In this document: positions 1 to 15,467 of the stretch, piece after piece
Layout: every line of letters begins with the position of its first letter
How positions within the stretch are numbered: the first letter of the stretch is position 1
Origin: Bdellovibrionales bacterium
GTDB lineage: Bacteria; Myxococcota; XYA12-FULL-58-9; SYDY01
Reading direction: 5' to 3'
DNA: 15,467 nucleotides
NCBI GenBank assembly: GCA_005801425.1
Contig: SYDY01000082.1
Location: forward strand, 1-15,467
Notes under the pieces: model-generated
The model's input: only the letters and a program-made list of their open reading frames with translations
Database searches by the model: none
What the model was told of the DNA's origin: nothing
Position numbers and translations under genes: made by a program

Positions 1-2101
1 CCGCCATCAGAGGGCCTTCAATCACGTTAATGGGCGCTCCCAATTGCAAACGAGCTTCTTCCACATCAACATCGATGTACTCAACAATGCCATGAATCAA
101 AGCATGAGTTAAACGCGCTTCAACATCGGTGTCACGCCACGCAAGATCCTGAACCCGTGCAGTGAGCTCTGTTTTTGAGGATTGCGTATAAGTAATAAGG
201 CGATCCGTGGCATCTTCACGGCGATCGAACAACACATCTTCGATAAGTTCACGCAAATCAGCAGGAACATCACTCATGACCATAAGCTGGCCAGCATTCA
301 CAATGCCCATGTCCAAGCCCGCTTGGATCGCATGGTACAAAAACACCGAATTCATGGCCTGACGCACATACTCATTGCCACGAAATGAAAATGACAAATT
401 ACTTACGCCACCTGATATTTTCGCGAAGGGAAAAAGGCGTTTCAATTCTCGGATCGCATCCAGAAAATCGAGGCCATAGCGATTATGCTCTGACATCCCC
501 GTGGCAACAGTCAGGATATTGGGATCAAACACAATATCCTGCGATCGAAAACCCACTTCTTCGGTCAAAATACGATGGGCACGGGATAATATTTCTACTT
601 TGCGTTGTGAACTTGCAGCCTGGCCTTCTTCATCGAATGCCATCACAACCACTGCTGCCCCAAAACGGCGCACAATCGTCGCCTGCTTTTTAAAGATCTC
701 TTCACCCTCTTTGAGGCTGATAGAATTAACGATGCATTTTCCTTGAATACAACGCAAACCCGCCTCAAGAACCGAAAACTTCGAACTGTCGATCATCACA
801 GGCACGCGCGCGATATCCGGTTCAGCAGCCACAAGATGCAAAAATTCGGTCATTACCCGCGCCGAGTCGAGCAAACCTTCATCCATGCAAATATCAATAA
901 TATTGGCGCCACCTTCGACCTGCTGCCTCGCCACGCTCAAGGCTTCATCAAATTTTTCTTCTTTGATCAAACGCGCAAATTGGCGTGATCCTGTCACATT
1001 GGTGCGCTCACCTACCATAATAAAATTGCTGTCTTTTCGTATAACCAAAGGCTCAAGGCCGCTGAAACATGTTTCAGTGCGCGCCGTAGGCAAAACGCGA
1101 GGTGCGTACTCCTTCATTGCATCGGCAATGGCACGAATATGTGCGGGTGTAGTACCACAACATCCACCTGCAATATTCAGCCAACCGCGGGATGCAAAAT
1201 CAGCCAAAGTTTTTGCAACTTGTTCTGGTGTCTCATCGTATTCACCAAATGCATTGGGAAGCCCCGCATTGGGCACACAGCTCGTTGCAATCGGCGCAAG
1301 GGTCGACAATTCTTCCACGTAAGGACGCATCGCTTCAGGACCCAAAGCGCAATTCAGTCCCACCGAAAGCAACGGCACATGCTCCATGGAGATCCAAAAC
1401 GCCTCAACGGTTTGCCCCGATAACGTTCGACCGCTTGCATCAGTAATAGTCACCGACAGCATCAATGGGATCTCGCGATCACTTTCCTCTGACGTCGTTT
1501 GTGCTGCCGCCAATGCCGCTTTGGCATTAAGCGTATCAAAAACAGTTTCCACCAAAAGCAGATCAACGCCGCCTTCGATGAGCGCACGGCATTGTTCTAA
1601 ATATGCGTCGTAGAGATCATCGTAACTCACCGCACGAAAGCCTGGATTGTTCACATCCGGTGACAACGATGCGGTTCGATTTGTAGGACCGATCGCCCCC
1701 GCAACAAACCGTATCTCACCCGATGCACTCATAAAGGCATCCGCCGCTTCGCGCGCCAATCGCGCCCCTGCAATATTAATTTCGTGAACAAACGGCTCCA
1801 TGGCGTAATCCGCCATGGCAATTCGGGTGCTATTGAACGTATTTGTTTCGATGATATCAGCACCAGCTTCCAGATACTGCCGGTGAATATCCCGAATAAT
1901 ATCCGGCCTGGTCAGACTCAACAGATCGTTATTACCACGCAACTCACGATCATGGGTCAAAAAACGATCACCCCGAAAATCGGCCTCTTGCAAGCGATGG
2001 CGTTGGATCATCGTTCCCATGGCGCCATCGATCACACAGATCTTTTGTGCAAAGCGTTTACGGAGCATATCAGCGGCTTGTGTTTCTTTTCTCGATTTCA
2101 C
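1..2101 (-). CDS. metH: Cobalamin-dependent methionine synthase, N-terminal ~700 residues (3' end outside window)
   Basis: Transfers a methyl group from 5-methyltetrahydrofolate through cob(I)alamin to homocysteine, giving methionine and THF in the cytoplasm. Reading the reverse strand, the homocysteine-binding domain opens with DGAMGTMIQ (about residue 25). Its three zinc ligands are present: GLNCALGP (C251) and GGCCGTTP (C314, C315), each shifted by +4 from E. coli C247/C310/C311. The pterin-binding domain follows, with [24 protein letters not shown] and [10 protein letters not shown]. The frame is open to base 1, where NVIEGPLM marks the start of the B12-binding cap. The B12 Rossmann and reactivation domains would lie off the left edge. 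Two starts are possible: GTG at 2101, just inside an in-frame stop at 2113-2111, and ATG at 2068. I prefer GTG because it gives the N-terminal length closest to E. coli, but neither has a strong ribosome binding site. Divergent from the transglycosylase at 2187. Confidence 0.96.
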
Positions 2102-2186
2102 CCAAACACCCTACCCCATAGTTAAGCAAACGTGAACCATACGAAAGATTGCCTTTATATCCTCAACATGGAAACCTTTTGTCCAG
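2102..2186. other. Divergent intergenic region between metH and the MltF-like gene
   Basis: These 85 bases must hold promoters and leaders for both divergent genes. A TATATC at 2156-2161 could be a -10 box for the rightward gene, but no good -35 is visible. I see no convincing cobalamin, SAM or SAH riboswitch, and the space is too short for a cobalamin element. No clear operator palindrome is present. Confidence 0.4.
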
Positions 2187-3980
2187 GTGAGGGGCCCCCA
2201 ACAAAGCATATTCATCCTTTTATGGATGTACCTCTGTCTCGCCGTCACCATCAGCGGCTGCGAGTACAATCCTTTGGGCCCAGCATTTCAAGGGGCCAAA
2301 ATGGAAGGTGATCTCGCAGAAATCAAAAAGCGGGGTGTTCTAAGAGTTTTGGTACAAGACAGCGACAGCGACCCCCTACCTATCCCGGGCGTTGTGGGTG
2401 AACAGGAACACGAACTGGTCAAAGACTTTTCCACCCACCTTGGGGTTGAAGCACAATTCGTATCACTTGCAGATGATAGAGAAATGTTAGCCACGCTCGC
2501 CAACCAAAGAGCCGATCTTATTGCCAGTCCCGTTCCCATCACCAAGGAGACTACACACAAAGGCATCGCCTACAGCCATCCCGTTGCCTCAAACCCACCA
2601 CTCGCTTGGGCTGTGCAAGCAAATGCCACCGAACTTCTACTTCGCGTTAATAATTTCCTGACGGAAAAGGCGCTCACACAACGCAATACATTGTATCCCC
2701 ACAAAGGCGATGTGGACGAGATCCGATCACGAGGGGTCTTGCGCGTACTCACACGTAACAGTGGCGTCTCTTATTTTCTCTACCGCGGCCAGCCCATGGG
2801 TTTTGATTATGATGTCGCAAAAATGCTCGCCAAAAAACTGGGTGTAGGCATCGAAATGGTGGTGGCACCCAGCAATGAAATGCTCATTCCATGGCTTCTT
2901 CAAGGTCGTGGCGATATCATCGCGGCATCCTTTGGCATCACGCCTGCACGTGCACGCCATGTGTTCTTCTCTAAGCCCTATTTAAACGCAAATCCTTATC
3001 TAGTTGCAGATGCCGATATTCAAAATACCCAAGGCTTGCCCAAACTCACCGATCAGACCATTCATGTTCCCATCGATTCGGTTTATTCGGGCTATATTGA
3101 ATCCAATCAGCATTCATACGGATGTTTTATCGAAAAAGTAGAACCACCTTCTGACACACAAGATCTTGTGCGCATGGTGGCCGAAAAAAAGATAAAATAC
3201 ACCGTCACCGATGAACACATCATCGAGATGTTCGATGATGCAAAAAATATAAGTATATTCAAAATGCCACCAGGAAAGTATGGTTCTATCCGCATCGCCT
3301 TTGCCATGCGACCCTCAAATCCCGAACTCCGCAACAGCGTGAATCATTTTGTGGACTCCATACAGAAAACTGCAGAGTTTAATATTCTCAGAACACGCTA
3401 TCAACGTAAAAATGGCCCTGAAAATACACAAAAAAATGGGCATACATATGTCGCAGGTCAAATTTCACCCTATGACAATATCATTAAGAAATATGCGCGT
3501 AAGTACAACATTGATTGGCGTTTGATGGCCGCCCAAGCCTTTCATGAAAGTAAATTTCGCCCACGTGCTGTGAGTTGGGCCGGAGCGCTCGGATTATTTC
3601 AAGTGCTCCCTAAAACCGGTGCCGAATTGGGATTTCACAATCTTACTGATCCGGAAATTGGTGTTCACGCAGGGATCCAATACATGACAAATTTAATGAA
3701 TCGCTTACCCCATCGGATCGAATTTCCAAGCCGTGTTCGCATGGCCCTGGCGGCTTTCAATGCAGGTATGGGCCATCTTGAGGATGCCCGACGCCTCGCA
3801 CAGCAAAAAGGTCTTGATCCCGATATTTGGTTCGGAAACGTAGAAAAAGTCATGCCACTTCTCGCAGATCCTGTTCACTACATGCGATCACGCTACGGAT
3901 ACTGCCGTGGTACAGAACCCGTGCAATACGTTTCTCGCATCCAAACGACCTATGAACAGTATGTGCAGGTATTCAAATAA
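2187..3980 (+). CDS. MltF-like membrane-bound lytic transglycosylase lipoprotein with a duplicated solute-binding module
   Basis: Probably cleaves the MurNAc-GlcNAc bond of peptidoglycan non-hydrolytically (1,6-anhydroMurNAc product) at the periplasmic face of the outer membrane. It starts with GTG. The signal peptide has a hydrophobic core (FILLWMYLCLAVTI) and a lipobox ISGC with the lipidated Cys at residue 25. Next come two SBP_bac_3-like modules: residues ~41-165, opening GDLAEIKKRGVLRVL, and ~174-405, opening GDVDEIRSRGVLRVL. The C-terminus (~428-590) is an SLT domain with AAQAFHESKF (catalytic Glu454), GALGLFQVLPKTGAELG and LAAFNAGMGH. At 597 residues it is longer than E. coli MltF (~518) because of the extra module. 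The first module goes from the RADLIASPVPITKE element to a domain-closing segment, so it seems to lack one lobe. The start has no clear Shine-Dalgarno. A later ATG (codon 14) would destroy the signal peptide. The gene ends 3 bp from the stop of the convergent icmF. Confidence 0.9.
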   Translation: MRGPQQSIFILLWMYLCLAVTISGCEYNPLGPAFQGAKMEGDLAEIKKRGVLRVLVQDSDSDPLPIPGVVGEQEHELVKDFSTHLGVEAQFVSLADDREMLATLANQRADLIASPVPITKETTHKGIAYSHPVASNPPLAWAVQANATELLLRVNNFLTEKALTQRNTLYPHKGDVDEIRSRGVLRVLTRNSGVSYFLYRGQPMGFDYDVAKMLAKKLGVGIEMVVAPSNEMLIPWLLQGRGDIIAASFGITPARARHVFFSKPYLNANPYLVADADIQNTQGLPKLTDQTIHVPIDSVYSGYIESNQHSYGCFIEKVEPPSDTQDLVRMVAEKKIKYTVTDEHIIEMFDDAKNISIFKMPPGKYGSIRIAFAMRPSNPELRNSVNHFVDSIQKTAEFNILRTRYQRKNGPENTQKNGHTYVAGQISPYDNIIKKYARKYNIDWRLMAAQAFHESKFRPRAVSWAGALGLFQVLPKTGAELGFHNLTDPEIGVHAGIQYMTNLMNRLPHRIEFPSRVRMALAAFNAGMGHLEDARRLAQQKGLDPDIWFGNVEKVMPLLADPVHYMRSRYGYCRGTEPVQYVSRIQTTYEQYVQVFK

Positions 3981-3983
3981 AAA

Positions 3984-6900
3984 TTACATATTCCTCCGAT
4001 ACTGCCCCCCCACTGCAAACAGCGCCTGCGTGATCTGACCAAGCGTACAAAACTTGCTCGTATGCAACAATTCATCAAACACATTGCCGCCGCTTGATGC
4101 CACCCGTTGCAAGTTTTTCAACGTCTCATCCGCATAAGAAGAATGCGTATATTGTACCCATTCTTTGGTTTCAATCTGCTGCTCTTTTTCTTCTGTGCTT
4201 GAACGCATCACAGCCGCAGGGATCATGGTCGGAGAACCATCGGTTCCCAAAAACATATTCACACCCACAAGTGGCAATGCACCCGAATGCTTCATGTGCT
4301 CATAATGAAGTGATTCTTCTTGTATTTTCCCACGTTGATACATGGTTTCCATGGCACCCAAAACACCACCGCGTTCACTGATTCGCGCAAATTCGACAAG
4401 AACTGCTTCTTCAACAACGTTGGTAAGTTCTTCAACCCAAAACGAGCCTTGCAAAATATTCTGCCCTTGGGTTGCTCCAAACTCGCGATTAATCACCAGC
4501 TGAATAGCCATGGCACGACGCACCGATTCTTCCGTCGGTGTTGTCACGGCTTCATCGTAGGCATTGGTGTGGAGTGAATTGCAATTATCGAAAATAGCTA
4601 AAACCGCTTGAAGCGTCGTCCGAATATCATTAAACGCCACTTCCTGGGCATGAAGCGATCGACCCGATGTTTGCACGTGATATTTGAGCATCTGTGATCT
4701 GTCTGATGCCCCATAACGTTCACGCATGGCCTTGGCCCAAATGCGACGAGCTACTCGCCCAAGAACCACATATTCGGGATCCAAACCATTGGAGAAAAAG
4801 AACGATAAATTCGGTGCAAACGAATCGATCGAAAGCCCACGCGACAAATAATATTCAACGTACGTAAATCCGTTGGCAAGCGTAAAAGCAAGCTGCGTAA
4901 TAGGGTTGGCCCCTGCTTCCGCAATATGGTAGCCCGAAATGGATACACTATAAAAATTACGAATATTGCGCGCGGTAAAGCTTGCCTGAACATCCCCCAT
5001 CACTTTCAGAGAAAATTCTGTAGAAAAAATGCACGTGTTTTGCGCTTGATCTTCTTTAAGAATATCCGCCTGAACTGTACCGCGCACATTGCTCAATGTG
5101 TGGGCCTGAATACGGTCATAGACTTCACGGTCCAACACCTGGTCACCCGTAACGCCCAAAAGCATCAATCCTAAGCCATTGTGAGAACGAGGAAGCTCGC
5201 CGTGATAGACAGGTGCTTTTCCAATCAATTCTTTAATCTTTTGATAAATTTGTTTTTCAAGACCTTCGCGCTGAATATGCAACTCACACTGCTGATCCAC
5301 TGCAGCATTCATAAAAAATGCGACCAAGGTCGGGGCCGGTCCATTAATAGTCATCGACACCGAGGTATTGGGATCCAAAAGATTAAACCCCGAATACAAT
5401 TTTTTCGCATCATCGAGACAACACACCGAAACACCCGCATTACCCACTTTGCCGTAAATATCGGGACGACGATCTGGATCCGCACCGTACAATGTCGCCG
5501 AATCAAACGCAGTCGATAAACGGGACGCAGGTTGATCGCTTGCTAAATAATGAAATCGCCGATTGGTACGCTCAGGCCCCCCTTCACCTGCAAACATACG
5601 AATAGGATCTTCATTTTCTCGTTTAAATGGAAACACACCTGCCGTGTATGGGAAAAAACCGGGTAAATTTTCCTGCATCAACCAACGTAAAAGTGCACCA
5701 CCCTCATGACGCGGCAATGCCACTTTATGGATCTTGGTTCCTGCAAGACTTGTCCCATAGGCATCGATAGAGACTTCTTTTCCTCGAACACTGTAACGAA
5801 CAACACTTTCATTGTACCGATGACGAATATCCGGCCACGATGCCAAAGCTTCACGCGATGATGCGTTAAGTGTGCCCTCTAGAGCTGCCGAGCGATCTCC
5901 CACCGAAGCACCATCCGACGCGCACATTTCATAGGCGCGTATCAAATCCACTTTTTTTGCATCGTCTTCAATGCGTGTGTTGTACGCATGGATACAATCG
6001 GCAATGTCGGCCAAATATCGAACACGCTTGGGTGGGATCACATAGATTTTTTCTGATTCTGCATGAAGTTTGGATGGCTCTGTTCTACTTAAATCCTTCA
6101 CACCTAACGCCCGCAAGCGTTCTTTAATTTCCCAGTACAAGCGATCGGTGCCAGGATCGCCAAATTGCGATGCGATGGTACCAAAAACGGGCATATTTTC
6201 AGGTGAAACATCGAATGCTTGGCGACCCCGTTGCACTTGTTTGCGAACATCGCGCAAAGCATCGGCCGATCCATTTTTGTCGCATTTATTCAGGGCCACC
6301 ACATCGGCAAAGTCGAGCATATCAATTTTTTCAAGTTGTGTCGCAGCGCCGTATTCAGGTGTCATCACATACAAAGACAGATCGCATTGATCGACAATTT
6401 CGGTATCCGATTGCCCAATGCCCGATGTTTCCAAAATCACAAACGAAAATCCGGCCTGTTTCAAAACACACAGTGCACCTGGAACATGGGCAGAAAGCGC
6501 TAAATTGGCCTGCCTTGTCGCAAGAGAACGCATGTAGATCCGTGGCGACGACAAACTATTCATGCGAATACGATCACCAAGCAATGCACCACCGGTCTTG
6601 CGCTTGGATGGATCCACCGAAATCACGCCAATGCGCATGGTCTCGTTGTCATGAAGAAAACGACGAAGCAACTCATCCACAAGTGATGATTTCCCCGATC
6701 CTCCCGTCCCCGTGATCCCAAGTACCGGAACACCCGTCACATCGTTTCGAAGCCATGCATGTTGTACATCGGGATGATTTTCAATCACCGAAATTGCGCG
6801 GCCCAAGCTGCTTGCATCCCCCTTGGCAATCCCTTCGATCTCATGGGGTTTTAATGGCTCACCAAGTGGTCGGTCACAACGTTGCAGTAAATCATCGATC

Positions 6901-7313
6901 ATCCCCTGCAAACCAAGGGCACGACCATCATCCGGCGAGTAAATCCGTTCAACACCATAAGCCTGCAATTCCAAGATCTCCGAAGGCAAGATCACACCGC
7001 CCCCACCCCCAAAAATGCGAATATCGTCCCGCCCTGCGTCATGCAGCATATCAACCATATAACGAAAATATTCATTATGTCCTCCCTGATAGGAGGTCAT
7101 GGCGATGGCGCTGGCGTCTTCTTGGATCGCGCATTGCACCACATCGTAAGCCGATCGGTCATGCCCTAAATGAATGACCTCCGCACCTGATGCCTGTAAA
7201 ATTCTGCGCATGATATTGATCGCAGCATCGTGCCCATCAAAAAGTGACGCTGCGGTAACAATTCGGATTCGATTTTTAGCTTTGAAGGGCTGTGGATTCA
7301 CATCGATCTCCAT
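3984..7313 (-). CDS. icmF: Fused isobutyryl-CoA mutase IcmF (B12 domain + MeaI GTPase + mutase barrel)
   Basis: Adenosylcobalamin-dependent carbon-skeleton mutase interconverting isobutyryl-CoA and n-butyryl-CoA; family members also act on isovaleryl/pivalyl-CoA. The chaperone GTPase is built into the chain. Domain order: B12-binding Rossmann at residues ~18-150 with [10 protein letters not shown] (base-off ligand His28); G-protein domain ~190-400 with P-loop GTGGSGKSS near residue 201 and NKCD; linker; mutase TIM barrel from ~550 with RMFAGEGG (Phe574), QAQNTCIF (Gln758) and [11 protein letters not shown]; end [13 protein letters not shown]. Phe574 and Gln758 sit where methylmalonyl-CoA mutase has Tyr and Arg, which supports a non-carboxylated substrate. 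The 1109-residue length fits the family (~1,090). I chose ATG at 7313 because it gives the usual N-terminal length. The frame is open to TTG 7388, which would overlap meaB by 20 bp and translate across a hairpin. Last gene of a six-gene leftward operon; its stop is 3 bp from the convergent MltF-like gene. Confidence 0.94.
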
Positions 7314-7330
7314 ATTTTTGTCGCTTGGTG

Positions 7331-7349
7331 GGGCGGCTCGCAACCGCCC
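7331..7349 (-). other. Hairpin in the meaB-icmF intercistronic gap
   Basis: A perfect 6-bp GC-only inverted repeat (gggcgg / ccgccc, 7-nt loop) lies in the 55-bp gap between the meaB stop (7369) and the preferred icmF ATG (7313). There is no T-run after it, so it does not look like an intrinsic terminator. It could modulate icmF translation or mRNA processing. On the leftward strand a GGAGGG forms part of the left arm and is followed by an in-frame TTG in the loop, a less likely alternative start for icmF. Confidence 0.4.
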
Positions 7350-7368
7350 TCCATCAAGATGAAATATC

Positions 7369-8355
7369 TCAAGGCGATTCGTGAACAACCCCTAGATAAT
7401 CAAGAAATGATTCTTTAAGTACCATCGCTGCGCGTTCAGGCAGCATTGTTCCTTGTCGGACGGCATCAAACGTCATTGCATTATTTTTTTTAAAATCCTG
7501 CAAAGCCGCCCATAAACGACTCTCAAGCGAGATCCACATCCACGCTTCATGCTGCATGCTTCTCCTGGCTTCAAAATCACCGCTATTCACTCTTTTTTCT
7601 TTCCAACCCGCCAAATGCATCCACAATGCTTCAACACGCAGGGCTTCCAACCCACTCAGAAGCAACAGATCATCTGCCGAAAGATCGGGCCGAACCATCC
7701 GAAGTGCCGATTGCAATTCACCCCGCGCCATACGGGCCACTTGAAGACCTTCACCATCCGCTTTATTGATGCCAATGAGATCTGCACTCTCCAAAATTCC
7801 CTTTTTAAGCCCCTGCAACGCGTCCCCTGCCCCAGAAAGACAGAGCAGCAAACAACAGTCCACCAGATCCTTAACCCGTGTCTCACCCTGCCCAACACCC
7901 AATGTTTCAATGAAAATAACATCAAAGCCCGCTGCCTCGCACAACAACATCGCTTCATGGGTCCACGTAGAAACACCACCGTGCGCAAGTCTGCTTGGAC
8001 TCGGGCGAACAAATGCGCCATCAAGCAAACTCAGATCACGCATCCTTGTTTTATCACCAAGAATACTTCCGCCCGTCACCTCGCTTGTGGGATCAATGGC
8101 CAAAACCGCCACACGAAATCCTTCTTTCACAAGCAAACAACCCAGCGCATTAAGCAATGTACTTTTTCCTGCGCCAGGCGGTCCCGTCACCGCAATACGA
8201 TATGCACCACCGGTATGAGGCAAAAGCGCTTCTAAAAGGGCAACAGCACGCAAACGATCATCGCTGCGTGTACTTTCCACAAGCGTAATCGCCTGTGCCA
8301 ATGCAGCCCGATCTCCACGCTGTATGGATGCGGCAAAAGCATGAATATCATCCAT
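7369..8355 (-). CDS. meaB: MeaB/ArgK-type P-loop GTPase, methylmalonyl-CoA mutase chaperone
   Basis: G3E-family GTPase that gates delivery of adenosylcobalamin to methylmalonyl-CoA mutase and release of inactivated cofactor; the human counterpart is MMAA. Visible motifs: P-loop GPPGAGKS (residues 58-65, Lys64), [18 protein letters not shown], switch region [11 protein letters not shown], then [16 protein letters not shown] and the base-specificity motif NKAD. The C-terminus (~265-328) is the helical dimerisation arm. Length 328, normal for the family. I start it at ATG 8355, which overlaps the mutB stop in ATGGATGA and so suggests translational coupling. A GTG at 8379 would add eight residues (VFWISGWV) with no clear benefit. 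Small departures from the commonest family pattern (TLGVGQG rather than TVGVGQS) leave the nucleotide-binding residues intact. It lies directly after its presumed partner mutB. Confidence 0.95.
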
Positions 8356-10351
8356 GACCCAACCGCTTATCCAAAACACGAATTAAATCTTGCGCTGCCA
8401 CTGTAAGCACTGTTCCTGGGCCATACACCGCCAGAACACCTTGTTTAAGCAATTCTTCTGCATCGAGATCTGGCACAACCCCCCCGACCACCACCCCAAT
8501 ATCACCGCGTCCCAATGCATGCAGCGAAGCGATGAGCTCTGGCACAAGCATCATGTGCCCTGCCGCCAACGAGCTCACGCCGACCACATGCACATCGTTA
8601 TCAACCGCATCGCGCGCAGCTTCTTCGGGGGTCTGAAACAAGGGCCCAACATCCACATCAAAACCAATATCCGCAAACGATGACGCAACGACTTTCTGCC
8701 CGCGATCGTGTCCATCCTGACCCAATTTGACAACCAGTATGCGTGGAGGACGTCCATGGTTCTCAGCAAATGAACGCACCAACGTACGACACACTTTCAA
8801 CGAACTATCATCTTCACCCAGGTGATTTGCATAGATCCCCGTCACCACATAGCCCTCCACACGATAACGTCCAAACACCCGCTCTAAGCTTTCCGATATT
8901 TCGCCAACAGTTGCACCCAAGCGTGCTGCTTCAATCGATACTGCCAATAAATTTCCCGATGACGATTCTGCTACATGGGTAAGATGTGCAAGCGCAGTCT
9001 GGACTTTATCATGATCGCGTCGTGCACGCAGTTCACGAAGACGTTCACATTGTTTGTTGCGTACTGCATCCACATCGACGCGATGCAATTCGGGTGCATG
9101 CGAGGGCCCACCTGCAAACATATTAACGCCCACAAGTGCACGATCACCGCGCTCAATGGCCGCTTGCGTCGCCGCTGCATCCGCCTCAATACGCCGCTTG
9201 GGTAAACCGCTTTCAATTGCCTTAAGCATGCCGCCCAGTGATTCTATTTCATCCATTTCACGCTGCGCATTTTCGAGCATACTCGCAACGCGGGCCTCCA
9301 TCACATGAGAACCACCCCATGGGTCGATCGACTCCGTAAGGCCTGCTTCTCGCTGCAAAAATAATTGAGTATTGCGTGCGATCCGCGCGCTGAATGGTGT
9401 TGGAAGTGCCAATGCTTCATCGAATGCGTTGGTATGCAACGACTGCGTACCACCCCATGTTGCAGCAAACGCTTCGATGCATGTTCGCGCAATGTTGTTG
9501 TACGGCAATTGTGCGGTAAGCGACCATCCTGACGTCTGACAATGGGCACGCAAACACGATGATTTTGGATCTTTCGGTTCAAACGGCAACATCAACCGTG
9601 CCCACAACAACCGCGCAGCACGCAGTTTTGCAATTTCGCTGATGAGATCCATCCCAATACCCCAAAAAAACGATAGCCTTGGCGCAAAGTCATCCACCGC
9701 AAGACCCGCATTCAATCCAACACGCACGTATTCAATTCCGTTAGCCAACGTATAGGCCAATTCAAGATCAGGCGAAGCACCTGCTTCCTGCATGTGATAT
9801 CCAGAAATACTGATGCTATTAAATTTAGGCATCTCTTTCGCCGTGTAACGGAAAATATCACCGACAATGCGTAAACTTGGCGCAGGTGGGTAAATATAGG
9901 TATTGCGCACCATGAATTCTTTTAAAATATCATTCTGAATGGTTCCGGAAAGATCCTTCGCCGCAACACCTTGTCTTTCGGCCGCCACCACAAACATCGC
10001 AAGTACCGGAAGCACTGCACCGTTCATGGTCATGGACACACTGATCTTGTCCAATGGGATCCCATCAAACAAGATCATCATGTCTTCGACACTGTCTACA
10101 GCAACTCCCGCCATACCCACGTCGCCACTGACCCGTGGATGATCCGAATCGTAACCACGATGGGTCGCCAAATCGAACGCTACCGATAAACCTTTTTGTC
10201 CTTCGGCAAGTGCGCGTTTATAAAATGCATTGCTTTCTTCGGCTGTCGAAAATCCTGCATATTGCCTGATGGTCCACGGCTGCGTCGTGTACATGGTTGA
10301 ATAAGGACCACGCAAAAACGGCCATACACCGGGCTTATCGTTTTCATTCAC
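8348..10351 (-). CDS. mutB: Methylmalonyl-CoA mutase, catalytic (large) subunit
   Basis: Adenosylcobalamin-dependent rearrangement of (R)-methylmalonyl-CoA to succinyl-CoA, the last step of propionyl-CoA entry into the TCA cycle. The substrate barrel covers residues ~10-380: [25 protein letters not shown] (Tyr31), [11 protein letters not shown] (Arg149, which pairs with the substrate carboxylate), [11 protein letters not shown] (catalytic His186) and [10 protein letters not shown]. The C-terminal B12 domain (~530-667) has [10 protein letters not shown] with the axial ligand His548. All key catalytic residues are present, so it should be active. Numbering is from GTG 10351, which overlaps the upstream stop as GTGA and has AAGGGA nine bases upstream. 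ATG 10381 is in frame, adds ten residues and has a weaker RBS. Either way (667 or 677 residues) it is shorter than typical MutB (~715-730) because the N-terminal arm before PFLRGPY is largely missing. Overlaps meaB by 8 bp. Confidence 0.95.
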
Positions 10352-10956
10352 AATCGTATTTCCCTTTGCACTTCGTTCCATGCTGCTTTACATAAATCAT
10401 CAACCCATTGTTCATACACCCAGCTGCCAGCGAGTACATCGTCAGTGTACTGTCCTAAACCCGTTTCAAGCGCAACCACATGTTCAATGTGCTGCAACAT
10501 CGTTTCTGCATATTCTTGCGTTGTTGGAATATATTTTGCGATCCGCGATGTATCGATGGGGGTCACGCCACCCAAGTGACTCGCCAAGACAGCCGCTGTC
10601 ACGCGTAAAACATTATCCCATGGTTCCTGCACAGTCATCATACGTTCCGAACATTGTGCATGAATGATCACCGGCGCATCGCCAGCACCAAGCATACGCA
10701 TCATTCTCGCCCACAGAACACGTAACGCCTTAATTTTTGCAGCTTGCATTAATGGATCTTGTGCAAGCGACATGCGCACCGTCATGCGTTGCATGACATC
10801 ATGCGCAGACATGCCATGCTTTTTCATTTCATCACACAAAGCAAAAGCATGATTGATAGACCAAGCAATTTCCTGCGCAATCGTTGCGCCTTCTTCATGC
10901 CACGCCGTTGCATCAATCGTAAAACTGGGCGGCCCAACAATAGCTTGTTGCTTCAT
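10348..10956 (-). CDS. Methylmalonyl-CoA mutase-like half-barrel protein, shortened MutA (non-catalytic) subunit candidate
   Basis: 202 residues that align by eye, almost end to end, with MutB residues ~180-390, the C-terminal half of the substrate TIM barrel. For example [15 protein letters not shown] matches Mut[16 protein letters not shown], and [20 protein letters not shown] matches the [12 protein letters not shown]...YNN stretch. The catalytic His of GYHMQEAG falls on Ala (region [10 protein letters not shown]), and there is no B12 domain, so it cannot be a mutase alone. Its position just before mutB, with a 4-bp GTGA overlap, is that of mutA, which encodes the non-catalytic subunit of heterodimeric mutases; that subunit normally has ~600 residues. 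I see no leftover coding sequence upstream: the previous gene ends 18 bp away with its own complete reading frame. The ATG has AAGG about eight bases upstream. The half-barrel homology is clear. The role as a scaffold or partner of MutB is inferred. Confidence 0.85.
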
Positions 10957-10974
10957 CGCGCGACCTTACCATGG

Positions 10975-11499
10975 TCACAATCCCATTTCATCAAGTCGAC
11001 GTTGCAATATTGCACGATTAACAACATCTTTTTCCGTCGCCAAATGGACTTTGGCCATAGATTTAGCCTCTGGGATCCGCATCGCAAAGATGCATTGGAT
11101 CCCCACTTCTCTGATCCGTGGTTCTGCATCGGCCATCAGTGTTAACAGAAAGGCCTTCAACCGCTCAAGATCACGACTCCGTGCCATGGCTTGGGCATAA
11201 GCCGCTTGGATTTGAAGATCCAGCTCAGGCCAAACACGGGCTTCACGCCAAAGCGCTTCTGTGGTTGCATCGGGACGTACCCCCAGCAATGCAATCGCAC
11301 GCCCACGTGTAAAAACACGCACCGATGTATCCCGAGCCACATCACGCAATGCTTTCAGTTGTTCATCATCCAAGGATTTTAGCACCGCTGGCGCAACGGG
11401 ATGATGTCCAGCAATCAATGCCATCACATCATCACGTGCAGAAGCCTGAGCAACCATCGCAGGAAACACGCCCAAACAGATCATTATCAATAAACGCAT
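10975..11499 (-). CDS. Small secreted HEAT-repeat-like protein of unknown function
   Basis: 174 residues. A Sec signal peptide (hydrophobic residues 3-17, cleavage probably after ASA at 19-21) predicts export to the periplasm. The mature part is all-helical in character, with repeating Leu/Ala-rich amphipathic segments such as LKALRDVARDTSVRVFTRGR and LLTLMADAEPRIREVGIQCI. This resembles two to four degenerate HEAT repeats, a protein-binding fold. No catalytic motif is visible. The ATG follows a good RBS (GGGAG, six-base spacer). The gene starts only 11 bp after the metzincin lipoprotein and ends 18 bp before the mutase half-barrel gene, so it is almost certainly cotranscribed with both. A partnership with the adjacent exported protease is a guess from position. 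Confidence 0.8.
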   Translation of the reverse strand: MRLLIMICLGVFPAMVAQASARDDVMALIAGHHPVAPAVLKSLDDEQLKALRDVARDTSVRVFTRGRAIALLGVRPDATTEALWREARVWPELDLQIQAAYAQAMARSRDLERLKAFLLTLMADAEPRIREVGIQCIFAMRIPEAKSMAKVHLATEKDVVNRAILQRRLDEMGL

Positions 11500-11505
11500 G
11501 GTTTA

Positions 11506-11510
11506 CTCCC
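11506..11510 (-). promoter_or_regulatory. Ribosome binding site of the HEAT-like gene
   Basis: GGGAG on the reverse strand, six bases before ATG 11499 and immediately after the protease stop codon at 11513-11511. This supports the chosen start and fits reinitiation or coupled translation of the two genes. Confidence 0.65.
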
Positions 11511-12818
11511 TCATTTAACCAATGGATTGTTGCGCATTACAAAGCCTTGTCCCGGACTCAGGCTTATGGTGGTCCCTGCGGTATAATTCATGAGATTTGC
11601 CCCCGCACCGGCTTCTGTATCAGGTGTATCGGCGATATTGTCGTAAACACCCACACCCCCCAGCATCATGCGATTCTCTTGGGTATGATACAGCCCGAGA
11701 AAATGACCCGACTCATGGGCCATCACCACCGCCGTTGTTGTAGGATCCTGCGCAAACATCGCAAGGGACACGGCCACACCTGAATGCGTCGTTCCTTTCG
11801 CAAGTGCCATCCCAGGAATACCGCCAGAAATGCCACCTATATATTGCCCCATGTCAAATTGACCGAAGATCATGCATTGAAAATGATCCACAAAAAACAA
11901 ATGCAAACCCGTATGTTCGGTATCGCTGCTGTGCTTTAAAAGTTTGTCCAGATCCCCACCAGCGCATGTTCCCTCTGGCAAAATAATCGTTCGTAAACTT
12001 GGATCATTCAAATCCACATAATGAATATCACCCAAAGTAACGCCCACAGAACCATAGGCATCACGCATCACCTTCAAAGCATCTTGCAAGGTCCGATCAG
12101 TTTTTGCATTGGCAGCCGTCAAGCCACGTGCCCCCGTAAAATGTAACACCAAATCAAGCGACCCTTTGGTTTTGACTTCCTTTGCACGCCGTACCAACAA
12201 AGCAATGTAAAGCGGTTTATCCACAGCCTGCAAAGCGCCTGTTTGCATATCCACAGCATACGCACCAAATTTAACATGATACGTCCCTTCCCCAAACTTC
12301 ACTTCCGGCGAATTGGGAACCAACCAAGCCCCTGTCGTCACCGATGGAATGATCCTATTCTTGCTATAAAATTGCCCTGGAAATGGCCCCGCGACTTCGC
12401 TAACGCCTGACGACGGCGCAACATCATCAACGATCACACCGCTCGGTCCATCCACACGCTTCAGAATGACACTGGCACCATTATGCCCATAAACATAAAA
12501 CATGGCGCTTCGCACATCGGCGGGAAACACCACCGAGACTTCTGCACTTTCCCCATCCTTGACTGACACGGGACCTATTCTAATCATCCCAACATCATCG
12601 GGAATATTCCCCGGCAACATATCCCCATAGGGCGGAAGCTCTGATGGCGCGATGGCCGATCCAGCATCGGCAACATGCACAGTGACATCATCATGGTGAT
12701 CCACCGGATCCTGTGATGGATTATTTCCCGTCGCGTGATCGCCGTCACTACACCCCCAGCTGAACACTGCCCAGAATACAGTAATGCACCCAAACTGCCG
12801 CCCCCAGGTCACACGCAC
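11511..12818 (-). CDS. Metzincin zinc metalloprotease, predicted lipoprotein (M43 pappalysin-like)
   Basis: 435 residues, predicted to be an exported zinc endopeptidase. The N-terminus has a short hydrophobic segment (ITVFWAVF) followed by SWGC, a non-canonical lipobox that would lipidate Cys23. A polar Asp/His-rich linker follows, then a probable beta-rich domain (~75-210). The catalytic domain carries AHESGHFLGLYHTQE, i.e. HExxHxxGxxH with zinc ligands His368, His372 and His378 and catalytic Glu369. ADTPDT and a Met-turn NLMNYT (Met410) follow. The DTP element and Met-turn resemble M43 (pappalysin/cytophagalysin), but the family assignment is from motifs only. C285 and C315 are the only mature cysteines apart from the lipid anchor and could form a disulfide. 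The GTG start has AAGGGGG five bases upstream. First gene of the leftward operon, divergent from the gltS-like gene. Its substrate is unknown and its link with the B12 enzymes downstream is unexplained. Confidence 0.87.
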   Translation of the reverse strand: MRVTWGRQFGCITVFWAVFSWGCSDGDHATGNNPSQDPVDHHDDVTVHVADAGSAIAPSELPPYGDMLPGNIPDDVGMIRIGPVSVKDGESAEVSVVFPADVRSAMFYVYGHNGASVILKRVDGPSGVIVDDVAPSSGVSEVAGPFPGQFYSKNRIIPSVTTGAWLVPNSPEVKFGEGTYHVKFGAYAVDMQTGALQAVDKPLYIALLVRRAKEVKTKGSLDLVLHFTGARGLTAANAKTDRTLQDALKVMRDAYGSVGVTLGDIHYVDLNDPSLRTIILPEGTCAGGDLDKLLKHSSDTEHTGLHLFFVDHFQCMIFGQFDMGQYIGGISGGIPGMALAKGTTHSGVAVSLAMFAQDPTTTAVVMAHESGHFLGLYHTQENRMMLGGVGVYDNIADTPDTEAGAGANLMNYTAGTTISLSPGQGFVMRNNPLVK

Positions 12819-12978
12819 GATGTCCCCCTTGGAGAATATGAATAAGTATGCAGAACTATGCCAAGCGTCAGCCCCTACAGCAAGCGCCGGCTGCAGTTAA
12901 ACACCGATGTTCGCTTGCGAAATCAGCACAAAGCGGGCAATGATATCCGTCTCTTTCACGCCCTCCCAGGAGCACTCC
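12819..12978. other. Divergent intergenic region between the metzincin operon and the gltS-like gene
   Basis: Holds the start regions for the leftward six-gene operon and the rightward symporter gene. Leftward, AAGGGGG at 12830-12824 is the likely RBS of the protease. A TTGGCA on the reverse strand near 12863-12858, followed by an AT-rich stretch (12851-12836), could be a promoter, but no 17-bp-spaced -10 matches well. Nothing resembling an operator or riboswitch stands out. An in-frame ATG at 12907 would extend the symporter by 24 residues; I do not favour it. Confidence 0.4.
12968..12972 (+). promoter_or_regulatory. Ribosome binding site of the gltS-like gene
   Basis: AGGAG six bases before ATG 12979. 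It decides the start: the upstream in-frame ATG at 12907 has no comparable site, and the extra 24 residues are not hydrophobic. Confidence 0.75.
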
Positions 12979-14355
12979 ATGCCCCAGCTAGAAGGCATTC
13001 AAGCCTTATTTTTTAGCACCTGCATACTTTTGGTATTCTTGCTCCTGGGTAAGCTTGTCCGTGTCAAAACCCCTTTATTGCAGAAGCTTTTTCTTCCATC
13101 GTCGATCATCGGCGGATTTATCGCGCTTGCATTTGGCCCGTTTGGTTTCAACCTTATCCCTGACTGGGCCACCGCCGCATGGGTTAAATTTCCCGGCATT
13201 CTCATCAACGTCGTTTTTGCTACGCTTTTTCTTGGCGTCACCATGCCCAAAGCCAAACAGATTTGGTCGCTAGGCGGCTCACAGCTTTGCTATGGTGCCT
13301 TGGTCGGTGTCGGCCAATATTTTGTTGCACTCATCACCCTGGCCCTATTCATCAAGCCTTTTTTCGATGTTCCTGACATCTTTGCCTGCATCGTTGAAAT
13401 CGGATTTTCAGGTGGTCACGGCACAGCGGCGGGCATGACCCCTGTTCTTGAAGAATTGGGATTTGCAGCGGGTGGCGCTTTGGCGCAAATGTCCGCCACC
13501 ATAGGTCTCATCACTGCCGTTGTTGGTGGCATCATTATGGTGAATATTGGGATCCGCAAAGGATACTGCGCATCTATTCGCCCCGATCAAGGCCTTTCCA
13601 AAAACAAGCAAACAGGTCTTATTCCCCATAACGAGCGCTATTCCATTGCAACCGCGACCGTGGCCAGCGAAGCCATCGAACCTCTCGCCTTGCATGCCGG
13701 TGTCGTTGGCGTTGCGATTCTCGTTGGCTGGGCGATGCTTTTGTGGATCCAAGCCATGTTCCCATCCATCAAAGGCTTTCCATTGTTCCCACTTGCTATG
13801 ATCGGCGGGATGTTTGTTCAGAGTGCCTGCAATAAGGTCGGTATGTCCCAGTATTTCGACCGTGGCACCTTTGAACGACTTCTTGGAATTTCTCTCGATG
13901 TCCTCGTGCTTTCAGCAGTCGCCACTTTGAAACTCGATCTTTTTGTTCAAAACATTGGTCCATTCGCAATCATCATGGCCACAGGTATTGCATGGCCTGT
14001 TTTTGCAACACTGGTTTTGGCTCCCCGTATGTTCCCCAAATTTTGGTTTGAACGCGGCATTACCGAATTTGGTATGCAAACAGGTGTTACCGCCATTGGA
14101 CTGCTTCTTTTGCGCCTTGTAGATCCCGGCTATCGCACGGGAACAGCAGATGCCTTTGGGTTTAAGCAAATGGTCTACGAACCCTTTTTAGGAGGTGGAC
14201 TTATTACCGCCATGGCGCCCGCGCTCATCATTGCCTTCGGCATTTGGCCCACAGTCCTGATTTGCGGCGCCATTATGATTGTTTGTGTCATCATTGCAGC
14301 CCTCAATGGTTGGATTAATTTACATCCCAACCGACAAGCCACACCTCTCGAATAA
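12979..14355 (+). CDS. GltS-type sodium/glutamate (carboxylate) symporter, inner membrane
   Basis: Polytopic inner-membrane protein of the ESS (glutamate:Na+ symporter) family, predicted to import glutamate or a similar anion with sodium. The 458 residues are dominated by hydrophobic helices, roughly ten to twelve, in two halves. The signature reentrant region GFSGGHGTAAGM lies in the first half (around residue 140-150). Its counterpart FGMQTGVTAIGLLLLRLVDP lies in the second. The segment ADAFGFKQMVYEPFLGGG is also typical of the longer GltS variants. It is somewhat longer than E. coli GltS (401 residues), mainly through the central cytoplasmic loop (KGYCASIRPDQG to HNERYS). The start is ATG 12979 with a clear AGGAG. 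Substrate identity cannot be read from the sequence. The following TPR gene begins 41 bp later and may share its transcript. Confidence 0.9.
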   Translation: MPQLEGIQALFFSTCILLVFLLLGKLVRVKTPLLQKLFLPSSIIGGFIALAFGPFGFNLIPDWATAAWVKFPGILINVVFATLFLGVTMPKAKQIWSLGGSQLCYGALVGVGQYFVALITLALFIKPFFDVPDIFACIVEIGFSGGHGTAAGMTPVLEELGFAAGGALAQMSATIGLITAVVGGIIMVNIGIRKGYCASIRPDQGLSKNKQTGLIPHNERYSIATATVASEAIEPLALHAGVVGVAILVGWAMLLWIQAMFPSIKGFPLFPLAMIGGMFVQSACNKVGMSQYFDRGTFERLLGISLDVLVLSAVATLKLDLFVQNIGPFAIIMATGIAWPVFATLVLAPRMFPKFWFERGITEFGMQTGVTAIGLLLLRLVDPGYRTGTADAFGFKQMVYEPFLGGGLITAMAPALIIAFGIWPTVLICGAIMIVCVIIAALNGWINLHPNRQATPLE

Positions 14356-14396
14356 GTTCCCTAGCCGACACCGTTCAGTAATGGTAATCAACGTCG

Positions 14397-15212
14397 ATGA
14401 CCGATGACCGTGAAAATTTTGACCAATCGGACGTCCACAATGGGCGTGGCATCGAATTGGCCGAGCGAGGATGGCTTGAGGAGGCCGCCAAAGAATTTCG
14501 CAAGGCCATCCAGCTTGATCCTCATTCTTCCCATGCGCGTGGAAATTTAGCGGGTGTCTTGTCTGAAAAGGGCGAGTTGCTTGATGCACTCACAGAAATC
14601 GTCGCATCGATCGTCTGCGATCCAGAGAGTCCCACAGTCCACCAGCAACTTGGTTATTTTCTATCCGCCTATGGCCGAGAGCTCGCCATGGGATCTTTCC
14701 GTACGGCTATCGAAATAGATGATAGCTCTGTCGACGCACACTTAAGTCTCGCTCTTCTTCTTGCTGAAAATGATGAAAATGATGAGGCGTTGCAGGAACT
14801 ACAAATTGCACACCAGATGGAACCATCCAACGAAGAGATCCGCCATGAAATGGGATGCTGCCTAACTGATCTCGGACGATACAGCGAAGCTATCACTATT
14901 CTTAAGTCACTTTGTAAAGAGAACCCTGAGCATCTCGATGCGTTGGTAGATCTTGCAATTGCTTACACAGCACAAGGTTTTTACGCAGAGGCAGAGAGCT
15001 CTCTCCAACGACTTCTGCGTAACGATGCTGAGCATTTCGGAGCCAACTACCACCTGGCTGCATTGTATGCTGTATGGGATAAGCACGATCTAGCTGCAAA
15101 GCATCTCAAAAAAGCCGCCGATAAAGATCCTGAAGCACTACGGGAATGGATTGAACGCGATCCGTTTTTCGATCACCTCACCGATGATCCTCGTTTTGAG
15201 CACTATCTCTGA
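14397..15212 (+). CDS. TPR-repeat protein of unknown function
   Basis: 271 residues made almost entirely of tetratricopeptide repeats. I place seven 33-34-residue units at ~12-44, 45-78, 79-111, 112-145, 146-179, 180-213 and 214-247, with the usual small/aromatic positions and terminal DP (LDPHS, CDPES, MEPSN, ENPEH, KDPEA). A C-terminal cap follows, with DPFFDHLTDDPRFEHYL, a common ending of bacterial TPR proteins. There is no signal peptide or membrane segment, so it is probably cytoplasmic, and the acidic N-terminus is likely disordered. Such proteins are protein-binding scaffolds; the partner is unknown. The start lacks an obvious Shine-Dalgarno, so the exact first codon is uncertain. It lies 41 bp after the symporter gene and is followed, after about 100 bp, by a bidirectional hairpin terminator. 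Confidence 0.85.
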   Translation: MTDDRENFDQSDVHNGRGIELAERGWLEEAAKEFRKAIQLDPHSSHARGNLAGVLSEKGELLDALTEIVASIVCDPESPTVHQQLGYFLSAYGRELAMGSFRTAIEIDDSSVDAHLSLALLLAENDENDEALQELQIAHQMEPSNEEIRHEMGCCLTDLGRYSEAITILKSLCKENPEHLDALVDLAIAYTAQGFYAEAESSLQRLLRNDAEHFGANYHLAALYAVWDKHDLAAKHLKKAADKDPEALREWIERDPFFDHLTDDPRFEHYL

Positions 15213-15308
15213 TACAGTCCTCGAAAAATAATTACTTCAATCGCTATTGGGTTCTCCGTGTGCAGTCATTGTTTTTTCTCATATGAATCATGTTGTTTCC
15301 GAATAAAA
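15213..15308. other. Spacer between the TPR gene and the rRNA terminator
   Basis: AT-rich spacer after the TPR stop codon. I see no open reading frame, tRNA or repeat in it. It simply separates two convergent transcription units. Confidence 0.5.
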
Positions 15309-15342
15309 AAAAGCCCCAAAGTACGAATACCTTGGGGCTTTT
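15309..15342 (-). terminator. Intrinsic terminator of the rRNA operon, possibly bidirectional
   Basis: An 11-bp perfect stem (AAAAGCCCCAA / TTGGGGCTTTT) has a single A-C mismatch and then GTA/TAC around a CGAA tetraloop. Read leftward it follows 5S rRNA and runs into eight T residues, the classic rho-independent form. Read rightward, after the TPR gene, the T-run is only four, so it may work as a weaker terminator in that direction too. Confidence 0.85.
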
Positions 15343-15351
15343 CAAATTAAT

Positions 15352-15467
<116 letters not shown>

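What the first reader, a model, noticed from the sequence alone, without database searches (positions are those of the whole stretch)
10348..10956. A half-barrel 'mini-MutA' coupled to catalytic methylmalonyl-CoA mutase
The protein aligns only with the C-terminal half of the mutase TIM barrel. It lacks the N-terminal half, the catalytic His and the whole B12 domain, yet it is intact, has its own start and RBS, and shares a 4-bp GTGA overlap with mutB exactly where a full-length mutA normally sits. Heterodimeric mutases are established (MutA ~600 residues, non-catalytic). A ~200-residue version is not one I know. It may be a reduced partner that caps the MutB dimer interface, completes or stabilises its barrel, or docks MeaB.
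Basis: partly seen in the sequence, partly recalled or inferred. Interest (0 to 1): 0.75.

Follow-up and report, generated by a model that had tools for sequence, protein, structure and literature searches.

The report
Shrunken half-barrel partner of methylmalonyl-CoA mutase
[quoted passage not shown] the remaining half-barrel protein still looks maintained by selection, so it may be the smallest helper subunit of this enzyme family.

Summary
ORF 10348-10956 (-) encodes an intact 202-residue protein matching only the C-terminal half of the mutase barrel. It sits at the mutA position, with its own RBS and a GTGA overlap with mutB; the genome has no other MutA. Its best matches are MutA subunits, and its AlphaFold model (pLDDT 91.5) is a (beta-alpha)4 half-barrel superposing on MutA.

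It has diverged about 2 substitutions per site, ten times the MutA median, yet keeps frame, codon usage and fold profile better than 220 neutral simulations, so it is not an old pseudogene. The kept piece is the most conserved part of MutA.

New here: the adjacent MutB has lost its N-terminal arm and evolved fast, and reduced MutAs recur (a Myxococcota clade with compressed N-half, one member with none, one fused to MutB; Bacteroidota MutAs without B12-like domain). The 202-residue form was seen once among about 1,340 genomes, though four of five surveys used cut-offs that could miss one this divergent.

Best reading: a domain-atrophied MutA still paired with MutB. Pairing is inferred, not shown. 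A vestigial gene beside a homodimerising MutB is the main rival.

The parts
10348..10956 (-). mini-MutA, 202 aa: stand-alone (beta-alpha)5-8 half-barrel plus C-terminal helix, derived from the methylmalonyl-CoA mutase small subunit
10957..10974 (-). 18-bp gap to the upstream gene; holds the AAGG Shine-Dalgarno-like site (10964-10967) for mini-MutA
10348..10351 (-). GTGA overlap of the mini-MutA stop (TGA) and the mutB start (GTG); AGGG site for mutB at about 10362-10365 inside mini-MutA
8348..10351 (-). MutB, catalytic subunit, 667 aa from GTG (ATG at 10381 possible); catalytic YH and DGHDRG motifs present; N-terminal arm missing; long branch
7369..8379 (-). MeaB G-protein chaperone
3984..7388 (-). 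IcmF, fused isobutyryl-CoA mutase/G-protein, same cluster
10975..11499 (-). upstream 174-aa protein, no Pfam match, possibly co-transcribed

Best explanation
Mini-MutA is a real, domain-atrophied MutA. SHOWN: it descends from MutA; it keeps only barrel strands 5-8 with their helices; its frame, codon usage and fold-compatible residues have been maintained by selection over most of a very long divergence; it is the genome's only MutA and overlaps mutB. INFERRED: it is expressed, still binds MutB and takes the place of full-length MutA in a slimmed mutase, with its exposed half-barrel core covered by MutB (or by a second copy). It would act as a structural, non-catalytic subunit that stabilises the catalytic barrel, while MutB keeps the active site and B12 domain and MeaB loads the cofactor onto MutB alone. 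The missing MutB arm and the fast evolution of MutB are read as the matching change on the other side of a remodelled interface.
For: Family and fold: pLDDT 91.5, pTM 0.87; Z about 20. Selection: 139.5 bits to a MutA-only profile against at most 124.7 in 220 neutral simulations, hydrophobicity correlation 0.66 against at most 0.63, median 6 nonsense hits expected; codon adaptation 0.748 equals the neighbours, random synonymous 0.591 +/- 0.024. Only MutA in a complete genome, epimerase present. The kept part is the most conserved of MutA: 0.616 pairwise identity against 0.434 for the N-half and 0.495 for the B12-like domain, whereas MutB shows 0.847 and 0.885 for C- and N-half. Parallel reductions before mutB: eight reduced MutAs in one clade (UFBoot 100), among them one without an N-half (L114) and one fused to MutB (L115). 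MutB comes from the MutA-partnered clade (UFBoot 98; the two homodimer-type placements tested are rejected). Precedent: atrophied barrels thought to be rescued by dimerisation (PMC4432964).
Against: No interaction was modelled or measured. Seen in one genome at contig level, with no sister species. Retention of MutA consensus residues falls off by conservation class roughly as unconstrained loss would predict. The conserved R-x-A-R-N-T helix motif is lost. MutB carries the homodimer-type residue at 8 of 24 sites that distinguish the two types, more than any MutA-partnered MutB checked, so it may manage without a partner. AlphaFold confidence rests on an alignment of full barrels and does not prove that the half is stable alone.
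Confidence: 0.52

Rival explanations
1. Vestige: MutB has become able to homodimerise, MutA has become dispensable, and mini-MutA is the last piece of a gene that was trimmed at both ends fairly recently, after most of its divergence had built up in a longer functional protein. It is translated but does little.
For: Very long branch (2.07 against a median of 0.20); consensus retention pattern close to unconstrained loss; MutB partly homodimer-like (8 of 24 sites; region pattern like MutBs without MutA); MutB without adjacent MutA is common in the phylum.
Against: Intact frame and clean boundaries (own RBS, stop overlapping the mutB start); fold profile and codon usage better than neutral drift; MutB groups with the MutA-partnered clade.
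Confidence: 0.27
2. Self-assembled barrel: two half-barrels join into a (beta-alpha)8-like homodimer, as engineered HisF halves do, and this dimer is what meets MutB or acts alone.
For: The model is a clean (beta-alpha)4 unit; half-barrels from different sources can assemble (review PMC8250049).
Against: Not tested; no contact evidence; linkage to mutB suggests a MutB partner.
Confidence: 0.09
3. Chaperone role: it docks MeaB or IcmF rather than MutB.
For: It lies in one cluster with meaB and icmF.
Against: The inactive MCM subunit is not predicted to touch the G-protein (PMC9974510); MeaB acts on the B12 domain, which mini-MutA lacks.
Confidence: 0.04
4. Assembly artefact: a collapsed or chimeric contig removed parts of mutA and the start of mutB.
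For: Both mutA ends and the mutB start are missing, at two junctions in a contig-level assembly.
Against: Both junctions give clean stops, starts and RBS; the protein itself is highly divergent over its whole length, which an assembly error cannot produce.
Confidence: 0.05

Closest known systems
MutA, methylmalonyl-CoA mutase small (beta) subunit (TIGR00642; P. shermanii 1REQ chain B, M. tuberculosis 6OXC chain B)
   Same: Sequence family, MutA-type signatures (IHAxxS, PWxNxLR, AGS), no catalytic His, place before mutB-meaB
   Different: 202 instead of about 620 residues: no arm, no strands 1-4, no belt, no B12-like domain; 21-30% identity
Reduced MutAs of Myxococcota (this study: L074, L109-L114, fusion L115)
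   Same: Shortened or absent N-half before an intact mutB; L115 also lacks the B12-like domain
   Different: They keep the N-terminal arm and (except L115) the B12-like domain; mini-MutA is not inside their clade
MutAs without B12-like domain (about 460-480 aa) in Bacteroidota
   Same: Loss of the B12-like domain, gene before mutB
   Different: Whole barrel kept
Domain-atrophied TIM barrels such as LuxF (PMC4432964)
   Same: Loss of core barrel elements, proposed rescue by a protein interface
   Different: Other family; LuxF loses fewer elements and is a homodimer
HisF half-barrels (engineered)
   Same: (beta-alpha)4 unit of a (beta-alpha)8 barrel
   Different: Engineered by cutting an enzyme; here natural and reached by loss

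Membership tests
MutA small subunit (TIGR00642) | Closer to MutA than to MutB | tested here: met
   phmmer 92 and 62 bits to MutA chains, 47 or less to MutB; Foldseek ranks MutA chains first
MutA small subunit (TIGR00642) | Full-length model match over the curated cut-off (617 bits) | tested here: not met
   109 bits, positions 217-405 of 620; note that no Myxococcota MutA reaches the cut-off either
MutA small subunit (TIGR00642) | N-terminal arm, complete barrel, B12-like domain | tested here: not met
   absent from the ORF and its flanks
MutA small subunit (TIGR00642) | Gene directly before mutB, with meaB | tested here: met
   same order in relatives
MutA small subunit (TIGR00642) | Heterodimer with MutB | not testable with these tools
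   no complex modelling
Domain-atrophied functional partial domain | Loss of core fold elements, not an annotation or boundary error | tested here: met
   strands 1-4 missing; the ORF is bounded by a stop and by a neighbouring gene
Domain-atrophied functional partial domain | Under selection | tested here: met
   weakened
Domain-atrophied functional partial domain | Exposed core buried by an interface | not testable with these tools
   no complex modelling
Pseudogene | Stops, frameshifts or neutral drift | tested here: not met
   recent truncation is not excluded

The most novel reading that the evidence does not exclude
A natural stand-alone (beta-alpha)4 half-barrel, the end point of stepwise shrinkage of a pseudoenzyme subunit, is an obligate partner of an arm-less MutB, making a 'one and a half barrel' methylmalonyl-CoA mutase.
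Probability: 0.33. Interest if true: 0.75.

Novelty: new variant of a known kind. Interest (0 to 1): 0.52.

Why it matters
MutA has no active site, and what it is for is, to my knowledge, not settled. A lineage that kept only a third of it points to the part that matters, and lets that be tested with a 202-residue protein. It would also be a natural half-barrel, a unit long discussed in theories of TIM-barrel evolution but known mainly from engineering, here reached by loss rather than by ancestry. The Myxococcota series (full, compressed, half, fused) gives steps along that path.

Tried and rejected
Close relatives: a genome-contig scan with the protein found none; no other genome of the same family was returned. 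An alignment of mini-MutA with distant MutAs was too variable to scan with, so a MutA-only alignment was used. L215 looked like a second half-MutA but lies beside a run of N; L214, L220, L225 and L226 are cut by contig ends; G974 is a compact MutA of about 420 residues with a divergent N-half and no B12-like domain. Counting retained consensus residues did not separate selection from drift; a simulation at equal family identity did. Placing the window's MutB with homodimer-type MutBs was rejected for both placements tested (p-AU 0.022 and 0.0003), but placement with the same-order MutB was not (0.144). No PDB chain of half length appeared among the Foldseek matches shown. The surveys outside Myxococcota used cut-offs (1e-47, 1e-52) that a copy as divergent as this one could miss.

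Full report
OBSERVATION. The window is one whole contig (C74) of a 3.38-Mb genome (100% complete, 1.3% contamination) in a phylum whose named members reached here are Myxococcota. On the minus strand the cluster reads: a 174-aa protein without Pfam match - mini-MutA - mutB - meaB - icmF. Mini-MutA is 202 residues, ATG start with AAGG seven bases upstream, and its TGA overlaps the mutB GTG as GTGA. It matches PF01642 at 201-389 of 512 (129.8 bits) and nothing else. A whole-genome search finds no other MutA; the four PF01642 matches are mini-MutA, MutB and two parts of IcmF.

WHAT IT IS. By sequence it is MutA, not a piece of MutB: M. tuberculosis MutA 92 bits and P. shermanii MutA 62, the best MutB 47. 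It shows MutA-type motifs ([24 protein letters not shown]). The AlphaFold2 model built with 41 MutA relatives has mean pLDDT 91.5 and pTM 0.87: four strands (12-15, 58-64, 97-102, about 134-135) alternating with helices, then a long C-terminal helix, i.e. barrel units 5-8. Foldseek puts MutA chains first (E 5e-11, TM 0.84-0.88 over the query) and every strong match is a full-length mutase chain; VIA-align gives Z around 20 over 200 residues.

DECAY OR MAINTENANCE. In a tree of the region, mini-MutA has a terminal branch of 2.07 substitutions per site; the median for MutA is 0.20 and the next longest 1.02; its place within MutA is unresolved. Their scores against a MutA-only profile reached at most 124.7 bits (median 84.5), mini-MutA 139.5; their hydrophobicity correlation reached at most 0.63, mini-MutA 0.66. 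Codon adaptation is 0.748, like its neighbours, against 0.591 +/- 0.024 for random synonymous codons. So most of its divergence happened under selection for a folding protein. A simpler count of retained consensus residues by conservation class (54, 43, 18, 19%) looks close to unconstrained loss and tempers this. What cannot be told is whether truncation came before or after most of the divergence.

RELATIVES. Related genomes of the phylum carry mutA-mutB-meaB with a full-length MutA, often with icmF nearby; the same-order genome G001 has MutA of 644 and MutB of 749 residues. Within Myxococcota a monophyletic group of eight (UFBoot 100) has MutAs that match the family model only from about position 175-265. 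Their alignment shows the N-terminal arm kept and the N-half compressed to some 75-110 residues; in L114 (434 aa) almost nothing lies between arm and strand 5; in L115 the reduced MutA, without B12-like domain, is fused in frame to a full MutB (1112 aa). In Bacteroidota many MutAs of about 460-480 residues keep the barrel but lack the B12-like domain. Loss of the N-half and loss of the B12-like domain are thus separate, repeated events; mini-MutA shows both, and the loss of the arm. No second 202-residue form was found: Myxococcota 195 genomes, Acidobacteriota 287, Bacteroidota 287, Planctomycetota 284, Actinomycetota 286 (phylum names from the titles of the loci used as centres). The last four surveys used a strict cut-off that could miss a copy this divergent.

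THE PARTNER. MutB has its catalytic motifs (YH, DGHDRG) but at most 20 residues before the PFxRG motif, where 131 of 133 distinct MutB sequences have at least 55 open residues; the other exception (L071) has no MutA. MutB groups with MutA-partnered MutBs (98) on the longest branch of that tree (1.03); the two homodimer-type placements tested are rejected. Its C-half and belt have diverged more than its N-half, as in MutBs without MutA, and at 24 sites that separate the types it has 12 partnered, 8 homodimer and 4 other residues. This fits a remodelled interface, or a MutB moving towards homodimerisation; the data do not decide. ('Homodimer-type' here means only that no mutA was found beside that mutB.)

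HOW IT PROBABLY WORKS. In mutases the substrate barrels form the dimer interface (PMC10356863). Within MutA the C-half is far more conserved (0.616) than the N-half (0.434) or the B12-like domain (0.495), although MutA has no active site; in MutB the two halves are alike (0.847 and 0.885). I infer that the C-half carries what MutB needs from MutA, and that this lineage kept little more than that. The exposed core of a half-barrel needs cover, and MutB is the obvious candidate; atrophied barrels are proposed to be rescued in this way (PMC4432964). A MeaB-docking role is unlikely, as MeaB is not predicted to touch the inactive subunit (PMC9974510).

VERDICT. A real and uncommon feature, a new variant of a known kind, with selection supported and function inferred. 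It rests on a single genome without sister species, hence the moderate score.

Noticed in passing
L115:418-3756: In-frame fusion of a reduced MutA (arm + half-barrel, no B12-like domain) to a full MutB, 1112 aa, in a Myxococcota genome (G101).
   Followed up: partly
L114:3174-4478: MutA of 434 aa with almost nothing between the N-terminal arm and barrel strand 5; a SPLPRGEGQGEGE stretch lies at the deletion point. Similar SPTLSP-GERE stretches lie in the MutAs of L109 and L115, as if a short repeat element had been taken up into the genes.
   Followed up: no
window 8348-10381: MutB lacks the N-terminal arm that nearly all other MutBs have, and is on an unusually long branch.
   Followed up: yes
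L071:5397-7451: A MutB without N-terminal arm and without MutA in a 1.8-Mb genome (G035): independent loss of the arm.
   Followed up: no
L209-L213, L216-L218: Bacteroidota MutAs of about 460-480 aa that keep the barrel but lack the B12-like domain.
   Followed up: partly
window 10975-11499: 174-aa protein with a possible signal peptide and HEAT-like look, no Pfam match, 18 bp upstream of mini-MutA.
   Followed up: no
window 2187-3980: 597-aa protein that appears to carry solute-binding-type segments before a lytic transglycosylase-like end (read from sequence only, not searched).
   Followed up: no
L119: In G116, meaB is split over two frames and MutA is shortened, probably sequencing errors or recent damage in an otherwise normal cluster.
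   Followed up: no
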